A DNA stretch of 64,000 bases from the NCBI RefSeq assembly GCF_024496245.1, contig NZ_CP101740.1:744001-808000 (forward strand). The letters are read 5' to 3'. Below, in pieces: positions 1 through 64,000 of this stretch. How positions within the stretch are numbered: the stretch's first letter is position 1; the number at the start of each line of letters is the position of its first letter. The position numbers and the translations under genes were made by a program. The notes below the pieces were generated by a model that did not search any database, had not been told where the DNA came from, and worked only from the letters and a program-made list of their open reading frames with translations. Origin of the DNA: Sphingomonas qomolangmaensis. GTDB lineage: Bacteria; Pseudomonadota; Alphaproteobacteria; Sphingomonadales; Sphingomonadaceae.

Positions 1-3000
1 GCAGACCGCGCTCAACACCGCGCTGGCGCTCGCGCAGGACGGCACGCTCGAAAAATACGGCGTCCAGATGATCGGCGCCGATGCCGAGGCCATCGACAAG
101 GCCGAGGACCGGATCAAGTTCCGCGACGCGATGGACCGGATCGGCCTCGAAAGCGCGCGGTCGCGGATCGCGCATACCGTCGACGAGGCGCTGGCCGCGA
201 TCGAGCATACCGGGCTGCCCGCGATCATCCGCCCGAGCTTCACCTTGGGCGGCACCGGCGGCGGCGTGGCCTACAACCGCGAGGAGTTCGTCGAGATCGT
301 CCGCAGCGGGCTCGACGCCAGCCCGACGACCGAGGTGCTGATCGAGGAATCTTTGCTCGGCTGGAAAGAGTTCGAAATGGAGGTCGTCCGCGACAAGGCG
401 GACAATTGCATCATCGTGTGCGCGATCGAGAATATCGATCCGATGGGGGTGCATACCGGCGATTCGATCACCGTCGCCCCCGCGCTGACGCTGACCGACA
501 AGGAATATCAGATCATGCGCAACGCCAGCATCGCGGTGCTGCGCGAGATCGGCGTCGAAACCGGCGGATCGAACGTCCAGTTCGCGGTGAACCCCGCCGA
601 TGGCCGCTTGATCGTGATCGAGATGAACCCGCGCGTGTCGCGCTCGTCGGCGCTGGCGAGCAAAGCGACGGGCTTCCCGATCGCCAAGGTCGCGGCCAAG
701 CTGGCGGTGGGCTACACGCTCGACGAGATCACCAACGACATCACCGGCGCGACTCCGGCGGCGTTCGAGCCGACGATCGACTATGTCGTCACCAAGATCC
801 CGCGCTTTGCGTTCGAGAAGTTCAAGGGCGCCGAGGAAGTGCTGTCGACCGCGATGAAATCGGTCGGCGAAGTGATGGCGATCGGCCGCAGCATCCACGA
901 GAGCATGCAGAAGGCATTGCGCGGGCTCGAGACCGGGCTGTCGGGCTTCAACGATGTCGACCGGCTGATCGGTGCCCCTCGCGCGGAAATCGAGGCGGCG
1001 CTTTCGGTGGCCACGCCCGACCGGCTGCTGGTCGCGGCGCAGGCGCTGCGCGAGGGCATGACCGTTGCCGAAGTGCATGCGATCGCCAAATACGACCCCT
1101 GGTTCCTCGCGCGGATCGAAGAGATCGTGCTTGCCGAGAACGAGGTGCGCGCGGGCGGCCTGCCACGTGACGCGGCGGGCATGCGCCGGCTGAAGGCGAT
1201 GGGCTTCAGCGACAAGCGGCTCGCCTATCTGGCGCTGCAATCGGCGAACCTTCGCGGCGGCAGCGAGCGCTCGATCGCGCGCGGATCGGGGCTGATCCAC
1301 GAGGCGGTGGTCGCGATGACCGGCGGCGTGACCGAGAAGGAAGTGCGCGCGCTGCGCCACAAGCTGGGGGTGCGTCCGGTCTTCAAGCGGATCGACACCT
1401 GCGCCGCCGAGTTCGACGCCAAGACGCCCTATATGTACTCGACCTATGAAGGTCCGAGCTTCGGCGAGCCCGAATGCGAGAGCATGCCCACCTCCGCCAA
1501 GAAGATCGTGATCCTGGGCGGCGGACCCAACCGGATCGGGCAGGGGATCGAGTTCGATTATTGCTGCTGTCACGCCTGCTTCGCGCTGGCCGACGCCGGC
1601 TATGAAACGATCATGGTCAACTGCAACCCCGAGACCGTCAGCACCGATTACGACACCAGCGACCGGCTGTATTTCGAGCCGCTGACCGCCGAGGACGTGC
1701 TCGAAGTGCTCGAGGTCGAGAAGAGCAACGGCACGTTGGTAGGGGTAATCGTCCAGTTCGGCGGCCAGACCCCGCTCAACCTGGCACAGGCGCTCGAGGA
1801 TGCGGGGATCCCGATCCTGGGCACCAGCCCCGACGCGATCGACCTGGCCGAGGATCGCGAGCGCTTCGCCGCGCTGATCGCCAAGCTCAAGCTGCAACAG
1901 CCGGCCAACGGCATCGCGCGCAGCCGCGAGGAGGCGATCGCGGTGGCCGAACGCATCGGCTATCCGGTGCTGATGCGCCCGAGCTATGTGCTCGGCGGGC
2001 GCGCGATGGAGATCGTCGATGGTACGTCGCAGCTCGAATCCTATATCCAGACTGCGGTGCAGGTATCGGGCAACTCACCGGTATTGATCGATCAATATCT
2101 GCGCGACGCGATCGAGGTCGATGTCGATGCGATTTGCGACGGCACCGATGTCGTGGTGGCGGGCGTGCTCCAGCATATCGAGGAAGCCGGGGTCCATTCG
2201 GGCGACAGCGCCTGCTCGTTGCCCCCCTACAGCCTGCCCGCGGACATCATCGCCGAGATCGAGCGCCAGACCGTCGTGCTCGCGCATGCGCTGTCGGTAC
2301 GTGGGCTGATGAACATCCAGTTCGCGGTGAAGGATGGCGTGGTGTACCTGATCGAGGTCAATCCGCGCGCCAGCCGCACCGTGCCCTTCGTCGCCAAGGC
2401 GATTGGGGTGCCGATCGCCAAGATCGCGAGCCGGGTGATGGCGGGCGAGATGCTCGCCGACCTGCCCAAGATCGACTGGCGCGTCGATCACGTCGCGGTG
2501 AAGGAAGCCGTCTTCCCCTGGGGGCGCTTCGCCGGGGTCGATCCGGTGCTGTCGCCCGAAATGAAGTCGACCGGCGAAGTGATGGGGATCGATACCGATT
2601 TCGCGATCGCCTTCGCCAAGGCGCAATTGGGGGCGGGGACGATCCTGCCATCGAAGGGAACGGTGTTCGTCAGCGTCAAGGCGAGCGACAAGGCGGTAAT
2701 CCTGCCCGGCCTGCGTATCCTCGCCGATCTGGGCTTCACGATCATCGCCACCACCGGCACCGCCGATTTCCTGGCCGGGCAGGGGATCGCGGTCGAGCGG
2801 GTCAACAAGGTGGCACAGGGGCGGCCGCACATCGTCGATCGCATCCTCGATCGCCGGGTCGACCTGATCTTCAACACCACCGAGGGCTGGCAGTCGCTCA
2901 AGGATTCGTCGGACATTCGCCGGTCGGCGCTGGCGCAGAAGATTCCGTACTTCACCACTGCCACCGCCAGCGTTGCCGCGGCGCGCGCGATGGAGGCACT

Positions 3001-3061
3001 TTCGCGACAATCTCTTGAAGTAAGGCCGCTACAATCCTATTATTCGCGACTGCACAATTGA
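1..3061 (+). CDS. carB: Carbamoyl-phosphate synthase large subunit (5' end cut by window)
   Basis: Makes carbamoyl phosphate from bicarbonate, ATP and ammonia delivered by CarA, for pyrimidine and arginine synthesis in the cytoplasm. The reading frame is open from base 2, and the first residues (QTALN) match the conserved GGQTALN stretch of the first ATP-grasp half, so roughly 80 N-terminal residues lie outside the window. Two homologous synthetase halves are visible: the second begins near base 1500 with [20 protein letters not shown]. Both carry ATP-grasp metal-site motifs ([19 protein letters not shown] and [19 protein letters not shown]). The C-terminal MGS-like allosteric domain contains FNTTEG. 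The gene runs toward greA 76 bases downstream. The ATG at 68 is internal, not the start. Confidence 0.97.
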
Positions 3062-3109
3062 TCCCAACCCACAGGAACATCGGTGCGGGCGACCCGTTCG
3101 GGATCGCGC

Positions 3110-3124
3110 GATAAGCGACTTATC
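3110..3124. other. Short inverted repeat in the carB-greA gap
   Basis: GATAAG-CGA-CTTATC, a perfect 6-bp inverted repeat 14 bases before the greA ATG. It is too short to be a convincing terminator and could sit at the greA promoter or leader. The rest of the 76-base gap shows nothing else I can name. Confidence 0.3.
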
Positions 3125-3137
3125 AAGGATTGACGAC

Positions 3138-3614
3138 ATGGCGACGGTGGAAAAGATGCCGATGCTGGCCGAAGGGTATGAGACCCTGAGTGTCGAGCTC
3201 AAGCGGTTGAAGGCCGAACGTCCGTTGATCGTCGATGCGATCGAGGAAGCGCGCGCGCATGGCGATCTGTCGGAAAACGCCGAATATCACGCCGCCAAGG
3301 AACGCCAGGGCCAGATCGAGGCATCGCTGTCGGACATCGAGGACAAGCTGAGCCGCGCGCAGATCATCGATCCCAAGGAGCTTTCGGGCGACAAGATCGT
3401 GTTCGGTGCGACGGTGACGCTGCTCGACGACGACGACAAGCCGGTGAAGTACCAGATTGTCGGTCAGACCGAGGCTGACGCCAAGACCGGCCGCATCAGC
3501 TATAACTCTCCGCTGGGCCGCGCGTTGATCGGCCGCAAGGTCGACGAAGAGGTCGAAGTGACGGTGCCGTCAGGCGATCGCTATTACGTCGTGTCGAAGA
3601 TCGAGTTCATCTGA
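3138..3614 (+). CDS. greA: Transcription elongation factor GreA
   Basis: Binds the RNA polymerase secondary channel and stimulates transcript cleavage in backtracked complexes. At 158 residues it has the normal family length. The N-terminal coiled-coil hairpin carries the acidic tip motif [17 protein letters not shown], which coordinates the catalytic magnesium, followed by the FKBP-like C-terminal domain ([23 protein letters not shown]). The ATG is preceded by AAGGATTGACGAC, with a purine-rich ribosome site at suitable distance. A rhomboid gene starts 5 bases after the stop, so the two are probably cotranscribed. A second Gre factor (GreB type) lies near 58 kb. Confidence 0.96.
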
Positions 3615-3619
3615 CACCG

Positions 3620-4258
3620 ATGCTCGAAAAGGCGCCCGCCACCGCCGCGATCGGGGCGGTGACGGCGTTCATCGGCCTGGCGCTGATCCTGACCGGCAAT
3701 GTCGATTATACTGCGGTATATGCCGGGTTCATTCCCGCGCGTTTCGGCGGGGCAGAGGCGGGGTTTCTCAACGACGCCGGCTTGCTGCCCGCATGGCTGA
3801 CGCCGTTCAGCGCCACGCTGGTGCATGGCGGGTTCACCCACCTGCTTTTCAACATGGTGATGCTACTGATCGTCGGGAAGGCGACCGAGATCGCAATCGG
3901 CACGCGCGGGATCCTCGCGCTGTATCTGGTGGGCGCGGTCGCCTCGGTCTTCGCGCACTGGGTGATCGATCCGAATTCGACCCAGCCGATGATCGGCGCT
4001 AGCGGCGCGGTGTCGGCGATCGTTGGGGCCTATGCGATTCTGTACGGGCGTCAGCGCACCGGCGCGATCGGGCCGTTCTCGCCGCGGCTCGTGCAGATCG
4101 CGTGGCTGATCGGCGCGTGGACCGCGATCAACCTGCTGATCGGGTTTCTGACCGCGGGGACCGACTCGCCGATCGCAGCGGCGGCTCACGTCGGTGGGTT
4201 TATCGCTGGCGTGGTGCTGGTGCGACCGTTGCTCGAGTGGCAGTGGCGCGAGGCTTGA
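3620..4258 (+). CDS. Rhomboid family intramembrane serine protease
   Basis: Predicted inner-membrane protease of 212 residues with about six hydrophobic segments. The rhomboid signature is intact: HGGFTHLLFN (Asn78 of the oxyanion hole), GASGA (nucleophile Ser128) and AAAHVGGF (catalytic His190). Substrates cannot be predicted from sequence. It starts 5 bases after the greA stop, so it is likely translated from the same message. Downstream is a nested inverted repeat shared with the convergent DUF4170 gene. Family assignment is firm; biological role is open. Confidence 0.92.
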   Translation: MLEKAPATAAIGAVTAFIGLALILTGNVDYTAVYAGFIPARFGGAEAGFLNDAGLLPAWLTPFSATLVHGGFTHLLFNMVMLLIVGKATEIAIGTRGILALYLVGAVASVFAHWVIDPNSTQPMIGASGAVSAIVGAYAILYGRQRTGAIGPFSPRLVQIAWLIGAWTAINLLIGFLTAGTDSPIAAAAHVGGFIAGVVLVRPLLEWQWREA

Positions 4259-4267
4259 TAAGCCGGG

Positions 4268-4389
4268 CCGTTCGTCCTGAGTAGCCATTGAGCTGGTCGA
4301 AATGGCGTATCGAAGGATCGGGCGCGGTCCGGGCGATGTCCTTCGATACGGGTTTTCGGCTTCGCTCAGCCCCTACTCAGGACGAACGG
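4268..4389. repeat. Nested inverted repeat between convergent genes
   Basis: Outer arms are a perfect 17-bp inverted repeat (4268-4284 CCGTTCGTCCTGAGTAG and 4373-4389). Inside is a second perfect 12-bp pair (4306-4317 CGTATCGAAGGA and 4339-4350). The motifs resemble the dispersed extragenic TTCGTCCTGAG/TCGAAGGA repeats common in proteobacterial genomes. It fills the gap between the convergent rhomboid and DUF4170 genes and may also end transcription from both sides. A related element lies at 41026-41103. Confidence 0.85.
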
Positions 4390-4396
4390 TGTAAGT

Positions 4397-4627
4397 TCAC
4401 CCCCCTCGAACCAGTTCGGGATCGGGCTCGAGCAGGCGGTGCAAATGCACCACGACATATTTCATCTCGGCATCGTCGACGGTCCGCTGGGCTGCGCCGC
4501 GCCACGCCTTTTCGGCGCTCGCATAGTCGGCGAACACCCCGACGATGTCGATCGTCTCCAGATCGTTGAAATCGAGCGTCCGCGGGTCGGCCACGCGGCC
4601 GCCGAACACCAGATGCAGCTTGCTCAT
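4397..4627 (-). CDS. DUF4170 domain protein
   Basis: A 76-residue soluble protein of unknown function. The sequence MSKLHLVFGGRVADPRTLDF, followed by DIVGVFADYASAEKAWRGAAQ and KYVVVHLHRLLEPD, matches what I know of the alphaproteobacterial DUF4170 family. I place the start at the ATG at 4627, because the 16 extra upstream residues in the open frame overlap the terminator of the preceding operon. No partner is suggested by the neighbourhood. Confidence 0.78.
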   Translation of the reverse strand: MSKLHLVFGGRVADPRTLDFNDLETIDIVGVFADYASAEKAWRGAAQRTVDDAEMKYVVVHLHRLLEPDPELVRGG

Positions 4628-4654
4628 CGCTTGGGGCCTTCCGGTTGTTGCAAA

Positions 4655-4683
4655 TTCGCCCCGCGCATAAAGCACGGGGCGAA
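4655..4683 (-). terminator. Probable rho-independent terminator of the 4725-6488 operon
   Basis: A perfect 9-bp stem (TTCGCCCCG 4655-4663 with CGGGGCGAA 4675-4683). On the minus strand it ends in a short T-rich tail (AATTTG). It sits 42 bases beyond the last gene of the minus-strand cassette and just before the DUF4170 gene. Confidence 0.65.
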
Positions 4684-4724
4684 ATCCTCAACCCGCCAGA
4701 TGCTGCACCGCGGCGCAGCTTGCG

Positions 4725-5183
4725 TCAGGCGGTGGTGGCGCCGGCACGCGCCGCTTGAATCACGGCTTCGACGACCGAGCCGGCCTTTTCCTTCGCGTTG
4801 CTCTTGTCGGGCACCAGGCCGCTGAGTTCCTGCTTGCCCTGATCGCGCGCCGCCCGCACCGCAGCGCTCGCGCTTTCGTTCAGGCGCTTGCCAATCGGCC
4901 CCAGATGCCGCGCTTCGGCTTGGGTACGCGGCAGCAACGCGCCGATCGCGACGCCGACCGCGATGCCGCCGACCAGCGCTGCCAGCGGGTTCGATTCAAT
5001 GCCGTCGACTGCCTGATGCACCGCGTCGCCGGTCGTCTTGCGCGTCGCGTCATAGGCGTGAACGACGGTTTCACGCGTCTTGTCGACGGCGAGCGCGGTC
5101 TGCGCCTTGGTCGTGTCGAACGCCTGTGCCGCGGCGTCCTTGGTGCGATCGACGATCGAGTGGTCGTGGTCGGTCATGTTCAT
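4725..5183 (-). CDS. DUF883/YqjD-like membrane-anchored protein
   Basis: A 152-residue protein with a long, charged, Ala-rich helical N-terminal region. Then comes a Gly/Ala-rich membrane segment (NPLAALVGGIAVGVAIGALL, about residues 64-83) preceded by ESNP, and a helical tail. This layout resembles the ElaB/YqjD (DUF883) family, whose E. coli members tether ribosomes to the inner membrane in stationary phase. It is last in a four-gene minus-strand operon; its ATG overlaps the stop of the upstream gene as ATGA. The DUF883 assignment rests on architecture more than motif, so it is moderate. Confidence 0.65.
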   Translation of the reverse strand: MNMTDHDHSIVDRTKDAAAQAFDTTKAQTALAVDKTRETVVHAYDATRKTTGDAVHQAVDGIESNPLAALVGGIAVGVAIGALLPRTQAEARHLGPIGKRLNESASAAVRAARDQGKQELSGLVPDKSNAKEKAGSVVEAVIQAARAGATTA

Positions 5184-5503
5184 ATTCCTTGCTTAGCGGC
5201 GTCCTGCCGGCTGATGGTCGGGAATTCCTGGCTCAGTTGATCTTCGGGTTTAGGCGCCTCGCGGCGGCGGAGCAGACGATGCCGCGCGGCGAACAGCAGT
5301 ACCGCGGCCAGCCCCGCCGCAGCGGCGCCCGGGCGCGCCCGGATCTCGCTGTTGGCGCTTTCGATCGCGGTCGCCGCTTTCACGCTGACGCGATCGGCGA
5401 TCACCGCAGGGGTGAGCGCATGGCGAACGGCTCTGACATCAGCCGCCAATACGTTGCGCGCCGCATCGGCCTCGCGCCGCGCCATTTGTACCTTCGCACT
5501 CAT
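5180..5503 (-). CDS. DUF3618/YqjK-like small membrane protein
   Basis: A 107-residue protein: a charged helix (about residues 1-55), then one membrane-proximal Ala-rich segment (RPGAAAAGLAAVLLFAARHR) and a short basic/acidic tail. The arrangement resembles DUF3618 and E. coli YqjK. I start it at the ATG at 5503, which overlaps the stop of the holin-X gene as ATGA, rather than the longer open frame beginning at 5614 inside that gene. Its own stop overlaps the next start in the same way. Function unknown; probably part of a membrane stress module with its neighbours. Confidence 0.6.
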   Translation of the reverse strand: MSAKVQMARREADAARNVLAADVRAVRHALTPAVIADRVSVKAATAIESANSEIRARPGAAAAGLAAVLLFAARHRLLRRREAPKPEDQLSQEFPTISRQDAAKQGI

Positions 5504-5856
5504 GACGTCATATCCGACACCGGCCGGGTCGCGCGGCGTATCTTGCCTAGCGCCAGCCAGCCTAGAAGGCCCGCCAGCGCTAGGGTGGCGAGCACCACCA
5601 CCAGCGTCGCCCACCCCGGCCCGATCGCCGGCGCCAGCGTGAGCACGATGCCCACCAGCGCCGCGATCAATGCTGCTTGGACGAGCGCCAATGCCGCAAC
5701 GCCGAAGGCGATGCCGACTCCCGCGTCACCGCCGCGATCGCCGGCGAGCGCCTTGTAATAGGCAAGCTCGGCTTGGCTCCAGCGCTTGGCATCCTCGACC
5801 GTGCGCGCGACCAAGGTGGTCACGCCCGGTTGTTGCGGCTCACCGCCGATCGCCAT
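5500..5856 (-). CDS. Phage holin family protein (Holin-X/YqjE-like)
   Basis: A 118-residue inner-membrane protein with two strong hydrophobic segments (AGVGIAFGVAALALVQAALI and WATLVVVLATLALAGLLGWL) after a short cytoplasmic helix containing DAKRWSQAELAYYKAL. This fits the PF07332 family, which includes E. coli YqjE. Despite the name there is no sign of a prophage here. I start at the ATG at 5856 because the extra residues upstream run into the start region of the preceding gene. It is coupled by ATGA overlap to the DUF3618-like gene. Confidence 0.75.
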   Translation of the reverse strand: MAIGGEPQQPGVTTLVARTVEDAKRWSQAELAYYKALAGDRGGDAGVGIAFGVAALALVQAALIAALVGIVLTLAPAIGPGWATLVVVLATLALAGLLGWLALGKIRRATRPVSDMTS

Positions 5857-5891
5857 GCCGTCGCTCCCCGTTCGCGATGTCGCCCAACGCG

Positions 5892-6488
5892 TCACGCGCG
5901 CGGAGTGCCGCCAACGGTGGGGTCGCTCGCGTCGGCGACGCCATCGACACCCGCCTTGATGATGCGCGCCAGCACGAAGCCGAGTGCGGCGGCGGTTCCG
6001 ATCGCAATCGCCGGGCTCTTGCGGACGAAGACGCGAGCGTCGTCGAGCAGTTCGTCGACTTCGCGCGTGCGCAACGTTTCGGCGAAGCCACCGATCTGGT
6101 CGGCGGCCGAACGTGCATATTGGCCATATTGCGCACCGAGCTTTTCATCGACCGTGTCGGCGGCGTCGCTCATCATCCGCGAGAATTCGTCGAGTGCGCC
6201 CGATGCCTTCGCCTTGCCGTCGCCGGCGAACGAGCGCGCCTTGTCGGCCGCCTGGCTGCCAAGCTTGCTGGCTTCTTCCTTGATCGTCTCGGCGGCGGTC
6301 CGCTTGGCAGCGCCGTCGTTCAGGCCGGCGGCGGCGTCGAACTCGACTGTCCCGATGTCTTCGAGCTTGGGAGCAGGTTCGAAGCTTACGGTGTCGCTGG
6401 CACCGGTATTGCTACCGCCGCCGTTGCTGTTGGTCGCGTTTGTCGGCTCGAAGCCAACCGGCTGGTTGCCCAATTTCGTGTCTTCCAT
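5892..6488 (-). CDS. DUF883-like membrane-anchored helical protein, first gene of cassette
   Basis: A 198-residue protein with a disordered Gly/Asn-rich N terminus (about residues 1-50), then long Ala/Lys/Asp-rich amphipathic helices. A C-terminal hydrophobic segment (SPAIAIGTAAALGFVLARII) is preceded by FVRKSP, as in DUF883 proteins. The start at 6488 has an excellent ribosome site (GGAGGATTTGAC). It leads the operon holin-X, DUF3618-like and a second DUF883-like gene. Function is inferred only by resemblance to the E. coli yqjCDEK cluster, whose YqjD binds ribosomes. Confidence 0.65.
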   Translation of the reverse strand: MEDTKLGNQPVGFEPTNATNSNGGGSNTGASDTVSFEPAPKLEDIGTVEFDAAAGLNDGAAKRTAAETIKEEASKLGSQAADKARSFAGDGKAKASGALDEFSRMMSDAADTVDEKLGAQYGQYARSAADQIGGFAETLRTREVDELLDDARVFVRKSPAIAIGTAAALGFVLARIIKAGVDGVADASDPTVGGTPRA

Positions 6489-6615
6489 GTCAAATCCTCC
6501 GTCGTTCGAACGAAGAACCGCACGGGATCGTCGCGGTTCCATCACGCTGACGAATTGCCCGCCGACTACGAACCCGATACAGGCGGCGGCGCCATTCTGG
6601 TCCCAACCGACATAG

Positions 6616-7911
<1,296 letters not shown>

Positions 7912-7942
7912 TTCGCGCAACGTAAGCGTCGATAGCTGGGCG

Positions 7943-8266
7943 ATGCTCCGCGTTGTTCAGAAATCGAAGCTTCAGATGATGCTGCAGAGCGCCGGCATGC
8001 CGGCGCTCGCGATCATTTTCATGGGGTTCTTCGGCTATTATGCGGTGCTCGGCCCCAATGGCGTCGTCGCCTATCGCGAATATACCCGTCAGATCGAGCG
8101 CAAGGAGGTCGAGTTCGCTGCGCTCGAAAAGCGCCGCGCCGAACTGCGCAACGAAGTCCGGCTGCTCGATCCGCAACGCGGCGCCAACCCCGACATGGTC
8201 GACGAACTGGTCCGCAAGGAACTGAACGTCGCGCATCCCGATGAGATCATCGTTCCGCTGAACTGA
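7943..8266 (+). CDS. ftsB: Septum formation initiator FtsB/DivIC
   Basis: A bitopic division protein that forms the FtsQLB complex at the septum. It has 107 residues: a short cytoplasmic N terminus, one membrane segment (MPALAIIFMGFFGYYAVLGP), then a periplasmic coiled coil (YTRQIERKEVEFAALEKRRA) and the short C-terminal domain LNVAHPDEIIVPLN. I choose the ATG at 7943 because the longer open frame would overlap the end of eno with no matching residues. Position directly after eno supports the identification. Confidence 0.88.
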   Translation: MLRVVQKSKLQMMLQSAGMPALAIIFMGFFGYYAVLGPNGVVAYREYTRQIERKEVEFAALEKRRAELRNEVRLLDPQRGANPDMVDELVRKELNVAHPDEIIVPLN

Positions 8267-8320
8267 TGTTCCTCTCCGCTCGGCGCGTGGCTGGCGGCTG
8301 AACGCTGGTGTAGGCATGCC

Positions 8321-8356
8321 CTTCCCCGACCCCTCCCGCAGGCGGGAGGGGGGAAG
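8321..8356. repeat. GC-rich inverted repeat between ftsB and pdhA
   Basis: CTTCCCC (8321-8327) pairs with GGGGAAG (8350-8356) around an inner stem, CCCTCCCG with CGGGAGGG. It belongs to the CCCTCTCCCG..CGGGAGAGGG type of extragenic repeat that recurs at 28.6 and 28.7 kb. It may serve as a terminator for the eno-ftsB message. The remaining 188-base gap contains only the pdhA leader. Confidence 0.7.
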
Positions 8357-8454
8357 TAGGGTCAAAATCCCCTACGGCGTTGCGCATCCCCGACAAACGC
8401 GCTTATAGCCGCCTCCACTGCTTCCCGCTCCCCAGGAACGAGGTTTATCCGATC

Positions 8455-9504
8455 GTGGCCAAGGCACCGGCGCGTACCGCCAACAGCGAACCCGCAACCC
8501 CCAATCGCGAACGGCCCGAACAGCCCACGCGCTACGAAGCCTCGAAAGAAGAGCTTCTCGATTTCTACCAGCAGATGCTGCTGATCCGCCGCTTCGAGGA
8601 AAAGGCCGGCCAGCTCTATGGCCTCGGCCTGATCGGCGGCTTCTGCCATCTGTATATCGGCCAGGAGGCCGTCGCGGTCGGACTCCAGTCGGCGCTGCAG
8701 CCGGGCAAGGACAGCGTCATCACCGGCTATCGCGACCATGGCCATATGCTGGCCTATGGCATCGATCCCAAGGTGATCATGGCCGAGCTGACCGGGCGCG
8801 CTGCGGGCATCTCGCAGGGCAAGGGCGGGTCGATGCACATGTTCTCAACCGAGCATAAGTTCTTCGGCGGCCACGGCATCGTCGGCGCGCAGGTGTCGCT
8901 CGGCGCTGGGCTCGCGTTCAAGCACAAATACGATGAGGATGGCGGCGTCTGCCTGACATATTTCGGCGATGGCGCCGCGAACCAGGGCCAGGTGTACGAA
9001 AGCTTCAACATGGCCGAGCTGTGGAAGCTGCCGATCATCTTCGTGATCGAGAACAACCAGTACGCGATGGGTACGTCGGTCAACCGCGCGTCGGCCGAGG
9101 ACCAGTTGTACAAGCGCGGCGAGAGCTTTCGTATCCCAGGGCTGCAGATCGACGGCATGGACGTGCTCGCCTGCCGTGCCGCGGCCGAGACCGCGCTGGC
9201 ATGGGTCCGCGCGGGCAAGGGGCCGATCATCCTCGAGATGAAGACCTATCGCTATCGCGGCCATTCGATGTCCGATCCGGCGAAATACCGCTCGCGCGAG
9301 GAAGTGCAGGCGATGCGCGACAAGTCCGATCCGATCGAAGCGCTCAAGCGCGAGCTCGAGGCGATCGGCGTGACCGATGCCGAATTGAAGGCGACCGAAC
9401 AGGCGATCCGCAAGGTGGTGAACGAAGCCGCCGACTTCGCCGAGTCGACCCCTGAGCCCGCTCCGGCCGAATTGTACACCGACGTCCTGGTGGAGAAGTA
9501 TTGA
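8455..9504 (+). CDS. pdhA: Pyruvate dehydrogenase E1 component, alpha subunit
   Basis: Thiamine-diphosphate-dependent decarboxylation of pyruvate, together with PdhB, feeding acetyl-CoA synthesis. The TPP-binding motif GDGAANQGQ runs on to [10 protein letters not shown]. The [15 protein letters not shown] loop near the C terminus is typical of E1-alpha. I start at the GTG at 8455 (349 residues), preceded by AGGAACGAGG, rather than at the ATG at 8380, which would add an unlike tail inside the repeat-containing spacer. pdhB begins one base after the stop, so the pair is translationally coupled. No E2 or E3 gene lies within the window. Confidence 0.95.
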
Positions 9505-9505
9505 G

Positions 9506-10939
9506 ATGGCGATCGAACTGAAGATGCCGGCGCTGTCGCCCACGATGGAAGAGGGCACGCTGGCCAAGTGGCTGGTCAAGGAAGGCGACGCGGTCAAATC
9601 AGGCGACATCCTCGCCGAGATCGAGACCGACAAGGCGACGATGGAATTCGAGGCGATCGACGAAGGCATCGTGTCGCAGATCCTGGTCGCCGAGGGCACC
9701 GATGGCGTGAAGGTCGGCACCGTGATCGCGATGATCGCCGAGGAAGGCGAGGACGCCTCCGCCGCGCCCGCGCCCAAGGTCGAAGCGCCGAAGGATGATG
9801 CAAAGACCGAAACGCCGTCGGACCAGCAGGCCGAGCCGATCACCGCCGGCGGCGGCGCACCCGAGCCCAAGGAAACCGGCACGACGCAGCTGACGCAGTC
9901 GGCGGAGAAGACCGGCGACCGCCAGCCTGAAATCCCCGAAGGCACCGAGATGGTGAAGACCACCGTCCGCGAGGCGCTTCGCGATGCGATGGCCGAAGAG
10001 ATGCGCGCGGACCCCAGGGTCTTCGTAATGGGCGAGGAAGTCGCCGAATATCAGGGCGCGTACAAGGTCACGCAGGGGCTGCTCGAGGAGTTCGGCCCGA
10101 AGCGCGTGATCGACACGCCGATCACCGAATATGGCTTTGCCGGCATCGGCACCGGCGCGGCGATGGGCGGCCTGCGCCCGATCGTCGAGTTCATGACCTT
10201 CAACTTCGCGATGCAGGCGATCGACCACATCATCAATTCGGCGGCCAAGACCAATTACATGTCGGGCGGCCAGATGCGTTGCCCGGTGGTGTTCCGCGGT
10301 CCCAACGGCGCCGCCACCCGCGTCGGCGCGCAGCATTCGCAGAATTACGGCCCCTGGTATGCCAGCGTCCCCGGCCTGATCGTGATCGCGCCCTATGACG
10401 CCGCCGATGCCAAGGGGTTGCTGAAGGCCGCGATCCGCACCCAGGATCCGGTGGTCTTCCTCGAAAACGAGCTGATGTACGGGCGCAGCTTCGACGTGCC
10501 CAAGCTCGACGATTTCGTGCTGCCGATCGGCAAGGCGCGGATCATGAAGCCCGGCAAGGACGTGACGATCGTCAGCTATTCGATCGGCGTCGGGCTCGCG
10601 CTCGAAGCCGCCGAGACGCTGGCGGGCGAGGGGATCGACGCCGAGGTGATCGACCTGCGCACGCTGCGCCCTCTCGATACCGCGACGGTGCTGGAGAGCT
10701 TGAAGAAGACCAACCGCATGGTCGTGGTCGAGGAAGGCTGGCCGACCTGCTCGATCGCGTCCGAGTTGGCGGCGGTGGTGATGGAGCAGGGCTTCGACGA
10801 TCTCGACGCCCCGGTGCTGCGCGTCGCCAACGAAGACGTGCCGCTGCCCTATGCCGCCAACCTGGAAAAGCTGGCGCTGATCGATGCGCCGCGGGTGGTG
10901 GCGGCGGTAAAGAAGGTAACCTACCGCTCAGGTAGCTGA
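9506..10939 (+). CDS. pdhB: Pyruvate dehydrogenase E1 beta subunit with N-terminal lipoyl domain
   Basis: A 477-residue E1-beta subunit carrying a biotinyl/lipoyl domain at residues 1-80, with the lipoylated Lys in [14 protein letters not shown] Pro/Ala/Glu-rich linker (about 80-150) leads to the transketolase-like pyrimidine-binding domain ([19 protein letters not shown]) and the C-terminal transketolase domain ending near [17 protein letters not shown] lipoyl domain on E1-beta is known from alphaproteobacteria such as Zymomonas and Sinorhizobium, so it is characteristic rather than aberrant. Its last 12 bases overlap, tail to tail, with a minus-strand TadE-like gene. Confidence 0.96.
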
Positions 10940-11626
10940 AAGATGCGCCGCGTCGCACAGGCGTTGATTGGCGACCGACAAATTGGTCTTGTTGGTCAAC
11001 GTCTGTAGCGCGCGGTCGCGCACGGTGAAGGCCTGGATCGCGCTGATCTCGCGATCGGCCACGAACCCCGACGCGAGCAGCGGCCGATAGGTGTAGCGAA
11101 TCTCGGCGAACACCAGCGCGCTGTTGGGCACCGGTGCGATCTTCTGCCCGGCCGGGCCCATGCCGAGCCTTAGCGAAGCGTCGGTCGATCCCGCGCCTGC
11201 CAGACCGTAGCTTGAAGTCACGTTCTTCGCGCCGAAGCAGCGTTGCCAACCGATCTTGTGCCCCGCGTTCGTCCCCGTAAGGCCGTTGGGTTCGAGGCTT
11301 GAGATGATTGCGCGGCCATTGACGCCGAAATCGATCCCCGACCCCGCGAATTTCAGCCCCGCCATGATCTCGTTGATGTCGGTTTCGTCGATCGAGCTGC
11401 GGACGCGGCCGGCATTGTCCGACGCCATCATCGCCAATTGGTTGATCCGCAACACGGTGATGGCGAGGTTCGCGGTTTCGATCCCGGCCAGCGTCAAGCC
11501 GACCAGCACCGGCAGAACCAGCGCGAATTCGATCATCGCAAGACCCGAGCGGTCGGGTAGCACCGCGCGTAGGCGCCGCCCGACCCGATGGAGCTGTGGG
11601 CGGTGCGACGCCGCGTTCATGTGCAT
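10928..11626 (-). CDS. TadE-family pseudopilin-like protein
   Basis: A 232-residue protein with a basic N terminus, then the TadE hallmark [16 protein letters not shown] (about residues 28-43). The Glu follows the presumed processing site and a single hydrophobic helix comes after. The rest is predicted to be exported. TadE-type proteins are minor pseudopilins of Flp/Tad systems, but stand-alone copies with TadG also occur away from pilus loci. It is last in a minus-strand trio; its start overlaps the end of the previous gene by about 10 bases. The 3' end overlaps pdhB by 12 bases. Confidence 0.78.
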
Positions 11627-12231
11627 CGTACCGTCACCACCTGCTGGCCGAAGGGCTGGTTGCGGATCAGCGTTTTGGTGCCGACGGTCATCGTCGAGCT
11701 GGCGCCGAACAGCGCGGCGACCGGGAACAATCGTGTGATCGTGACCGTGACGTCGTAATAGACGATGTCGTCGGCGCCGCCCAATCCGGTTGCACCGCCG
11801 CTGGTGGCATCGAATCGGCCATTGCCGTTGCGATCCTCGTAGCAGTCGGTCGCATTGTACTGGCCGACCGGCGCGGTATCCCCGGTGATCCGCTCGCCGC
11901 CGCCGACGTTCGAAAAATTATAATAGTTGGTCTTGGCGACCTGGATCGCTTGCGGGTTGTCGCGCTCGGAGTTCGGGAGGATCGTGCGCACTTCGGCGGT
12001 GATCATGTCGGTGATCTGCGCGCTGGTCAGGCCGCCCACCGCTGCGGTGCGGGCAGCACGCTCTACCGCACCGGTGGTGAGCGCACGCAGATATAGCTGA
12101 TACCCGACATCGAGCGCGCCCATGATCAGCGTGAGGAACGGGATCAGGATCAGCGCGAACTCGACGATCGTCGCGCCGTCGCGATCGCGCACCAAGGCCG
12201 CGACCGGCCGGCTGCGGGGATCGTAAATCAT
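11617..12231 (-). CDS. TadE-family pseudopilin-like protein
   Basis: A 204-residue protein with DGATIVEFALILIPFLTLIM (about residues 18-37), the TadE-type class III signal-like segment with Glu24. The secreted region holds an Asp/Asn/Gly-rich stretch (DRNGNGRFDATSGGATG) that looks like a calcium-binding-style loop. The ATG at 12231 overlaps the stop of the vWA gene as ATGA; the longer open frame upstream is only the shadow of that gene. Likely partners with the TadG-like protein upstream and the second TadE downstream. Confidence 0.78.
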   Translation of the reverse strand: MIYDPRSRPVAALVRDRDGATIVEFALILIPFLTLIMGALDVGYQLYLRALTTGAVERAARTAAVGGLTSAQITDMITAEVRTILPNSERDNPQAIQVAKTNYYNFSNVGGGERITGDTAPVGQYNATDCYEDRNGNGRFDATSGGATGLGGADDIVYYDVTVTITRLFPVAALFGASSTMTVGTKTLIRNQPFGQQVVTVRCT

Positions 12232-14333
12232 GACGAGAGCCGCAATCCGCCGATCGTCTGCGCGATTTTCTGGAACTCGGCGCGTAGTGCCGCCGAATCG
12301 ATGGCCAACGTCCAGTGCGCGGCATCGGTGGCGCACTCCTGCAGTTCGGTAGGCATCGTATCGATCCCGAAGCCGACGACCCAGATGGTGAAGCCCTTTC
12401 CTTTCATCTCGTTGCAGATGATGCTCGTCCGCCGCCGGTGAATCGCTTCGAGCCCGTTTTCGTTGGTGCCTGTCGGCGCGATCTTGCCCTGAAGATTGTT
12501 GATGCCCCATGGATCGTTGGCGTTCGGCCGGGTGTCCAGCGTTCCATCGGTCATGAAGACGATGTGCCGCGATACCTGGAAGCCGCCGGGGGCGGCGGCA
12601 TCGCCGTTCGTCGCGGCATAGATCCCATCCTGCGACAGGAAGCGCGCGCCCCAGATCATGCCGATGTCATGATATGTGCCGCCCACCGCGGTCAGCGAAT
12701 CGACATAGGTGTTGAACCTTGCCGAGGATTTTGTCGTCGCAACATAGTCCGACGCATATTGCCCGAGCGGGCTGGCCTCGCGGGGACATACGGCGAAGCC
12801 TTGCTGGATCCAGCCATTCTGGCGTCCCAGCCAATCGCGGTTGTCCGATCGGAATTGGATCGCGGGAAGGAACGGTTTCCATCGTGTATCGGCGCTATTG
12901 GGAATAAGATCGATGTCGAGGTCATATGCCCCGCTCGGGGCAGTCAGCGCTGACGTCGCGGTAATGGTATTGAGCGTCTTCGCTTCCTCGATGCATCCGT
13001 CCCAAGTGATCGTGGAGGGCGTGCCGGTAGTATAATAGTTGCCGGTTCCGACATTGCCCTCGTTGATGTTGGGATTGCCTCCGTTGGTCAGCCCCGTCCA
13101 GTAAGTCGGGTTGTTTGCGCTGCCATTTTGCACCACCGAGGAAACGTCGACGGGCCACACCGCATAATTCCACGAAGCGAACTGCTCCTGTGTCGCCCAG
13201 CTTACCGGCGTCGTCGTGTTCCAGTTCGACGTTACCGTTGTTGTCTTGGTTCGAATTTGCTCCATGCAAACTTGAACGAAGACCCAACTTCGCCCGCTAC
13301 GTACATATCCTTGACGATAGTCATATCGATACTCTGGCTGCGTCGTTGTTTGCTGCGAAGAATATGGGGTGGACACTTGATTCTGGGGGTAAGCGGCGGT
13401 TCCCCGGGTGCCCGACGACTGAGTACTATTTGTAGTGCTGTTGCCGGTGGGCAACGACTTTCTGTTGCAGTCGGCCTGGCTGGTTCCCGACACATATGCA
13501 TTCGTATCGGCCCAGTCGGTATACCCAGTCGACGGCTGTGACGTGGTCGCCCCGCCAGGAGCCGACTCGGTGCCATAGGTCGGGATGTAGATCGGCGTGG
13601 TGACCGCCTTGCGTGTTTGGTACTCAACCTCTTCAACACCAGTGCCGCCGGCGATGTAATTGGCGTTGAGCGCGTAGACGATCTTGCCGACATTGACGTT
13701 GCTCGAATAGGGCATGAAGCCATAGCGTACGCGTCCGGCGCCAGTGCTCGTTCCGGGTCCCAATGCCGCGTAGAATTCCTTCACCGCCTGCTTGAGCCCG
13801 GCGATCTTGGTCTGGGTATCGCCGTCGGGCGTTTCGAGCATCGAACCGGTGACGTCGAGTACGAACATCACATCGGTATTGGGAATCGACAGAGTCGATT
13901 CGCAGGTAACCGACATCGGCACCGTTTCGAAGCCGAACAGCCTCATGATCGTCGTCGGTATGACGATCGACGCGGTACCGGCGACGGTGCCCGGCTGCGC
14001 GCCACGAACATAATTGGCGACGACGTTCGTCGCCTCATAGGTGCCGGCGGGGAAGTTGAAGTCGAAGAAGTTCTTCGCCAGCGCCTTTTCCGCGGTCGTC
14101 AGCGTCGTGATGTTGGCCATTGCCTTGCGCCCCGCGAGCGCGCCGGCGTCGCACGCCTGCTGAAGCCGCGTGCGCGCCATGTACAACCGGCTGGCGTCGA
14201 TCGCGCCGCCGATCATGCCAAGGATCGGGATGATGGCGACCGCCGAGAGGATCAGCACGTTGCCGCTCCGGTCGTGCGCGAGCTGCGCGGCGAGCGATTT
14301 CGCCTGTCGTCCAGCCGCCGGTAACACTCGCAT
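12228..14333 (-). CDS. TadG-like protein with von Willebrand factor A domain
   Basis: A 701-residue protein. The N-terminal Flp/Tad-type membrane segment (SGNVLILSAVAIIPILGMIG, about residues 23-42) is followed by ARTRLQQACDAGALAG, typical of the TadG N-terminal domain. A vWA fold carries the MIDAS motif DVTGS at residues 160-164 and a later VFMTDG. A long Ser/Thr/Asn/Gln-rich insertion (about residues 225-545) splits the vWA domain. I start at the ATG at 14333, with GGAG 8 bases upstream; the open frame extends to 14453 but runs into the divergent gene. Its role may be adhesion or assembly at the envelope; no pilus ATPase gene is present here. Confidence 0.82.
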   Translation of the reverse strand: MRVLPAAGRQAKSLAAQLAHDRSGNVLILSAVAIIPILGMIGGAIDASRLYMARTRLQQACDAGALAGRKAMANITTLTTAEKALAKNFFDFNFPAGTYEATNVVANYVRGAQPGTVAGTASIVIPTTIMRLFGFETVPMSVTCESTLSIPNTDVMFVLDVTGSMLETPDGDTQTKIAGLKQAVKEFYAALGPGTSTGAGRVRYGFMPYSSNVNVGKIVYALNANYIAGGTGVEEVEYQTRKAVTTPIYIPTYGTESAPGGATTSQPSTGYTDWADTNAYVSGTSQADCNRKSLPTGNSTTNSTQSSGTRGTAAYPQNQVSTPYSSQQTTTQPEYRYDYRQGYVRSGRSWVFVQVCMEQIRTKTTTVTSNWNTTTPVSWATQEQFASWNYAVWPVDVSSVVQNGSANNPTYWTGLTNGGNPNINEGNVGTGNYYTTGTPSTITWDGCIEEAKTLNTITATSALTAPSGAYDLDIDLIPNSADTRWKPFLPAIQFRSDNRDWLGRQNGWIQQGFAVCPREASPLGQYASDYVATTKSSARFNTYVDSLTAVGGTYHDIGMIWGARFLSQDGIYAATNGDAAAPGGFQVSRHIVFMTDGTLDTRPNANDPWGINNLQGKIAPTGTNENGLEAIHRRRTSIICNEMKGKGFTIWVVGFGIDTMPTELQECATDAAHWTLAIDSAALRAEFQKIAQTIGGLRLSS

Positions 14334-14397
14334 TGCGTAAACTCCGTCCAATCGCATGGCATTTTGAATCCCGGCGCGATAATTGCTCTGGCGCAAA

Positions 14398-15081
14398 ATG
14401 TTTAAAAACCCCTCACTCCCGCCCGCCGCCCCCGAACGCGCGCTGATCCTCACCTACGCCCCGCCCGGCGTGCGCGGCGGACTGGCGGCGATGCTCGCGC
14501 TCGACGATGCAGTCGCGAATATCCTGCGATCGACGCGCGAGCCGATGTTGGTGCAGATGCGGCTTACCTGGTGGCACGATGCGCTGACCAAGCTCGACGC
14601 TGCGCCGCCGCCAGCCGAACCGGTCCTGCAGGCGCTGGCGAGCGACGTGCTCCCGTTCGGGATCGAGGGTGCCCAGCTGGCGCGGCTCGTCGAGGGGTGG
14701 GAGGCGCTCAGCGAGGGCGATCCCTGCGAAGCCGGGGTCCGCGTTGGCTATGCCGTGGGCCGCGGCGGTGCGCTGTTCGCGCTCGCGGCGCGGTTGTTGG
14801 GCGATGCTCGGTTCGACACGGCGGGGGCGGGGCAGGGCTGGGCGCTCGCCGATCTGGCGCGCAACCTCGCCGACCCGGCTGCTGCCGCCGCCGCGCGCGC
14901 CGAAGCGGAGACCGCACTGGTGCCGGCGCTGGCCCGCCGTTGGCCCGGCTCGCTCCGGAGCCTGGGCGCGCTTGCGCATCTCGCTGCAATGGATTTGCGC
15001 ACCCCCGCCGCCCAGCCGCTTCCCGCGGCCACGCCCGGGCGAGTCGCGCGGCTCGCATGGCATCGGCTGACCGGCCGCTAG
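14398..15081 (+). CDS. Squalene/phytoene synthase family protein
   Basis: A 227-residue protein with the start of a trans-isoprenyl diphosphate synthase head-to-head fold: LILTYAPPGVRGGLAAMLAL, then MRLTWWHDALTKLD. I do not see the two Asp-rich motifs (DxxxD) needed for prenyl condensation. It therefore resembles the short, probably non-catalytic relatives related to NDUFAF6-like complex I assembly factors. I start at the ATG at 14398; a TTG 15 bases earlier is possible. It diverges from the tadG-like gene with a gap of about 64 bases. Confidence 0.6.
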   Translation: MFKNPSLPPAAPERALILTYAPPGVRGGLAAMLALDDAVANILRSTREPMLVQMRLTWWHDALTKLDAAPPPAEPVLQALASDVLPFGIEGAQLARLVEGWEALSEGDPCEAGVRVGYAVGRGGALFALAARLLGDARFDTAGAGQGWALADLARNLADPAAAAAARAEAETALVPALARRWPGSLRSLGALAHLAAMDLRTPAAQPLPAATPGRVARLAWHRLTGR

Positions 15082-15146
15082 GGGCTTGTCGCGATTGCCA
15101 GATCGGCTAGCCTTTGCTTCGACACCGGGGCTGGGGGAGAAGGCCG

Positions 15147-15608
15147 ATGTGGCGGTATTTGGTGGGGGGAGCGGCTGCGCTCGCGCTGGGATTGGCGGGG
15201 ATGTTCCTGTTCGAAGGCAGCGCCAGCCAGGAGACGGTGTTGCCGCCGCCGCCCGGGGCCGCCGCCGCACCGGGTGACACGCCCGCGCTGCCCGATCGGG
15301 TGGCCGAGGCGACGCCCAAGACGCGCGAGGAACGGCGCTTCGATCGCTACGACAAGGATCGCGACGACGGCGTCACGCGCGAGGAATATCTTGGCACCCG
15401 GCGCAAGGCGTTCGCGCGGCTCGATAGCGATGGCGACGGGCGGCTGTCGTTCGACGAATGGGCGGCGAAGACCACCACCAAATTCGCCGCCGCCGATCGC
15501 GACCGATCGGCGGTGCTGAACCGCGCCGAATTCGCCACCACCGCGGTCAAGCGCAAGGCGCCGAGCCGCGCCGCGAATTGCCCGCCGCCGCGCGAGGACG
15601 AGGGCTGA
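15147..15608 (+). CDS. Exported EF-hand protein
   Basis: A 153-residue protein with an N-terminal membrane or signal segment (WRYLVGGAAALALGLAGMFL), a Pro/Ala linker, and three EF-hand-like loops: DKDRDDGVTREE (about 69-80), DSDGDGRLSFDE (93-104) and DRDRSAVLNRAE (117-128). The middle loop is canonical; the others are degenerate at some calcium ligands. It is probably a periplasmic, membrane-anchored calcium-binding protein. The start at 15147 is backed by GGGGGAGAAGG. It converges on trmFO with a gap of 9 bases. Confidence 0.8.
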   Translation: MWRYLVGGAAALALGLAGMFLFEGSASQETVLPPPPGAAAAPGDTPALPDRVAEATPKTREERRFDRYDKDRDDGVTREEYLGTRRKAFARLDSDGDGRLSFDEWAAKTTTKFAAADRDRSAVLNRAEFATTAVKRKAPSRAANCPPPREDEG

Positions 15609-15617
15609 CGCCCGCGA

Positions 15618-16985
15618 CTACTCGGCGGCGGCCGCCGTAACCTCAAGGTCGGGCGCCCAGCGGGCGAACGCGTCACGCGCGCGCGCGGTGTAGAGCAGCT
15701 TGCGGTCGGGCTTCTTGATCTTCTTGCCTTCGTACGCGATCGGCGGGAACAGGCCGAAATTGACGTTCATCGGCTGATAGGTCGCAGCATCGGCATCGCC
15801 GGTGATGTGCGCCAGCAGCGCGCCGAACGCGGTTTCGACCGGCGGCGGCGCGAGCGTCTGCCCCGCCAGCTCGGCGGCGGCGAAGCGCCCCGCGAGCAGC
15901 CCGATCGCCGAACTTTCGACATAGCCCTCGCAACCGGTGATCTGCCCAGCGAAGCGCAGGTTGGGCCGCGACTTCAGCCGCAACGTACGATCGAGCAGGT
16001 CGGGCGATCGGATAAAGGTGTTGCGATGCAGCCCGCCCAGCCGTGCGAACTCGGCATGTTCGAGACCGGGAATGGTGCGGAAGATGCGCACCTGCTCGGC
16101 GTGCTTCAGCTTGGTCTGGAAGCCGACCATGTTCCACAACGTGCCCGATGCATTGTCCTGCCGCAGCTGGACACAGGCATAGGGCCAGCGCCCAGTGCGC
16201 GGATCGTCGAGCCCGACGCCCTTCATCGGCCCGAAGCGCGGGGTGTCGAGCCCGCGCTCGGCCATCACCTCGATCGGCATGCAGCCGTCGAAATAGGGGA
16301 CGTTCTCCCATTCGCGGAACGATGCCTTTTCGCCCGCCATCATCGCGGCGTGGAAGGCGAGATACTGGTCCTTGTCGAGCGGGCAGTTGATATAGTCCTT
16401 GCCGTCGCCGCCCGGCCCCGCCTTGTCCCAGCGCGACTGTTTCCACGCGATGCTCATGTCGATGCTCTCGGCATGTACGATCGGTGCGATCGCGTCGAAG
16501 AACGCGAGGGCGTCGGCGCCGGTCGCGCCGGCGATGCTGTCGGCGAGGATCGGCGCGGTCAGCGGGCCGGTGGCGATGATCGCGGGGCCGTCGGTGGGGA
16601 GCGTGTCGACGCGCTCGCGCACGATGCTGATGTTGGGGTGCGCTGCCAGCGCGCGGGTGACCGACGCGGCGAATTCGTCGCGATCGACCGCAAGCGCCGA
16701 TCCCGCGGGCACCTGGTGCGCGTCGGCCTGCGCCATGATGATCGATCCCAGCGCACGCATCTCGGCGTGGAGCAGCCCTACCGCGTTGCGCTGAGCATCG
16801 TCCGACCGGAAGCTGTTCGAACACACCAGTTCGGCAAGCGAGTCGGTCTGGTGCGCGGGCGTGCCGTCGCCCCCGCCGCGCATTTCCGAGAGCTTGACGC
16901 GCCAGCCGGCATTGGCGAGCTGCCACGCTGCTTCGGACCCGGCGAGCCCGCCGCCGATGATATGGATATCGTGTTCGCCGCTCAC
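15618..16985 (-). CDS. trmFO: Methylenetetrahydrofolate-tRNA-(uracil-5-)-methyltransferase TrmFO
   Basis: A folate/FAD-dependent enzyme that makes ribothymidine at tRNA position 54. It has 455 residues from a GTG at 16985. The FAD motif [20 protein letters not shown] opens the protein, and family blocks include [35 protein letters not shown] and [20 protein letters not shown]. The open frame extends 35 codons further upstream to 17090, but those residues look unrelated. An AAGGACGAG site precedes the GTG. The divergent DUF488 gene begins about 125 bases away. Confidence 0.93.
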
Positions 16986-17110
16986 GGTGATGGGCTCGTC
17001 CTTTTGCGCTGGGTGGATGGGAAACAGGTAGGGCATCGGGGCGGCGAAGGACAGGGGGGCGAAAGGCGGGCGAGCTTTGGCCGGGCGCACGCCGTCCCTA
17101 TATTGCGGCG

Positions 17111-17548
17111 ATGCAAACCGTGTTCACCATCGGCTATGAAGGCGCGACCGTCGACGAGCTGCTCTCGGCGCTCGAACGCGCAGGCGTGCAGCGGCTGATC
17201 GACGTCCGGCAGTTGCCGCTCTCGCGCAGACCGGGCTTTTCCAAGACCGGGCTTGCGGCAGCGCTCGCCGAGCGCGGGATCGACTATGTCCATCTGAAGG
17301 CGCTGGGCACGCCCAAGCCGGGGCGCGACGCTGCCAAGAAGGGCGATCGCGCGACGCTCGAAGCAGTCTATGCGGGCCAGCTCGAGCTGCCCGAAACGCA
17401 GGCGCAGGCGGCGCGGATGCGCGAGCTGATCGCCGAAAAACCATCGGCGCTGCTGTGCTTCGAGCGCGACCCCTGCGTTTGCCACCGCACGCTGCTGCTG
17501 GCCGCCGAAGGCGGTGGCGCGAAGGTCGTCGACCTGTTCGCGGGCTAG
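17111..17548 (+). CDS. DUF488 family protein
   Basis: A 145-residue cytoplasmic protein with the DUF488 pattern: [15 protein letters not shown] at the N terminus, [15 protein letters not shown], and the conserved C-terminal [11 protein letters not shown] with the Cys/His cluster. Function is unknown; members are widespread and sometimes suggested to be nucleic-acid or redox related, which I cannot judge here. The stop overlaps the stop of the convergent DUF952 gene by 4 bases. Confidence 0.88.
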
Positions 17549-17895
17549 CCGGTAACGGGCAGCCGTACCGTGCCGTCATCCAGCCGTTCGAGCGGGCCAT
17601 AGGCGACCACCGCCTCGAGCGGCAGCCGGCCATAGATATGCGGGAACAGCGCGCCGCCGCGGCTTTCCTCCCAGCGCACCGAATCGCCCAGCGCCGCCAG
17701 ATCGACCGCCGCGACGTACAGGTCGGTCTGGCCGCCGAAATGCCTGTCGACCGTCTCAGTCAACTGCGCCTGGGTCGACAGATGGATATAGCCATCGGCG
17801 ATATCGACTGGCGCGCCGGCGAAGCTGTCGGCTTCGAGCGCCGTCATCTGCTCGTCGGTCAGCACCTTGTACGCGGTGGTTGGGATGTCGCTCAT
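17545..17895 (-). CDS. DUF952 family protein
   Basis: A 116-residue protein matching DUF952: [36 protein letters not shown] and the C-terminal [13 protein letters not shown]. The fold is related to ADP-ribosyltransferase-like small proteins, but no activity is established that I know of. Its ATG overlaps the gyrA stop as ATGA, so it is translated from the gyrA message in this organism. Confidence 0.87.
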
Positions 17896-20741
17896 GCCTC
17901 GTCGTCGATGTTGCCATCGTCCTCGGGGATGCTTTCGCTGATCGTGTCGGGGCCGGTACCGTCGTCGAGGGTGATCGCCTTGTCGGGATCGGCGGCTGGG
18001 GCCTCGGCGATCTCGCTGGCGATCATCTCCTCGGCCTCGTTCTCGGGCGCGGGCTCCTCGTCGATCAAGGCGACGCCGACGACATGCTCGTTCGCGGCAA
18101 CGTTGAACAGCCGCACGCCCGCCGATCCGCGACCGATGACGCGCAGGCCATTGTCGCTGCCGCCGGCATCCTCGCCCACCGCACGGCGCTCGATCGGGAT
18201 GCGGATGAGCTTGGCCTGGTCGGTGACGAGCATCAGCTGATCGCCGAACTTCACCGGGAAGCTTGCGACGACGCGACCGTTGCGTGCGATATTGTCGATA
18301 TTGGTCACGCCCTGGCCGCCGCGGCCGATGCGGCGATATTCATAGGCCGACGACAATTTGCCATAGCCGTTGGCGCACACCGTCAGGATGAACTGTTCGG
18401 ATTGCGCCATCAGATCGAAGCGTTCGCGATCCTCCATCTCGCCTTCGCGCGCGGCTTTCCAGGGTGCGAAGCGCAGATATTCCTCGCGCTCCTCCTGCGT
18501 GGTGCCGACGCGGTGGAGGATCGACGCCGAGATGACCTCGTCGCCCTCGCGCAGCGTCATGCCGCGCACGCCGGTGGCAGTGCGGCTCTGGAATTCGCGA
18601 ATGTCGGTCGCGGCGAAGCGGATCGCCTTGCCCTCGCGGCTGGCGAGCAGCACGTCGTCGCCCTCGGTGAGCAACGCGACGCCGATCAGCCGGTCGCTGC
18701 TGTCATCTTCGAAGCGCATCGCGATCTTGCCCGCGGTGGGCACATTGGTGAACGCATCCATCGAATTGCGCCGGACGGTGCCGCTAGCGGTCGCGAACAC
18801 GACGCCGAGCTTTGCCCATTCCTCCTCGTCCTCGGGGAGCGGCAGCACGGTCGAGATCACTTCGCCATTGGCGAGCGGCAGCAGGTTCACCATCGGGCGG
18901 CCGCGCGTGGCGGGACCGCCTTCGGGCAGCTTCCACACCTTCATCCGATAGACCTTGCCCGCGGTCGAGAAGAACAGCACCGGGGTGTGCGTCGAGGTGA
19001 CGAACAAATTGGTGATCGCGTCCTCATCCTTGGTCGCCATGCCTGCGCGGCCCTTGCCGCCGCGTGCCTGGGCGCGGAAGGTGGCTAGCGGGGTGCGCTT
19101 GATGTAGCCCTCCATCGTCACCGTCACGACCATTTCCTCACGCTCGATGAGGTCTTCGTCGTCGATGCCGTCGGCAGCAGCCGCGATCTCGGTCTTGCGC
19201 GGGGTGGCGAAGGCGGCGCGCACCTCGACCAGTTCTTCGCGCAGCACCGCGTACAGCTTGGCGCGGTCGCCAAGGATCGCGAGCAGTTCGGTGATCAGCG
19301 CCGCCAGTGCCGCCAGCTCGTTGCCGATCTCGTCGCGGCCGAGCGCGGTGAGGCGATGGAGGCGCAAATCGAGGATCGCGCGGACCTGCAGGTCCGACAG
19401 GCGATAGGTGTCGCCCGAAATCTCGGTTTCGACCGCTTCGACCAGCTTGATGTACTGTGCGATCTCGGCGACCGGCCATTCGCGCACCAGCAATTTGTTG
19501 CGCGCTTCGGCGGGGCTCGACGAGCCGCGGATGATCTTCACCACCTCGTCGAGGTTGGTGACCGCGACCACTAGGCCGAGCAACAGATGCGCCCGGTCGC
19601 GCGCCTTGGCGAGTTCGAACTTCGACCGGCGGGTGATCACCTCTTCGCGGAACTTCACGAAGGCGTCGATGATGTCGCGCAGGTTGAGCAATTCGGGGCG
19701 ACCGCCGCGGATCGCGAGCATGTTGGCCGAGAAGCTCGATTGCGCCGGCGTGTGCCGCCACAATTGGTTGAGCACGACATCGGCCGTCGCGTCGCGCTTC
19801 AGGTCGATGACGATGCGAACGCCCTCGCGGTTCGATTCGTCGCGAATGTCGCTGACGCCTTCGATGCGCTTGTCCTTGGCGGCTTCGGCGATCTTTTCGA
19901 CCAGTCCGTTCTTGCCGGTCTGGAAGGGGATTTCGGTGAGCACGATCGAGCGCCGCTCGCCGCGCTGCTCAAGGATGTGGCGGCTGCGCAGGATGATCGA
20001 CCCGCGCCCGGTCTCGAACGCCGAACGGATGCCCGCGCGGCCAAGGATGATCGCGCCGGTCGGGAAATCGGGGCCCTGGACGATGTCGAGCAACGCTTCG
20101 GTGGTCAGCGGTTCGCCGCCGGTGGCGGCGTCGACATAGGCGATGCAGGCATCGACCACTTCGCCCAGATTATGCGGCGGCACGTTGGTCGCCATGCCGA
20201 CCGCGATACCGCCCGCGCCGTTGACGAGCAGATTGGGGAAGCGCGCGGGGAGGACCGACGGCTCGCTCTCGGACCCGTCATAGTTGGGCGTGAAATCGAC
20301 GGTATCCTTGTCGAGATCGTCGAGCAGCGCGTTGGCGACCTTCGCAAGGCGCGACTCGGTGTAGCGCATCGCGGCGGGCGGATCGGGATCCATCGACCCG
20401 AAATTGCCCTGGCCGTCGACCAGCGGCACCCGCATCGACCAATCCTGCGCCATCCGCGCCAGCGCGTCATAGATCGAGCTGTCGCCATGCGGGTGATATT
20501 TACCCATGACGTCGCCAACGATGCGCGCCGATTTACGATACGGCTTGCCCGCGACATAGCCGCTTTCATACGCCGAATAGAGGATACGGCGGTGGACTGG
20601 CTTCAGCCCGTCGCGCACATCGGGCAGCGCGCGTGCGACGATGACCGACATGGCATAGTCGAGATAGCTCGCCTTCATCTCGTCGACGATCGAGATCGGG
20701 GAAATATCGGAAGGGTCCGCGAGGACGGTCTCGTCGGTCAA
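17892..20741 (-). CDS. gyrA: DNA gyrase subunit A
   Basis: The breakage-reunion subunit of DNA gyrase, 949 residues. The N terminus has [21 protein letters not shown]; the active-site Tyr lies in [12 protein letters not shown]. The quinolone region reads [17 protein letters not shown], so the positions equal to E. coli Ser83 and Asp87 are Ser and Asp, a sensitive-type allele. The C-terminal pinwheel opens with the GyrA box as QARGGKG, and the protein ends in a long acidic tail. A thioesterase gene lies upstream on the same strand (111-base gap) and DUF952 overlaps downstream. Confidence 0.97.
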
Positions 20742-20851
20742 GGCTGGTTTTCGCTTTCGGGTTGGGTGGTTGATTTGGGTCTAGTACGCGGGCGCGCGCC
20801 TGCCAAGCCTTGGCGCCTGCGCGATCGGTCCCGCGCAAAAAGTGCTACGCG

Positions 20852-21622
20852 TCACCCAAAGATCGCTACCCCTTGCATCGCCTCGACCACCGGTTCGCCC
20901 GCCGCGTTCCAGATCGTCATCCGCTGGCTCGAATAGCCGTCGACCGCGCGGTCGGCCTTGGCGTGGAGCAACCACCAGCCGTCATCGGTCGCGGGTGCTG
21001 GTGTCAGCACGTTGACGATCCAGGTGAGCGAGCTGATCGGCACCGGCGCATCGAACAGCCCGAACGCAGCCGGCGGCAGCGCGTCGCCGATTGCCATGAG
21101 CTCGACGAGCGGATCGATCTCGGCTCGGTCGCGCAGGCGGACCCAGCGCAACCATTCGGCGGGGGCGAGCGTCGATTCATCGTCGAGATATTCGAAATTG
21201 CCGGTGAAGAAATGATCGGGACCGATGTGCGTGGTGGCGTCGGCGGGCGGCGGGGTACGCGGGGCGCGCACGGCGGCATCGTGCGCCACGCTCGAGTCGA
21301 TCGCCGCCATGAACACGAAGGTCGCGCGGAGCCCCAAGCCGGCGTCGCCCGTGACATCGGCCTGGATGAAGGCGGCGTTGCGCCCGCGCCGCAGCTTGAT
21401 CGCGGTCGCGCGAACCTCGCCCGCCAATGGACCGATGAAGCTGATCTGCGCCGATCGCAGCGGCGGCAGGTCGGGCTCGCAGCGTTGCGCCGCGTGCAGC
21501 GCCAGCGCGGTCGAGAGCCCGCCATAGGCCGTTCGGCCCTGCATCCAGTCGGCGGGGATCGCTGCGCTGAACCCCGCCTCGATCGGGCGGGCGCTGGTCA
21601 GGATGTCGCGGATCGGGGTCAT
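20852..21622 (-). CDS. Thioesterase family protein (TesB-like double hotdog)
   Basis: A 256-residue protein with two hotdog halves: AAIPADWMQGRTAYGGLSTA, with SAQISFIGPLAGEV in the N-terminal half, and LTWIVNVLTP, WWLLHAKADRAVDGYSSQRM and GEPVVEAMQGVAIFG in the C-terminal half. This matches the acyl-CoA thioesterase (TesB-like, 4HBT_3) layout. It probably hydrolyses acyl-CoAs; the diverging acyl-CoA dehydrogenase gene on the other side of a 182-base gap fits a fatty-acyl setting. Confidence 0.85.
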   Translation of the reverse strand: MTPIRDILTSARPIEAGFSAAIPADWMQGRTAYGGLSTALALHAAQRCEPDLPPLRSAQISFIGPLAGEVRATAIKLRRGRNAAFIQADVTGDAGLGLRATFVFMAAIDSSVAHDAAVRAPRTPPPADATTHIGPDHFFTGNFEYLDDESTLAPAEWLRWVRLRDRAEIDPLVELMAIGDALPPAAFGLFDAPVPISSLTWIVNVLTPAPATDDGWWLLHAKADRAVDGYSSQRMTIWNAAGEPVVEAMQGVAIFG

Positions 21623-21804
21623 GGCGCGCCTTTCGTTCGGGGAAGGCGCGCATCCATACGCGTTGTTCGAAACGTCGCTACCGCAAATATCGTCGCACCC
21701 GGCATGGCGGCTGAGATATAGGTGCGCCTACCGCCGAAATACCCGATCGAAAACCATACCCGATCCTCGCAAAGCTGCTACACAGGCGGAATATCAGGAG
21801 AGGC

Positions 21805-23025
21805 ATGATGGCTACCGCACCCAAGATCGACTCAGCGACCGACCCGATGGCGACGTTCCGCGGCGAGGCGCGCGCGTGGCTGGCGGCGAACTTTCCGCCC
21901 GAGTTGAAGGGCAAGGAAAACCCGATGTCGGCGGTCGATGGCCCCGACGAAGCAGGCGACGCCGAACGCCGCTGGAAGGCGGCGATGGGCGACAAGGGCT
22001 GGGGGGTGCCGACCTGGCCGAGTCAATATGGCGGCGGCGGGCTCAGTCGGGGCGAGGCGCGCGTGCTGCAGGAAGAGATGGCGCGCGCGGGAGCGTGGAA
22101 CCCGATCGGCGGGATGGGGGTGATGATGTTCGGCCCCACGCTGCTCGAATATGGCAGCGAGGCGCAGAAGGCCGAGCATATCCCCGCGATCGCGCGCGGC
22201 GAGGTGCGCTGGTGCCAGGGCTATTCCGAGCCCAATGCCGGATCGGACCTCGCCAATATCCAGACCTCGGCGATCGATGCCGGCGACCATTATATCGTCA
22301 ACGGGCAGAAGACGTGGACGTCGGGCGGGCAATGGGCCGACAAATGCTTCGCGCTGGTGCGCACCGACAAGAGCCACAAACATGCCGGCATCAGCTTCCT
22401 GCTGATCGACATGGACGCACCGGGGGTCGAGACCAAGCCGATCCGGCTGATCTCTGGCCAGTCGCCCTTTTGCGAGACCTTCTTCACTGAGGTGAAGGTG
22501 CCCAAGGCCAATCTGGTCGGCAACGAAGGGCAGGGCTGGGAAATCGGCACCCGGCTGCTCCAGCATGAGCGTTCGAGCCTGTCGAGCGGCGGCAGCGCCA
22601 GCCGGTTGTTCGCGGGAACGCCGCTGGGGCGAATGGCGCTCGACTATCGCGGCGCCGACGACGCCGGACGGCTGAGCGATGCCGATCTGCGCACGCGGAT
22701 CGTCCGCCACGAAATGGACGTGCGCGCCTTCGCGCTGACGCTGCGCCGCGCCGCGCTCGAATCGAAATCGAATGCGGGGCCGTCGGCGACGTCGTCGATC
22801 ATGAAGAATGTCGGCGCGCGCATCACCCAGGACCGCGCCGAACTCGCGATCGAGGTGATGGGGATGCAGGGCTTGGGCTGGGAAGGCGAGGGGTTCAGCG
22901 AGGACGAACTCGCGCAGACCCGGACCTGGCTGTGGGGCAAGGCGGTGTCGATCTATGGCGGATCGACCGAGATTCAGAACAATGTGATCGCAAAGCGTAT
23001 CCTCGGGATGGCCGAGGCGAAATAG
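21805..23025 (+). CDS. Acyl-CoA dehydrogenase (large partner)
   Basis: A FAD-dependent acyl-CoA dehydrogenase of 406 residues. Visible are the flavin and substrate motifs WCQGYSEPNAGSDLANIQTS and GQKTWTSGGQWAD, and the C-terminal YGGSTEIQNNVIAKRILGM. The position of the usual catalytic Glu in YEGT is Gly here (YGGST), as in FadE-type and isovaleryl-type enzymes whose base lies elsewhere. The start follows AGGAGAGGC; ATGATG offers two equivalent starts. A second, shorter acyl-CoA dehydrogenase follows after a 100-base repeat-containing gap, suggesting a two-subunit enzyme. Confidence 0.94.
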   Translation: MMATAPKIDSATDPMATFRGEARAWLAANFPPELKGKENPMSAVDGPDEAGDAERRWKAAMGDKGWGVPTWPSQYGGGGLSRGEARVLQEEMARAGAWNPIGGMGVMMFGPTLLEYGSEAQKAEHIPAIARGEVRWCQGYSEPNAGSDLANIQTSAIDAGDHYIVNGQKTWTSGGQWADKCFALVRTDKSHKHAGISFLLIDMDAPGVETKPIRLISGQSPFCETFFTEVKVPKANLVGNEGQGWEIGTRLLQHERSSLSSGGSASRLFAGTPLGRMALDYRGADDAGRLSDADLRTRIVRHEMDVRAFALTLRRAALESKSNAGPSATSSIMKNVGARITQDRAELAIEVMGMQGLGWEGEGFSEDELAQTRTWLWGKAVSIYGGSTEIQNNVIAKRILGMAEAK

Positions 23026-23039
23026 GCCGCGAGGCGTCG

Positions 23040-23111
23040 CCCCGGCGAAAGCTGGGGCATCGAGGTAATGAGGCGCGCGCTTGCGGCGCGAGGCCCCAGC
23101 CTGCGCTGGGG
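23040..23111. repeat. Inverted repeat of the CCCCAGCGAAAGCTGGGG family
   Basis: Arms 23040-23058 and 23093-23111 pair over 19 positions with 3 mismatches. Each arm is itself a small hairpin (CCCCGGCGAAAGCTGGGG; CCCCAGCCTGCGCTGGGG). It sits between the two acyl-CoA dehydrogenase genes. A nearly perfect copy of the same family lies at 58391-58470. Confidence 0.75.
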
Positions 23112-23125
23112 TAATGGAGGGTGAC

Positions 23126-24199
23126 ATGGCAATTCTAAGCGAAGACCAGACAATGCTGCGCGACATGGCGCGCGAATGGGCTGACAACGAAGCGCCGGTG
23201 GCGGTGTTTCGCAAGACCCGCGATGCCGCGCCGCCCGAGGGCTATGACACCGCGCTGTGGCGGGCGCAGGCCGAAATGGGCTGGGCCGGCGTGTTGGTGC
23301 CCGAAGCGCATGGCGGCGCGGGGATGGGGTTCCTGTCGCTCGGGCTGGTGCTCGAACAGCTCGGCCGCAACCTCGTCGCCTCGCCGCTCGCCGCGACCGC
23401 GGCGGCGACCAGCGCGCTGATGCTCGGCGGATCGCAGGCGCAGCAGGCCGAATGGCTGCCGCGGATCGCCGCGGGCGAAATCGTCGCGACGCTGGCAATC
23501 GACGAAGGGCCGCATTTCACGCCTGATCGAATCGCCACCCGTATCGAAGCCGGCCAGCTCAGCGGCACCAAGGCGTTCGTCGCCGAGGGCGACAGCGCGA
23601 CGTTGTTCGTGGTTGCTGCCACCGATGGGCTGTATCTGGTGACGGGCGAGCAGGGCGTTACCCGCAACACCCGCAAGCTCGCCGATGCGCGAAGCCATGC
23701 CGAGATCGTCTTCACCGACGCTCCCGCGCAAAAGCTGCCCGAAGGCGGCGGGCAGCTGTTGCGCCAGGTCACCGATCGCGCCGCCGCCGCCACCGCCGCC
23801 GAGATGCTCGGCATGGCGGAGTCGGCGTTCGCCCAGGTCAACGACTATCTCAAGCAGCGCGTCCAGTTCGGTCAGCCGCTGTCGACCTTCCAGGCGCTGC
23901 AGCATCGCATGGCCAAGATGTTCACCGAACTCGAGCTGATGCGATCGGCGGTCGAGGGTGCGCTCGAGGCGATCGATGCCAAGCGTTCGGATGTCGACCA
24001 GGCGGTGAGCCTCGCCAAGGCGATCGCGGGTGACACGCTCAACCTCGTCAGCCGCGAGATGGTGCAGCTGTATGGCGGGGTCGGCATGACCGACGAATAT
24101 GACGCCGGCTTCTACCTCAAACGCGCCCGCGTGCTCGAGGCGATGTGGGGTAACGCCGCATGGCACCGCGAGCGCTTCGCAAAGCTGAACGGCTACTGA
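23126..24199 (+). CDS. Acyl-CoA dehydrogenase (short partner)
   Basis: A 357-residue member of the acyl-CoA dehydrogenase family. The N-terminal helical domain (SEDQTMLRDMAREWADNEAP, WAGVLVPEAHGGAGMGFLSL) is clear. The middle beta domain is short and weakly conserved, and the C-terminal helices end in MVQLYGGVGMTDEYDAGFYL. Start at 23126, preceded by TGGAGGGTGAC, not at 23081 inside the repeat. Paired short and long genes of this kind can form heteromeric dehydrogenases in actinobacterial sterol pathways; whether that holds here is inference. Confidence 0.88.
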   Translation: MAILSEDQTMLRDMAREWADNEAPVAVFRKTRDAAPPEGYDTALWRAQAEMGWAGVLVPEAHGGAGMGFLSLGLVLEQLGRNLVASPLAATAAATSALMLGGSQAQQAEWLPRIAAGEIVATLAIDEGPHFTPDRIATRIEAGQLSGTKAFVAEGDSATLFVVAATDGLYLVTGEQGVTRNTRKLADARSHAEIVFTDAPAQKLPEGGGQLLRQVTDRAAAATAAEMLGMAESAFAQVNDYLKQRVQFGQPLSTFQALQHRMAKMFTELELMRSAVEGALEAIDAKRSDVDQAVSLAKAIAGDTLNLVSREMVQLYGGVGMTDEYDAGFYLKRARVLEAMWGNAAWHRERFAKLNGY

Positions 24200-24310
24200 G
24201 CGCCATCGGTTGTCGAACGCAACTTTTAGGAATTGGGGTATGGTGCGTTGCGGCGATGGTAATTCCGCAACATACCCTTGGGAATGGTCGCGCTAACGCT
24301 AATCATCGTC

Positions 24311-24338
24311 TTGACGCTCGGCTTCAGCTGGGCTTAAT
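24311..24338 (+). promoter_or_regulatory. Candidate promoter of the TonB receptor/MFS operon
   Basis: TTGACG (24311-24316), a 16-base spacer, then CTTAAT (24333-24338). This gives a plausible sigma-70-type pair about 50 bases before the receptor ATG, in the only relatively AT-rich part of the 187-base gap. The same gap holds an imperfect inverted repeat (GGGTATG...TTGCGG against CCGCAACATACCC, 24237-24276). Reading by eye only. Confidence 0.35.
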
Positions 24339-24386
24339 TCGAGCTAACGGTATGCATCGAACGACAGATGCAACCGATCGGAGGAG

Positions 24387-27191
24387 ATGATGATGAAACG
24401 GCAGCTGCTCACCGCCTGTGCGGTCCCCGCGCTCGTCCTGGCATTCGCCAATCCGGCCGTCGCGCAGGACGCCGGGGCGACCGCGACCGAGGCTGGCTCG
24501 ACCACGCAGGACGAGGATCCTTCGCAGGATACTAGCCGCGACATCGTCATCACCGCACAAGGCCGCGCGCAGGCGCTCGCCGACGTGCCGATCGCGGTTT
24601 CTGCGGTAACCTCCGAAAGCCTATTGCTGTCGGGCGCCAATGACATTCGCCAGCTCAACCAACTCGCGCCGTCGTTGCTGGTGTCCTCGACCGGGTCCGA
24701 AGCCAATGGTTCGGCGCGTATCCGCGGCATCGGCACCGTCGGCGACAATCCGGGCCTCGAAAGCTCGGTCGTCACCTTCATCGACGGCGTCTACCGCTCG
24801 CGCTCGGGCATCGGCCTCAACGAGCTCGGCGAGATCGACCGGATCGAGGTGCTGCGCGGACCGCAGGGAACGCTAGGCGGGCGCAACTCGTCGGCGGGCC
24901 TCATCAGCATCGTCAGCAAACGCCCCGAGTTCGAATTCGGCGGCAATGCCGAGGTGACCTATGGCAATTATGATTTCTGGCGGCTTGCCGGCAGCCTGAC
25001 CGGTCCGATCACCCAGACGCTCGCCGCCCGGGTCGATGGCGTGTTCGTCAAGCGCGACGGTTTCTATAACGATCCGGCGAACGGCACGACGATCAACGAT
25101 CGCGATCGCTACTTCGTTCGCGGCCAGTTGCTGTTCCAGCCTACCTCGGACATCGATTTCCGGCTCATCGGCGATTACAGCAAGCGCGACGAAAATTGCT
25201 GCGCCGCGACCTATGTCGACAGCTCGGTCAATCCGTTCATCGGCAACCTCAACAATCCCGCCACCCCGATCACCACCGGGCTGCCGCGCGGTAACAACAT
25301 CATCAACGTGCTGACCGCGCTCGGCCAGAACCCCGCAGCGTTCAACCAGGGCTATAGCCGCGACGTATCGGTGACGCCGGGTCGCGATTATGGCAGCGCA
25401 TCGGAAGACTGGGGCGTGTCGGGCCAGCTCGACTGGCGCTTCGGCGACGTCTCGCTGACCTCGATCACCGCCTATCGCACCTATTATAATTCGCAAGGGT
25501 CGGACGTCGACTACGGCACCCCCGATTTGCTTTACAACGCCAGCGGCGACGGCAATTCGCGGCTGTTCAAGACCTTCACGCAGGAGCTGCGGCTGCAGGG
25601 CAGCCTGTTCGACGACAAGCTCGACTGGCTGGTCGGCGGCTTCTTCCTCGACGAAAAGATCCGGGTGAACAGCAACCTGCGCTTCGGTCGGCAATATGGT
25701 CAGTTCGCTGCTTGCCGGATCATCACCGGTGGCGCGCTTGCGGCACTATATTCGCCGACCAGCCCCGGCTGCGTCGCCCCCGGCATCGGCCCGGCGACGC
25801 TCACCGCCGCAGGCAGCCGCGACATCGCCGCGGGCTTTGCGCGGCTGAGCACGCTCAGCGACCTCGGTTCGGCGGGCGAAACCTATCGCCAGGACACGCG
25901 CAGCTTCGCCGCGTTTACCCACAACATCGTCCACCTCACCGACACGCTCGATCTGACGTTGGGGCTTCGCTACACCGACGAGCGCAAGCGCTTCTCGGCG
26001 TCGTTCAACAACGACAATACCGTCTGCACCTTCCTACAATCGACGGTGTCGGACGAAGCTTTCGGCCCGACCTCGACCGCCACGCAGCGCGCGCTTGGCC
26101 AGGCGCTGCTCGGGCTTGGCTGCCAGGGCAACTCGACCGCCGAGTTGAACGGCGTCAGCGTCGAAGACGAGCGCAACGAAAGCGAATTCACCGGCACCGC
26201 GGTATTGTCGTGGAAGGCCACCGACGATCTGCTGCTGTATGGCAGCTTCACGCGCGGCTATAAGGCGGGCGGTTTCAACCTCGATCGATCGGCACTCAAA
26301 CTTCCGGTGCAAACCTTCGCCTCGCTGGGCGGCGTGCAGGCGCTTACCGGCAACCTTCAGTTCGACCCCGAGACGGTGAACGCCTTCGAGGTCGGCGCGA
26401 AATATTCGACCGGTCCGTTCAGCCTTTCGGTCGCGGGCTTCCGCCAGGAGTTCAAAAACTTCCAGCTCAACACCTTCGACGGTACCGTCTTCATCGTTCA
26501 GAACGTCAACGGCTGCACCGAAGAGCTGAACGGTGCCGATCGCGACCAGAGCAAGTTCACCGCCGCTGCCAATTACAGCGCCACCGCCGCGGCGACCGGC
26601 GCGTGCGACACCGACAATCTGGGCTATGGGGTGCTCGCACAGGGCGTCGAGCTCGAGGCGCAACTCGCGCCGATCCGCGATCTGCGTATCGCGGTGGGGC
26701 TGACCTATGCCGACACCAAGTTCCGTGACAACCTGGTCGGCAATGATCGCGGCCAGCCGCTCAACCAAGCGCTGCGCAAGCTGCCCGGCGACAATCTGTC
26801 GAACGCGCCCGAGATCGTCGCGACTTCGTCGGTCGCCTGGACCCCCGACATCGGCAGCAGCGGGCTGTCGGGTCTGTTCTATATCGATGGCCGCCTCTCG
26901 GACGATTACAACACCGGGTCGGACCTGTTCCCGCAAAAGGAACAGGACAGCTTCTTCCTGATCAACGCGCGCGTCGGCATTCGCGGGCCCGACCAGCGCT
27001 GGGCGGTCGAGCTCTGGGCGCAGAACCTGCTCGACAAGGATTATGCACAGGTCGCCTTCAACTCGCCGTTCCAGGAAGGCGCGGCCAACGCCGCGTTCCA
27101 GGATCCGCAATATCCCGGCGGGCGGCAGATCTTTTCGCAGTTCCTCGCCGAACCGCGGACCTATGGCGTGACGCTTCGCGGCAGCTTTTGA
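24387..27191 (+). CDS. TonB-dependent receptor
   Basis: A 934-residue outer-membrane active-transport barrel. The Sec signal (MMMKRQLLTACAVPALVLAF, cleavage likely after AVA at residue 26) is followed by a TonB-box-like DIVITAQGRAQ. The plug has RIRGIG, VVTFIDGVYRSR and EVLRGPQGTLGGRNSSAG. A long beta-barrel ends in an aromatic terminal residue (LRGSF). The start has an AGGAGATG site. A Spinster-like MFS permease follows 87 bases on, so the pair may import the same small molecule across both membranes. Substrate not recognisable. Confidence 0.93.
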   Translation: MMMKRQLLTACAVPALVLAFANPAVAQDAGATATEAGSTTQDEDPSQDTSRDIVITAQGRAQALADVPIAVSAVTSESLLLSGANDIRQLNQLAPSLLVSSTGSEANGSARIRGIGTVGDNPGLESSVVTFIDGVYRSRSGIGLNELGEIDRIEVLRGPQGTLGGRNSSAGLISIVSKRPEFEFGGNAEVTYGNYDFWRLAGSLTGPITQTLAARVDGVFVKRDGFYNDPANGTTINDRDRYFVRGQLLFQPTSDIDFRLIGDYSKRDENCCAATYVDSSVNPFIGNLNNPATPITTGLPRGNNIINVLTALGQNPAAFNQGYSRDVSVTPGRDYGSASEDWGVSGQLDWRFGDVSLTSITAYRTYYNSQGSDVDYGTPDLLYNASGDGNSRLFKTFTQELRLQGSLFDDKLDWLVGGFFLDEKIRVNSNLRFGRQYGQFAACRIITGGALAALYSPTSPGCVAPGIGPATLTAAGSRDIAAGFARLSTLSDLGSAGETYRQDTRSFAAFTHNIVHLTDTLDLTLGLRYTDERKRFSASFNNDNTVCTFLQSTVSDEAFGPTSTATQRALGQALLGLGCQGNSTAELNGVSVEDERNESEFTGTAVLSWKATDDLLLYGSFTRGYKAGGFNLDRSALKLPVQTFASLGGVQALTGNLQFDPETVNAFEVGAKYSTGPFSLSVAGFRQEFKNFQLNTFDGTVFIVQNVNGCTEELNGADRDQSKFTAAANYSATAAATGACDTDNLGYGVLAQGVELEAQLAPIRDLRIAVGLTYADTKFRDNLVGNDRGQPLNQALRKLPGDNLSNAPEIVATSSVAWTPDIGSSGLSGLFYIDGRLSDDYNTGSDLFPQKEQDSFFLINARVGIRGPDQRWAVELWAQNLLDKDYAQVAFNSPFQEGAANAAFQDPQYPGGRQIFSQFLAEPRTYGVTLRGSF

Positions 27192-27278
27192 GCCCGCGTG
27201 ACACCGGCGGTTCGGGGGAGCCGCCGGTGTCGAACCTCAGGGGGCAATCAAGCAGGGTGCGAGCAACAAGGACGACGC

Positions 27279-28580
27279 GTGACCGAACCCCAGACGCTGG
27301 CCGCGCATGCGATTGCCGATGAAAAGGCGATCCGCCGCCGCGGGCTGACGCTCGCGCTGCTCACCACCACCTATTTCTTCAGCTACATGGATCGCCAGAT
27401 CCTCGCGATCCTGCAGGAGCTGATCAAGGCCGACCTGCAGCTAAGCGATACCCAGCTCGGCCTGTTGTCCGGCTTGGCGTTCGCCTTGTTCTACGCGACG
27501 CTCGGCATCCCAGTCGCGCGGCTGGCCGATCGGTTCAACCGCAAGAACATCGTCGCGCTGAGCCTTGCCGCATGGAGCGCGATGACCGCGGTCGGCGGGC
27601 TCGCGCAGAACTTTACCCAGTTGCTGCTCGCGCGGATCGGGGTGGGGATCGGCGAGGCGGGATCATCGCCGCCGAGCCATTCGATCATCGCCGATCTGTA
27701 TCCGCCCGATCGCCGGGCGGGGGCGATGGGGGTGTTTTCGCTTGGCGTCGTGCTCGGCAGTGCGATCGGCACGTCGGTGGGCGGGCTGGTCGCCGCGGCG
27801 TTCGGCTGGCGCACCGCGATGTACGTCATCGGCATGCCCGGCGTGGTGCTCGCGCTGATCGTCTGGCTGTTCGTCGTCGAGCCGCGTCGCGGCCTGTCCG
27901 ATCCCAACCGTGCGCCCGACGCTGCCAAGGAGCCGATGCCAAGCCTCGCACAAGGGTTCGCGTCGCTCGCCGCGTCGGGGCCGGCGCTGCACCTGGTGGC
28001 CGGCGTCACGCTGACCTCGATGATCGGCTATGGTCTTACCGCCTGGGGGCCAAGCTATATGCAGCGCTCGCTGGGGATCGGGGTGCGCGACATTTCGCTC
28101 TATGTCGCGCTGCCGGGAGGGCTGTTCGGCATCGCCTCGGCGGTGGGCGGCGGCAAGATCGCCGACTGGCTCGCGCGGCGGCATGGGCTGCACGCGCAGA
28201 GCACGATGGTCGCGGTGCTCAAGACGCTCGCGCTGCCCTTCACCTTGGGCTTCTTCCTGTTCGACCAGCCGGTGCTCGCGATCGGGTCCTATTTTCTCTA
28301 TATCCTGTTCGCCAACAGCTATCTCGGGCCGACCTTCGCGCTGATCCAGGGGCTGGCGCCGCTGCGGCTGCGCGCCTTGTGGGCGGCGATCACCTTGCTG
28401 GTGATCAACCTGATCGGATTGGGTGCCGGGCCGACGCTGGTGGGGGTGATCAGCGATCTGTTGAAGCCGAGCTTCGGCGAGGATTCGCTGCGCTGGTCGA
28501 TGATGTTGTTCGCCGCGGTGACGCCCTGGGCGATCTTCCATTATTGGCGCGCGGGGGTGTTGTTGAAGCGCGCGGGCTAA
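27279..28580 (+). CDS. MFS transporter, Spinster-like
   Basis: A 433-residue inner-membrane permease with about 12 membrane segments. The first carries YFFSYMDRQILAILQELIKA and the loop 2-3 motif is ARLADRFNRKN; GIGEAGSSPPSHSIIADLYP is typical of the Spinster-like group found in sphingomonads and Caulobacter. The start is a GTG at 27279 with AAGGACGAC upstream; the open frame reaches back to 27198 but without a good site. Probably cotranscribed with the TonB receptor upstream. Substrate unknown. Confidence 0.9.
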   Translation: MTEPQTLAAHAIADEKAIRRRGLTLALLTTTYFFSYMDRQILAILQELIKADLQLSDTQLGLLSGLAFALFYATLGIPVARLADRFNRKNIVALSLAAWSAMTAVGGLAQNFTQLLLARIGVGIGEAGSSPPSHSIIADLYPPDRRAGAMGVFSLGVVLGSAIGTSVGGLVAAAFGWRTAMYVIGMPGVVLALIVWLFVVEPRRGLSDPNRAPDAAKEPMPSLAQGFASLAASGPALHLVAGVTLTSMIGYGLTAWGPSYMQRSLGIGVRDISLYVALPGGLFGIASAVGGGKIADWLARRHGLHAQSTMVAVLKTLALPFTLGFFLFDQPVLAIGSYFLYILFANSYLGPTFALIQGLAPLRLRALWAAITLLVINLIGLGAGPTLVGVISDLLKPSFGEDSLRWSMMLFAAVTPWAIFHYWRAGVLLKRAG

Positions 28581-28583
28581 AAG

Positions 28584-28727
28584 CCCTCTCCCGTTTACGG
28601 GAGAGGGTTGGGTGAGGGCCTTCTTCTTCTGCCAGCGCTCGGCCGCCCACGGAAGATCCTCACCGCTGCGACTCGGCGCCGCAAGGGCTACCCCAAGTCT
28701 CGCCCCCTCTCCCGCAAGCGGGAGAGG
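28584..28727. repeat. Two CCCTCTCCCG..CGGGAGAGGG hairpins between convergent genes
   Basis: The first hairpin (28584-28607) has perfect 11-bp arms CCCTCTCCCGT/ACGGGAGAGGG. The second (28706-28727) has perfect 10-bp arms CCTCTCCCGC/GCGGGAGAGG. Together they fill the gap between the MFS gene and the convergent nitronate monooxygenase-like gene. They belong to a widespread extragenic repeat type and may terminate both transcripts. Confidence 0.8.
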
Positions 28728-28736
28728 CTACTCCAG

Positions 28737-29723
28737 TTATCCCAGCCGCGCCTTCGCCGCCGCATATTCCGCCGCCAGCCGCTCCACCCGCACCGCCACC
28801 GGCTCGACCCGGTCGACCGCGCCGATCCCCTGGCCCGATCCCCAGATGTCGCGCCACGCCTTGGCCTTGGTATTGCTGCCCGAGCCGAAGTTCATTGCCG
28901 AGGGATCGCTCGCGGGGAGATTATCGGGGTCGAGCCCCGCGGCCTCGATCGAGCTGCGCAAATAGTTGCCGTGGATGCCGGTGAACAAATTGGTGTAGAC
29001 GATGTCGTGCGCATGGCCCTCGACGATGCCCTGTTTGTATTCGTCGGCGGCGCGCGCCTCGGTGGTCGCGATGAAGGGCGAGCCGATATAGGCGAGGTCG
29101 GCGCCCATCGCCTGCGCCGCGAGTACCGCGCCGCCATTGGCGATCGCCCCCGATAGCGCGATCGGCCCGTCGAACCAGGCGCGGACTTCCTGGGTGAAGG
29201 CGAAGGGGTTGAGCCGGCCGGCATGGCCGCCAGCACCAGCGCACACCAGGATCAGCCCGTCGGCGCCCTTTTCTACCGCCTTGTGCGCGAACCGGTCGTC
29301 GATCACGTCGTGGAGCGTGATCCCGCCCCAGGCGTGGACCGCGGTGTTGAGTTCGGCGCGCGCGCCGAGCGAGGTGATGACGATCGGCACCTGCCATTTG
29401 GCGCAGGTTTCGAGATCGGCCTCGAGCCGGTCGTTGGACTTGTGGACGATCTGGTTGACCGCGAACGGCGCGGCGGGGCGGTCGGGATGCTCGCGGTTCC
29501 ACGCCGACAGCGCCTCGGTGATCTGGTGGAGCCACTCGTTCAGCTCGCTTTGCGGCCGCGCGTTGAGCGCGGGGAACGATCCGACGATCCCCGCTTTGCA
29601 CTGTGCGATAACGAGCTCGGGACCCGAGATGATGAAGAGCGGCGAGCCGATGATCGGCAGTGCCAGGCGATCGAAGAGCGGGGGTAGGGCCATGGCGCCG
29701 AACATAGCCATGGTGGGTTTCAT
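28737..29723 (-). CDS. Nitronate monooxygenase family protein (NPD-like)
   Basis: An FMN-dependent TIM-barrel protein of about 328 residues. Visible blocks: FDRLALPIIGSPLFIISGPE, ALNARPQ, VNQIVHKSNDRLEADLE, ADGLILVCAGAGGHAGRLNPF with the phosphate-binding Gly/His stretch, and LSGAIANGGAVLAAQAMGAD. It resembles 2-nitropropane dioxygenase-type enzymes that oxidise alkyl nitronates. The start is uncertain: ATG at 29723, 29711, 29705 or 29693. Longer frames upstream run through a repeat and are unlikely coding. Confidence 0.87.
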   Translation of the reverse strand: MKPTMAMFGAMALPPLFDRLALPIIGSPLFIISGPELVIAQCKAGIVGSFPALNARPQSELNEWLHQITEALSAWNREHPDRPAAPFAVNQIVHKSNDRLEADLETCAKWQVPIVITSLGARAELNTAVHAWGGITLHDVIDDRFAHKAVEKGADGLILVCAGAGGHAGRLNPFAFTQEVRAWFDGPIALSGAIANGGAVLAAQAMGADLAYIGSPFIATTEARAADEYKQGIVEGHAHDIVYTNLFTGIHGNYLRSSIEAAGLDPDNLPASDPSAMNFGSGSNTKAKAWRDIWGSGQGIGAVDRVEPVAVRVERLAAEYAAAKARLG

Positions 29724-30094
29724 CGCGCAACTGGAATGAAGGGGAGGGGGTGCGCTGAATTGGTTTGGACGGCTCATCGCCCCCCCGGCCGCCGTTCCTG
29801 CAATCCTCGCCCGCCAGGGGGAAGGGACCGCCGCGTAGCGGTGGTGCAGGGGGCAGACTCGAGCGGCCCGATGGTGATCCGCCCCCTCCGTCAGCCCTTC
29901 GGGCTGCCACCTCCCCCTGGCGGGGGAGGATGACGCTCTACCGTCACCTTGGCCTTTGCCGGGATTTACGGCCGCCTGCACGCCATGCCCTATGCTGCAC
30001 CGCCTAGTTGAAGCCGCCCCGCGGCGAGCGTACATCCGCCCATGACGGCAACGACCGTCGGACGGCCGGCAACGTCCGGCCTGGCAGGAGAGCA
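29724..30094. other. Divergent 371-base intergenic region
   Basis: Lies between the minus-strand nitronate monooxygenase-like gene and the plus-strand UrcA gene. It holds the inverted repeat at 29803-29931 and small GC-rich palindromes (for example GACGGCCGGCAACGTCCGGCC near 30060). I see no convincing open frame or RNA gene in it. Confidence 0.6.
29803..29931. repeat. Long inverted repeat element with internal hairpins
   Basis: Arms 29803-29823 and 29911-29931 (ATCCTCGCCCGCCAGGGGGA type) pair over 21 positions with 2 mismatches. Inside are CCGCGTAGCGG and CAGCCCTTCGGGCTG hairpins. The overall form, arms about 90 bases apart with internal stems, resembles a miniature mobile repeat of the CCTCCCCCGCCAGGGGGAGG type. 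The flanks are not obviously duplicated. Confidence 0.7.
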
Positions 30095-30439
30095 ATGATG
30101 ATCCGCAGGAAACTGACCGTCGCGTTTCTCGCGACGATGGTGGCATTTCCCGCCACCGCCTTTGCCGTCGACAACGATACCGCGCTTATCCGCGGCGGCG
30201 CCAATACCGTGACGCGGGCGCTGACGGTGCGCACCAACGATCTGAACCTCGACGACCCGCGCGGGCGTGCCGCGGTCGAGCAGCGCGTCCGGCTCGCCGC
30301 GCAACAGGCGTGCGGCCGCGTCGATATGTACGGCCTTCGTCCGCCCGCCGATTACCGTCGCTGCCTCGACCAGTCGGTGTCGAACGCGTTGGCGCAGGTC
30401 ACCACGACCGGCGGTGCAGCCCTGGGCGGCGCCAACTGA
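30095..30439 (+). CDS. UrcA family protein
   Basis: A 114-residue exported protein: Sec signal (RRKLTVAFLATMVAFPATAF, cleaved near AFA), then the UrcA core TNDLNLDDPRGRAAVEQRVR leading into LAAQQACG and a second Cys in YRRCLDQSV. UrcA proteins are typical of sphingomonads and Caulobacter; their role is unknown. The start at 30095 is preceded by CAGGAGAGC. The longer frame to 30008 is unlikely. It converges on the ridA-like gene across a hairpin. Confidence 0.85.
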   Translation: MMIRRKLTVAFLATMVAFPATAFAVDNDTALIRGGANTVTRALTVRTNDLNLDDPRGRAAVEQRVRLAAQQACGRVDMYGLRPPADYRRCLDQSVSNALAQVTTTGGAALGGAN

Positions 30440-30447
30440 CCAGAGCG

Positions 30448-30470
30448 GTGGTCCCGTCCGACGGGACCAC
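30448..30470. terminator. Bidirectional hairpin between urcA-like and ridA-like genes
   Basis: A perfect 10-bp stem GTGGTCCCGT (30448-30457) with ACGGGACCAC (30461-30470), 8 bases after the UrcA stop and 15 before the minus-strand RidA stop. No T-run follows on either strand, so a strict rho-independent function is uncertain. Confidence 0.55.
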
Positions 30471-30485
30471 AGCGTCGGTTGACGG

Positions 30486-30995
30486 CTATTTTGCCGGCAT
30501 CTTCGCCGCGGTCGCTTCTATCTCGACCAGGAAATTGGGGCCGGCCAGCCCCGCCACCTGCACCGTCGATCGCGCGACGGTATTGGGGTTTTCGGCCGTT
30601 CCGAAGAACTGCTTGAACCCTTCGTTCATCCCCGCAAAGTCCATCTTGCCGTCGGTGCGCGCCGGGTCGGCGGTGACGAACACCGTCAGCTTGATGACGT
30701 CGGACATCGCATAGCCCTTCGACGCCAGGATTGCCTTGATCTTGTTGAGGATGCTGATGGTCTGTGTCTTGGTGTCGCCGAACGATTCCCAGCTCGTCGG
30801 CGGTTGCGACGGGTCGATCGCTGCGGGCAGTTGCCCCGACAAGACCAGCGTCTCGGCGCCCGGCGGCACCGTCACCGCCTGGAGGATCAGCGAGGGTGTC
30901 GTCCCCGGATTTTGGTGCCGCACCACCTGGGCCCCGGCGGGAGCGGCGAGCGCCCCCGCCAGTAGCAGTCCCGCCGCAATCGTTCGAAGTGTCAT
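30486..30995 (-). CDS. Exported RidA-family imine deaminase
   Basis: A 169-residue RidA/YjgF/UK114 protein with a clear Sec signal (TLRTIAAGLLLAGALAAPAG, cleaved after AGA near residue 22), so it should act in the periplasm, unlike ordinary cytosolic RidA. The catalytic Arg is kept (VARSTVQVAGL, Arg142), as is VEIEA near residue 160. RidA hydrolyses 2-aminoacrylate and other imines. Start 30995 follows GGGGAGAAGAGGGAC. It lies 32 bases after a TonB receptor in one operon with an amine oxidase and a GNAT enzyme, which makes imine hydrolysis a coherent role. Confidence 0.88.
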   Translation of the reverse strand: MTLRTIAAGLLLAGALAAPAGAQVVRHQNPGTTPSLILQAVTVPPGAETLVLSGQLPAAIDPSQPPTSWESFGDTKTQTISILNKIKAILASKGYAMSDVIKLTVFVTADPARTDGKMDFAGMNEGFKQFFGTAENPNTVARSTVQVAGLAGPNFLVEIEATAAKMPAK

Positions 30996-31027
30996 GTCCC
31001 TCTTCTCCCCGCTAATCGTGTTCGTCA

Positions 31028-33685
31028 TCAGAATTTGGTCGCTGCGCGAAAATACCAGAAGCCGCCGTTGAAGCCATAAGGCGCATCGTCGGGATAGACC
31101 GAACCGCTCACCGTTCCCCCGGTCGCGGCATACCAATTCTGGTTGGCCTGGCCGGTCGCGCGGAAGTTCTTGTCGGGATAATTGTCGAAGATGTTCTCGC
31201 CGCCCACCGCCAGCCGGATCTGGTCGTTGAGTTCGAACCCGACTTCGAGATCGAAGGTGACGTCGTCGCCGAAGGTCTTGTTACCACCGTCGGCGGTTGC
31301 GGCGTAGCTGGTGAACTTGCCCCAGTAACTGGCGCGCGCGGTGACGCTCAGCCGGTCGAGCGACCAGTTTTCGGTGAGGTTGCCGCGCCATTTCGAGTTG
31401 AGATTCTCGATATTGCCCACGCGTACAGCGTCGATCACCGCGGTCTGGGTGCCGAGCAAATTGACCGTGTCGATCCCGGTCACCTCGGTGTCATTGTAGT
31501 TGACCGCCAGGATCGTGTTGAACCGCCCGAAATCGGTCGAAGCGGTGTGGTTCGCCACCAGATCGACGCCTTGTGTGCGGGTATCGAACGAGTTGGTGAA
31601 GTAGCGCAGCCGCCCCAGCGTCTCGGCATTCTGCACCCCGGCGTCGCGCAGGGCCTGGCGCCGCGCCGCGGTGTCGATCTCGATATTGCCGGTCAGGCCG
31701 ATGCGGTCGGTCACCTCGATCTGATAGGCATCGAGCGTGATCGAGAACGACGCGGTGGGAGTGATGACGATCCCCGCCGAATAGTTCTTCGACTTTTCGG
31801 GCCGCAGCGAGGTCGCCCCGAACACCTGCGCAGCGGCGGTCGTCACCGGCAGGATCGCGCTTTCGATCGGGTTTGCGCCGGTGAAGGCGGTTGCGACGTT
31901 GGTGGTGAACAACTGTCCCGGCGTCGGTGCGCGGAAGCCCGTGCTGGCGGCGCCGCGGACCGCGAAGGCGGGGGTGAATTCGTACCGCCCCGTCGCCTTC
32001 CAGTTGGTGGTCGATCCGAAATCGCTGAACTCCTCGTGCCGGATCGCCCCCGACAGCGACAGGCCGGCGACGATGTCGGCCTCGACTTCGGCGTAGAAGG
32101 CGTAGCTCGTGCGATCCTGGTCGATCGTCGAATCGGGGCCATAGCCGGGGAAGCCGTTCGACCCCACTTGCTGCGCGGTGTTGACGAAGCGGGTGCCGTC
32201 CGCGCGCTGGACCGTCTGCAACCCGAAATTGCCGAACGCATAGGATGCCGGATCGCCGAGCAGGATCGCATAGGCTTCGCGGCGATGCTCGGCGCCCGCC
32301 GCGATCGTCAGCGGCGAGGCGAGGCCGATATCGGTCTCATAAGCGAAATCGGCGTTGAAGTTGGTTTCGCGTTGCTGGAGCGATCCCATGTAGAAGGCGG
32401 TCGGGGAGGTCGGCCCCATCGACGGATTGAGCGTGTTGGTCATCCGATAGTCGATCTGGTTCTGACCATAGGATGCGCTGACGTCGTAGCTCAGCCCCGT
32501 CAGCACCTCGCCTTTCAACCCGCCGACGATCGAATAGTCGGTCACCTTGCCGAAGAAGCGCGGGGCGAACCCCAGCGGGTACAGGCTGTTGAAGTTGAAG
32601 GTCCGCCCGGTGGCGCTGTACACCGGCCGCCCGCGCGCATCGAACTGCCCTGGGATCGCATCGGTGAACAACGTCGTGAAGATGCCCCCCGCCGCGCCGA
32701 AGGTCTGGTTGCCGGTGCCCGCGGCATTGCGACCGGTCGAGCTCACCGGCTGGCGATAGTTGAAGTCGCCCTCCTGTCGCGAAACGCCGTAATTGCCGAA
32801 GGCGTAGACTTCGGTGCCTTCGGCGACTTCGAGGCCGGCATTGACGAACAGCCGGGCAGCCTCGACCTGCGGATCGCCGAACAGCTGCACCGGGTCACGG
32901 AGTCCGTCATAGGTGCCGGGAAATTGCGCCTGCAACGCCACCACGCCGGGGCGCTGCACCCCGCGGCTGGTCTGCTTCGAATCGATATATTCGCCGCTGA
33001 CGTTGAAGAAGCCCGCATCGGTGAGCGGCAGCCCGACATTCGCCGCGATCTGGACGTTCTCGCCATCGCCTTCATAGAATTGGCCATAGCGGGCGGTGAG
33101 TTCGATCCCCTCGCGGTTCCGCTTGAGGCCGTAGTTGATGACGCCAGCGATCGCGTCCGAGCCATATTGCGCCGCCGCGCCGTCGCGCAGCACTTCGATC
33201 CGCTCGACCGCGATCGTCGGGATCTGTGCGAGGTCGACGCCCTGCGAACCCGCCGCCAGCGCGCCGCCGCCGATCTGCACCAGCGCCGCGCGATGGCGGC
33301 GCTTGCCGTTGACCAGGACCAGGATCTGGTCGGGTGGCAGGCCGCGCAGCGTCGGCGGTCGAACGAAGGTCGATCCGTCGGAAATCGCGAACCGGCCGAC
33401 GTTGAACGAGGGCACCAGGTTGCGCAGGATGTTGTTCATGTCGCCCGACGCTTGGGTCTGCAGCGTCTCGGCGGTGAAGACATCGACCGGCGCGGCCGAT
33501 TCGAGCACGGTGCGGTCGGTGCGCCGCGTGCCGGTGACGATGATCTCCCCCTGCGCATTCGCCGCGGCGGGTGGATCGACCACCGAGCTTTCCTCGACCG
33601 GCGGCGTTTGTGCTTGTCCATGCGCCACCCCGGCGCAGAGCGACGTCGCGAGTGCGACGATCGAAATCGACGATATGCTCTTCAT
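31028..33685 (-). CDS. TonB-dependent receptor of the amine oxidase operon
   Basis: An 885-residue outer-membrane receptor. Signal peptide MKSISSISIVALATSLCAGV ends near AHGQ; a TonB-box-like GEIIVTGTRR follows; the plug has PTLRGLPPDQILVLVNGKRR, RIEVLRDGAAAQYGSDAIAG; the barrel ends with FRAATKF. I use the ATG at 33685 with GGGGGGCTTTGGGA before it; a TTG two codons earlier is the alternative. It lies between the GNAT gene (68-base gap) and the exported RidA gene (32-base gap), which suggests it brings in the operon's substrate. Substrate unknown. Confidence 0.93.
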   Translation of the reverse strand: MKSISSISIVALATSLCAGVAHGQAQTPPVEESSVVDPPAAANAQGEIIVTGTRRTDRTVLESAAPVDVFTAETLQTQASGDMNNILRNLVPSFNVGRFAISDGSTFVRPPTLRGLPPDQILVLVNGKRRHRAALVQIGGGALAAGSQGVDLAQIPTIAVERIEVLRDGAAAQYGSDAIAGVINYGLKRNREGIELTARYGQFYEGDGENVQIAANVGLPLTDAGFFNVSGEYIDSKQTSRGVQRPGVVALQAQFPGTYDGLRDPVQLFGDPQVEAARLFVNAGLEVAEGTEVYAFGNYGVSRQEGDFNYRQPVSSTGRNAAGTGNQTFGAAGGIFTTLFTDAIPGQFDARGRPVYSATGRTFNFNSLYPLGFAPRFFGKVTDYSIVGGLKGEVLTGLSYDVSASYGQNQIDYRMTNTLNPSMGPTSPTAFYMGSLQQRETNFNADFAYETDIGLASPLTIAAGAEHRREAYAILLGDPASYAFGNFGLQTVQRADGTRFVNTAQQVGSNGFPGYGPDSTIDQDRTSYAFYAEVEADIVAGLSLSGAIRHEEFSDFGSTTNWKATGRYEFTPAFAVRGAASTGFRAPTPGQLFTTNVATAFTGANPIESAILPVTTAAAQVFGATSLRPEKSKNYSAGIVITPTASFSITLDAYQIEVTDRIGLTGNIEIDTAARRQALRDAGVQNAETLGRLRYFTNSFDTRTQGVDLVANHTASTDFGRFNTILAVNYNDTEVTGIDTVNLLGTQTAVIDAVRVGNIENLNSKWRGNLTENWSLDRLSVTARASYWGKFTSYAATADGGNKTFGDDVTFDLEVGFELNDQIRLAVGGENIFDNYPDKNFRATGQANQNWYAATGGTVSGSVYPDDAPYGFNGGFWYFRAATKF

Positions 33686-33753
33686 TCCCAAAGCCCCCCA
33701 AAGATATCCCGGCTTGCGCCTTCGCAGGGCCTCTCCGCCTTTTCTGTTCTCGG

Positions 33754-34320
33754 TTACGCCGACAGATGCTTGTGCATGGGTACGAACACGACGGTGGCGT
33801 CACCCACCGTCACAAGGGTTTCGGGCGCGGCGACGAAGCCGCGCTCGCGATAGAAATCGACTCCCGACAGCGTCGCCATCAGCTCGACCGCGGTGAAGCC
33901 GGCGGCGCGCGCCGCCTCCTCGCCGGCGCGCAGGATCGCGCTGCCGACGCCGCGGCGGGCGAAGGCAGCGGCTACGAACATCGCGCGGATCTTTGCGCGG
34001 CTGGTTGCCGGATCGAGCAGATCGTCGGCGCGCCCGATGAAGCGGTCGCTGCCGAACAGCTTGCCGCGCCGGCTCCAGCCGCCGCAGCCCGCCATCGCGC
34101 CATCGATCTCGGCGACGAAATAGGTGCCATCGGTCACCAGCACGCTGTCGACCCCGAACACCCCGTCGATCGCCGCCGCCAGCGCGCGGTGGTCATAATA
34201 GCCGCTGCCGAGCGTGCGCGCCGATGCCTCGATCAGTGTCGCCATCGCGGGCACGTCGGCGGGAGTCGCTTGCCTGATGCTGATCGCGTCGGACGGGCGC
34301 GACAAACTGGCGGTCGTCAC
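33754..34320 (-). CDS. GNAT family N-acetyltransferase
   Basis: A 188-residue acetyl-CoA-dependent acyltransferase. The N-terminal block SIRQATPADVPAMATLIEAS, TYFVAEIDGAMAGCGGW, and the acetyl-CoA pyrophosphate loop RAMFVAAAFARRGVGSAIL with AARAAGFTAVELMATLSGV are clear; it ends VDFYRERGF. The GTG at 34320 overlaps the stop of the amine oxidase gene as GTGA, so the two are translationally coupled. The longer frame to 34602 is a shadow of that gene. It may acetylate an amine linked to the oxidase, but this is inference. Confidence 0.88.
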   Translation of the reverse strand: MTTASLSRPSDAISIRQATPADVPAMATLIEASARTLGSGYYDHRALAAAIDGVFGVDSVLVTDGTYFVAEIDGAMAGCGGWSRRGKLFGSDRFIGRADDLLDPATSRAKIRAMFVAAAFARRGVGSAILRAGEEAARAAGFTAVELMATLSGVDFYRERGFVAAPETLVTVGDATVVFVPMHKHLSA

Positions 34321-35921
34321 GCTGCGATGCGCGTCGGCTGGGTCACCGCGTCGGCGCGCTGCAGGTTCGCCAGATCGGCGACCGCGCCGTGCGCCGACTG
34401 GATCGCGCCCTCCTGCCACCCCGGCGTCTGGCTGAGCGCGGCGCCGGCGAAGATCACGCGGCCCGCGGGCTGGTTGAGCAGGCGGTACGGATCGGTATCG
34501 ATCGTCCCCTCCTGCCGCCCGGCCATGCCGGCATACCAATTGGGCCAGGGTCCCAGGCTGTAGGGGATCTTGTTCCAATTGACCGCGACGCCGTTGGCGC
34601 ATTCGCCGCCGTGCCCCGGATGCAGCTTCTCGACCACCGCGCGCGCACGCTCGACCTGTTCGGCGATCGGCAGCTGGGCGAAGCGCGCCGCGCGTTCGCC
34701 CGAGGAATAGCAGGCGAGCAGCATCCCGCGCGGGCTGAACAGCCCGGCGCTGGGATACCAGACCAGCGAGGTATCGCCGCCGACGAAGCTGATCCCGCCG
34801 AAGATCTGGTCCTTTTCCCAGAAGCGCGGCGCGTCGAACGCCACCTTGTTCGAATGATCATAGACGACGTTCTTGATTGCCTGCGCGACCGGTGGGGCGA
34901 AGTCGCAATCGACCTTCGCCAGCACGGGGAAGGGGATGGTGCAGACCATGTAATCGGCCGAGAGCGAGCGCATCGCGCCGGTGCGCGTGTCCTTGAACGC
35001 CACCTCGACCTTGCGATCGCCGTTGCGGACGCGCTGGACGTCGGCGTTGAGGATCACCGGGCGCTTGAGGGCGCGCTGGAAGCCCGCGGCGATCCGGTCC
35101 ATCCCGCCGACCGGCTGGAACATCGTCGCCTGCATATAGACATTGTCCTCGAACAGCGTCGCAGGGAGCTGTTCGTTGGCGAGCAGGTCGCGCAGCGGCA
35201 CCGCCTCGGGCGGTGCGGCGAAGGATCGCACCCCGGCATCGGGATAGGTCTTGAACCCCGATCGCAGCGTGCCCTTGAACCCGCCCTTGTCGTCGAGATC
35301 GCCATAGGTCTTGAGGAACGGCAGCAGCGCCGCCTTGTCCTCGGGGGTCAGCGACTGGTCTAGCGCGCCCTGGTTCACCGCCTTGGTGAGCAGTTCGGCG
35401 ATATGCCCGCGGGTGTCGTTGATCGCGACGCGCATCCGCTGCTTCCGCCCGTCGCCGCCCATGATGTAGGCGCCGCGGCTCGAATTGATCTCGACCTCGA
35501 GCGGAACGCCCAATTTGCCGCAATAGCCGAGCAGCCGCTCGTGGAAGCTGGGGATGCGCGCCGGTCCGGCGTTGAAATAGGCGCCTTCGGAGAAGCGAGC
35601 GACCTGGTCGGCCTCGCCGTTCATCACGATGCGGTCGCCGTCGCGGACGGTCCAGCTGCGGCCGCCAACGCGGTTGCGCGCTTCTAGAACATGGACGGTA
35701 TAGCCCGCTTGTTGCAGCTCATACGCGGCGGTCAAGCCGGCGATCCCGGCGCCTAGCACCACGACCGACTTGCCCGATCCGAAGTTCCTGGGCAGCGACG
35801 GCAAGCTTTGGGCGGCGGCGATATTGCCGAACAGTCCCAACGCCTGCATCGCGCTCGCCGCGGCTGCAGTACCGCCTACATTCCCGATATGCTGTAACAG
35901 GCTACGACGTGAAATGCTCAA
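34317..35921 (-). CDS. Tat-exported flavin monoamine oxidase family protein
   Basis: A 534-residue FAD amine oxidase. The N terminus has a twin-arginine motif (SRRSLLQ, Arg5-Arg6) and an Ala/Gly segment ending AAAQ, indicating Tat export. The dinucleotide fold is VVVLGAGIAGLTAAYEL (about residues 53-69) with Glu80 and RVGGRSW; the C-terminal FAD motif is GRVIFAGAALSQTPGWQEGA. L-amino acid, tryptophan and polyamine oxidases share this fold. The start is TTG at 35921 with GGGGGG 6 bases upstream; an ATG five bases earlier is out of frame and stops after two codons. First gene of the operon. Confidence 0.9.
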   Translation of the reverse strand: MSISRRSLLQHIGNVGGTAAAASAMQALGLFGNIAAAQSLPSLPRNFGSGKSVVVLGAGIAGLTAAYELQQAGYTVHVLEARNRVGGRSWTVRDGDRIVMNGEADQVARFSEGAYFNAGPARIPSFHERLLGYCGKLGVPLEVEINSSRGAYIMGGDGRKQRMRVAINDTRGHIAELLTKAVNQGALDQSLTPEDKAALLPFLKTYGDLDDKGGFKGTLRSGFKTYPDAGVRSFAAPPEAVPLRDLLANEQLPATLFEDNVYMQATMFQPVGGMDRIAAGFQRALKRPVILNADVQRVRNGDRKVEVAFKDTRTGAMRSLSADYMVCTIPFPVLAKVDCDFAPPVAQAIKNVVYDHSNKVAFDAPRFWEKDQIFGGISFVGGDTSLVWYPSAGLFSPRGMLLACYSSGERAARFAQLPIAEQVERARAVVEKLHPGHGGECANGVAVNWNKIPYSLGPWPNWYAGMAGRQEGTIDTDPYRLLNQPAGRVIFAGAALSQTPGWQEGAIQSAHGAVADLANLQRADAVTQPTRIAA

Positions 35922-36182
35922 GACATGCCCCCCGGCTGTCCCGCACCTGATCGATGCGGGTGGTGGTGTTCAGGGGCCTTCGATTCGTCCGCTATTGGAC
36001 GTCTCGGACATACACTCTCCCGATGAGCAAAGCACAACGCGCCTGCTCTTGTCTGGAACCCGTCAAATCATGACCGGGACATGACAACGTATATTCGGGG
36101 CGCTGACAAGAAGGAAAATTGCTGCAGAGCAAAGTTTTTCGATCGATCGTTGCAATGTGACGATTTGGTCACACTGGCGGCG
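35922..36182. promoter_or_regulatory. Regulatory gap upstream of the amine oxidase operon
   Basis: A 261-base gap, noticeably more AT-rich than the surroundings, which must hold the promoter of the minus-strand amine oxidase operon. Near its right end is a perfect inverted repeat, TGTGAC-GATTTG-GTCACA (36156-36173), beside CGATCGATCG. The half-sites look like CRP/FNR-family sites, but the spacing between TGTGA and TCACA is 8, not 6. It may instead end the UVR-motif gene. Confidence 0.4.
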
Positions 36183-36467
36183 TCACTCAGGCCGCTTGCG
36201 CTGCGATCTGCCGCTGGTCATCGGGTCGGGTCGGGGCGGGGGCTTCCATCCGGGGGGCGGGGTCGGGCGGCTGCGGCTGCTGCCAAGCCCCATCGCGCCG
36301 GGCTGCTGGCGGGTCAGCCCCGAGGTGTCGGCTTTTGCCGCCTGGTCGGCGTCGGCGCCGCCGCGCATCAGGTTGAGCTGGTCGCGCAGGCGTCGCGCCT
36401 CCTCGAAGTCGAGCGCCTCCGCCGCTTGCGCCATACGGTGTTCGATCGAAGCAATCGTGTCTGCCAT
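36183..36467 (-). CDS. Small UVR-motif protein
   Basis: A 94-residue protein whose N-terminal half is a UVR motif (IEHRMAQAAEALDFEEARRL then RDQLNLM). This is the short helical hairpin through which UvrB and UvrC interact, also found in McsA and some Clp adaptors. The C-terminal half is disordered and Pro/Arg/Gly-rich (RSRPTPPPGWKPPPRPDP). The start at 36467 is chosen because the first 16 residues of the longer frame lack matches. It stands alone; its partner is unknown. Confidence 0.72.
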   Translation of the reverse strand: MADTIASIEHRMAQAAEALDFEEARRLRDQLNLMRGGADADQAAKADTSGLTRQQPGAMGLGSSRSRPTPPPGWKPPPRPDPMTSGRSQRKRPE

Positions 36468-36618
36468 CGCTGCGTAACGCCCGACCTGCCGAAACGACGC
36501 AACCGATCGGCGCAAGTTCGCCCAGCGTAACGACTATCTTTCCCCGGCGCGGCAACTCCCAGCAGCGGGGCACGTTTCCTCTGCAACTTTCCCCCACCAT
36601 CGCAGCGGAGAAAAAACG

Positions 36619-37281
36619 ATGCGCAAAACTTCCCAGTCGCCATCTGCCGGGGTGCCATCCACCGGCGTCATCGCTGCCGGCTTAGGCCTCCTGGCAGTTG
36701 CCGGGGTTGCCGCCGTCGCAGCGACGCGCCCACGCAAGCCGCCGCACGGTGGCGAGGACAGCGCGCCTGGCCGCACCGCGCGCCGCAGCAGCTTCGGCGA
36801 CTATACCGTGGTCGGCAAGACGGTGACGATCTCGAAGCCGTCGCGCGCCGAGCTCTATGCCTTCTGGCGTGACTTCACCAACTTGCCCGCCTTCATGGAA
36901 AATCTCGATTCGGTCGAGCTGACCGGCGGCAAGCAGTCGCGCTGGACGATCAAGGCGCCCGGCGGCACCGTCACGGTCGACAGCGAAATCGCGCAGGAGC
37001 GCGAGGGCGAGCTGATCGCCTGGCGGTCGGTCGAAGGGTCGGAGATCGACACCGAGGGACGCGTAACCTTCCGCGACGCCCCCGGCGGGCGCGGCACCCA
37101 GGTGGCGTTGATCGTGGCGTACAAGGCGCCGTTCGGCACCGCGGGCCGGCTGGTCGCTAAGCTGTTCCAGCGCGAACCCAACATTCAGGCACGGCGCGAC
37201 CTTCGCCGCTTCAAGAGCCTGATGGAAACCGGCGAAATCGCCACGTCCGACAACCGTCTCAACATCGAGGAGGCCGCCTGA
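36619..37281 (+). CDS. Membrane-anchored SRPBCC (cyclase/dehydrase-like) protein
   Basis: A 220-residue protein: a short N-terminal tail, one membrane segment (TGVIAAGLGLLAVAGVAAVA, about residues 15-34), a Pro/Arg linker, then an SRPBCC/START-like domain (TVTISKPSRAELYAFWRDFT to about residue 205) with NLPAFMENLDSVE and AWRSVEGSEIDTEGRVTF. Such proteins are commonly next to zinc alcohol dehydrogenases in sphingomonads and rhizobia. Its TGA stop shares a base with the ATG of the next gene (TGATG), so the pair is coupled. Confidence 0.82.
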   Translation: MRKTSQSPSAGVPSTGVIAAGLGLLAVAGVAAVAATRPRKPPHGGEDSAPGRTARRSSFGDYTVVGKTVTISKPSRAELYAFWRDFTNLPAFMENLDSVELTGGKQSRWTIKAPGGTVTVDSEIAQEREGELIAWRSVEGSEIDTEGRVTFRDAPGGRGTQVALIVAYKAPFGTAGRLVAKLFQREPNIQARRDLRRFKSLMETGEIATSDNRLNIEEAA

Positions 37282-38465
37282 TGCGCGCGCTTACATTCCA
37301 CGGCACGCAGGACGTGCGAGTCGACACCCATCCCGACCCCGAGATCGTCAATCCGCGCGACGCGATCATCCAGATCACCTCGACCGCAATCTGCGGCTCG
37401 GACCTGCATCTGTATGACGGCGTGATCCCTGCGGTGATGAAGGGCGACATTCTGGGTCATGAATTCATGGGCCGGGTGATCGAGACCGGTCCGCAATCGA
37501 CGCTGCGCAAGGGTCAGCGCGTGGTGGTGCCCTTCACCATCTCGTGCGGCTCGTGCTTCTTCTGCGGCCAGCAGCAGTTCAGCGCGTGCGACAATTCGAA
37601 CCCGGTCGAAAAGCGCGACATGTCCGAGCAGCTCTACGGCACGCCGATGAGCGGGCTGTTCGGCTATTCGCACCTCACCGGCGGCTATCCCGGCGGCCAG
37701 GCCGAATATGTCCGCGTCCCCTATAGCGATGTCGGCCCGATCGTGATCGAGGACGACAGCCTAGACGACGACAAGGTGCTGTTCCTGTCGGACATCCTGC
37801 CCACCGGCTGGATGGCGGCGGAAAATGCCGAGATCACCAATGGCGATACCGTCGCGGTGTGGGGCGCAGGGCCGGTCGGGCTGTTCGCGGCGCAAAGCGC
37901 GCTGCTGATGGGCGCGCACAAGGTGATCGTGATCGATCATTATCCCAACCGGCTGAAGCTAGCCAAGGGGCTGGGCTGCGACGTGATCAACTTCCGCGAA
38001 AGCAATGTCCGCGAAGCGCTGATGGAGATGACCGGCGGGATCGGTCCCGACGCGGTGATCGATGCGGTCGGCATGGAATCGCACGGGTTCAGCTTCGACA
38101 ACATGATGGACATCGCCAAGCAGACGGTGGGCATCGGTGCCGATCGCGCTTCGGCGCTCAAGCAGGCGATCCTGGCGGTGCGCAAGGGCGGACGCGTTTC
38201 GATCCCCGGCGTCTATGGCGGGATGACCGACAAATTCCCGCTCGGCGCGCTGATGGAGAAGGGGCTGAGCGTGAAGGCCGGCCAGACGCATACCCAGAAG
38301 TATATGGAGCAGCTGCTGGGGATGATCACCGATGGCAAGATCGACACGACCTTCCTGATCTCGCATCGCCTGCCGCTCGAACAAGCGGCCGAGGGCTATC
38401 GCAACTTCAAGTCGAAGCAGGACGAGTTCACCAAGGTGATTCTCAAGCCTGGCATGGGAGCCTAA
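37281..38465 (+). CDS. Zinc-dependent alcohol dehydrogenase (glutathione-independent FDH-like)
   Basis: A 394-residue medium-chain dehydrogenase. Catalytic zinc ligands appear in AICGSDLHLYDG and GHEFMGRV; the structural zinc loop is CGSCFFCGQQQFSAC. The NAD(P) fold is VAVWGAGPVGLFAAQSALLM. The long insert SDILPTGWMAAENAEI and the FSFDNMMD region resemble the glutathione-independent formaldehyde dehydrogenase subgroup, though the true substrate is unknown. Coupled to the SRPBCC gene upstream; an SDR gene starts 4 bases downstream. Confidence 0.9.
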   Translation: MRALTFHGTQDVRVDTHPDPEIVNPRDAIIQITSTAICGSDLHLYDGVIPAVMKGDILGHEFMGRVIETGPQSTLRKGQRVVVPFTISCGSCFFCGQQQFSACDNSNPVEKRDMSEQLYGTPMSGLFGYSHLTGGYPGGQAEYVRVPYSDVGPIVIEDDSLDDDKVLFLSDILPTGWMAAENAEITNGDTVAVWGAGPVGLFAAQSALLMGAHKVIVIDHYPNRLKLAKGLGCDVINFRESNVREALMEMTGGIGPDAVIDAVGMESHGFSFDNMMDIAKQTVGIGADRASALKQAILAVRKGGRVSIPGVYGGMTDKFPLGALMEKGLSVKAGQTHTQKYMEQLLGMITDGKIDTTFLISHRLPLEQAAEGYRNFKSKQDEFTKVILKPGMGA

Positions 38466-38469
38466 AGGC

Positions 38470-39240
38470 ATGGCGAACAAACTCGCAGTCATCACCGGCG
38501 CATCGACCGGTATCGGCCTCGAACTCGCCAAGATCGCGGCGGACGAAGGCTATGACCTGCTGGTCGTCGCCGACGAGCCGCAGATCGATGCCGCGGCGGG
38601 CGAATTGCGCGGTCGCGGCGTCGACGTCCAGTCGGTCGAGGCCGATCTTGCGACCTTCGAGGGCAACGACGCGCTGCTGGCGGCTACCGATGGTCGCCCT
38701 ATCGATATCCTCATCGCCAATGCAGGGCGCGGCCTCGGCCATGCGTTCGTCGAGCAAGCGCCGGCCGATTGGCGGCGCGTGATCGACACCAACGTCACCG
38801 GCACCACCTATCTGTTGCAAAAGACCGCGCAGGCGATGGTCGCGCGCGGCGAGGGACGGATCCTGATCGTCGGATCGATCGCCGGGCTGATCCCCGGCAG
38901 CTTCCAGGCGGTGTATAACGGCACCAAGGCGTATCTCGACAGCTTCGCCTACGCGTTGCGCGACGAACTCAAGGATACCGGGGTGCAGGTGACCGTGCTG
39001 ATGCCCGGCCCCACCGATACCGAATTCTTCCGCCGCGCGAACATGCTCGACACCCCGGTCGGCAAGGACGACGGCAAGGAAGACCCTGCCAAGACCGCGC
39101 AAAATGGTTGGAAGGCGATGATGGACGGGTCGGCGCATGTCGTTTCGGGCACCAAGAACAAGATCCAGGCGGCGCTTTCGCACATCACCCCCGACAGCGT
39201 GCTCGCGGGCCAGCATCGCAAGATGGCCGAACCCGAATAA
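38470..39240 (+). CDS. Short-chain dehydrogenase/reductase
   Basis: A 256-residue classical SDR. The cofactor motif TGASTGIG is at residues 9-16, NAG at 84-86, catalytic Ser136, and Tyr149-x3-Lys153 in VYNGTKAYL. It probably reduces a carbonyl compound with NAD(P)H. It starts 4 bases after the zinc dehydrogenase stop and so belongs to the SRPBCC-ADH-SDR operon. The exported methyltransferase gene follows about 78 bases later and may share the message. Confidence 0.93.
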   Translation: MANKLAVITGASTGIGLELAKIAADEGYDLLVVADEPQIDAAAGELRGRGVDVQSVEADLATFEGNDALLAATDGRPIDILIANAGRGLGHAFVEQAPADWRRVIDTNVTGTTYLLQKTAQAMVARGEGRILIVGSIAGLIPGSFQAVYNGTKAYLDSFAYALRDELKDTGVQVTVLMPGPTDTEFFRRANMLDTPVGKDDGKEDPAKTAQNGWKAMMDGSAHVVSGTKNKIQAALSHITPDSVLAGQHRKMAEPE

Positions 39241-39318
39241 CCGATGACGCCCGAGCCGCGATTGCGGCTTCGGCTTTGGCGGTGCAGGATCGGGACTGCA
39301 ACCAGGTTGAGGGTGGGG

Positions 39319-40095
39319 ATGATCCGTGCTGCGTTTTTGGGGTTTGCTGCGATCGTGGCTGCGCCTGTCGCGGCGCAACAGGACAGCGTCCCCTATGTCC
39401 CGACGCCGCAAGCGATCGTCGAAGGCATGCTCGATCTCGCCGAGGTCGGACCTGCCGACAATCTTATAGATCTTGGATCGGGCGACGGGCGGATCGTCAT
39501 CGCCGCCGCACGCCGGGGTGCGAGCGCATTGGGGATCGATCGAAGCTCGCCGCTCGTCGCGCGCGCGCGAATGCTGGCGCGCGGGGAGGAACTGCCCGGA
39601 CGGACGCGCTTCGAGCAAGGCGATCTGTTCGAAGCGCGTATCCGCGATGCCAGCGTCGTCACCCTGTATCTGCTGCCGACGGTCAACGTCGCGCTTCGCC
39701 CCAAGCTGGTCAACGAATTGCGTCCCGGTACGCGCATCGTCAGCCACGCGTTCGACATGGCCGAATGGTCGCCCGACGGGCATCGGGTGGTCGAGGAAAG
39801 GAACCTCTATCTTTGGATCGTTCCCGCGACGGTCGGCGGCACCTGGCGGCTGACGATGCCGGGTGGGCGCAGTGGCACGCTGGCGTTCGAGCAGCGTTTC
39901 CAGCGGATCAGCGGCACGCTCGACGGGGCGTCGATCGGCCGGCCAACGTTGCGCGGTACCCGGGTGAGCTTCGTCGCGGCGACGCCCGGGGGCCAGCGTC
40001 TGTACCAGGGGATCGTCGGTGACCGGTCGATCGAACCCGACCCCGCCGCGCCCGCCGACGCCGCGACCGGCTGGCAGGCGGTGCGATCCGATTGA
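39319..40095 (+). CDS. Class I SAM methyltransferase with an N-terminal signal peptide
   Basis: A 258-residue protein. Residues 1-20 form a Sec signal (MIRAAFLGFAAIVAAPVAAQ). Next comes PYVPTPQAIVEGMLDLAEVG and a Rossmann SAM motif, NLIDLGSGDGRIVIAAARRG with GIDRS, then RFEQGDLFE and VVTLYLLPTVN. The C-terminal third is a beta-rich domain without a name I recognise. An exported SAM enzyme is odd, since SAM is cytoplasmic. The ATG at 39319 has GAGGGTGGGG before it; starting at 39244 would bury the signal sequence. Confidence 0.75.
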   Translation: MIRAAFLGFAAIVAAPVAAQQDSVPYVPTPQAIVEGMLDLAEVGPADNLIDLGSGDGRIVIAAARRGASALGIDRSSPLVARARMLARGEELPGRTRFEQGDLFEARIRDASVVTLYLLPTVNVALRPKLVNELRPGTRIVSHAFDMAEWSPDGHRVVEERNLYLWIVPATVGGTWRLTMPGGRSGTLAFEQRFQRISGTLDGASIGRPTLRGTRVSFVAATPGGQRLYQGIVGDRSIEPDPAAPADAATGWQAVRSD

Positions 40096-40153
40096 ACCCC
40101 TCGGTTCGAAACGAACGGTTACTGCTGGGTTCGCAAGGTTCTAGGGTGGTCGC

Positions 40154-41011
40154 ATGAAATCATTGCTAGCCCTCGCGATCGTCCTTGCCACGCCGGCACA
40201 AGCCGAAACGATCCTCTTCGTGGGCAACAGCTTCACCTATGGCGCCGAATCGCCGGTCCATCGCTACCGCCCCGACAGTGTCACCGATCTTAACCGGGAG
40301 GGCGTCGGGGGTGTTCCCGCGCTGTTCGCAGCCTTCGCCGAACAGGCGGGGTTCGATTATGACGTCCATCTCGAGACCGGCGGCGGGCGCAGCCTCGCCT
40401 GGCATCTTGCCGAACGCCGCGAAGCGATCGATCGCCGCTGGGACCATGTCGTGCTGCAGGAATACAGCACGCTCGACGCGACGCGTCCCGGCGATGCAAC
40501 GCGCTACATCGCCGCCTCGCGCGCGCTCACCGCGCTGTTTCGCCAGCGCAACCCGCGCGTCGCGGTGCGCCTCAATGCCACGTGGAGCCGGCCCGACCTT
40601 ACCTATCGCCCAGGCAGCCGCTGGTCGGGTAAGGCGATCGCCTCGATGGCGAACGACGTCCGCGCCGCTGCCGACCGGGCGCAGGCAGCGACCCCCGAAA
40701 TCACCGACGTCGCGCCGGTGGGACAGGCCTTCACCTGCGCGATCCGCGCCGGGATTGCCGACGCCGATCCCTATAACGGGATCGATGCGGGCAAGGTCGG
40801 GCTGTGGGCGGCCGACCGGTATCACGGCAGCATGTACGGCTATTATCTCGAGGCACTGGTGTTGTTCGGCCAGATCACCCGCCACGATCCGCGCTCGCTG
40901 GGCCGCGACGAACGCGCGGCACGCGACTTGGGGATTGCGCCCGAACAGGCCGGCGCGCTGCAGGCGATCGCGGCCGAGACGCTCAAGTCCGACGGCGGAT
41001 GCGGAGCCTGA
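40154..41011 (+). CDS. Exported SGNH/GDSL-type hydrolase
   Basis: A 285-residue protein with a signal peptide (KSLLALAIVLATPAQA, cut after AQA). The SGNH block I reads ILFVGNSFTYGAESPVHRYR, with the Ser nucleophile in GNS. Block II Gly is likely in LETGGGRSLAWHLAE, and block III-like Asn in RLNATW. Members hydrolyse esters on carbohydrates or lipids. It precedes the GPH symporter gene of the glucan locus by about 110 bases filled by a repeat, so a link to that locus is possible but not shown. Confidence 0.8.
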   Translation: MKSLLALAIVLATPAQAETILFVGNSFTYGAESPVHRYRPDSVTDLNREGVGGVPALFAAFAEQAGFDYDVHLETGGGRSLAWHLAERREAIDRRWDHVVLQEYSTLDATRPGDATRYIAASRALTALFRQRNPRVAVRLNATWSRPDLTYRPGSRWSGKAIASMANDVRAAADRAQAATPEITDVAPVGQAFTCAIRAGIADADPYNGIDAGKVGLWAADRYHGSMYGYYLEALVLFGQITRHDPRSLGRDERAARDLGIAPEQAGALQAIAAETLKSDGGCGA

Positions 41012-41025
41012 CCTTCGCATCAACT

Positions 41026-41103
41026 CCGTTCGTTTCGGGCGAAGTTGAGAAACCGCCGCGAGCATGGGCATCCCGATTTCTCGACTTCGCTCGGAATGAA
41101 CGG
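41026..41103. repeat. Inverted repeat with wobble-compatible arms
   Basis: Arms 41026-41052 and 41077-41103 are 27 bases each (CCGTTCGTTTCGGGCGAAGT... and its complement) and differ at 4 positions. All four differences are transitions that leave G-U pairs in RNA, so the transcript could fold without a mismatch. The outer CCGTTCGT resembles the arms of the element at 4268-4389. Confidence 0.8.
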
Positions 41104-41123
41104 TTGGACGGGCTCTCATCACG

Positions 41124-42461
41124 ATGACCGCTGTTGCCGCTCCTCTTCGTCCCGGCATCCCCCGGCTGCTGCTGTTCGGCTCGGGCGATTTCGCCTTCAA
41201 CCTCTATTGGCAGAGCGTTACGCTCTATCTGTTGTTCTTCTACACCGACACGCTCGGGCTGCCCCCGGCGACTGCGGGGCTGGTGTACATGGCGGGGGCG
41301 ATCTGGGACGGGGTTGCCGACCTGATCGTCGGGATCGCCGCCGAACGGTCGCGCCGCGGCTATCGGCGCTTCGTCGTGCTGGGGGCGGTGCCGCTCGGGC
41401 TGTCGTTTCCGCTGCTCTACCTGCTGCCGCCGTTCAACGGGGCGCCGCTGGTGGCGCTTTCGATCGGTGCGCAGCTAGCGTTCCGGACGCTCTACGCGGT
41501 CACCAACGTGCCTTATGCCGCGTGGAGCACGCGGGTGAGCGACGACAGCCGCGACCGGACGCTGATTGCCGGCTTCCGGCTGCTGTTCGGCGCGGCGGCG
41601 GCGGCGGTCGTGGCGCTCGGCACGCCGTGGCTGCTCGCGCGGACCGGGGCGGGGGGCCACGCGCTGGTCGCTGCCTTGTTCGCCGCGGTCGCCACCCCGT
41701 TGCTGCTGATCGTCGGTGTTGCGACCCGGCAGGCGACGCGGATCGCGCCTGCGATCAACCAGGCGTCAGTGACGTGCAACCTGGCTGCGCTCGCCCGCAA
41801 CCGTGCCTTCGTGACGCTGGGCATCGCCATGACCGCGGCGGCGATCGCGGGCGCGATCCTCAACCAGTCGGTGCTCTATTATTTCCGCCACGTCGCTGGT
41901 GACCCGGCGGGCGGCCCCGCCACCTTTGCCGCGATGGCCGCCGCAGGGGTGCTGGCGGTCCCCGTCTGGACCGCGATCACCGTGCGGATCGGCGCGCGCG
42001 CCGCCTGGGTCGTCGCGGCGACGCTCGGGCTGGTGGCGCTCGCGATCTTCGCGGTTTCCGGGCCGCAGGCGATCTGGTTGGCCAGGCCCTTCCTGATCGC
42101 GATGCAGGTAGTGCTTACCGGGCTCGGCCTTGCCGGTTGGGCGATGCTGCCGAACACCGTCGATTATGGCGAGGCGCGCGGCGGGCTTCGCGTCGAGGCG
42201 ACCGCGTTCGGCGTTTCGGCGCTGTTGCAAAAGCTCGCGCTCGCCGCCGCGGCGATGCTGCTCGGCGGGGTCTACACGCTGCTTGGCTATGACGGCAGCG
42301 TCGCCCCCGACGCGGCGGCACGCGAGGGGATACGCTGGCTGATGATCGCCGCCCCCGCCGCCGGGCTGGTCCTGTCGATCGCGGCGATGCTCGCCAACCC
42401 GCTGCCGCGCGGGCGGCACGCCGCGATCATCGAGGAACTGGCGGCGGGGCGCCCGGCTTAG
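41124..42461 (+). CDS. GPH-type sugar:cation symporter (MFS)
   Basis: A 445-residue inner-membrane permease with about 12 segments, of the MFS_2 (glycoside-pentoside-hexuronide) type. Characteristic stretches: FGSGDFAFNLYWQSVTLYLL near the N terminus, YMAGAIWDGVADLIVGIAAE, NVPYAAWSTRVSDDSRDRT, and MLPNTVDYGEARGGLRVEAT near the C terminus. It probably imports a glucoside or short oligosaccharide. Its stop overlaps by 4 bases the stop of the convergent GH3 gene, tying it to the glucan locus. Confidence 0.9.
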   Translation: MTAVAAPLRPGIPRLLLFGSGDFAFNLYWQSVTLYLLFFYTDTLGLPPATAGLVYMAGAIWDGVADLIVGIAAERSRRGYRRFVVLGAVPLGLSFPLLYLLPPFNGAPLVALSIGAQLAFRTLYAVTNVPYAAWSTRVSDDSRDRTLIAGFRLLFGAAAAAVVALGTPWLLARTGAGGHALVAALFAAVATPLLLIVGVATRQATRIAPAINQASVTCNLAALARNRAFVTLGIAMTAAAIAGAILNQSVLYYFRHVAGDPAGGPATFAAMAAAGVLAVPVWTAITVRIGARAAWVVAATLGLVALAIFAVSGPQAIWLARPFLIAMQVVLTGLGLAGWAMLPNTVDYGEARGGLRVEATAFGVSALLQKLALAAAAMLLGGVYTLLGYDGSVAPDAAAREGIRWLMIAAPAAGLVLSIAAMLANPLPRGRHAAIIEELAAGRPA

Positions 42462-44752
42462 GCGAGGGTGAACTCGCCGCTCACGCCTTCGGCCTCGGCG
42501 GAAGGGGCGATCCACAGGCGGAACTTGCCCGGTTCGACGGTGGGTTTCAGATCCTGCCCAATGAAGGTCAGGTCGCCGCGTGCCAACGTGAATTCGACCG
42601 TTTCGCTCGCGCCGGCCGCGACGCGCACCTTGCGGAACGCCTTTAGCTCGCGGACCGGGCGGGTGATGCTGGCCGTAACGTCCTGGACGTAGAGCTGGAT
42701 GACTTCGTCGGCTGCGCGCGAGCCGCTGTTGGTCACCGTCGCGCGGACGGTGAGCTTCCCCCCCGACGCCAGCACGCCGTCGCCCGTATCGAGCGCCGAA
42801 TAGGCGATCCGGCCATAGGTAAGCCCATGCCCGAACGGGTAGAGCGCGCCGCCCGGCACGTCCATATAGCGCGCCTTGAATGCGACGCGATCGCCCGGCG
42901 GGTTGGGACGCCCGGTATTCTTGTGCGCGTAATAATAAGGTGCCTGGCCGCTGCTGTGCGGAAAGCTCACCGGCAACCGTGCCGAGGGTGCGACCGCGCC
43001 GAACAGGATGTCGGCGGTCGCCGGACCCGATTCCGATCCCAGGAACCACGTCGCCAGGATCGCCGGCGCGTCCTTCACCGCGCCATCAAGCGCCAATGCG
43101 CGACCGTGGCGCAGCAGCACCACCATCGGCTTGCCCACCGCCGCGACGGCTTCTGCGAGTGCCATTTGCGGCGCGGGGATGGTGATGTCGGTGCGCGATT
43201 GCGCTTCGCCCGACATCGTCTGCGCTTCGCCCACCGCGAGTACGACGATGTCCGCCGCGCGCGCCGCCGCCGCCGCGGCTTCGATCCCGCCGGGCAGCGG
43301 CTCGAGGATTCCCGAGCCGTCGGTCGCGGTCACCATCGACGCGTCGCGCAGGGCGGCGCGGACGCCGGTGAGCAGATCGACCGCATCGGCGTCGGTGCCA
43401 TAGACGTTCCACGGCCCGATCAGCTCGCGCTTGCCCTGCACGAACGGCCCGATCAGCGCGATCCTTTTGCCGCTGCGGGGCAGGGGGAGCAGGTCGCCTT
43501 CGTTCTTGAGCAGGACGATCGACTTGGCCCCCGCCTCGCGCGCCACCTTGCGGTGCGCCGGCGTGCCGATCCGCGTGCGTTCGCGCCGCACGTCGATCCG
43601 GCGGAAGGGATCGTCGAACAGCCCCAGCATCACCTTCATCGCCAGCACGCGCCGCACCGCCTCGTCGAGCCGCGCCATCGGCACGTCGCCCTTGGCGACC
43701 AGGTCGGGCAAGTGGTTGATGTAGAAGCTCGACTGCATGCACATGTCGACGCCCGCCAGGAAGGCGAGCTTGGTCGCCTCGCGCTCATCGGCGGCGAAAC
43801 CGTGTGCGATGAGCTCCATGTCGCCGGTATAGTCCGACACCACGACGCCATCGAAGCCCCATTCGGTCCGCAGCACATCGGTGAGCAGCCAGTGGTTGGC
43901 GGTCGCGGGGACGCCCGACAATTCGTTGAACGCCGCCATCGTCGTGCCCGCACCCGCCGCGAACGCCGACTGGAAGGGCGGGAAATAGATTTCGCGCAGC
44001 GTCCGCTCGGATACGTCGACGGTGTTGTAGTCGAGCCCGCCCTCGGCCGCGCCATAGGCGGCGAAATGCTTGGCGCAAGCGACCATCGCGTCGGCCGCCT
44101 TCAGCCCCTTGCGTCCCTGGAAGCCACGCACCCGCGCTTCGGCCATGATCCGCCCGAGCAGCACGTCTTCGCCCGCGCCTTCGATCCCGCGACCCCAGCG
44201 CGGGTCGCGCGCGACATCGACCATCGGCGCGAAGTTCCAGTCGATCCCCGCCGCGGTCGCCTCGACCGCCGCGACGCGCGCGGTGCGCTCGGCGAGATCG
44301 GCATCGAAGCTGCCCGCTTCGGCAAGCGGCATCGGGAACACGGTGCGGAAGCCGTGGATGACGTCGGCCGCGAACACCAGGGGCAGCTTGAGCCGTGCCT
44401 CGCGCATCGCCACCAGCTGCATCTGCCGCGCCATTTCGGCGCCGTTGCCGTTGAACACGCCCCCGAGCCGGCCTTGGCGGACCTCGGCAAGCTGGCCTTC
44501 GAAATTGGTCTGCGCGCCGGCGGGGTTGAGCGCGGTCGCCGCGCTGCCGGCCCAGGCGGCAGCATTGAGCGTCAGCTGGCCTGCCTTTTCGACCACGGTC
44601 ATCTGCGACAGCAGCGACTCGACGCTGGTGGGAAGCGCGTTTTTGGCGGCTTGCGCCAGCAGCGCACGCGCTGGAGAGGCCGCCCAAGCGGTCACCGCGC
44701 CCGCGCCCAGCAACATGGCGCGTCTCGAAATCGCGGGTGTTTTCATCGGCAT
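42458..44752 (-). CDS. Exported GH3 family beta-glucosidase
   Basis: A 764-residue GH3 enzyme resembling periplasmic BglX. The N terminus has a twin-arginine-like signal (AISRRAMLLGAGAV). Catalytic barrel motifs: APMVDVARDPRWGRGIEGAG, CAKHFAAYG (residues 226-234) and the nucleophile Asp307 in GVVVSDYTG. The second alpha/beta domain and a C-terminal fibronectin III-like domain complete the family layout. It cleaves terminal beta-glucosides. Start at 44752, after GAGAGAGGATC; a second ATG two codons in is possible. Divergent from the LacI regulator across a perfect operator palindrome. Confidence 0.94.
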   Translation of the reverse strand: MPMKTPAISRRAMLLGAGAVTAWAASPARALLAQAAKNALPTSVESLLSQMTVVEKAGQLTLNAAAWAGSAATALNPAGAQTNFEGQLAEVRQGRLGGVFNGNGAEMARQMQLVAMREARLKLPLVFAADVIHGFRTVFPMPLAEAGSFDADLAERTARVAAVEATAAGIDWNFAPMVDVARDPRWGRGIEGAGEDVLLGRIMAEARVRGFQGRKGLKAADAMVACAKHFAAYGAAEGGLDYNTVDVSERTLREIYFPPFQSAFAAGAGTTMAAFNELSGVPATANHWLLTDVLRTEWGFDGVVVSDYTGDMELIAHGFAADEREATKLAFLAGVDMCMQSSFYINHLPDLVAKGDVPMARLDEAVRRVLAMKVMLGLFDDPFRRIDVRRERTRIGTPAHRKVAREAGAKSIVLLKNEGDLLPLPRSGKRIALIGPFVQGKRELIGPWNVYGTDADAVDLLTGVRAALRDASMVTATDGSGILEPLPGGIEAAAAAARAADIVVLAVGEAQTMSGEAQSRTDITIPAPQMALAEAVAAVGKPMVVLLRHGRALALDGAVKDAPAILATWFLGSESGPATADILFGAVAPSARLPVSFPHSSGQAPYYYAHKNTGRPNPPGDRVAFKARYMDVPGGALYPFGHGLTYGRIAYSALDTGDGVLASGGKLTVRATVTNSGSRAADEVIQLYVQDVTASITRPVRELKAFRKVRVAAGASETVEFTLARGDLTFIGQDLKPTVEPGKFRLWIAPSAEAEGVSGEFTLA

Positions 44753-44814
44753 GATCCTCTCTCGGTGCCCCGTCGCAGCGGGGCGTCATCAATCGTGTTG
44801 ATGCCCGTTGTAGA

Positions 44815-44836
44815 TTGATGTAACCGGTTACATCAA
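44815..44836. promoter_or_regulatory. LacI-family operator, perfect 22-bp palindrome
   Basis: TTGATGTAACCGGTTACATCAA is perfectly self-complementary and has the central CG step and TGTAACCGGTTACA core typical of LacI/GalR operators. It lies between the divergent GH3 gene (62 bases from its start) and the LacI gene (76 bases from its start), so it likely controls both. No second copy was noticed elsewhere in the window. Confidence 0.85.
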
Positions 44837-44912
44837 GGGTGATCGGCAGGCCAACGTGCCTGCCGACAATGTCCGCGAGAAGATGACCCTGTTGAGGATC
44901 CGGTCTGAAACG

Positions 44913-45905
44913 ATGGCGAATGCCACCATTCGTGATGTTGCGCGTGAAGCGGCGGTTTCGGTCGCCTCGGTTTCGCGCGTGCTCAACGGGCACGAGAATG
45001 TCCGCCCCGAATTGCGCCAGCGGGTCCAGGCGGTCGCCGCGCGGCTGGGCTATGTGCCGCATGCCGGCGCGCGCAATCTCAGCCTGTCGCGCACCGGGTC
45101 GATCGGCGTCGTGCTGCCCGACCTGCACGGCGAGTTCTTCTCTGAAATCCTGCGCGGCATGGACCGTGAAGCGTCGGCGCGCGGGCTGCAGCTTTTGCTC
45201 ACCAACATGCACGCCGATGCCGATTCGGGCATCGTCGCGCTCAAGGCGATGCGCGGGCGCGTCGACGGGATGGTGGTGATGGCGCCGCATGTCGACGCCG
45301 ACGAGCTGTTCGCGCACCTTCCCCCCAGCGTTCCAGCGGTGCTCGTAAATTGCGCACCGCATCACCAGCAGCGCGCCGAGCTACGCGTCGACAATGCCGG
45401 CGGTGCCGCGGTGATGGTCGAGCATCTGGTGGCGAGCGGCCGCCGCGCCATCGTCCACATCGCTGGCCCTGCGGGCAATATCGATGCCGACGAGCGCCGG
45501 CGCGGCTATATCGCAGCGATCGAACGCGCCGGGCTCGAGCGTCGCATCGTCGAAGGCGATTTCCAGGAGGAATCGGGTGAGCGTGCCGCGCAGTTGCTGC
45601 TCGCCGACGCCGTCGCGGTCGACGCGATCTTCGCGGGCAACGACATGATGGCGATCGGCGCGCTGATGGCGCTGCGCGACGCGGGCATCGACGTGCCCGG
45701 GGGGGTCGCGATCGCCGGCTTCGACGATATTCCGCTCGCCCGTTTCGTCACGCCGTCGCTGACAACGATGCGCATCGACATCGCAGCGCTCGGGATGCGC
45801 GCGGTTGCCAGACTGACCGACATGATCGGTGGCGGCACCGATACCCAGATCGAACAGACCATGCCGCAGCTGGTCGTTCGCATGACCACCGCCATTCACC
45901 ATTAA
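44913..45905 (+). CDS. LacI family transcriptional regulator
   Basis: A 330-residue repressor. The N-terminal helix-turn-helix is ATIRDVAREAAVSVASVSRV followed by LNGHENVRPELRQRV and the minor-groove hinge helix. The periplasmic-binding-protein-like core has GSIGVVLPDLHGEFFSEILR, FAGNDMMAIGALMALRDAGI and VAIAGFDDIPLARFVTPSLT. It likely senses a sugar from the glucan locus and binds the palindrome 76 bases upstream. Start at 44913 chosen because the residues match family N termini from there; ATG at 44883 is an alternative. Confidence 0.93.
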   Translation: MANATIRDVAREAAVSVASVSRVLNGHENVRPELRQRVQAVAARLGYVPHAGARNLSLSRTGSIGVVLPDLHGEFFSEILRGMDREASARGLQLLLTNMHADADSGIVALKAMRGRVDGMVVMAPHVDADELFAHLPPSVPAVLVNCAPHHQQRAELRVDNAGGAAVMVEHLVASGRRAIVHIAGPAGNIDADERRRGYIAAIERAGLERRIVEGDFQEESGERAAQLLLADAVAVDAIFAGNDMMAIGALMALRDAGIDVPGGVAIAGFDDIPLARFVTPSLTTMRIDIAALGMRAVARLTDMIGGGTDTQIEQTMPQLVVRMTTAIHH

Positions 45906-45912
45906 CCAAAAA

Positions 45913-45930
45913 CCCCCGGAAACAGGGGGG
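45913..45930. other. C/G hairpin between lacI-type gene and TonB receptor gene
   Basis: CCCCC (45913-45917) and GGGGGG (45925-45930) around GGAAACA form a short stem 18 bases before the receptor ATG. There is no T-run, so it is more likely a leader structure than a terminator. Confidence 0.35.
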
Positions 45931-45948
45931 TCAGCAGGGAACGACACC

Positions 45949-48900
45949 ATGAAGACGACACAGGCATTCCGACTTCTCCTGGCCAGCGCAACCGCGCTTG
46001 GCGGCACCGTGGTGATGGCGGCCCCCGCCGCGGCGCAGACGACGACCGCGAGCATCCGCGGTACCGTGACCGACGCGTCGGGTGCGCCCGTCGCCGGCGC
46101 GACCGTCACCGCGGTGGCGACTGCGAACAACATCACCCGCACCGCGACCACCGCGGCGAACGGCGCCTATATCCTGAACGGCGTGCGCACCGGCGAATAT
46201 CGCGTGACGATCGCGGGTAGCGACGGCAGCACCTTCGAACGCTTGGTGACCGTCGCGATCGGCCAGTCGGCGACGCTCGACGCGCAGCTCGGCGCCGCGG
46301 CTGCCGACGAACCAGCTGACGTCACCGTCGGTGACCAGTCGGCGCAGGAGGGCGACATCGTCGTCACCGGATCGGCGCTGGCTGAAACCCGCACCAGCGA
46401 GATCGCGACCAATGTGTCGCAAGCACAGATCCGCGCGCTGCCGCAGACCGACCGCAACTTCCTGTCGTTCGCTGCGCTCGCCCCCGGCGTTCGCTTCAAC
46501 GACAGCGAAACCGACAAGGGCTTCCAGTCGGGCGCGTCGCCCGCGAGCCAGGTCAACGTCTTCATCGACGGTGTCAGTTTGAAGAACAAGCTGCGCGAGG
46601 GCGGTGTCGCCGGCCAGCAGAACAGCCGCGGCAATCCCTTCGGCCAGCTCGCGGTCCAGGAATTCCGCGTCATCACGCAGAACTACAAAGCGGAATACGA
46701 GCAGGCTGGTGCGGCGGTGATCACGGCAATCACCAAGTCGGGCACCAACGAGTTCCATGGCGAAGCATTCGGGCAATATACTGACAAGGCTCTGTCGCAG
46801 AAGAGCTACATCGACATCCGCGATGGCAACGCAGAGCCTGCGTTCGAGCGCAAGCAATATGGCATTTCGCTTGGCGGTCCGATCATCAAGGATCGGCTGT
46901 TCTTTTTCGCGGCATATGAGGGCAACGATCAGGATCGGGCGTTCAACGTTAACCCGAGCGTCACGGCTGACCCCAATGCGATACAGGAATTTGAACAAGC
47001 CTCGGGCCGCCGCCTGTCGGATTTTGAGGGCGCATTTGTCAGCCCCTTCCGCCAGGATTTCTATTTCGGCAAGATGACGCTGACGCCGGATGACAACCAA
47101 GTGTTCGACCTGTCGTTCAGCCGTCGGGAAGAAACAGATATTCAGGGCTTTGGCGGTATCGTCGCGTTCGAGGCTGCGGAGAACAAAATCAACGTAGTTG
47201 ATACCTATGTGTTTAAATGGACGTACAACGGTAATAATTTCGTCAATGAATTCAACGCGAACTATCTAAACTATGTCTTCAATCCCACGTCGTTGAACCC
47301 TGATCTGCCAACGTTCGACTACGCAGGCGTGGTGGTGTTTGGGGGTAAAGATTCGACGCGTCGCGAACTGCAACAGGGCTATACGCTGCGCGACGACCTT
47401 ACCTGGACAGGATTTGAGCGCCACGCGATCAAGGCGGGTGTTCGGGTTGAAGTGACCGATATCGAATTCACCAACAACGCCTTCATCCAGCCGCGCTACA
47501 ACTTCTTTCGGAGCGACGATGCGGGTACCCCGCTGGATCCTGCCGACGACTTGAACTTTGCTTTTCCGGCGGAAGCCCGATTGGGCTTGGGCAACGGCCG
47601 CATCTATGGGTCTAACACGCAAGTTGGGCTGTATCTGCAGGATGACTGGGACGTCACCGATCGGGTGCAGTTGAACCTTGGCGTGCGCTGGGACTATGAG
47701 ACCAACGCCAAGAACAACAACTTCGTAACACCAGCCAATGCAGCGGCTGCACTCCGCTCCTTGCCGGCAACCGACTATTTCAACCCGGAAGACTACATCA
47801 GCACGGGGGAGAACCGCGAACCATTCATGGGCGCGATCGCACCACGCGTCGGCTTTTCGTGGGACATTTTCGGTACCGAGAATACGGTTATTTTTGGCGG
47901 CGCGGGCCGCTATTATGATCGCAACAATTTCAATACGACGGTCGACGAACTTTCGCGGACGATAAACCCGGTAGGTGTTTTCCGATTCTCTCCCGATGGA
48001 ACGCCGCGACGCGGCTTGCCAACCGTTGCCTTTGACGAGTCCTATCTGACCCGCGACGGGTTGTTGCAGTTGTTGGCGAGCAATCCTGAAACCGGCTTGC
48101 CCGAACTGTTGGTGACCAAGAATAACACCAAGCCGCCGGTGAATGACCAATATTCGTTCGGCGTGCGCCAGCGCCTGGGGGTCTTCCAAGCGTCGGTTAC
48201 CGGTTCGTACCAGCGCGGACGCAACGGCTATACCTATCTATTCGCCACGCGGAACAATGCCGGTCAGGGTGGCTGCTGCGACGGGGATGCGCTGACCACG
48301 CTGCGTAGCCTTGGCTATTCAAACGCGCTGATCGGCTTTGACGGGCTGGATACCCGGTACAAGGCGTTGTTCGTCACGCTGGACAAAAACTATACGGCCT
48401 CGTCGGGTTGGGGGCTGAATATCGCCTACACGCTCGGTAAGGCCGAGCGGAATGGCGGCGATCTCTTCAGTCTCGACGAAGTCACCCCCGATGATTATGG
48501 CTGGCGCCCCACTATCGGCGATGAGCGGCATCGGCTGGTGCTGTCGGGCATCGTCGATTTGCCGCTCGGCTTCCAATTCTCGACGCTGACGACGCTTGGT
48601 TCGGGGCAGGCGTATAATGTCGTCGATGCATCGGATGGCTTTGAGCCGGGCCAGCGTGAATTCACCGCAGCCTATCCCGACAAGAACTGCATCGCCGGCG
48701 TCTTTGCTTTTTGTGAGGTCAATCTGACGCTTGCCAACCGGCAGAAGCTTTTCGGCACCGGCAACGAGGTCGAGTTCGCAGTCGATGTCCTGAATGCGTT
48801 CAACAACAAGAATGGGGCCGGCTTCGACGAATTCATCAACCGTAGCGCGACGCCAAATCCCGATTTGTTGCAGCCGGCAACGATAGAAAACGCCAGCCGG

Positions 48901-48951
48901 TTGCTTACCCTGCCGCGGCGTATCCAGTTCCGCGTCGGCTATCGCTTCTAA
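45949..48951 (+). CDS. TonB-dependent receptor with N-terminal carboxypeptidase-like domain
   Basis: A 1000-residue outer-membrane receptor. Signal peptide RLLLASATALGGTVVMAAPA ends near AAAQ. Residues 33-100 are a CarboxypepD regulatory-like beta sandwich (ASIRGTVTDASGAPVAGATV, GAYILNGVRTGEYRV). A TonB-box-like GDIVVTGSALAETRTSE is followed by the plug (QVNVFIDGVSLKNK, NYKAEYEQAGAAVITAITKS) and barrel, ending FRVGYRF. It most likely imports oligosaccharides for the flanking glycosidases. From about 46.75 kb to the end, codon usage is visibly less GC-rich than in the first 800 bases and in neighbouring genes. Confidence 0.93.
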   Translation: MKTTQAFRLLLASATALGGTVVMAAPAAAQTTTASIRGTVTDASGAPVAGATVTAVATANNITRTATTAANGAYILNGVRTGEYRVTIAGSDGSTFERLVTVAIGQSATLDAQLGAAAADEPADVTVGDQSAQEGDIVVTGSALAETRTSEIATNVSQAQIRALPQTDRNFLSFAALAPGVRFNDSETDKGFQSGASPASQVNVFIDGVSLKNKLREGGVAGQQNSRGNPFGQLAVQEFRVITQNYKAEYEQAGAAVITAITKSGTNEFHGEAFGQYTDKALSQKSYIDIRDGNAEPAFERKQYGISLGGPIIKDRLFFFAAYEGNDQDRAFNVNPSVTADPNAIQEFEQASGRRLSDFEGAFVSPFRQDFYFGKMTLTPDDNQVFDLSFSRREETDIQGFGGIVAFEAAENKINVVDTYVFKWTYNGNNFVNEFNANYLNYVFNPTSLNPDLPTFDYAGVVVFGGKDSTRRELQQGYTLRDDLTWTGFERHAIKAGVRVEVTDIEFTNNAFIQPRYNFFRSDDAGTPLDPADDLNFAFPAEARLGLGNGRIYGSNTQVGLYLQDDWDVTDRVQLNLGVRWDYETNAKNNNFVTPANAAAALRSLPATDYFNPEDYISTGENREPFMGAIAPRVGFSWDIFGTENTVIFGGAGRYYDRNNFNTTVDELSRTINPVGVFRFSPDGTPRRGLPTVAFDESYLTRDGLLQLLASNPETGLPELLVTKNNTKPPVNDQYSFGVRQRLGVFQASVTGSYQRGRNGYTYLFATRNNAGQGGCCDGDALTTLRSLGYSNALIGFDGLDTRYKALFVTLDKNYTASSGWGLNIAYTLGKAERNGGDLFSLDEVTPDDYGWRPTIGDERHRLVLSGIVDLPLGFQFSTLTTLGSGQAYNVVDASDGFEPGQREFTAAYPDKNCIAGVFAFCEVNLTLANRQKLFGTGNEVEFAVDVLNAFNNKNGAGFDEFINRSATPNPDLLQPATIENASRLLTLPRRIQFRVGYRF

Positions 48952-48962
48952 TCGCTTACCTG

Positions 48963-48998
48963 CCGGGACGGGCCGTGCCCCCCTACTGCCCGTCCCGG
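48963..48998 (+). terminator. Rho-independent terminator after the TonB receptor
   Basis: An 11-bp stem (CCGGGACGGGC 48963-48973 with GCCCGTCCCGG 48988-48998), then GCTTTTG. It is 11 bases after the receptor stop and just before the PF10091 gene, so that gene may have its own promoter or depend on readthrough. Confidence 0.8.
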
Positions 48999-49033
48999 GC
49001 TTTTGTATCTTAGCGTAACCCTGGGAGCTGCAT

Positions 49034-50500
49034 TTGCTGAACAAACGCCAATTCATGGCCACGGCGGGGCTCGGCCTCGGTGGCTTGATGGCAGGCTGCG
49101 CGCCGCGCGCCGACAGCCTTGGCGATCCGCGGATCGCCGTCGATGGCTGGACCCCGCTCGACAATCTTCCCAGCCCCGATGTGCCCGTCAATCCGCTGCT
49201 CGACGATATCCAGCGCCGCGCCTTTCGCTTCTTCTGGGAAACCACCGATCCCAAGACCGGGCTGGCGCCCGATCGCGGGCCGACCCCGTCCTTCGCCTCG
49301 ATCGCGGCGATCGGCTATGCGCTCACCGCCTATCCGATCGGTGCGTCGCATGGCTGGGTGACGCGCGCCGCCGCGCGCGACCGGACGCTGGCGACGCTCG
49401 AGTTCCTCGCCGCCGCGCCGATGGGCGAGGGCGAGGGCACCAGCGGCTATCGCGGGTTCTTCTATCATTTCCTGGGCGTCACCAAGGGACTGCGCTTCGC
49501 GCGCGCCGAACTGTCGACGATCGACACCGCGCTGCTGATGGCCGGGGTGTTGTTCGCGCAGAGCTGGTTCGACCGCGCCGACGATCCCGCCGAGGCGCGG
49601 ATCCGCGCGCTCGCCGAACAGCTCTACACCGCGATCGAATGGCCCTGGGCAACGCCGCGCGCGCCGTTGGTGTCGATGGGCTGGCATCCGGAGAGCGGGT
49701 TCATCCCGAGCGACTGGGATATCTATAATGAGGGGATGATCCTCTACATCCTCGGACTGGGATCGCCGACGCATCCGCTCGCCGACGGCACGTGGCAGGC
49801 GTGGACCGAGCGGTTCGAGCCGAGCTGGGGCAATCGCTGGGGCGAGCCGCATCTGCAGTTCGCGCCGATGTTCGGCCATCAATACAGCCATGTCTGGGTC
49901 GATTTCCGCGGGATCCAAGACGGTTACATCGCCGGCAAGGGCATCGACTATTTCGAGAATAGCCGCCGCGCGACCTATGCGCAGCGCGCCTATGCGATCG
50001 AGAACGCGGGCGGCTGGGTAGGCTATGGTGCCGATTGCTGGGGGCTGACCGCGTGCGACGGCCCCGGCGACTTCCCGATGACGATCGCCGGGCGCAAGCG
50101 CGACTTCTTCAGCTACTCTGCGCGGGGGCCGGGAGAACGCGACGACGGCACCTTGGCGCCCACTGCCTTGCTAGGTTCGCTGCCCTTCGCCCCCGAGATC
50201 GTCGAGCCCGCGGTCAGTGCGATCTACGCGCGCTACGGTGCCGGGGTGTACGACAAATATGGCTTCCTCGATTCCTTCAACCCGACGCTGACCGCGCGGC
50301 CGCCCGAGCGGCTCAAGCATGGCGAGATCCGGCCGGGCGTCGGCTGGGTCGACAAGGATTATCTGGGGATCGATCAGGGGCCGATCGTCGCGATGATCGA
50401 GAACCATCGTTCGGGGCTGGTTTGGAAGACGATGCAGCGCAATCCGCACATCCGCCGCGGGCTGGCGCGTGCAGGGTTCAGCGGGGGTTGGTTGGGCTGA
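49034..50500 (+). CDS. PF10091 'glucoamylase'-family lipoprotein (GH144-like)
   Basis: A 488-residue exported (alpha/alpha)6-barrel glycosidase candidate. The N terminus MLNKRQFMATAGLGLGGLMAGC is a lipoprotein signal with lipobox LMAGC, lipidated Cys22. The family pattern is clear: DDIQRRAFRFFWETTDPKTG, SIAAIGYALTAYPIG, SGYRGFFYHFL, IDTALLMAGVLFA, DIYNEGMILYILGLGSPTHP and FGHQYSHVWVDFRGIQD. Characterised relatives in GH144 act on beta-1,2-glucan. The start is a TTG at 49034 with GGGAG 6 bases upstream. It follows the TonB receptor and is part of the glucan locus. Exact linkage specificity is inference. Confidence 0.85.
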   Translation: MLNKRQFMATAGLGLGGLMAGCAPRADSLGDPRIAVDGWTPLDNLPSPDVPVNPLLDDIQRRAFRFFWETTDPKTGLAPDRGPTPSFASIAAIGYALTAYPIGASHGWVTRAAARDRTLATLEFLAAAPMGEGEGTSGYRGFFYHFLGVTKGLRFARAELSTIDTALLMAGVLFAQSWFDRADDPAEARIRALAEQLYTAIEWPWATPRAPLVSMGWHPESGFIPSDWDIYNEGMILYILGLGSPTHPLADGTWQAWTERFEPSWGNRWGEPHLQFAPMFGHQYSHVWVDFRGIQDGYIAGKGIDYFENSRRATYAQRAYAIENAGGWVGYGADCWGLTACDGPGDFPMTIAGRKRDFFSYSARGPGERDDGTLAPTALLGSLPFAPEIVEPAVSAIYARYGAGVYDKYGFLDSFNPTLTARPPERLKHGEIRPGVGWVDKDYLGIDQGPIVAMIENHRSGLVWKTMQRNPHIRRGLARAGFSGGWLG

Positions 50501-50502
50501 TC

Positions 50503-50626
50503 GCCCTTCCTTGGTAGGGGGCAGGAGGAGGGTGGGGGCCGGTAGTTACGGCGAGCGGCTCGGCTGGCTTGGCCGTATATCGAGCAGTCCACCCACCCCC
50601 GACCTCTCGCTTTCAGGGAGGGGAGT
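50503..50626. repeat. Imperfect inverted repeat, GGTGGGGG/CCCACCCCC type
   Basis: Left part TTGGTAGGGGGCAGG...GGTGGGGG and right part CCACCCACCCCCGACCTC...AGGGAGGGG are imperfectly complementary. The element is clearly related to the one at 61496-61621 (shared ACCCACCCCCG and GGAGGGGAG). Like that one, it sits between convergent genes. Confidence 0.6.
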
Positions 50627-50639
50627 GACTTCCCAACGA

Positions 50640-50671
50640 AAAAGGGGCGCCCCGCATGGGACGCCCCTTTT
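50640..50671. terminator. Bidirectional terminator
   Basis: AAAAGGGGCG (50640-50649) pairs perfectly with CGCCCCTTTT (50662-50671), with an inner CCC/GGG extension. T-runs occur at the 3' end on both strands. It can end the minus-strand lipoprotein transcript and also any readthrough from the PF10091 gene. Confidence 0.8.
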
Positions 50672-50711
50672 CCTAAAACCTGTTCGGTCGCCGCAAGGAC
50701 GACCGAGCCGA

Positions 50712-50978
50712 TTACATAGCGTTGACGACGTTCGAACCGTCCATCTCGCCCATGTCGTCAGCGTTGTCGGCAGCCTCTTCGAGGTTGTCGGCAGCGTTCT
50801 CGAGCATCATGGCTTCCGACTCGGTGGTGGCGTTGTCGGCCATCATTTCCATGTTGTCGGCTTCCATTTCCAGGTTGGCCGCCATGGCGTCGCCTGCGTT
50901 CTCAGCAGGGGTACCCTGGTTGCACGCCGCCAGAGACATCAGGCCGGCGGCAGCAGCGACAAGAACCATCTTCTTCAT
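50712..50978 (-). CDS. Small acidic lipoprotein of unknown function
   Basis: An 88-residue predicted lipoprotein: signal MKKMVLVAAAAGLMSLAAC with lipobox LAAC and lipidated Cys19. The mature part is low-complexity, rich in Met, Asn, Ala, Asp and Glu (NLEMEADNMEMMADNATT is representative), with heptad-like spacing suggesting a coiled helix. Nothing indicates function. I start at the ATG at 50978, after GGGAGCAATCGCAC; the frame runs further upstream to 51086 without signal-like residues. Confidence 0.8.
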   Translation of the reverse strand: MKKMVLVAAAAGLMSLAACNQGTPAENAGDAMAANLEMEADNMEMMADNATTESEAMMLENAADNLEEAADNADDMGEMDGSNVVNAM

Positions 50979-51114
50979 GTGCGATTGCTCCCAAGCAATA
51001 ATCTGTTTCGCATCCGGCCCGAATGCCGTCACGAAGATGCCGCATTTAGCGATGCAGCGTGGCAGGTCAACGTCAAATTCATCCAACAGTGAGGTTCAGG
51101 GGGTGCTGAGTGCC

Positions 51115-52497
51115 TCAATTCGCCGCATTTCGCATCCCGATTTCCTCTGGCGCATCGGCAACCACGGCCAGCATCGCGGTCCATGCGGCGACATTCTGCT
51201 GCATCTGCACACGATCGATCTTGTCGAGCGTATCGTCGGGAGTGTGGTGCAGGTCGAAGTATCGCGTGCCGTCCTGCTGCAGGTCGATCCCCGGCGTTCC
51301 CGCGGCGATGACCGCCGACACGTCGGCGCCCCCGGTGGCGGGCGCCGAGCCCGCAGCGATCCCCAGCGGCAGCAGCGCGGCCTTTAGCCGGTCGACGACG
51401 GGCTTGGCGGCGGGCGCGAAGCTCGTATCGACCCGCCAGACGCGATCGGCGCCGAAATCGGATTCGGCCGCGGCCACATGCCGCTCGGCCTTGTGCTTCT
51501 CGAAATAGGCGCGGCCGCCGAAGATACCGACCTCCTCGGCGCCAGCCCACAGGATGCGGATCGTGCGGCGCGGCTGTCCTGCGTCCATGATCCGCTTCGC
51601 CGCCGCGGTGACGATCCCGCAGCCCGCGGCATCGTCGAACGCGCCGGTCGCGAGGTCCCAGCTGTCGAGATGGCAGGCCACCAGCACGATTCCCGCCGCC
51701 GGGTCGCTGCCGGGCACTTCGGCGATGACGTTGCCCGATTGGCGCGTGCCGATCGCGCGCGGGGTGAGCGTCAGTTTCAGCCGCACCGGCTGCCCGCGTT
51801 CGATCACCCGCTCGAGCTGTTCTGCATCGGGGATCGACAGCGCAGCCGCGGGAATCGCGGTGACGCCTTCGGGGAAGTTGGTGCCGCCGGCGTGCGGGTT
51901 GCGGTGGCTGTCGGTGCCGATCGAGCGGATCAGGATCGCCGCCGCCCCCTTCTTGGCCGCTACGCCGGGGCCAGCGCGCCGTACGACGCCATAGGTACCA
52001 TATTGCGAACCGTCCTGCGTCCGCGTCATCGCATGGCTGACGAACGCGATCTTGCCCTTGAGCGATCCGTCGGGCGCGGCGAGCAGCGCGTCATAGCTCG
52101 CGAAATACACGACCTCGCCCTCGATCCCGCGCGCGGGGGTGGCACCGGAATTGCCGAGCGCGGTCAGCCGCAGCGGCTGCGGGAAGGGGGCGAGGATTTC
52201 GGCGGTCTCCTCGCCGCGCACCCAGGTCTTGAGCGGGAAGGGTTCGTTGCGGACGTTGCTGAAGCCCATCGCGGTGAGCCGTCGGAGCGCCCAGGCGCGG
52301 GCGCGCTCCTCGGCTTCGGTCCCCGCCAGCCGCGGCCCGATCTCGGTGGTAAGCCCTTCGGTGATCGCATAGGCGACCTGATCGTCGAGCGCGGCATCGC
52401 GGAGCTGGCCGACCCGATCGGGCACCTGCTGCGCGGTGGCGGGGATAAGCGGGGACGCAAGGGCGAGTGCGGCAATCCAACGATGCATTTCAGTCAT
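51115..52497 (-). CDS. Exported M28 family metallopeptidase
   Basis: A 460-residue secreted zinc peptidase. Signal peptide HRWIAALALASPLIPATAQ, then a PA-type insert (about residues 120-250), then the M28 core. Zinc ligands are His276 and Asp278 (CHLDSWD), Asp288 (AFDDAAG), Glu321-Glu322 (AGAEEVG), Asp347 (ESD) and His417/418 (DLHHTPDD). Aminopeptidase or carboxypeptidase activity is likely. Its ATG at 52497 overlaps the stop of the upstream VapC-type toxin gene as ATGA; an ATG three codons in (52488) is the alternative. Confidence 0.92.
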   Translation of the reverse strand: MTEMHRWIAALALASPLIPATAQQVPDRVGQLRDAALDDQVAYAITEGLTTEIGPRLAGTEAEERARAWALRRLTAMGFSNVRNEPFPLKTWVRGEETAEILAPFPQPLRLTALGNSGATPARGIEGEVVYFASYDALLAAPDGSLKGKIAFVSHAMTRTQDGSQYGTYGVVRRAGPGVAAKKGAAAILIRSIGTDSHRNPHAGGTNFPEGVTAIPAAALSIPDAEQLERVIERGQPVRLKLTLTPRAIGTRQSGNVIAEVPGSDPAAGIVLVACHLDSWDLATGAFDDAAGCGIVTAAAKRIMDAGQPRRTIRILWAGAEEVGIFGGRAYFEKHKAERHVAAAESDFGADRVWRVDTSFAPAAKPVVDRLKAALLPLGIAAGSAPATGGADVSAVIAAGTPGIDLQQDGTRYFDLHHTPDDTLDKIDRVQMQQNVAAWTAMLAVVADAPEEIGMRNAAN

Positions 52498-52937
52498 TCT
52501 CCGGCATTGGCGATTTCAAGGGGGTGTAGCGGCACAACGCCACAGGCGAGCGCGGCGTGCAGCTGAATTCGGTCGAGCGAAACGATCGGGCAGCCGATGC
52601 GGTACGCTACCGCGATGTGGATCGCGTCGGGCAGGCGCAGGCCGGTCTCGAACCGCCGGATGAAACCGGTGGCTGCTTTGATATCGGCGCTGGTGATGGG
52701 GATGATTGCGTCGGTCGTCAGCCAGGTATCGAGCTGCGTCAGCATCGTATCCGCAGCGGCCGCACCAATGGTACCCGCACGAACCTTTGCACCCACGGCG
52801 GCTGCGAACTCGCCTTTGCCAAAGTCGCTGAAGCGAACCGTCAGCGAAAGATCGACCAGGCGGTCCTGGACTGGCTGATAACCGCTTTCCTGGAGGATCA
52901 GGCAGACGATGACGCTTGTATCGAACAGCGCGATCAA
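52494..52937 (-). CDS. VapC-type PIN domain toxin
   Basis: A 147-residue PIN-domain ribonuclease toxin. The four acidic active-site residues are present: Asp6 (FDTSVIV), Glu43 (GKGEFAAA), Asp104 (RLPDAIHIAVA) and Asp122 (SLDRIQL). It should cut RNA when free of its antitoxin. The ATG overlaps the antitoxin stop as ATGA. Its own stop overlaps the start of the M28 peptidase gene in the same way, an uncommon extension of a toxin-antitoxin operon. Confidence 0.88.
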   Translation of the reverse strand: MIALFDTSVIVCLILQESGYQPVQDRLVDLSLTVRFSDFGKGEFAAAVGAKVRAGTIGAAAADTMLTQLDTWLTTDAIIPITSADIKAATGFIRRFETGLRLPDAIHIAVAYRIGCPIVSLDRIQLHAALACGVVPLHPLEIANAGE

Positions 52938-53197
52938 TGCTCGTCGGCTTCGCGCATCTCGCGTACCAGCAATGCGGCGTCGGTGACTCCTGAGCCGCGG
53001 ACCATGGCGCGCAACGCTTCGAGCTGCTTGAGCCCTTCGAGCGAAAACGGAGCGTCGGCGGCATCGGCGTCGGTGCGCACCGGTTCGACCGTTGCGACTA
53101 CTTGACCAGCACGTCGGATGACCACCGCTTCGCCGCGCGCTACGGCGTCGAGCATCGGGATCAACCGCGCGTCGGCATCGACCTCATAGCGTTCCAT
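52934..53197 (-). CDS. Phd/VapB-type antitoxin
   Basis: An 87-residue protein with a Phd/YefM-like N-terminal DNA-binding fold (DARLIPMLDAVARGEAVVIR followed by RAGQVVATVEPV) and a helical acidic C terminus (GLKQLEALRAMV) that would wrap the toxin. It is coupled by ATGA overlap to the downstream PIN toxin gene, as expected of a type II antitoxin. It probably autoregulates the operon from the gap shared with ettA. Confidence 0.85.
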   Translation of the reverse strand: MERYEVDADARLIPMLDAVARGEAVVIRRAGQVVATVEPVRTDADAADAPFSLEGLKQLEALRAMVRGSGVTDAALLVREMREADEH

Positions 53198-53305
53198 GCC
53201 GCGATGCTATCGCGCATCGGTTCGTTTGCCAATGCGCCGCCGCATCGCTATGTCCCGGCCACGAAATTCCCTTCATCGCAATTCCGTCTAGCGGAGACCT
53301 CGCTC

Positions 53306-54985
53306 GTGGCCGTCCAATACAGCTTCGTCATGAAAGGCCTGACCAAGACCTTTCCCGGCGCCAACAAGCCCGTCCTGAACAATATCAGCCTGCAATTCCT
53401 GCCCGACGCCAAGATCGCGATCATCGGCCCCAACGGTGCGGGCAAGTCGACGCTGATGAAGGTCATGGCGGGGATGGACACCGAATTCACCGGCGAGGCC
53501 TGGGCCGCCGAGGGGATCAAGGTCGGCTATCTGGCGCAGGAGCCGCAGCTCGATCCGAGCAAGGACGTGATGGGCAACGTCAAGGATGGCGTCCGCCCGG
53601 TCGCCGACCTGGTAGATCGCTTCAACGAAATTTCGAACATCATGGGCGATCCGCCCGAGGATGCCGATTTCGACGCGCTGATGACCGAGATGGGCGAGCT
53701 GCAGGAAAAGATCGACGCGGTCGATGGTTGGACGCTCGACAACCAGCTCGAAATCGCGATGGAGGCATTGCGCTGCCCGCCGGGCGATGCCGATGTCAGC
53801 AATTTGTCGGGCGGCGAGAAGCGCCGGGTGGCGCTCTGCAAGCTGCTGCTCGAAAAGCCGCAAATCCTGCTGCTCGACGAACCGACCAACCATCTCGACG
53901 CCGAAAGCGTCGCGTGGCTCGAAAACTACCTCAAGGAATATACCGGCAACGTCATCCTCGTGACGCATGACCGCTACTTCCTCGACAATGTCGTCAACTG
54001 GGTGCTCGAGCTCGATCGCGGGCGCTATTACACCTACGAAAGCAACTATTCGGGCTATCTCGAAAAGAAGGTCAAGCGGCTCGAGCAGGAAGAGCGCGAG
54101 GAGCAGGGCAAGCAGAAGGCGATCGCCGACGAGCTCGCCTGGATGCGCCAGACTCCCAAGGCGCGCCAGACCAAGTCGAAGGCGCGGATCCGCGCGTTCG
54201 ACGATCTGGTCAAGAGCCAGGAAAACCGCGCCGTCGGCAAGGCGCAGATCCTCATCCAGATCCCCGAGCGCCTGGGCGGCAAGGTGATCGAGGCCGAGGG
54301 TCTGACCAAATCCTATGGCGACAAGTTGCTGTTCGAGAACCTGACGTTCAGCCTGCCGCCCGGCGGCATCGTCGGCGTGATCGGCCCCAACGGCGCGGGC
54401 AAGTCGACTTTGTTCAAGCTCATCACCGGCCAGGAACAGCCCGACGAGGGCAAGATCGACATCGGCCAGACGGTGAAGCTTGGCTATGTCGACCAGTCGC
54501 GCGACGCGCTGAACCCTGCGAACAATGTGTGGGAGGAAATCTCCGACAAGCTCGAAGTCTTCCGCTTCGGCAAGCAGGAGCTGGGCACGCGCGCCTATGT
54601 CGGCGCGTTCAACTTCAAGGGCCAGGACCAGCAGAAGAAGGTCGGCCAGCTCTCGGGCGGTGAGCGCAATCGCGTGCATATCGCCAAGATGCTGAAGGAG
54701 GGCGGCAACGTCCTGCTGCTCGACGAGCCGACAAACGATCTCGACGTCGAGACGCTGCGCGCGCTCGAGGAAGCGCTCGAGACCTTCGCCGGCTGCGCGG
54801 TGGTCATCAGCCATGACCGCTTCTTCCTCGATCGGCTGTGCACGCACATCCTGGCGTTCGAGGGTGACAGCCATGTCGAATGGTTCGAAGGAAACTACGA
54901 TAGCTACGAGGAAGACAAGCGCCGCCGCATGGGCGACGCTGCCGACCGCCCGACGCGGCTGGCGTACAAGAAACTGACTCGCTGA
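53306..54985 (+). CDS. ettA: Energy-dependent translational throttle protein EttA (ABC-F)
   Basis: A 559-residue soluble ABC-F ATPase that binds the ribosomal E site and gates entry into elongation according to ATP/ADP ratio. Two ABC cassettes: Walker A GPNGAGKST twice, signatures LSGGEKRRVALCK and LSGGERNRVHIAK, Walker B LLLDEPTNHLD and LLLDEPTNDLD. The linker is the charged P-site tRNA-interaction motif (KKVKRLEQEEREEQGKQKA). Start is the GTG at 53306, after GCGGAGACC; E. coli EttA has 555 residues. The frame extends upstream only as antisense to the antitoxin. Confidence 0.96.
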   Translation: MAVQYSFVMKGLTKTFPGANKPVLNNISLQFLPDAKIAIIGPNGAGKSTLMKVMAGMDTEFTGEAWAAEGIKVGYLAQEPQLDPSKDVMGNVKDGVRPVADLVDRFNEISNIMGDPPEDADFDALMTEMGELQEKIDAVDGWTLDNQLEIAMEALRCPPGDADVSNLSGGEKRRVALCKLLLEKPQILLLDEPTNHLDAESVAWLENYLKEYTGNVILVTHDRYFLDNVVNWVLELDRGRYYTYESNYSGYLEKKVKRLEQEEREEQGKQKAIADELAWMRQTPKARQTKSKARIRAFDDLVKSQENRAVGKAQILIQIPERLGGKVIEAEGLTKSYGDKLLFENLTFSLPPGGIVGVIGPNGAGKSTLFKLITGQEQPDEGKIDIGQTVKLGYVDQSRDALNPANNVWEEISDKLEVFRFGKQELGTRAYVGAFNFKGQDQQKKVGQLSGGERNRVHIAKMLKEGGNVLLLDEPTNDLDVETLRALEEALETFAGCAVVISHDRFFLDRLCTHILAFEGDSHVEWFEGNYDSYEEDKRRRMGDAADRPTRLAYKKLTR

Positions 54986-54989
54986 GCGC

Positions 54990-56183
54990 ATGGCCGTGGT
55001 AGAGGAAGCTTCAGCAGATCCAGGCCCGCGCCCGCAGGGTGAGATCGACTATCGCCTGGGGCAGCAGCGCATCCTCGCCCGGTTCGGGATGGACGCGCTG
55101 CGGTCGCGCGACCTCGACGAGCTGTTGCAGCGCGCGACCGAGTTGTGCGCCGCGGGGATGAATGCGGGGTTCTGCAAATATCTCGAAGCGCCCGATGCAG
55201 AGGGGCGGATGTTGGTGCGCTCGGGCGTGGGCTGGGCGCCGGGTATCGTCGGCACCGCCTATCTCTATGCCGATCTCGGGTCGCCCGCAGGCTTCGCCTA
55301 CAAGATCGGCGAGCCCGTCATCTCGAACCATCTCGACGACGAAGAGCGCTTCCGCACCCCCGCGATCATGGCCGAGCATGGCATCAAGCGCGCGATCAAC
55401 GTGCTCGTCGAGGCCGACGCCAACCGCTATGGCGTGATCGAGGTGGACAGCACGCAAGAGGGCAAGTTCGACGAGGACGACCTCGCTTTCATGCAGGGTT
55501 TCGCCAACCTCATCGGCGTCGCGATCGAGCGCCAGCATGCCGAAGGCCGGCTCAACGCCGCGCTCGAGCATCAGGAGTTGCTGGTGCGCGAAGCTAGCCA
55601 CCGCGTGAAGAACAGCCTGGCCTTGGTGTCGGCGATGCTCAACCTCCAGATGCAGGAAGACGACGATCCGCGGATTGTCCGGCTGCTGGGCGATGCGCAG
55701 GCGCGGATCACTGCGATCGCGCAGACGCATGACCAATTATGGCGCGGTGACCGGATCGGCATCGTCGCGCTCGACGATCTGGCAAGCGGGCTGGTGACCG
55801 GGCTGCGGGAACAGGCGCCGCAATGCCGGATCGAATGCTCTGCCGAACCGATCGCGATCAGCGCCGACACCGCGATCCCGCTCGGGCTGATGCTGACCGA
55901 GCTGGTCACCAACGCGATCAAATATGCCGGCGGCGAGGGCCAGCATGGCCGCATCGACGTGCGTATCGCCGAGGAGGACGGAGCGATCGCGATGACCGTC
56001 AGCGATAACGGTCCGGGCATGCCCGAGGGCTTCGACATCAAGACGCAGTCGCGCGCGAGCCTCGGCATGCGGATGATCGCGAGCCTGACGCGTCAGCTGG
56101 GCGGCACGATCGCCTTCACCCCCGACTTCGAAGATCAGGGGACGCGCGTGCGGTTGAGCTTCCCCAACCCGCGGACGTTATAG
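54990..56183 (+). CDS. GAF-domain sensor histidine kinase (HisKA_2/HWE type)
   Basis: A 397-residue soluble kinase: GAF domain at about residues 30-185, then a HisKA_2 dimerisation region with the phosphoacceptor His204 in REASHRVKNSLALV, then an HATPase domain with the N box ELVTNAIKYA and G boxes DNGPGMPEG and SLGMRM. Such kinases often feed the alphaproteobacterial general stress response, but no response regulator or NepR/PhyR gene is nearby. It starts 4 bases after ettA. The last 6 bases overlap the convergent Uma2 gene. Confidence 0.9.
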   Translation: MAVVEEASADPGPRPQGEIDYRLGQQRILARFGMDALRSRDLDELLQRATELCAAGMNAGFCKYLEAPDAEGRMLVRSGVGWAPGIVGTAYLYADLGSPAGFAYKIGEPVISNHLDDEERFRTPAIMAEHGIKRAINVLVEADANRYGVIEVDSTQEGKFDEDDLAFMQGFANLIGVAIERQHAEGRLNAALEHQELLVREASHRVKNSLALVSAMLNLQMQEDDDPRIVRLLGDAQARITAIAQTHDQLWRGDRIGIVALDDLASGLVTGLREQAPQCRIECSAEPIAISADTAIPLGLMLTELVTNAIKYAGGEGQHGRIDVRIAEEDGAIAMTVSDNGPGMPEGFDIKTQSRASLGMRMIASLTRQLGGTIAFTPDFEDQGTRVRLSFPNPRTL

Positions 56184-56750
56184 GGTGGAGGTCGCGATCC
56201 CGAGACCCGGGATCGTGACCGACTCTATGGCGCTGCCGAAAGCGATCACGCGGCGGCCGGTATAGCCGTCGGCGCCAGGCGCAGTGAGTTGTTGAACGAC
56301 GCGGCCATTGACGTCGACAACCCAGTATTCGGGCACCGCATGCCGCGCATAGATCGCTGCCTTGCGCGTCAAGTCGCCATGCAGCGACGCATCTGCAACT
56401 TCGACGATAAGGCGAACCGAGGTAACGGGTATCAGCCCGTCGCCTTCGATCTCGCTGGTGACGACGATATCGGGCATCGGCGCGTTGGCGGGCGGCATTG
56501 CAACCGATCCCTCGATTGCTGCTTCCAGATCGCTATCGAGCAGTTCGAGCCCGCGGGCGATGAGCAGATGTAACCGGGATTTGATCCGCGTGTGCGGGCG
56601 ATATTCCGAATTCACCGCGAAGACTTCCCCCTCGATCAGCTCGGTCTTACCCACCGCCTCGTACGTGCCCGCGCCGTCGAGCAGCAGATAATCCTCTATC
56701 CGCAACCCGATCGGTCGGGTGATTGGCTCGAGCGGAAGCATCTCGTTCAT
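56178..56750 (-). CDS. Uma2 family (DUF820) restriction-endonuclease-like protein
   Basis: A 190-residue protein of the PD-(D/E)xK superfamily Uma2 group. Recognisable are LIEGEVFAVN, the active-site-like MPDIVVTSE (Asp94), RLIVEVADASLHGDLTRKAA (Glu117, Lys130) and VPEYWVVDV. These proteins are abundant in cyanobacteria and scattered elsewhere; their function is unknown, with nuclease activity only suggested by fold. No mobile element borders it. Confidence 0.85.
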   Translation of the reverse strand: MNEMLPLEPITRPIGLRIEDYLLLDGAGTYEAVGKTELIEGEVFAVNSEYRPHTRIKSRLHLLIARGLELLDSDLEAAIEGSVAMPPANAPMPDIVVTSEIEGDGLIPVTSVRLIVEVADASLHGDLTRKAAIYARHAVPEYWVVDVNGRVVQQLTAPGADGYTGRRVIAFGSAIESVTIPGLGIATSTL

Positions 56751-56807
56751 ACGGTAAGGATATCACGATGTGGCGCGCACTTGAACCGGCTGCGCGCCTC
56801 GGATCGC

Positions 56808-57089
56808 TCAGGCGGTGAACCGCTTGGTAAAGCCCTTCGCCGGCTTCTCGCTGTCGGGATGCGCCTCGACATTGTCGACGCGGCAGAGCATCGGCCCGCC
56901 GCGCGAGGCTTCGACAAACGCCGCCAGCGCATCGTCCTCGCCCGACGCGAGCATCTCTACCCGACCGTCGCGGGTGTTTCGGACCCAGCCGACGACGCCA
57001 TGCTCGCGCGCCTTGCGTACCATATAGTCGCGATAACCGACGCCCTGGACCTTGCCCGAAACATATACTCGCTGCGTCGCCATCATCAT
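56808..57089 (-). CDS. acyP: Acylphosphatase
   Basis: A 93-residue enzyme that hydrolyses acyl phosphates such as 1,3-bisphosphoglycerate and carbamoyl phosphate. The signature is VSGKVQGVGYRDY with catalytic Arg20, then GWVRNTRDGRVE with catalytic Asn38. The C-terminal extension (DSEKPAKGFTKRFTA) is usual. MMMATQ gives three starts; the first overlaps the stop of the NYN-domain gene as ATGA, coupling the two genes. Confidence 0.95.
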   Translation of the reverse strand: MMMATQRVYVSGKVQGVGYRDYMVRKAREHGVVGWVRNTRDGRVEMLASGEDDALAAFVEASRGGPMLCRVDNVEAHPDSEKPAKGFTKRFTA

Positions 57090-57823
57090 CGTACCCGCTT
57101 TACAAACACGCGGCCGCCTTCGCGCCGCTCGACCTGGAAGTTTGGCACGTCGCCGATCAGGTCGGACAGCCGCGCATAACCATAATTGCGGGTATCGAAG
57201 CTCGAACGGTTGCCCGCCAATTGGCCGACATCGTTCAGGCTGGCATATCCCCGCTCATCGCGCTTGCTAGCATTATATGCGTCGATCAGCAGCTTCACCA
57301 ACTCGTCGCTCACCGCACCCTTGGTGGTTTCCATCGCAAGCGGGGTGTCGATTTGCTGCGCGCGGTCCTTTTCGAGCCGGTCGAGGTCGATGAAGCGGCT
57401 GCACGCGGCGCGGAACCCCTCGGGCGCGCGCTGGGTGCCGAAGCCATAGACCGGTAGCCCTTCCTGGCGGATCCGCATCGCCAGCGGCATGAAGTCGCTG
57501 TCTGACGACATCAGCCCAAAGCCGGTGACGCGCCCGCGGAACAGCAGGTCCATCGCGTCGATCGTCATCCGCATGTCGGTGGCGTTCTTGCCCTTGGTGA
57601 TGTCGAACTGCTGATAGGGTTCGATCCCGTGCTTCATCGTCAGCTCGGCCCAGCGCTTGAGGCCGGGCTTGCTCCAATTGCCATAGGCGCGGCGGACATT
57701 GACGGTGCCGAGCTCGGCCAGCACGGTCAGCACCGGGTCGATCGTGGCGGAGGAGGCGTTGTCGGCGTCGATGAGCAGCGCGACGTTGCCGCTTGGTGCG
57801 GCGTCATTTGAAAAATCGGTCAT
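57086..57823 (-). CDS. NYN domain protein with C-terminal OST-HTH/LOTUS-like region
   Basis: A 245-residue putative RNA-binding nuclease. The NYN (PIN-like) domain covers about residues 15-160: NVALLIDADNASSATIDPVL, RRAYGNWSKPGLKRWAEL, DMRMTIDAMDLLFRGRVTGF and LMSSDSDFMPLAMRI supply the conserved acidic residues. The C-terminal part (LVKLLIDAYNASKRDERGYA with NYGYARLSDLIGDVPNFQVE) looks like an OST-HTH/LOTUS RNA-binding module, as in LabA-type proteins. Start at 57823. Acylphosphatase overlaps downstream by ATGA. Confidence 0.85.
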   Translation of the reverse strand: MTDFSNDAAPSGNVALLIDADNASSATIDPVLTVLAELGTVNVRRAYGNWSKPGLKRWAELTMKHGIEPYQQFDITKGKNATDMRMTIDAMDLLFRGRVTGFGLMSSDSDFMPLAMRIRQEGLPVYGFGTQRAPEGFRAACSRFIDLDRLEKDRAQQIDTPLAMETTKGAVSDELVKLLIDAYNASKRDERGYASLNDVGQLAGNRSSFDTRNYGYARLSDLIGDVPNFQVERREGGRVFVKRVR

Positions 57824-57864
57824 GCCCGCGTTCTTAGGCCAGCCGATCGCAAACCCCAATGCTC

Positions 57865-58371
57865 TTAAGCGTCGGTTGTGACATCGGCGGGGCAGGGGGG
57901 ATAGGCGATCGCCACGATTTCATATTCGCGCTCACCCGCCGGGAGCACGACGCGGCGGACATCGCCGAGCGTCGCACCGCGCACCGCGCGTGCGATCGGC
58001 GAGTTCCAGCCGACCAGCCCCGCGGCGGCATCGGTCTCGTCGTCGCCCACCAGCGTCAGCACGCGCTCGGCATCGTCTTCGCCGGCGAGCGTCACCGTCG
58101 CGCCAAACCACACGCGGTCGCGATCGGGTTGGCGCGCGGGATCGACGACCTTGGCCGCCTTCATCCGCCGCGAGAGGAAACCTAGCCGCCTATCGATCTC
58201 GCGCAGCCGCTTGCGGCCATAAATATAGTCGCCATTTTCAGACCGGTCGCCATTGCCCGCCGCCCAGGAAATCACCTCGACCAGCTTGGGACGTTCGCCG
58301 CTGAGCAGTGCTTCATATTCGGCCATCAGCGCCGAATAGCCTGCAGGGGTGATGTAGTTGGGGCGATCCAT
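57865..58371 (-). CDS. greB: Transcription elongation factor GreB
   Basis: A 168-residue Gre factor of the GreB type. The N-terminal coiled coil carries NGDRSENGDYIYGRKRLREI, very close to the E. coli GreB tip (GDRSENADYQYNKKRLREI), followed by DRRLGFLSRRM. The C-terminal FKBP-like domain has VWFGATVTL and GWNSPIARAVRG. Start at 58371; the longer frame adds only six residues. It complements the greA copy at 3138 and is followed by the NYN gene on the same strand. Confidence 0.9.
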   Translation of the reverse strand: MDRPNYITPAGYSALMAEYEALLSGERPKLVEVISWAAGNGDRSENGDYIYGRKRLREIDRRLGFLSRRMKAAKVVDPARQPDRDRVWFGATVTLAGEDDAERVLTLVGDDETDAAAGLVGWNSPIARAVRGATLGDVRRVVLPAGEREYEIVAIAYPPCPADVTTDA

Positions 58372-58390
58372 TCTGAACTCTATCCACATG

Positions 58391-58470
58391 CGTCACCCCA
58401 GCGAAGGCTGGGGTCTTTGGCGACCGTAGCGTGCCGGCCGCCCGAGACCCCAGCTTTCGCTGGGGTGACG
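58391..58470. repeat. Inverted repeat of the CCCCAGCGAAAGCTGGGG family
   Basis: Arms 58391-58416 and 58445-58470 are 26 bases with one mismatch (CGTCACCCCAGCGAAGGCTGG... type), separated by 28 bases. Each arm holds its own CCCCAGC/GCTGGGG hairpin. It is related to the repeat at 23040-23111 and sits between the lytic transglycosylase stop and the greB start. Confidence 0.85.
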
Positions 58471-58483
58471 GCGATGGCGTGGT

Positions 58484-60541
58484 TCAGCCCGGCGTCTTCT
58501 TCCCCATATACCAGGACAGGTTCGTGGGCCCCCGCGACCGCGCCTTGTCGGGGTGCATCAGGTCGTACACCACAGCATTTTCGAGCACGCGCTGGACGTA
58601 GTTCTTCGTCTCGAAATACGGAATATCCTCGACCCAATCGAGCCAGTCCACCGCGCCGGTGCGCGGATCGCCATTGGCGCGGAGCCATTTGTTCACATTG
58701 CCCGCGCCGGCGTTGTACGCTGCGATCGCCAGTGGGTAGCTGCCGCCATAATAGCTGAGCATCCGCTGGAAATAGGTCGAGCCGAGCTGGATATTGTAGC
58801 TCGGATCGCTGGTCAGCGCGCCGGCGTCATAGCCAATGCCGATCTTGCCCGATTGCTCGCGGGCAGTCGCTGGCATCAGCTGCATGAGCCCGCGCGCGCC
58901 GACGCGGCTCACCGCCGCGCGGTCGAACTGGCTTTCCTGGCGCGCGATCGCGTGGATCATCGTCCAGTTCGACGCCTGCGACCCCGGCACCGCGACGCTG
59001 GGGAAGCCGAACGCCGCCTGGGCATAATGGCCGTTGGTGGAGGCGCTACGCCCCACCATCACGCCGAGATCGGGGCGTCCGATCGCTTGGCCGAGATCGG
59101 CAGCGAGGATATGGTCTTCGGCGCTGGTGGCGTCGGCCGCGATCTGCCGTAGGAACAGCCCCTGATCGCCGGGCCGGTTCATCTGGCCGAGCGAGCGCGC
59201 CGCGCGCACCACTTCGCGGTTCTGGAACGCCGCGCGCACCGCGGGATCGACCGAAGCCACGGTCGGTGGCGCAGGAAGCCGGCGGATCGGCTGCCCCATC
59301 CGCTCGAGCGACAACTGCCCGTAATACAGGTCGGGGAACACCGCCGCACGCTGGTAAAAGCCCTGCGCTGCAGTCCGGTCGCCCGCCGCCTCGGCAGCGC
59401 GCCCCGCCCAATACATCCCCTTCGACCGCGTCTGCGGCGTCTGCGATGCCATGCCATAGCGTTCGTACATCCCGATCGCATCGCGCGGACGGTTGAGCCG
59501 GCGCATCGCGGTCTGCCCCGCGAGCCATGCCAGGCTGGTATAGTCGTCGCGCTCGCCATAGGGGCGCGTCGAGACATCGGTGCCCGCCGGATAGGCATCG
59601 TCGATCTGGCGCGCGATGTCATAGGCGGTGCTGTATTGCCGATCGGCAGCGGCGCCCTGTGCCTGCTGGAGCAACACCTCGTACCAATCCTCGACCCGGC
59701 CGGGCAGCGCCGACAGCCGGCGCGGTTGCGCGAGATAGGCGCGCGCGGCGGGCGATTGGTTGCTCGCGCGCAGCCAGGTCGCGCGATCGGCGATATAGCC
59801 CGGATCCTGCCGGTCGCTCTCGCTCGCTTGTGCGGCGAAGGTCGCCGCCTCGGGCGAGCGTTTGCGGAACGCGAGCCGCGCGGCGAACAGCGCGCGCTTG
59901 CCGGGCGATACCAATGCCAATTGCCGATCGGCCGCACTCGTCGCACGCTGCCACAGCAGCGCATCCATCCGTGCGTCGTGATCGGCAGGCCCGATCGCGC
60001 CGGGGAAGCCCGTCATCAACCTGGCTTCGTCGGGCGCACGCAGCGATCCCTTGCGCCATGCCGCGCGCGCGGCTGCCTGCGCCTGGGTACGCTGGCCGCT
60101 TGCCATCAACGCTTCGGCGTGGCGGGTGTGGCCCGCCGCGGTCAACGGTGGAAAGCGCCCGAAGAAGCGCGTTACCAGCGGGGCGTTGGTCGCCCCGCTG
60201 TCGAGCACCGTCTCGGCCGCCGACCGCCGGCTCACCTCGCCCGGCCAGCCCGGATGCGCGAGCAGGAAATTGGCATATTCGGCGAAACTGTAATTGTCCG
60301 ACTGCTGCAGCCGCTTCCATTCGTTGATGTCGCGGGTGAGCGGGTCGCTGGCATAAGCGGGTAGCGGCTGCACCATCGGGCTGGTCTGCTGCGGCAAAGC
60401 CTGTGTCGCCATACCCCGCGGCGGCCAACTTGGCGCACTTTGCGGCGCCGTTCGCGCTTGCGGCGCGAGCGAGTGAGCGGAAACGGCGACGCCCGAAACA
60501 CCGGCGATGACCAATGCGAGCTTGGAATACGACCCTAGCAT
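58484..60541 (-). CDS. Soluble lytic murein transglycosylase (Slt family)
   Basis: A 685-residue periplasmic peptidoglycan-cleaving enzyme. Signal: MLGSYSKLALVIAGVSGVAV. A long superhelical U-domain of helical repeats (about residues 60-510) forms the ring; the C-terminal SLT catalytic domain has Glu536 in IARQESQFD, then GARGLMQLMPATA, and AIAAYNAGAGNVNKWL. Start at 60541: the frame is open much further upstream but only as antisense to dapA, and the signal sequence begins here. Divergent from dapA by about 69 bases. Confidence 0.93.
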   Translation of the reverse strand: MLGSYSKLALVIAGVSGVAVSAHSLAPQARTAPQSAPSWPPRGMATQALPQQTSPMVQPLPAYASDPLTRDINEWKRLQQSDNYSFAEYANFLLAHPGWPGEVSRRSAAETVLDSGATNAPLVTRFFGRFPPLTAAGHTRHAEALMASGQRTQAQAAARAAWRKGSLRAPDEARLMTGFPGAIGPADHDARMDALLWQRATSAADRQLALVSPGKRALFAARLAFRKRSPEAATFAAQASESDRQDPGYIADRATWLRASNQSPAARAYLAQPRRLSALPGRVEDWYEVLLQQAQGAAADRQYSTAYDIARQIDDAYPAGTDVSTRPYGERDDYTSLAWLAGQTAMRRLNRPRDAIGMYERYGMASQTPQTRSKGMYWAGRAAEAAGDRTAAQGFYQRAAVFPDLYYGQLSLERMGQPIRRLPAPPTVASVDPAVRAAFQNREVVRAARSLGQMNRPGDQGLFLRQIAADATSAEDHILAADLGQAIGRPDLGVMVGRSASTNGHYAQAAFGFPSVAVPGSQASNWTMIHAIARQESQFDRAAVSRVGARGLMQLMPATAREQSGKIGIGYDAGALTSDPSYNIQLGSTYFQRMLSYYGGSYPLAIAAYNAGAGNVNKWLRANGDPRTGAVDWLDWVEDIPYFETKNYVQRVLENAVVYDLMHPDKARSRGPTNLSWYMGKKTPG

Positions 60542-60610
60542 GCTGGACAGACTATGCCACTGCGACCTATCTGTCGCCCCCGAATTACCTCTGATCGGCA
60601 GTTTCATTCC

Positions 60611-61492
60611 ATGTTTTCCGGTTCCATCACGGCGCTCGCCACGCCGTTTCGCTCTGGCCGCTTCGACGAGCCGCAATATCGCGCGCTGATCGACTGGCAG
60701 ATCGAGCAGGGTTCGTCGGGGCTGGTGCCCTGCGGCACCACCGGCGAAGCCGCGACGATGTCGATCGAGGAGCATAATTATGTGCTGTCGGTGTGCATCG
60801 ATCAGGCGGCGGGCCGCGTGCCGGTGATCGCCGGTTGCGGCTCGAACGACACCGCGGTCGCGCTCGACCATATGCGCGCCGCCAAGGCAGCGGGCGCGGC
60901 GGCGGCGTTGCTCGTCCCGCCCTATTACAACCGTCCCAATCAGGAAGGCGTGTTTCGCCATTTCGAGAAATTGGCGAGCGAGGGCGGCCTGCCGATCGTG
61001 CTGTACAACGTCCCCGCGCGTACCGTCACCGACATCCAGGTCGAAACGATGGCGCGGATCGTCGCGGCGTTCCCCGAGGTTATCGTCGGGGTGAAGGACG
61101 CGACCGGGGTGCTCGCGCGCGTATCGATGCAGCGCGCGGCCTGCGGTGAGGGTTTCGTCCAACTGTCGGGCAATGACGACACCGCGCTCGCGTTCATGGC
61201 GATGGGCGGGGCAGGGTGTATCTCGGTCACCGCCAATGTCGCGCCGCGCTTGTGCGCCGATTTCCAGGCGGCGTGCCGAGCGGGCGATTACACGGCGGCG
61301 CTGGAGCTGCAGGACCGGCTGTTTCCGCTGCATTCGGCGCTGTTCAGCGATGCGTCGCCCGGGCCGGTGAAATATGCGCTGTCGAAGGTGCGCGCGGGGT
61401 TTCCCGACGAGTTGCGGCTGCCGATGACGCCACCGTGCGATGCGTCGAAGGCGTTGGTGGACGCCGGGCTGGAGCATGCGGGGCTGGTGTGA
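60611..61492 (+). CDS. dapA: 4-hydroxy-tetrahydrodipicolinate synthase
   Basis: Condenses pyruvate with aspartate semialdehyde in the lysine and diaminopimelate pathway. 293 residues. The TIM barrel shows the substrate loop CGTTGEAATM (Thr43/Thr44), PPYYNRP, Tyr132 in LYNVPARTV, and the Schiff-base Lys162 in VGVKDATG. Start ATG at 60611; the open frame begins at 60554 but those residues are unlike the family. smpB lies downstream beyond a convergent fasciclin gene; dapA-smpB neighbourhood is common in alphaproteobacteria. Confidence 0.96.
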   Translation: MFSGSITALATPFRSGRFDEPQYRALIDWQIEQGSSGLVPCGTTGEAATMSIEEHNYVLSVCIDQAAGRVPVIAGCGSNDTAVALDHMRAAKAAGAAAALLVPPYYNRPNQEGVFRHFEKLASEGGLPIVLYNVPARTVTDIQVETMARIVAAFPEVIVGVKDATGVLARVSMQRAACGEGFVQLSGNDDTALAFMAMGGAGCISVTANVAPRLCADFQAACRAGDYTAALELQDRLFPLHSALFSDASPGPVKYALSKVRAGFPDELRLPMTPPCDASKALVDAGLEHAGLV

Positions 61493-61495
61493 TCG

Positions 61496-61621
61496 CTCCC
61501 CTCCCTGGCAGGTAGGGGTTGGGGGTGGGTAGGGTCCGGGGGTACCGCTTCCGCGCACTTCGTCGCGACCGTATCGCGAGCACCCGACCCACCCCCGGCC
61601 CCTCCCTTCCAAGGAGGGGAG
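61496..61621. repeat. Imperfect inverted repeat, GGGGGTGGGT/ACCCACCCCC type
   Basis: Left arm 61496-61530 (CTCCCTGGCAGGTAGGGG..GGGTGGGT) pairs with 61588-61621 (ACCCACCCCCGGCCCCTCCC..AGGAGGGGA) with a handful of mismatches. It separates convergent dapA and the fasciclin gene. Related to the element at 50503-50626. Confidence 0.75.
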
Positions 61622-61635
61622 AGAAGGCCCTTACA

Positions 61636-62235
61636 TCACGGCATCAACACGCCATCGACCACATGGATCATCCCGTTGGACTGGCGGACATCGGCGATGG
61701 TGATGTTCGCGGTGCCGCCCTTGGTGTCGGTCACGGTGTAGCCGCTGCCTGCCTGGCGGAAGGTGAGCGATCCGCCCTGCACCGTCGGAACCGTGGCGCT
61801 GCCGCCGCCGGCTGCCACCAGCGCCGCGACATCAGCCGCCGAGACCGCACCCGAGACGACGTGATAGGTCAGGATGCTCGTCAGCGTCGCCTTGTTCTCG
61901 GGCTTCACCAGCGTTTCCACGGTGCCTGCGGGCAGCTTGGCGAAGGCGGCGTTGGTCGGCGCGAACACGGTGAAGGGGCCGGGGCCGCTCAGCGTATCGA
62001 CCAGCCCGGCTGCCTTGACCGCTGCCACCAGCGTAGTGTGGTCGGGCGAGTTCACCGCGTTTTCCACGATCGTCTTGTTGGCGTACATCGCCGCGCCGCC
62101 CACCATCGGGTTGGCGGTTTCCTGTGCGCTGGTTTCGCCCGCCGCCATCGGCGCGGTGCCGTCGGGCATTGCGCAGGCGCTCGTGCCGACCAGCATCGTC
62201 GCGGTCAGCAGCATCGTCTTGAAGGTCCGCAGCAT
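61636..62235 (-). CDS. Exported fasciclin-domain protein
   Basis: A 199-residue protein with a signal sequence (MLRTFKTMLLTATMLVGTSAC) whose Cys21 could be lipidated, though TSAC is a weak lipobox. A single FAS1 domain follows: TIVENAVNSPDHTTLVAAVK, the H1 motif GPFTVFAPTNAAFAKLP, LTYHVVSGAVSA, and the terminal NGMIHVVDGVLMP. FAS1 domains mediate adhesion. Start 62235 follows CCAGGAGATATTCT. Confidence 0.92.
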   Translation of the reverse strand: MLRTFKTMLLTATMLVGTSACAMPDGTAPMAAGETSAQETANPMVGGAAMYANKTIVENAVNSPDHTTLVAAVKAAGLVDTLSGPGPFTVFAPTNAAFAKLPAGTVETLVKPENKATLTSILTYHVVSGAVSAADVAALVAAGGGSATVPTVQGGSLTFRQAGSGYTVTDTKGGTANITIADVRQSNGMIHVVDGVLMP

Positions 62236-62393
62236 AGAATATCTCCTGGCGTCGCCCGTCGATCGGGCTGCTCTCAAGATACGCAGTCGCCTGGGCTGCG
62301 GGATGGTGCCGATCGGTCATATGGGCCAAATCCCGTGTCGGTCGAGCACGGTCCCTTTCGTTCCGCCGTTACAGCGCCTATGTCCCGCATCCC

Positions 62394-62876
62394 ATGGCCC
62401 GCCCCCGTCCCATCGAATTCGACAAAGTGAAGACCGTTGCCGAGAACCGGCGCGCGCGCTTCGAATATTTCATCGACGACGTGTACGAGGCAGGGATCGC
62501 GCTGACCGGCACCGAGGTGAAGGCGCTGCGCGGCGGCGAGGGCACGATCGCCGAAGCCTATGCCGAGGTGAAGGGCGACGAGATCTGGCTGATCAACGCC
62601 AACATTCCCGAGTTCAGCCACGGCAACCGCTTCAACCACGAGCCCAAGCGCCCACGCAAATTGCTGCTCAAGGAGCGCCAGATCAACAAGCTCCACGGCG
62701 CCGTCGCCCGCGATGGGATGACGCTCGTGCCGCTCAGCGTCTATTTCAACGCGCAAGGCCGCGCCAAGGTCGAGCTGGCGCTCGCCAAGGGCAAGAAGGT
62801 CCATGACAAGCGCGAGACGGTCAAGGATCGCGATTGGAAGCGCGACCAGCAACGCATCTTGCGCGACCGCGGCTGA
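62394..62876 (+). CDS. smpB: SsrA-binding protein SmpB
   Basis: Binds tmRNA and brings it to stalled ribosomes for trans-translation. It has 160 residues. Family blocks are [67 protein letters not shown] and the basic C-terminal tail [20 protein letters not shown], which enters the mRNA path. No tmRNA gene was seen in the window. A DUF2062 gene starts one base after the stop. Confidence 0.97.
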
Positions 62877-62877
62877 G

Positions 62878-63453
62878 GTGGCGCGCAAGCAGGGCGACAA
62901 GGACTGGCTGGCCCGGACCATCGCGGCGAACGTCCCGACGCGCGAACAGCTGGAATCGAACCGCTTCCTGCGCCCGGTAGCGCACCGGGTGCTCGCCCCC
63001 GAACTGTGGCGCTTCACGCGCCGTTCTGTTCCAAGCGGTACCGCGCTCGGGCTGTTCGTCGGCATCTTCCTGATGATTCCCGGGATCCAGATGGCGGGCG
63101 CCGCGCTGCTGGCGCTGCCCTTCCGCGCCAATGTCCCCGTCGCGGTGGCGATGACCTTTCTCAGCAACCCCGCGACCACGCCCTTCATCCTCTATGCCTC
63201 GGTATGGCTGGGCAATTTCCTGCTCGGGCGGAGCGCCGATGCGTCGGGGTTCATGGCATTGGTGAATGCGCATGCCAGCATCGCCGAATGGGCCGCCTGG
63301 CTGTTCTCCGAGGCAGCGCCAGCGTTGATGCTCGGGCTGTTCGTGATTTCGGCGGGCTCGGCTTTGGTCGGCTATTGGGGTGCGGTGCTGTTCTGGCGGT
63401 TGCGCGTCGCCGCCAAGTGGAAGATCCGCCACATCCGCCATCACCACGACTGA
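62878..63453 (+). CDS. DUF2062 domain membrane protein
   Basis: A 191-residue inner-membrane protein with DUF2062 features: RRSVPSGTALGLFVGIFLMI, then NVPVAVAMTFLSNPATTPFI, and three to four hydrophobic segments. Function unknown. It starts at a GTG at 62878, one base after the smpB stop (TGAGGTG), so the two genes are coupled; the longer frame is antisense-like within smpB. The C terminus is His/Lys/Arg-rich (KWKIRHIRHHHD). Confidence 0.88.
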   Translation: MARKQGDKDWLARTIAANVPTREQLESNRFLRPVAHRVLAPELWRFTRRSVPSGTALGLFVGIFLMIPGIQMAGAALLALPFRANVPVAVAMTFLSNPATTPFILYASVWLGNFLLGRSADASGFMALVNAHASIAEWAAWLFSEAAPALMLGLFVISAGSALVGYWGAVLFWRLRVAAKWKIRHIRHHHD

Positions 63454-63523
63454 GCCGCGTGCGTTGACGCAGCGTGTCAGCGGCGTAAGACGCTCTGCAA
63501 CGACATAACTTCAGAGGTTGCCC

Positions 63524-64000
63524 ATGCGTATCACCGCCCTGTCCGCAGCATTGCTCGCGGGCGCCGCCACCCTTGCCGGTTGCGCCACCACTACCGCTTC
63601 CGGACCCGACACCGCCGCCGCCGTGACGGCTGCTCCCGCCGCTCAGCCTGCCGCTGCCCCGCGCTACGGCGCGTTCGGCTTCGATGCTGCGGGCATGGAC
63701 CGCTCGGTCGCGCCCGGCGACGATTACTATGCTTATGCCAATGGCGGCTGGGCCAAGGCCACGCCGATCCCCGCCGACAAATCGAACTATGGCCTGTTCA
63801 ACGTCCTCGACGACCAGGCGCGCGAACAGACGCGCGCGATCCTGGAGGAGCAGAAGGGCATCGCCGGATCGAAGATCGGCACCGCCTATGCGACCTATCT
63901 CGACCAGGCGGCGATCGACGCCAAGGGCCTCGCCCCGATCCAGCCCTGGCTCACCAAGATCAAGACCGTCCGCGACAAGCCGGGCTATGCCGCATTGGTC
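63524..64000 (+). CDS. M13 family metallopeptidase, lipoprotein (3' end cut by window)
   Basis: The first 159 residues of an exported endopeptidase of the neprilysin/PepO family. The signal MRITALSAALLAGAATLAGC has lipobox LAGC with Cys20, followed by an Ala/Pro-rich linker. The M13 N-terminal domain is plain: GMDRSVAPGDDYYAYANGGW, then ADKSNYGLFNVLDDQAREQT. The zinc motif HExxH lies beyond the window. ATG at 63524, with CAGAGG about 10 bases upstream. A weak TTGACG (63464) may mark its promoter. Confidence 0.9.
   Translation, partial: MRITALSAALLAGAATLAGCATTTASGPDTAAAVTAAPAAQPAAAPRYGAFGFDAAGMDRSVAPGDDYYAYANGGWAKATPIPADKSNYGLFNVLDDQAREQTRAILEEQKGIAGSKIGTAYATYLDQAAIDAKGLAPIQPWLTKIKTVRDKPGYAALV

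Follow-up and report, generated by a model that had tools for sequence, protein, structure and literature searches.

On the minus strand of a 64,000-nucleotide stretch of the Sphingomonas qomolangmaensis genome (hereafter, the window), four consecutive genes encode a flavin oxidase, an acetyltransferase of the GNAT family, a TonB-dependent receptor and a Rid protein. The locus raises the question of whether these proteins work together and, if so, on which compound and in which compartment. Our preferred reading, to which we assign a probability of roughly 0.6, is that the operon encodes an envelope-located module that oxidises L-amino acids and has a receptor and an imine hydrolase of its own.

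A check of open reading frames and coordinates verified all four genes as real, with no internal stops in any of them (Table 1). The layout is exactly as described in an earlier note on this DNA: the oxidase stop and the GNAT start overlap in GTGA, 68 bases separate the GNAT stop from the receptor gene, and 32 bases separate the receptor stop from the Rid gene. Upstream of the oxidase, no sigma-70-like site emerged from a scan for promoters and terminators; it is therefore the spacing alone that suggests cotranscription of the four genes.

Table 1. Features of the four-gene locus, in positions of the window
Feature	Position	Strand	Description
Oxidase	34317..35921	-	TTG start, 534 aa, flavin L-amino-acid-oxidase-like, Tat-type signal
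GNAT-family N-acetyltransferase	33754..34320	-	GTG start, 188 aa, Pfam Acetyltransf_1 2e-11
TonB-dependent outer-membrane receptor	31028..33685	-	ATG start, 885 aa; alternative TTG start at 33691, 887 aa
Rid protein	30486..30995	-	ATG start, 169 aa, closest to Rid3 subfamily, Sec-type signal
Tat-type signal region of oxidase	35811..35921	-	From sequence; RR = residues 5-6
Sec-type signal segment of Rid	30930..30995	-	From sequence; probable cleavage after Ala22 (AGA/Q)
Codon of Rid Arg142 (catalytic-type Arg)	30570..30572	-	From sequence and alignment; role from the cited part of PMC4433059

The oxidase belongs to the flavin-dependent Amino_oxidase family of Pfam (3e-50), as the earlier note recognized. 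However, oxidation of a simple amine is not the preferred activity, because the best matches in both sequence and fold are L-amino-acid oxidases (LAAOs). In particular, the best PDB match in a phmmer search is the Rhodococcus opacus LAAO 2jae (5.1e-81, about 35% identity), versus 1.8e-12 for the first putrescine oxidase. The AlphaFold model (mean pLDDT 74.3) has 2jae_A as its top Foldseek match (E 1.3e-41, TM 0.76/0.84); LAAOs fill ranks 1-13, and monoamine oxidases first appear at rank 38. In 2jae, the counterparts of residues R122, Y405 and W502 are likewise Arg, Tyr and Trp; these three residues and K359 are invariant among 11 homologues. We take R122 and Y405 to be the carboxylate-binding Arg and Tyr of LAAOs, and W502 to be their aromatic residue. 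Sequence and model together make an L-alpha-amino acid a more likely substrate than a simple amine.

Rid proteins have mostly been discussed as cytoplasmic guards. The Rid protein encoded here (Pfam Ribonuc_L-PSP, 6.1e-17) has its best PDB matches in PFL1385 (6.6e-32) and PSPTO3006 (1.6e-28), followed by the next chain at 6.6e-12; its nearest relatives are thus proteins that the cited part of PMC5619798 assigns to the Rid3 subfamily. Arg142, which had been pointed out as the conserved Arg, indeed occupies one of the 21 columns that are invariant across 13 aligned sequences, and E160 is nearly invariant among them. A catalytic Arg and a Glu are named for Rid3 in the cited part of PMC4433059, and the position of E160 suggests that it is this Glu. 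The same source stated in 2015 that the in-vivo substrates of Rid3 were unknown. In vitro, PFL_1385 and PSPTO_3006 lower semicarbazone formation from LAAO-made imines, as given in the cited part of PMC5619798.

As the earlier note claimed, the oxidase and the Rid protein both carry export-type signals, judged here from motif, hydrophobicity and charge rather than by a dedicated predictor. The oxidase begins with the Tat-type segment SRRSLLQHIGNVGGTAAAASAMQALGLF, in which R6 is invariant among the 11 homologues and two of them have K in place of R5. The N-terminus of the Rid protein is a Sec-type segment with AGA/Q at its end, and similar segments are present in most paired relatives. Of 70 oxidase-Rid pairs, 69 have an RR or KR motif; in the sole miss, L067, the contig start cuts the oxidase, and this pair was therefore excluded from the signal comparison. 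The signals are concordant in 68 of the 69 scorable pairs, being present on both partners in 59 (3 of them accepted by eye) and absent from both in 9. These nine pairs represent one Pseudomonas clade, and their joint absence of signals is probably a single event.

The export signals also bear on a different use of the oxidase. Antimicrobial LAAOs that release H2O2 are known, and the enzyme might likewise act against competitors, with the Rid protein serving for self-protection. We consider this very improbable: judging from the signals, the enzyme would reside in the periplasm and not outside the cell, cytochrome c-linked relatives suggest respiration, and the receptor would be left without explanation.

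The association of oxidase and Rid extends well beyond this locus. Among 80 related genomes, the Rid protein (E<=1e-26) and the oxidase (E<=1e-40) occur in the identical 11, at most 3.4 kb apart, and among 240 genomes of the class, 7 of the 8 with the Rid protein also have the oxidase, again within 3.4 kb. Note that p-values for this co-occurrence are too small because the genomes are related. The 80 loci counted next are the best of at least 582 confirmed matches; since all were found through the oxidase, their counts are uninformative on Rid or receptor genes that occur without it. Within these 80, a Rid gene lies near the oxidase in 60, a receptor gene of the same family lies within 8 kb in 40, and both are present in 36. 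Rid without receptor is seen in 24, and 16 have neither Rid nor a receptor of this family nearby, 6 of the latter with a contig end within 3 kb.

The conserved four-gene order that the earlier note asked for is half borne out: the order is seen in one sphingomonad clade only, but the composition is more widely distributed. For example, in G265, a genome from another family of the same class, the order on one strand is Rid-receptor-oxidase-cytochrome c-GNAT, that is, reordered and with a cytochrome c added. All four families are also together in the Phenylobacterium loci L051 and L055, and Nitrospirillum L123 has Rid-oxidase-cytochrome c-receptor. Of 93 loci, 5 have a gene for a signal-bearing CXXCH protein directly after that of the oxidase, and two of these 5 had been retrieved by way of their receptor; in the window, no signal-bearing CXXCH or cytochrome c-like ORF was found within 4 kb of the oxidase.

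The receptor is a TonB-dependent receptor (Pfam Plug 2.9e-21, TonB_dep_Rec_b-barrel 2e-34) whose PDB matches, over the plug region, are vitamin B12, colicin I and siderophore receptors. The proposal that it is part of the module stands in a weaker form, given its presence in half of the best 80 of at least 582 loci, in G265 and in Nitrospirillum L123. Alternatively, only the oxidase-Rid pair may be functional, with the receptor and the GNAT enzyme as passengers, since TonB receptor and GNAT genes are numerous. The 24 loci with Rid and without receptor are in line with this alternative, as are 6 of 8 loci fetched for off-locus receptors, which have neither Rid nor oxidase. In addition, receptor sequences vary among similar loci: identity to the source receptor is 33% in L045, L047 and L048 versus 50% in L052, while the oxidases are 62-64% identical. 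On the other hand, nothing else in the source genome closely resembles the receptor (next-best match 6.3e-18), the receptor lies on the oxidase strand in 35 of the 40 receptor-bearing loci among the best 80 of at least 582, and in the Pseudomonas genomes L072 and L093 nothing but the linked receptor matches at E<=1e-45. The recurrence of all four families in G265 also argues against passengers. A comparison within each of 12 named genomes put the oxidase-linked receptor clearly first, or as the sole match, in 5 of them; in another 5 a different match was better, and 2 were ambiguous. We regard the passenger explanation as possible but doubtful. Because receptors differ although the oxidases are similar, the transported compound may differ between loci. 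The receptor in L044 is different from the source receptor family.

No export signal was seen on the GNAT protein. Its model has a mean pLDDT of 87.2; the 50 matches listed by Foldseek are assorted GNATs with 13-21% identity and no PDB chain matches it by sequence; we therefore propose no substrate. The family is common without the oxidase, occurring in 33 of 80 related genomes and adjoining the oxidase in only 3, which makes its link to the module weak and agrees with a passenger role. All four families nonetheless recur in G265, L051 and L055.

The gene neighbourhoods suggest another explanation, namely a sulfur-scavenging module. Its substrate would be an amino acid or dipeptide that bears sulfur, for instance as a thioether, and luciferase-like monooxygenases would attack this compound at a later step. 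Among the best 80 of at least 582 loci, 23 have sulfur-type genes within 8 kb of the oxidase (20 of the 23 Pseudomonas loci, plus L044, L060 and L097); by gene cluster, of which representatives only were checked against Pfam and NCBIfam, these 23 include an NtaA/DmoA-type monooxygenase in 20, the SsuA family in 13 and an SfnB-like gene in 10. NtaA/DmoA matches number just 4-10 per genome in six Pseudomonas genomes, the pair in Sphingomonas G002 sits inside a sulfur-type island, and M19 dipeptidase genes occur in 7 of the same best 80 loci. However, the Pseudomonas loci are related, so that their counts are not independent, and the L044 monooxygenase shares only 28% identity with the checked representative, over 175 aa. 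Moreover, neither the source genome nor G010 yields any NtaA/DmoA match, or an SsuA match over the cut-off, and for this reason sulfur scavenging is rejected as the main explanation here. Although it fits many relatives, this explanation is on the whole unlikely.

In the L-amino-acid oxidation module that we prefer, the receptor would let a compound that contains an amino acid, whether free, peptide-bound or conjugated, pass the outer membrane, and the periplasmic FAD oxidase would turn the alpha-amino acid into an alpha-imino acid. The electrons would pass to O2, giving H2O2, or to the respiratory chain, as the cytochrome c-linked relatives suggest. Before the imino acid can react with components of the envelope, the exported Rid3-type protein would hydrolyse it, yielding ammonium and a 2-oxo acid that would both become available for uptake; the cytoplasmic GNAT enzyme may act by N-acetylation on this amino acid or on a related one. 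A more specific version, which we offer only tentatively, is that a dedicated receptor takes up a rare dipeptide or amino-acid conjugate, that its oxidation in the envelope by a Tat-exported dehydrogenase of LAAO type feeds respiration, and that a dedicated exported Rid protein clears the imine in the periplasm; the same core would be built into the sulfur-scavenging regulons of Pseudomonas and of some sphingomonads. The recurrent pairing of signal-bearing Rid and oxidase, which are jointly signal-less in one Pseudomonas clade, points to the envelope as a further site at which cells deal with imine damage. The pairing offers candidate in-vivo partners for the Rid3 subfamily, and the receptor makes the substrate question approachable through uptake assays.

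The earlier note knew of no described system with this composition. This does not hold for the core, since oxidase-Rid clustering was published in 2015 (PMC4433059) and a Gluconacetobacter operon in 2016 (PMC5053998); in the literature searched, no paper describing a receptor- or GNAT-bearing version was found. In the former study, Niehaus et al. reported RidA/Rid3 genes clustered with those of FAD-dependent amine oxidases, the same two families as here, and proposed imine hydrolysis; its main text contains neither "signal" nor "periplasm", and the cited part of it does not mention the receptor or GNAT. The lao-cccA-ridA operon of Gluconacetobacter diazotrophicus similarly has a Tat-signal LAAO beside a RidA-family gene, with a suggested periplasmic action. 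It differs in its cytochrome c gene, which the present LAAO-Rid core lacks nearby, and in its link to indole-3-acetate (IAA); the cited part of PMC5053998 describes no receptor or GNAT and does not state RidA export. For that operon, an auxin-type pathway from L-tryptophan through indole-3-pyruvate has been proposed, and two mutants with Tn5 in lao have no detectable IAA. The same pathway in our case is quite improbable, as it leaves the receptor unexplained and the relatives lie in other gene contexts.

The best sequence and fold match of the oxidase, R. opacus LAAO, shares the aligned Arg and Tyr, at an identity of only about 35%. The best solved relatives of the Rid protein, PFL_1385 and PSPTO_3006 (PDB 9bkc and 9bka), are active on LAAO-made imines but were studied as general imine deaminases, and "periplasm" and "signal" are absent from the main text of PMC5619798. 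The ong cluster of Pseudoalteromonas for oxidised chitin also combines a TonB receptor with a RidA-family protein in one catabolic cluster, and its RidA gene is required for growth, in a role unknown there; it has a cytoplasmic D-amino-acid deaminase instead of an LAAO (cited part of PMC9537276). In nicotine hybrid-pathway clusters, a Rid protein is proposed to clear the enamine or imine of a flavin dehydrogenase, and a cluster legend names TonB receptor and cytochrome c genes; these clusters involve the Rid6 subfamily, a cytoplasmic enzyme and another substrate (cited part of PMC7688666). Finally, the periplasmic LAAO of Chlamydomonas, as cited in PMC5053998, forms a stable eukaryotic complex without a receptor, but like the module proposed here it combines an extracytoplasmic LAAO with RidA, in that case as a subunit, and serves in ammonium scavenging.

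The family assignments of the earlier note are backed by Pfam for all four minus-strand genes, and the spacing it gave is also borne out: the oxidase and GNAT genes overlap by 4 bases, gaps of 68 and 32 bases separate GNAT from receptor and receptor from Rid, and none of the four contains an internal stop. The second TonB receptor and MFS transporter genes of the window adjoin the operon in the relative G010 and at locus L042 too.

Positions of the operon genes and of other features discussed in the text
Feature	Location	Strand	Remarks
Flavin oxidase, 534 aa	window 34317-35921	-	Pfam
GNAT, 188 aa	window 33754-34320	-	Pfam; overlaps oxidase by GTGA
TonB receptor	window 31028-33685, from ATG	-	Pfam
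Rid protein, 169 aa	window 30486-30995	-	Pfam
Second TonB receptor gene, then MFS transporter gene	window 24387-28580	+	
Rid protein of L138	L138:5609-6109		lipobox-like signal
Sulfur-type island of G002	G002:C3:275789-299740		~25 kb, around oxidase-Rid pair
Oxidase run of G075	C14:66946-75278		5 of 7 matches

The earlier note proposed an amine as the oxidase substrate; an L-alpha-amino acid is more likely than a simple amine, because L-amino-acid oxidases (LAAOs) are the top matches in both sequence and fold. The Rhodococcus opacus LAAO is the best solved relative (phmmer 5.1e-81) and again the top structural match of the AlphaFold model (mean pLDDT 74.3; E 1.3e-41). LAAOs occupy ranks 1-13 of the structural ranking, followed by L-glutamate and L-lysine oxidases, and the first monoamine oxidase appears at rank 38. 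Moreover, R122 and Y405, which align with the carboxylate-binding Arg and Tyr of the R. opacus enzyme, do not vary among 11 homologues, and the same is true of W502 and K359.

The best solved relatives of the Rid protein are PFL1385 (6.6e-32) and PSPTO3006 (1.6e-28), the next being far weaker (6.6e-12). PMC5619798 places both in Rid3 and shows their action on imines from snake LAAO and from D-arginine dehydrogenase. All 13 sequences aligned have Arg142. The Rid proteins of L138 and L080 carry lipobox-like signals (LTGC, LAGC) and are possibly membrane-anchored lipoproteins.

Oxidase and Rid genes recur as neighbours. Among 80 related genomes, Rid (E<=1e-26) and oxidase (E<=1e-40) mark the identical 11 genomes, four of them outside the window's genus, with the two genes at most 3.4 kb apart. 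Note that this Rid cut-off was chosen post hoc, at the gap below which all further matches are weak or paralogous; a Rid match of some kind (E<=0.001) occurs in 32 of the 80. In a set of 240 genomes of the same class, seven of the eight with Rid (E<=1e-20) also have the oxidase (E<=1e-60), again within 3.4 kb, G237 being the sole exception; the Rid match of G230 runs across a stop codon, and four genomes have the oxidase and no Rid at these thresholds. The Fisher p value, which ignores kinship, is 3e-10 and rises to 1e-7 when the window's genus is left out.

The neighbourhood was scored within 8 kb of the oxidase at 80 named loci, the best 80 of 582 matches, all fetched through the oxidase. 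Rid is present at 60 loci and a receptor of the window's family at 40 (on the oxidase strand at 35); GNAT lies near the oxidase at five. Rid and receptor occur together at 36 loci, Rid only at 24, receptor only at four and neither at 16; at six of these 16 the contig ends within 3 kb. L040 and L041 belong to genomes G066 and G075, which have eight and seven oxidase matches at E<=1e-40; in them adjacent oxidase and cytochrome c genes are followed by two Rid genes in tandem.

As for the conserved co-occurrence of all four families, the composition recurs but the gene order does not. The order oxidase-GNAT-receptor-Rid is found in the window, G010, L042, L052 and G017, all within one 14-member sphingomonad clade of a quick oxidase tree; L043 lacks the receptor. 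Rearranged sets occur in Phenylobacterium (L051, L055), where GNAT lies beyond a divergent receptor, and in G265, from another family of the class, where Rid, receptor, oxidase, cytochrome c and GNAT share one strand (identity to the window 44% for Rid, 49% for receptor, 35% for oxidase and 47% for GNAT).

The operon's GNAT has the predicted structure of an ordinary GNAT, and its family clearly has other uses. Matches at E<=1e-20 occur in 33 of the 80 relatives, adjoining the oxidase only in the window's own genome (G000), G010 and G017; at this threshold 10 of the 240 class genomes also have matches, adjoining it in G000, G010 and G265. Since the linked copies are the top matches outside the window's genome in each search, an oxidase-linked subgroup may exist.

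The receptor's next-best match in the window's genome reaches just 6.3e-18. When 12 named genomes were searched (E<=1e-45), no other receptor clearly matched as well as the oxidase-linked one in five (L052, L064, L072, L093, L097), whereas in five others it was not the best (L047, L060, L061, L112, L114). Two (L050, L098) are ambiguous, the ranking by single segments differing from that by sums. Six of eight off-locus receptor loci have neither Rid nor oxidase; Nitrospirillum L123 repeats the set of Rid, oxidase and cytochrome c, and Caulobacter L127 lies among sulfur-type genes. At E<=1e-120 the receptor occurs in five class genomes: within the cluster in G000, G010 and G265, on a different contig from the oxidase-Rid pair in G189, and as two copies in G165, with no Rid or full-length oxidase nearby.

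Export signals were compared in 70 oxidase-Rid pairs, the window excluded. In 59 the oxidase has an RR or KR motif followed by a region with no more than two charges; in 56 of these a hydrophobic signal-like segment in the Rid partner exceeds the threshold of 1.8, and in three it lies at 1.65-1.66 and was accepted by eye. In nine pairs of one Pseudomonas clade (L105, L106, L108, L109, L110, L114, L118, L119, L121), the oxidase region is charged and degenerate and the Rid start has no hydrophobic segment. One pair, L065, is discordant (three charges; Rid segment 1.84), and the L067 oxidase is incomplete (cut). The joint absence in nine pairs suggests a shared compartment for oxidase and Rid, but it is probably a single event. 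It is as if the module had been relocated to the cytoplasm in this clade, which has an ABC-transporter ATPase gene upstream, with an SBP_bac_3 gene too in L105, L114 and L119. Among 93 loci, including L123 and L138 found via the receptor, five (L039, L040, L041, L123, L138) have a gene for a CXXCH protein with a signal immediately after the oxidase; four further matches are not adjacent or not co-directional. Because haem is joined to c-type cytochromes outside the cytoplasm, the neighbouring protein at those five loci would be periplasmic. No such gene lies within 4 kb of the oxidase in the window.

At 23 of the 80 named loci, comprising 20 of the 23 from Pseudomonas plus L044, L060 and L097, the 8 kb around the oxidase hold genes from three sequence clusters, named from representatives checked by Pfam and NCBIfam: luciferase-like monooxygenases (20 loci), SsuA-type binding proteins (13) and SfnB-like proteins (10). 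Chance proximity in Pseudomonas is unlikely, since the six genomes checked have just 4-10 NtaA/DmoA matches each; note that the loci are related. Sphingomonas G002, a relative from the window's genus, likewise has its pair in such a setting, an island that holds two NtaA/DmoA genes and four SsuA-type matches, of which two exceed the cut-off. The window's genome lacks NtaA/DmoA matches, and no SsuA match there exceeds the cut-off; sulfur scavenging was therefore set aside as the module's meaning there and is treated as one deployment of it. Other neighbours include 2-hydroxyacid dehydrogenases (Pfam, NCBIfam) and M19 membrane dipeptidases (Pfam); the latter, beside or near the oxidase in L044, L070, L072, L085, L096, L114 and L119 (Pseudomonas, Sphingomonas oleivorans), hint at dipeptide substrates.

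The oxidase-Rid core is already in print. Passages of PMC4433059 describe clustering of RidA, at times Rid3, genes with FAD amine oxidases, and passages of PMC5053998 describe a Tat-LAAO/cytochrome c/RidA operon in which mutation of lao left no detectable indole-3-acetate. That paper also reports lao together with ridA in 19 further genomes and cites a periplasmic LAAO-RidA complex in Chlamydomonas. The catabolic clusters described in PMC9537276 and PMC7688666 also combine a Rid-family gene with a TonB receptor gene, but for other substrates. Since the pairing is published, and receptor-linked, exported-Rid or sulfur-linked versions were not found described in the open-access literature searched, we regard the window's operon as a variant on a known oxidase-Rid theme.
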